Source: a bacterium (GTDB lineage: Bacteria; AUK180). From it: a stretch of 7,024 nucleotides of DNA. The position numbers were made by a program, and so were the translations under genes. The notes under the pieces were generated by a model. The model was given only the letters and a program-made list of their open reading frames with translations. It did not search any database and had not been told where the DNA came from. Of this stretch, positions 1-7,024 are shown piece after piece (positions within the stretch are counted from its first letter, which is position 1; the number at the start of each line of letters is the position of its first letter). The DNA is taken from positions 1 through 7,024 of the forward strand of contig JAUXGM010000114.1 in NCBI GenBank assembly GCA_030622125.1. Reading direction: 5' to 3'.

Positions 1-1
1 A

Positions 2-63
2 GGTAATGTCCCTCTTTTAATGGGGGACGGAGATTAATATTGTTTTTAACTAACCTCTAACCT
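2..63. repeat. Direct repeat copy A (pairs with 86-148)
   Basis: Copy A begins with ggtaatgtccctctttt (2-18), identical to 86-102. After a diverged stretch, TTAATATTGTTTTT is shared, then actaacctctaacct (49-63) equals 134-148. The copies are 84 bases apart, with a few substitutions and small indels. Inside the copy, GTCCC (8-12) and GGGAC (24-28) form a small hairpin with an 11-base loop. The first copy begins two bases from the window edge, so more copies may lie beyond it. It looks like a non-coding interspersed repeat. A link to REP or IS200-type ends is only a guess. Confidence 0.75.
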
Positions 64-79
64 CAAACCTCTAACCTCT
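52..79. repeat. Heptanucleotide tandem repeat (AACCTCT), four units
   Basis: Four 7-base units, AACCTCT, AACCTCA, AACCTCT and AACCTCT, occupy 52-79. Copy B carries a shorter run, AACCTCT AACCTTT (137-150). This resembles short tandemly repeated heptamers seen in intergenic DNA of some bacteria. The unit number differs between the two neighbouring copies (4 against 2), which suggests slippage. Confidence 0.75.
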
Positions 80-85
80 GTATTT

Positions 86-148
86 GGTAATGTCCCTCTT
101 TTGTTGGGTACGGAATTTAATATTGTTTTTCTTACTAACCTCTAACCT
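86..148. repeat. Direct repeat copy B (pairs with 2-63)
   Basis: This is the second copy of the unit described for 2-63. The internal hairpin is kept in changed form: GTCCC (92-96) faces GGGTAC (106-111), pairing with one bulged T. Retention of pairing potential despite changes in the right arm hints that the fold matters, although two copies are too few to prove covariation. The copy runs directly into the stem-loop at 149-182. Confidence 0.75.
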
Positions 149-182
149 TTCACCCCGCACCAGTTTCACGGTGCTGGGTGAA
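149..182. repeat. Strong 12-bp stem-loop just downstream of the long gene
   Basis: TTCACCC (149-155) pairs with GGGTGAA (176-182); after one C/T mismatch (156, 175), GCACC (157-161) pairs with GGTGC (170-174) around an 8-base loop. It begins 15 bases after the TAA of the long gene. There is no U-run after it on the minus strand, so it is not a textbook intrinsic terminator. It may still protect the 3' end of the mRNA, aid termination, or be a dispersed palindrome. It is GC-rich compared with its surroundings. AACCTTT occurs on both sides (144-150 and 181-187). Confidence 0.7.
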
Positions 183-197
183 CCTTTGAACTTCCTT

Positions 198-3100
198 TTA
201 TATCTTCCACCAGTTCTCAATATTGAAAAAATCCAATGGATGGGGTATGAAGCCATACAAATTCTCATTTGTAATAGTAAATTGTATAGAGTGGGTTAAA
301 AAAACGAGTGGAACATCTTCCTTAACGATCTTTTCAACTTTATCATATACGCTTGCCCGCTTTTCTTTATTAATGATTCTCATTGCCGAATCAAGAAGAG
401 TGTCGACTTCATTATTTCTGTAATAAAAATAATTCCCCGATACACCACAACTTTTTGAATGAAAAAGCGGATAATAAAAATTATCGGGATCGCCATTGTC
501 GGCGATCCAGCCTAAAAGAAATAGTTCAACTTCACCATTCTTACAAGCATTGATAAAATCATGCCATGACAATTCTATTAGATCAATTTCTATTTTAATG
601 CTTTTCAAAAATTCCTTAATTAAGTTTGCTTTTTTTCTCTCTAATTCGTTCTCCGAATAATATAATTTAAGCGGTTGCTTGATTCCATCTTTTAATCCCG
701 ATTTTTTAAGCAATTCTATTGATCTTTCAGGATCATATTCGTAATAATAGCTCTTTTCGGAATATCCGAAAATTCCAGGCGGTAAAACACTGTTTGCGAT
801 CATTTGGCTATTCTCATCCGTTTCCTTTAATATTTTTTTTCTATCAACTGCATAAGCAATTGCCTGTCTAACTTCTTTGAGTTTTAATTCGGGGCGGGAA
901 TCAACATTGATCCCAAGATATCTAATATCAAGTTGCGGAATATTATGAATATTGCCCTTTATCTCTATTTTTTTACTATTTAAAAGAGAAATAAAATTTG
1001 CTGATGGCACAAAAATATCCAATTTCCCTTTTATAAAGTTATTTTCCGATATTTTTTCCTCTTTTGTAATACTGATATTGATTCGGTCGAAATTATTTGA
1101 ATTAAGGAAATATTGTTCACTTTTTTTTAATATCACTTCTTCTTCATTGTATCTTTCAACAACAAAAGGACCGATTCCAACCGGTATTTCAGAATTACCG
1201 TATTTATTACCGGACCAAAGTATGGCAGCTGTTGTTGTACCAAGATTCAAGTAAAACGGAGTATACACATTCTTAAACTTCATTGCAAATCTTCGGTCAT
1301 CTATATAATAAAGCCCGTCAATAAAGTTACTTAGCCCTTTTTGGTAATCTGCGGCACCATCTAATGTTTCAAAGAAAAATGCGTTTGGGGAAGGATTGTT
1401 TCTATCGAATATCTTATAAAATGTATAGATGACATCCTTTGTCGTAAGAGGTTCTCCATTTGTAAAATAGAGATTTTTTCGTAATTTAAATTCGGCAACA
1501 AATCCCTTATCTTTTAATTCCCAACTATCAATAAGATGTGGTAATATCAAAAGTTCCGAGGATATTTTAAATAATCCGGAATAGAGAAAATTCATATATT
1601 TCACAGTAGTATTATCGGTTACTTCGGCAGGCACCCATGTCAACGGAAGGTTGGATAAATGAATATTCAATTCTCTTATCTTTTTTAGTCCGCTAAGTTG
1701 CCTTTTGGGTTTATAAGAACTAAAATCACTTAAAGTTGGGAAATTATTCAGTTCATCAATTAATTCTAATTGCCTATACACTATTTTATTGTACGATAAT
1801 ACTCTATGGAAGTATTTTTCGTTTTCCTTATAGATGCTTAATAATTCATTGATCTTGGAGAGTGAAATTGCTGAATAATTTTTCATATTTCCAATACTCT
1901 CATAAGTATTCTCAAAATCAATCTTTATTCTTTTATTATCTTCTATGATCTCACTGTTAATTTCATTAATATTGTTTAAAATTGAAAAAACCATTTCGAT
2001 GTTCACAAGTGCTTTCCCAATATAAAATTTAAAATTTGCAATAGCCAACAAACTTTCTTTTAAAAGTACCTGTATGCTCAAATTATATTTTGTGTTTTCT
2101 TTTGTAATATTTTTGATCTGATTGATAATTCCTAATATTTCATCTTTTATACCTGAATTTTTCTCCGCTTCCATTGATGAAAAGTAAGAAAGATCATTGA
2201 TCTTGTTAAGATTTTTATATATTTTTTCAAGTTTGTTGTTAAAACTGCCTAAAAAAACTTCATTTTGCAAAATATTATCTTCAAAATTATGCAAACTAAG
2301 TTTTAAATCGTTAAAAACAAAATTGTCTGCATTTATATCGGGAATCTTAATATTGTAAATGGGATCTAACAATTTTTCTAATTTTTCAAATTCTTTGATC
2401 AGATAAGAAAAATTTTCCATTGTTCCCTGAAAAAAATCATACTCCCCCGTTAGACTTTCAAGGTTGTTGAGATATTCTTTTTGAAGATATTTTAATTGTT
2501 TTTGGCTATTACTTAATGGTATTATTATTTTTTTTCTAAATGAAATAAAAAGGTTAAAAAAGTGATGAAAGCGATCGGTATCGACATCTATATTTACATT
2601 ACTTTTTTTCATAATATAAGGTATGAAATTTATGTTTTCAATATTTAAACACAAATTATTTGATATATATAAGTTTTCGTATATCTTTTCAAATGGGAAT
2701 AAATAGTATTCATTGTAGAATAAATCCTCGATTTTGGCAGCAGAAGTATTTGCGAGCATTTTCATTTTTGCTTTGAATACACTGTCGGTCTTTTTTTCAA
2801 GTTCAAGAAACATATTATTAAGATCATTACCAAATCGCGAATATTTATTTATTATTATATCATAGTTCTCAGTTTCTTTATGTGTAATTGTAATTTTTAT
2901 ATCAGCTGAACTGAATATTTCTCTTATTTTTTTTTCTAATTTTTTGTTTGTAGCCTTATTTAAAATTCGTATCTTATCTATATCAGTGCTTTTATCGGGA
3001 TCCTTAATTTTCAGTTCATAAACCTTATCGGTGGTTAACTTGTAACATTTAAAAATATTTGATAATAAAGTAATAATTGCTTTTCTTTTTTCAACGGAAA

Positions 3101-4667
3101 GCCTTCCCGATAAAAAAACATAATGATATCCTGATAAGAATTTTGTATCTCCTTCATTAAACGCTAAATCGTATTCATTATTTTGGTTATATTGTATGGT
3201 TTCCAAAAAGGGATTCGAAAAAAAGAAATAGTTATTTTTTCTTAAATGTTTTTTTTCAAAGTAAAATGGTCCGCTTGTTATTTTTTTATATGTTCTCGGA
3301 TAAGAATCCTTTTTTATAATTGGAAAAGAGATGCTTGCTAAATTTCCTATAAATTCCGTATTATTTTTATTCAAATGGATTACCAATGTATACTGATTTG
3401 CAAAAGTAATGCCTGATATTGTAGATACATCACCCTTTATATACTCATCATAACCTTTAATTATAGAAAATGACAGATCCTTGGATCTCTTTGCATATAT
3501 ATCAAACGAATACTTAATGTCCTCACTATCAAGTGGTGATCCATCTGAAAATTTAAGATCGGTTCTAATATTAAGGATCAGCATTTTTGTGGTATTTATA
3601 TATTCCCATTTTTCTAAGATCAATGGTATTCGTTCATTTCTTTCTATTTCAAGTAGATATGAAAAAAGCAATTTATTTAAAAAAGCATCCTTTAAGGTTT
3701 TGACATTGTAGGGATCATGATTTTCCATATTATCCTTAATAGATATGGTATCGGCAACAGTTGTCTCTCCTATAAAAAAATTCCCAACATTTGAAATATT
3801 GCTAAGTTCCGAAATAATGTTCCCTATTTCTTGATATATTGCATTAAATTCATCAAATTTCAGGGAGTTTAATTCACTATTCTCATCTAATTGTGTAAGG
3901 ACTTCATTTAAATTATTCTTAAGACCTAAAATGGCTATAAGTATGTTTTTAATAATTTTTTGAGAATCGTTTAATCGGGGAGCTACCTCAGATATTTTCT
4001 TATAAAAATCCATATAAATTGCTATATCACGATTAATTGTATTCAAATTGTCGCCTATTTTTTTATATAGGGTATTAAATTTTTTATTTTCAGTTCTTAA
4101 AGCTATGCTAAGTTCATTATAATTTGTAAAATCTTTTCTGAATTCTGAAATAATATCAATAATATTTTCAGAATAAAGTGTAATACTGTCGGCAATAATG
4201 GAAAGGGTCTTTTGTTGTTCTTCTCCTTTAAATGATTTAATTATGGTATTTAATGCAAGTTGTCTTACGGAATTTGCCATTTGATTAAGATTCTTTTCAT
4301 TATTTTTAAATTCATCGAAAAAGATTTCAAGTTTTTTGCTTGTTTCTTCAATATTCTTTGTTACAAAGTTGATCACTTCATTATATTGATTAATACCAAG
4401 AAAAAGGTTTAAAGATTTATTTAATTTTTGAGAAAGTTCCTCTGCCGAGCTTATAATTTCATCTGAATTATTTTTGAAATCTTTGGATTCCGAATCTATA
4501 TTTTCTAATAACATATCAATGTTATTGATCACTTCTTGCTGAATTTCATTGACATCTTTGTATCTATAAAAATGATTCTTAAAATTATTAAAAAAATTCT
4601 TTGAAAAATTGTATCTTTTGCCGATCAGATTTATTAGTGTATTTATATTTGCAATATCTATCTTCAC
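198..4667 (-). CDS. Large cytosolic protein: two tandem units of chemoreceptor-like helices plus family 5 solute-binding domain
   Basis: A 1489-residue protein that appears to be two copies of one unit. Unit 1: helical, coiled-coil-rich residues about 30-297, then a family 5 solute-binding-like domain about 300-690. Unit 2: helical residues about 700-985, then a well-preserved family 5 domain about 997-1489. The second domain has the family signatures LRKNLYFTNGEPLTTKDVIY (1062-1081), GIGPFVVERY (1164-1173), LGINVDSRP (1251-1259), VRQAIAYAVDRKKIL (1266-1280) and GWIADNGDPDNF (1386-1397), the last resembling DppA. The first domain keeps FSDGSPLDSEDIKYSFD (373-389) and SGPFYFEKK (465-473) but is degenerate later. 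Residues 137-162, starting LALNTIIKSFKGEE and reaching IIADSI, align with the signalling hairpin tip of methyl-accepting chemotaxis proteins (LALNAAIEAARAGE...VVADEV). There is no signal peptide, lipobox or clear membrane helix. The start is GTG at 4667, forming a GTGA overlap with the ATPase stop; the 25 in-frame codons back to TGA at 4745-4743 contain no ATG, GTG or TTG. Domain families are fairly certain. The function is unknown: it could be a soluble sensor or scaffold. SgrR is a known precedent for a cytosolic family 5 domain used in regulation. Confidence 0.88.
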   Translation of the reverse strand: MKIDIANINTLINLIGKRYNFSKNFFNNFKNHFYRYKDVNEIQQEVINNIDMLLENIDSESKDFKNNSDEIISSAEELSQKLNKSLNLFLGINQYNEVINFVTKNIEETSKKLEIFFDEFKNNEKNLNQMANSVRQLALNTIIKSFKGEEQQKTLSIIADSITLYSENIIDIISEFRKDFTNYNELSIALRTENKKFNTLYKKIGDNLNTINRDIAIYMDFYKKISEVAPRLNDSQKIIKNILIAILGLKNNLNEVLTQLDENSELNSLKFDEFNAIYQEIGNIISELSNISNVGNFFIGETTVADTISIKDNMENHDPYNVKTLKDAFLNKLLFSYLLEIERNERIPLILEKWEYINTTKMLILNIRTDLKFSDGSPLDSEDIKYSFDIYAKRSKDLSFSIIKGYDEYIKGDVSTISGITFANQYTLVIHLNKNNTEFIGNLASISFPIIKKDSYPRTYKKITSGPFYFEKKHLRKNNYFFFSNPFLETIQYNQNNEYDLAFNEGDTKFLSGYHYVFLSGRLSVEKRKAIITLLSNIFKCYKLTTDKVYELKIKDPDKSTDIDKIRILNKATNKKLEKKIREIFSSADIKITITHKETENYDIIINKYSRFGNDLNNMFLELEKKTDSVFKAKMKMLANTSAAKIEDLFYNEYYLFPFEKIYENLYISNNLCLNIENINFIPYIMKKSNVNIDVDTDRFHHFFNLFISFRKKIIIPLSNSQKQLKYLQKEYLNNLESLTGEYDFFQGTMENFSYLIKEFEKLEKLLDPIYNIKIPDINADNFVFNDLKLSLHNFEDNILQNEVFLGSFNNKLEKIYKNLNKINDLSYFSSMEAEKNSGIKDEILGIINQIKNITKENTKYNLSIQVLLKESLLAIANFKFYIGKALVNIEMVFSILNNINEINSEIIEDNKRIKIDFENTYESIGNMKNYSAISLSKINELLSIYKENEKYFHRVLSYNKIVYRQLELIDELNNFPTLSDFSSYKPKRQLSGLKKIRELNIHLSNLPLTWVPAEVTDNTTVKYMNFLYSGLFKISSELLILPHLIDSWELKDKGFVAEFKLRKNLYFTNGEPLTTKDVIYTFYKIFDRNNPSPNAFFFETLDGAADYQKGLSNFIDGLYYIDDRRFAMKFKNVYTPFYLNLGTTTAAILWSGNKYGNSEIPVGIGPFVVERYNEEEVILKKSEQYFLNSNNFDRINISITKEEKISENNFIKGKLDIFVPSANFISLLNSKKIEIKGNIHNIPQLDIRYLGINVDSRPELKLKEVRQAIAYAVDRKKILKETDENSQMIANSVLPPGIFGYSEKSYYYEYDPERSIELLKKSGLKDGIKQPLKLYYSENELERKKANLIKEFLKSIKIEIDLIELSWHDFINACKNGEVELFLLGWIADNGDPDNFYYPLFHSKSCGVSGNYFYYRNNEVDTLLDSAMRIINKEKRASVYDKVEKIVKEDVPLVFLTHSIQFTITNENLYGFIPHPLDFFNIENWWKI

Positions 4668-4682
4668 AGCGCGGTAACCCTT
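4664..4682 (-). promoter_or_regulatory. Translational coupling site: GTGA stop/start overlap with weak Shine-Dalgarno
   Basis: The ATPase ends in TGA (4666-4664) and the long gene starts at GTG (4667-4665), a four-base overlap. An AAGGG stretch at 4682-4678, ten bases before the GTG, is a weak and slightly distant Shine-Dalgarno. A weak site plus overlap suggests that the long protein is made mainly by ribosomes finishing the ATPase. Confidence 0.75.
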
Positions 4683-6355
4683 AATATTTCTGAAATAGTA
4701 GTAATACCCTTTACCGCCTTTATAACTCCGGCTTTTCTTAGATCATTTATTTCCTTTTCCGTTACATATTCTTTGATCTTAGCCGTTGATTCCTCATTTT
4801 CTATCATTTTTAATATTTTTTCATCAAAAGGAACTATCTCATAAATTGCTTCCCTGCCTAAATAACCTGTATTGTTGCACTCCTTGCAACCTTTTCCATT
4901 TGTAAAGATATAATCGGTAGGATTACCTTCAATGTCAAGTAATTTTAATTCTCTCTCGTTTGGTTCATAATATATTTTACAGTATGAGCAAACCCTTCTA
5001 ACAAGCCGTTGTGCAATAACACCAAGCAGTGTTGAAGAAATAAGGTAATCAGGAATACCCATATCTCTTAATCTGTCAATTGCACTTATTGCATCATTTG
5101 TATGAAGTGTAGAAAAAACAAGGTGACCCGTCAATGCCGCTCTAATAGCATTATCGGCTGTTTCTTTGTCCCTTATCTCACCTACCATAATAACATCAGG
5201 ATCCTGCCTTAAAATTTCCCGTAAGACGGCTGCGAAATCAAGCCCGATGAGATGATTTAAACTTATCTGATTAAAATCTTCATTGATAAGTTCCACAGGA
5301 TCTTCTACCGTCATTATATTCAGAGCCGGATCTTTTATATAGTTCAATGTTGCATATAGCGTTGTTGTTTTACCGGAACCGGTAGGTCCTGTTATCAAAA
5401 CAATTCCATTAGTATGATGAACAATCTTTTTATATCGCAGCAGTTCATTTTTTTCCATTCCAAGATCCGTTATGGATTTACTCAAATCTCTCGGATCAAG
5501 CAATCGTAGAACGATCTTTTCTCCGAATAAAGTCGGAATAATAGCAACTCTAAGTTCTACTGCTCTATCTTCGTGCTCTACCCTAATTCTCCCATCCTGA
5601 GGACGTCTTCTTTCGGATATATCAAGACCCGCCATAATTTTTACTCTTGCAATAATTGGAAAAACGAGTTCTTTGGGAAGTTTCCTAACTGTATGCAGGA
5701 TGCCGTCTATTCTCAATCTTATATTGATTCCGTGTCTTTTTGGTTCAATATGAATATCCGATGCCCTTTGGTCAATTGCTTTATGAATTATGAGATCTAT
5801 AAGTTTTATAACCGGCTGCTCTTTTTCTAATATCTTTGAGATTTGCGATATATCGGTTATGTTAAATTTTCCCATGCCGCTAATATCATTTAATGCCCTT
5901 TCTATCGATTCTGAAAACCCATAAAATTCATTTATTGTCCGGTTTATATCTCTATCCGAAGCAATATAGAAGTTTATTTTTTTTGGTAAATAATGTTTCA
6001 TAATATCTTCATATTCAATACTCGTGAGCAATTTTGAAATGGCAAGATCAACCTCATTTCCCTTAATATTAAAGCAGATCATTTTTAAATTTCTTGCAAA
6101 TGATTCCGGAAGATTGTTTGTGATCTTCGGGTCTATTTCTAAAGGGTCAAGACGAACAATGGGAATATTAAGTGTATCGGAAAGGGCTTTTTTATACTTG
6201 CTCTCAGAAAGATATTTCCTTCTTATCAGGATCATTTCAATATCTTCTTTACTTTTTTTGCCTTCTTCTTCGGCTAATTTGATTTTTTGTGGGTCTAAAA
6301 ATTTATTTTTTAGTAAGAATTCCGCCACTTTAACCTTTTCTCTGATTGGAAGCAT
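4664..6355 (-). CDS. GspE/PilB-family type II secretion / type IV pilus assembly ATPase
   Basis: A complete 563-residue protein of normal family length. The family forms a cytoplasmic hexamer whose ATP hydrolysis drives pilus or pseudopilus polymerisation at the inner membrane. Residues 1-145 fit the N-terminal MshEN/T2SSE_N regulatory domain. The linker and N2 domain follow, with RASDIHIEP at 197-205 and RRRPQDGRI at 249-257. The motor motifs are intact: Walker A GPTGSGKTT 323-331, Asp box TVEDPVE 349-355, Walker B DPDVIMVGEIRD 385-396, His box GHLVFSTLHTND 410-421. Cysteines 456, 459, 490 and 493 form the CxxC...CxxC zinc motif of GspE and PilB extension ATPases, which argues against PilT retraction ATPases. 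The start is ATG at 6355, preceded by GGAGG with a four-base gap. The stop overlaps the next gene. Whether it is PilB or GspE cannot be settled here because no pilin, platform or secretin gene is in view. N-terminal MshEN domains in some relatives bind cyclic di-GMP; whether this one does is untested. Confidence 0.95.
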   Translation of the reverse strand: MLPIREKVKVAEFLLKNKFLDPQKIKLAEEEGKKSKEDIEMILIRRKYLSESKYKKALSDTLNIPIVRLDPLEIDPKITNNLPESFARNLKMICFNIKGNEVDLAISKLLTSIEYEDIMKHYLPKKINFYIASDRDINRTINEFYGFSESIERALNDISGMGKFNITDISQISKILEKEQPVIKLIDLIIHKAIDQRASDIHIEPKRHGINIRLRIDGILHTVRKLPKELVFPIIARVKIMAGLDISERRRPQDGRIRVEHEDRAVELRVAIIPTLFGEKIVLRLLDPRDLSKSITDLGMEKNELLRYKKIVHHTNGIVLITGPTGSGKTTTLYATLNYIKDPALNIMTVEDPVELINEDFNQISLNHLIGLDFAAVLREILRQDPDVIMVGEIRDKETADNAIRAALTGHLVFSTLHTNDAISAIDRLRDMGIPDYLISSTLLGVIAQRLVRRVCSYCKIYYEPNERELKLLDIEGNPTDYIFTNGKGCKECNNTGYLGREAIYEIVPFDEKILKMIENEESTAKIKEYVTEKEINDLRKAGVIKAVKGITTISEILRVTAL

Positions 6356-6359
6356 AATT

Positions 6360-6364
6360 CCTCC
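6360..6364 (-). promoter_or_regulatory. Strong Shine-Dalgarno GGAGG of the ATPase gene
   Basis: GGAGG lies four bases (AATT) before the ATG at 6355 and fixes that start. Its strength also says the host uses Shine-Dalgarno initiation, unlike most classical Bacteroidota. Confidence 0.8.
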
Positions 6365-6377
6365 ATTTTATAGTTAT

Positions 6378-6406
6378 ATGATAATCTAAAAATCAAAAAA
6401 AATCAA
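6378..6406 (-). promoter_or_regulatory. Sigma70-like promoter candidate for the ATPase and long-gene pair
   Basis: On the minus strand TTGATT (6406-6401) and TATCAT (6383-6378) are separated by 17 bases and match the consensus at 4/6 and 5/6 positions. The predicted transcription start, near 6371, would give a leader of about 16 bases that holds only the ribosome binding site. The region is very AT-rich, so chance matches are likely, and the promoter consensus of this lineage is not known to me. Confidence 0.45.
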
Positions 6407-6412
6407 GTTTTC

Positions 6413-6461
6413 GGGTAGTCATCGTTATCTAATGAAAAGTTCGGGACACACAGGTCTACCC
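6413..6461. repeat. Long-loop inverted repeat in the intergenic gap before the ATPase gene
   Basis: GGGTAGTC (6413-6420) and GTCTACCC (6454-6461) are complementary at 7 of 8 positions, with a 33-base spacer. The repeat lies between the TAA of the sorted protein and the promoter candidate. No U-run follows directly, so terminator function is doubtful. It could be an operator, a weak terminator, or the remnant of a dispersed palindrome. Confidence 0.35.
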
Positions 6462-6475
6462 TTACGGTTTTTTCT

Positions 6476-7024
6476 TTACCTTATCAATGCGAATTTCCCT
6501 ACTTTTTTATTGTTTTTATCATCCTTAATTACATAGATATAGATACCGGATTTTAGATCGGTATCACTAAGTATTAGGGTGTATTCGGGTTTATACCAAT
6601 ACGGAAGTTCAAAAACAACATTACCTGCAATATTATAAAGAGTTATGGATGTGTGTTCGGAAAGCCCCGTAAAATGCAGTTCAGAAGTATTGTTGGCGGG
6701 ATTTGGATAAACATTTACAGAAGAAAGATCCGTTACCCTCACAGATGTTCTAAAATGAAATGTTTCAATGCTGTATGTTATGGAATTACCATCGCTTGCA
6801 TAGACTCGCCATTCATAGTCGGTAAAATTTTTTAATTCCGATAGAGGCGTATAAGCAGTTTGATCCGTCCAAAAAACCATAGGGTTACTAAAATCTCCAT
6901 AAGGAGCGATCTCAAGAGTATAAATCGGATTTTCCCAGGGGTCATTATCGGTTGAAGGTGTCCATGAAAATAACGGTGTAGCTACATTAAGAATTTCATT
7001 ATCAACCGGAAGTAAAAGGTTGAA
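6476..7024 (-). CDS. C-terminal part of a secreted protein with a fibronectin III-like domain and a type IX (Por) sorting domain; 5' end outside window
   Basis: The frame is open to the window edge and ends at TAA (6478-6476), giving 182 visible residues; the internal ATG at 6880 is not the true start. Residues 1-93 look like a fibronectin III/Ig-like beta-sandwich: an opening LLLPVDNE strand, an LFSWTPSTDND segment, YTLEIAP, then YEWRVYASDG and a closing FHFRT strand, the usual order in FCB surface proteins. Residues 104-182 match the Por secretion system C-terminal sorting domain (type A): VNVYPNPANN at the start, ITLYNIAGNVVFEL in the middle, LKSGIYIYVI, and a basic end KVGKFALIR. In the family this domain directs a Sec-exported protein across the outer membrane by the type IX system, usually with cleavage and attachment to the cell surface. 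The catalytic or binding part is not visible, so the specific role is unknown. The following gene is 120 bases away with its own promoter candidate, so operon membership is doubtful. Confidence 0.9.
   Translation of the reverse strand, partial: FNLLLPVDNEILNVATPLFSWTPSTDNDPWENPIYTLEIAPYGDFSNPMVFWTDQTAYTPLSELKNFTDYEWRVYASDGNSITYSIETFHFRTSVRVTDLSSVNVYPNPANNTSELHFTGLSEHTSITLYNIAGNVVFELPYWYKPEYTLILSDTDLKSGIYIYVIKDDKNNKKVGKFALIR

Follow-up and report, generated by a model that had tools for sequence, protein, structure and literature searches.

The window (the whole 7,024-nucleotide stretch of DNA analysed here) carries a gene for a protein of 1489 residues in which two coiled segments alternate with two stretches related to solute-binding proteins (SBP_bac_5). 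The question raised by this locus is whether such a chain is a chemoreceptor, a part of an importer, or a component of the pilus machinery encoded next to it.

Layout of the fusion protein

The features discussed below all lie on the minus strand of the window:

4664-6355, minus strand: pilB-like ATPase gene (MshEN and T2SSE domains), whose stop overlaps the fusion gene start (GTGA)
198-4667, minus strand: fusion gene, 1489 aa, a single unbroken ORF with a GTG start and its stop at 198-200
3783-4667, minus strand: coil 1, residues 1-295, homologous to coil 1 of the sister-family protein G006 and helical in a low-confidence model
3975-4397, minus strand: hairpin 1, residues 91-231; residues 136-148 (window 4224-4262) form its tip, QLALNTIIKSFKG
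3168-3782, minus strand: N-terminal part of the first solute-binding domain (SBP1), residues 296-500, matching the family SBP profile at 99.5% by hhalign
2598-3167, minus strand: remnant, residues 501-690, where the C-terminal part of SBP1 would lie; least conserved and with no detectable SBP similarity
1668-2597, minus strand: coil 2, residues 691-1000, whose alignment with the second coil of G006 and with that of a second phylum is in register
1890-2315, minus strand: hairpin 2, residues 785-926; residues 828-836 (window 2160-2186) form its tip, YFSSMEAEK
201-1667, minus strand: second solute-binding domain (SBP2), residues 1001-1489, a nearly complete SBP_bac_5 domain aligned with structures 3m8u and 1dpp
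477-512, minus strand: GWIADNGDPDNF motif, residues 1386-1397, aligned over DppA GWTGDNGDPDNF in 1dpp

Full-length homologues with 45-50% identity are encoded in three other genomes of the same family (G002, G003 and G004). An assembly chimera of two genes is effectively ruled out by the full-length homologues in several other genomes; the only point in its favour is that the source genome is a draft metagenome assembly in 192 contigs (96% complete). Among four homologues, invariance was 27-33% in the hairpins and SBP2 and 6% in residues 501-690. The lack of a membrane anchor, which the first-pass annotation had claimed, was borne out: no membrane helix was found in the 1489-residue protein by a Kyte-Doolittle scan (top 19-residue mean, 1.28), and its N-terminus, MKIDIANINTLINLIGKRYNFSK, has neither a signal peptide or lipobox nor a hydrophobic segment.

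Evidence for duplication and for decay of the first solute-binding domain

The protein had been read as a helical segment plus a family 5 solute-binding domain, twice over. This organisation is clearest in the homologue from the sister family (G006, 1604 aa), which has two complete SBP domains and MCPsignal matches, and whose two halves align end to end over 785 residues (E 3.4e-66); in the 1489-residue protein, which itself aligns end to end with the G006 homologue, the first of the two SBP domains is only partial. Because G006 combines complete SBPs, MCPsignal matches and alignable halves, the window protein is a decayed tandem duplicate of a unit made of an MCP hairpin and an SBP_bac_5 domain, and the comparison through G006 indicates, on sequence grounds, that the duplication was internal.

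Both SBP_bac_5 stretches of the 1489-residue protein pass the Pfam cut-off of 32.4 bits, SBP2 with 236.7 bits (E 2.6e-70) and SBP1 with 62.6 bits (E 3.1e-17). The SBP1 match is confined to positions 3-173 of the 368 in the profile, so that the profile match proposed for residues 300-690 holds for about 300-500 and fails for the remainder; no part of residues 501-690 matched the SBP profile (hhalign 0.7%). The N-terminal parts of SBP1 and SBP2 gave a Smith-Waterman score of 115, against a mean of 37 (sd 6, maximum 76) in 1000 shuffles, and a profile-profile probability of 97.9%, and are thus, as judged by alignment, related beyond chance. The paired landmarks IRTDLKFSDG/LRKNLYFTNG and GPFYFE/GPFVVE, noted at the outset as recurring in both halves, both fall inside this alignment. 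The likeness then seen between the C-terminal ends ENINFIPY and ENLYGFIPHP found no such support, since 135 of 1000 shuffles equalled the score of residues 501-690 against 1201-1489. SBP1 has thus decayed in the window gene's family: its C-terminal half is lost, and the domain is probably structural or vestigial.

The coils of the 1489-residue protein are not recognisable as receptor coils by themselves: MCPsignal gave no match at E<=1, and the receptor-like character attributed to them is established through homologues only. Three homologues (G005, G006 and G135) pass the MCPsignal cut-off. Both halves of G006 carry a match, the first above the Pfam cut-off, and coil 1 of G006 matches at 4e-19; the matches of G006 (3.5e-22) and G135 (1.3e-13), over the curated cut-off, sit on the receptor tip. 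By blastp (E 2.7e-10) and hhalign (95%), coil 1 of the window protein is homologous to that of G006, and the profile support for coil 2 is weak by itself (E 0.003 to 0.009). Could the coils then be generic coiled coils, MCP-like by periodicity only and unrelated to chemoreceptors? The absence of any MCP profile match in the 1489-residue protein would fit, as would the lack of resemblance between the two coils when their profiles are compared within the window gene's family. We nevertheless consider this very unlikely, given the matches on the receptor tip in G006 and G135 and the collinear alignment with an McpK-type membrane receptor (P0006, described below). In the second phylum, an hhalign match of one coil to the other was an artefact of overlapping cuts.

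Homologues were counted in all seven genomes examined of the source phylum, in tandem or reduced form, and in 10/10 of a second small phylum, with one SBP each. Since the second phylum has the order coil 1-coil 2-SBP without a first SBP, both coils stay together where SBP1 is absent. The duplicated SBP is thereby seen in stages: complete in the sister family, half decayed in the window family and absent from the second phylum. Long-frame matches in G030, G072 and G117 held no receptor fusion: they were either run-on frames or an SBP with a permease after it.

Hairpin tips, gene neighbourhood and proposed function

The hairpins turn at residues 145-148 and 828-833 in the low-confidence AlphaFold2 model of residues 1-1030 (pLDDT 36), which, like a model of SBP1 alone (pLDDT 33), had three sequences as input. 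The canonical MCP tip LNAAIEAARAGE, which is present in an MCP of the source genome, does not occur in the 1489-residue protein, where the tips read QLALNTIIKSFKGEE and DLSYFSSMEAEKNSG. The tip of hairpin 1 has Lys at the position where canonical MCPs have Glu, and this residue is Lys or Arg in 16 of the 17 genomes; the Glu of the hairpin 2 tip is retained in every homologue covering that position. Given this departure from the canonical tip, contact with CheW/CheA may have been lost. The deviant tips, the undetectable MCPsignal and the low pLDDT of the models were counted against a sensor reading.

On balance, we lean towards a soluble cytoplasmic sensor of the chemoreceptor type, derived from a tandem-duplicated McpK-like unit, in which SBP2 senses and the hairpins pair within the chain. 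An McpK-like unit (MCP hairpin and SBP_bac_5, minus the membrane and HAMP part) would have been duplicated internally in tandem. SBP2, with its predicted DppA-like binding site, would probably sense an intracellular solute bearing an amino group, and its state would be passed to CheW/CheA or a similar partner. Ordinary chemoreceptors are homodimers of identical hairpins. Here hairpin 1, with its Lys/Arg tip, and hairpin 2, with its Glu tip, would probably pack together inside a single chain, forming the four-helix bundle that homodimers form elsewhere. A more specific version, which we put forward tentatively and hold to be possible rather than probable, is a single-chain heterodimeric chemoreceptor; with two hairpins specialised by complementary tip charges, and one sensor live and the other dying or lost, asymmetry would be built into the receptor. 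A natural receptor with diverged hairpins in one chain could be used to ask which hairpin signals and whether asymmetry is needed.

The gene overlaps pilB by GTGA or TTGA in 5/5 genomes of the family, as read from ORF coordinates, and this translational coupling in the window gene's family is the reason why the output of the sensor may be exerted on type IV pili. It also suits a different reading, which we regard as unlikely: that the coils are past CheW/CheA binding and the protein is a scaffold or regulator that positions or regulates PilB directly, SBP2 serving as a docking domain that is either ligand-gated or ligand-free. The degenerate hairpin tips and the missing MCPsignal match in the 1489-residue protein would be expected of such a scaffold. 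The hairpins are, however, among the best-conserved parts of the protein, the SBP2 binding motif is retained in both phyla (DNGDPDNF in 10/10 second-phylum proteins), and the sister family, with its good MCPsignal match, has no adjoining pilB. The pilB neighbourhood was found in neither the sister family nor the second phylum, which was also counted against the sensor reading.

CheW is encoded in all genomes of both phyla, and the source genome has CheA/CheW, its CheW-domain genes including frames of CheA length. A Dpp/Opp-type permease was not detected in the 96% complete draft; of its three BPD_transp_1 matches, two form a Ugp-type pair that has an SBP lipoprotein of its own, and the third is SsuC-like. 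The permeases on contig C88 were dropped as Dpp-type partners of the fusion protein, being Ugp-type with an SBP lipoprotein of their own. With CheA/CheW present and no Dpp/Opp permease detected, the protein is probably an intracellular sensor rather than part of an importer. That it is an ordinary binding protein of an ABC importer, with a long N-terminal extension and exported by an unrecognised route, is highly improbable: the nearest sequences to SBP2, DppA and HbpA, are both importer proteins, but the window protein has neither signal peptide nor membrane helix, its homologues bear MCP hairpins, its gene overlaps that of a cytoplasmic ATPase, and the expected permease was not detected in the draft.

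Comparison with known systems

SBP2 resembles HbpA (3m8u, 2.8e-52) and DppA (1dpp, 3.1e-48) over nearly its full length, and differs from both in having no export signal. We compared the positions of Asp408 and Arg355, which we take to have roles in DppA: SBP2 keeps GW..DNGDPDNF with Asp408, whereas the Arg355 position is not kept in the alignment.

The architecture had been called unrecognised, which is too strong for the single unit and still apt for the tandem, membrane-free form. In McpK of Myxococcus xanthus (MXAN_6456), as in the window protein, a single chain combines an MCP signalling domain with a bacterial solute-binding domain; McpK is given three transmembrane segments (PMC3945109, Table 1). 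This entry alone was found among papers on SBP_bac_5 fused to chemoreceptors, in a search that left most subscription literature outside; a tandem form without a membrane part and with one decayed SBP found no match. McpK is one unit, whereas the window protein has two units and no membrane helix, its tips have diverged and the first of its SBPs has decayed. P0006 (genome G034), which by its length and domain positions appears to belong to the McpK group, aligns collinearly with each G006 half (3e-45 and 2e-39). The hairpin-then-SBP order of the McpK layout is thus found in the G006 halves and, through the G006 alignment, in the 1489-residue protein; as to the N-terminal membrane anchor of that layout, the best segment scores 1.28 in the window protein against 2.13 and 1.89 in P0006.

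FrzCD, the cytoplasmic chemoreceptor of M. xanthus, is likewise a receptor without a membrane part, but it has no SBP domain and consists of a single 417-residue unit in which an MCP signalling domain is recognised (PMC12077210, PMC3945109). SgrR and DsvR, transcription factors made of an HTH and SBP_bac_5 (PMC13060122), also carry SBP_bac_5 as a domain of a regulator inside the cell; an HTH is absent from the window protein, where a receptor-type coiled hairpin takes the place of the DNA-binding domain. Against the SBPs of G006 and G135, the NCBIfam SgrR model gave weak matches far under its cut-off. The fusion would be a further case of a periplasmic-type binding domain, SBP_bac_5, apparently serving as an intracellular sensor, and one that has been kept in all genomes examined of two small phyla.

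A probably soluble protein with two solute-binding domains

The fusion gene encodes, in order, coil 1 (residues 1–295), the solute-binding domain SBP1 (N-terminal part 296–500, followed by 501–690), coil 2 (691–1000) and SBP2 (1001–1489), with hairpins 1 and 2 inside the coils.

Features of the window and related loci
Window 4667–198, reverse strand: fusion gene, a single uninterrupted open reading frame that opens with GTG and codes for 1489 residues
Window 6476–7024, reverse strand: C-terminus of a protein carrying a Por_Secre_tail sorting domain (type IX secretion type), truncated at the contig end
L003 6431–9325, L017 3821–6814, L018 5224–8187 and L016 5527–6780: O-antigen ligase-like gene

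Pfam SBP_bac_5 was matched twice in the window protein, the first match being restricted to profile positions 3–173 and the second extending over residues 1043–1405 (361 of 368 profile positions), and these two are the total for the genome (2.08 Mb draft, 96% complete). The flanking segments are predicted to be helical by a low-confidence model. In a hydrophobicity scan, no segment of the protein was hydrophobic enough for either a signal peptide or a membrane helix, in agreement with the first-pass annotation that it has no membrane anchor. The sister-family genome G006 also encodes a stand-alone SBP_bac_5 protein (L061 1769–3259; about 497 residues), which apparently lacks a signal peptide too.

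The same annotation had read the protein as a helical segment plus SBP domain present twice. The N-terminal parts of SBP1 and SBP2 are, by sequence, clearly related: their alignment score was 115 against a maximum of 76 in 1000 shuffles, and hhalign gave 97.9%. By profile comparison, residues 501–690 were not recognisable as SBP and the two coils of the window protein's family showed no likeness, and the resemblance claimed between C-terminal landmarks of the halves fell to chance level in a shuffle test. The case for duplication is instead made by relatives of the window protein, G006 foremost. Homologues occur in 7/7 genomes of the phylum; in G006 the protein has 1604 residues and two complete SBP domains, and its halves align with each other over 785 residues (E 3.4e-66). 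The G005 homologue is interrupted by contig ends, and that of G001 is split over two frames at an eight-A run (L017 about 8541–8548), where a sequencing error and a real frameshift cannot be told apart.

Coils, tips and the probable history of SBP1

Direct searches of the window protein with MCP profiles gave no match reaching the coils. In G006, coil 1 matches MCPsignal over the curated cut-off and coil 2 under it, the whole protein scoring 3.5e-22. Since the window protein aligns end to end with G006, and its coil 1 alone matches G006 coil 1 (2.7e-10), its coils are, by ancestry, hairpins of the MCP type; for coil 2, register and tip motif weigh more than score. At the LNAAIEAA receptor-signature site of hairpin 1, Lys replaces the first Glu in all seven genomes of the phylum, while hairpin 2 retains Glu in every protein covering the site in this and a second small phylum. 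A model of residues 1–1030 was poor (pLDDT 36), its best-scored parts being the two hairpins, and placed turns at 145–148 and 828–833, matching where receptor tips turn.

When a unit profile was searched against 386 genomes, matches running through the homologous coil were confined to these two phyla. A protein of ~1120 residues is present in 10/10 genomes of the second phylum, with the architecture coil1-coil2-SBP and no SBP1; its hairpin 1 site carries Lys (six), Arg (three) or Met (one). Its N-terminal part matches G006 coil 1 (1.7e-8) and its SBP matches G006 SBP2 (35% identity, 4e-103). In a tree, the second-phylum SBPs lie beside SBP2, with the sister family's complete SBP1 outside, at moderate support (81/70 and 86/89). 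Together, this tree and the coil1-coil2-SBP form fit an old tandem whose SBP1 has since decayed in the window protein's family and been lost in the second phylum; it is possible that SBP1 was instead inserted into an older coil1-coil2-SBP protein. Among four homologues, hairpin 1, hairpin 2 and SBP2 are most conserved (27–33% invariant) and residues 501–690 least (6%).

The motif GW..DNGDPDNF is kept in SBP2 in the window protein's phylum and in all ten second-phylum proteins. Its DNGDPDNF part begins, by alignment, at Asp408 of DppA, and in that alignment SBP2 has not kept Arg355; both residues presumably have roles in dipeptide binding. G006 SBP1 reads DSTSFDSLF at this position, so the motif is lost even in a complete SBP1.

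Genomic surroundings and a possible mechanism

A pilB-like ATPase gene runs into the fusion gene, its stop sharing four bases with the GTG start, and such an overlap (GTGA or TTGA) is found in 5/5 genomes of the family. This pilB is not the only gene of its kind, as the genome yields seven matches to the type II/IV secretion ATPase family. Upstream of the homologue, the sister family has an HD-domain-like gene in place of pilB, and the second phylum a murI-like gene; in that phylum (L081–L089) the homologue is mostly followed by an rluD-like gene. In both families, the next gene downstream of the fusion gene encodes the O-antigen ligase-like multi-pass membrane protein; the two genes converge in one family and point the same way in the other.

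The genome holds MCPs and seven CheW-domain matches, two within CheA-length frames. Permease matches comprise a Ugp-type pair, which is accompanied by a lipoprotein SBP and an MCP of its own, plus one SsuC-like; no Dpp/Opp permease was found in this draft assembly. On contig C88 of G000 (L053 2519–7891), and in several genomes of the phylum, the Ugp-type pair is clustered with an SBP_bac_8 lipoprotein and a transmembrane MCP; the C88 cluster is an importer with its own chemoreceptor.

We propose that the window protein would be a soluble receptor, in which SBP2, the likely sensor domain, would close on an intracellular solute, the change travelling down the coils to an intrachain hairpin pair that would signal to CheW/CheA. 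In the window protein's family, the pair might alternatively act on the co-encoded pilus ATPase. Two observations make pairing within the chain plausible: two coils are retained alongside a single SBP in the second phylum, and the tip difference is conserved.

Comparison with known systems

No match was found among known proteins for the tandem form, which is membrane-free, has two asymmetric tips and loses SBP1 by stages. SgrR-type regulators carry SBP_bac_5 within an intracellular protein (PMC13060122), and that domain is their likeness to the window protein. According to a survey, many proteins matched by SBP profiles are cytosolic or serve signalling proteins as sensor domains (PMC9602780). 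The first-pass annotation did not recognise the doubled architecture, but its single unit has a precedent: McpK of Myxococcus xanthus, an MCP of 1048 residues, is listed with three membrane segments and a bacterial extracellular solute-binding domain (PMC3945109, Table 1). P0006, a protein of genome G034, is nearly equal to McpK in length and domain positions, and the two halves of G006 each align with it collinearly (3e-45 and 2e-39); close relatives of P0006 occur in 18 of the 59 genomes of its order, and G359 has the same layout. The single unit of MCP hairpin and SBP is thus already known, not new.
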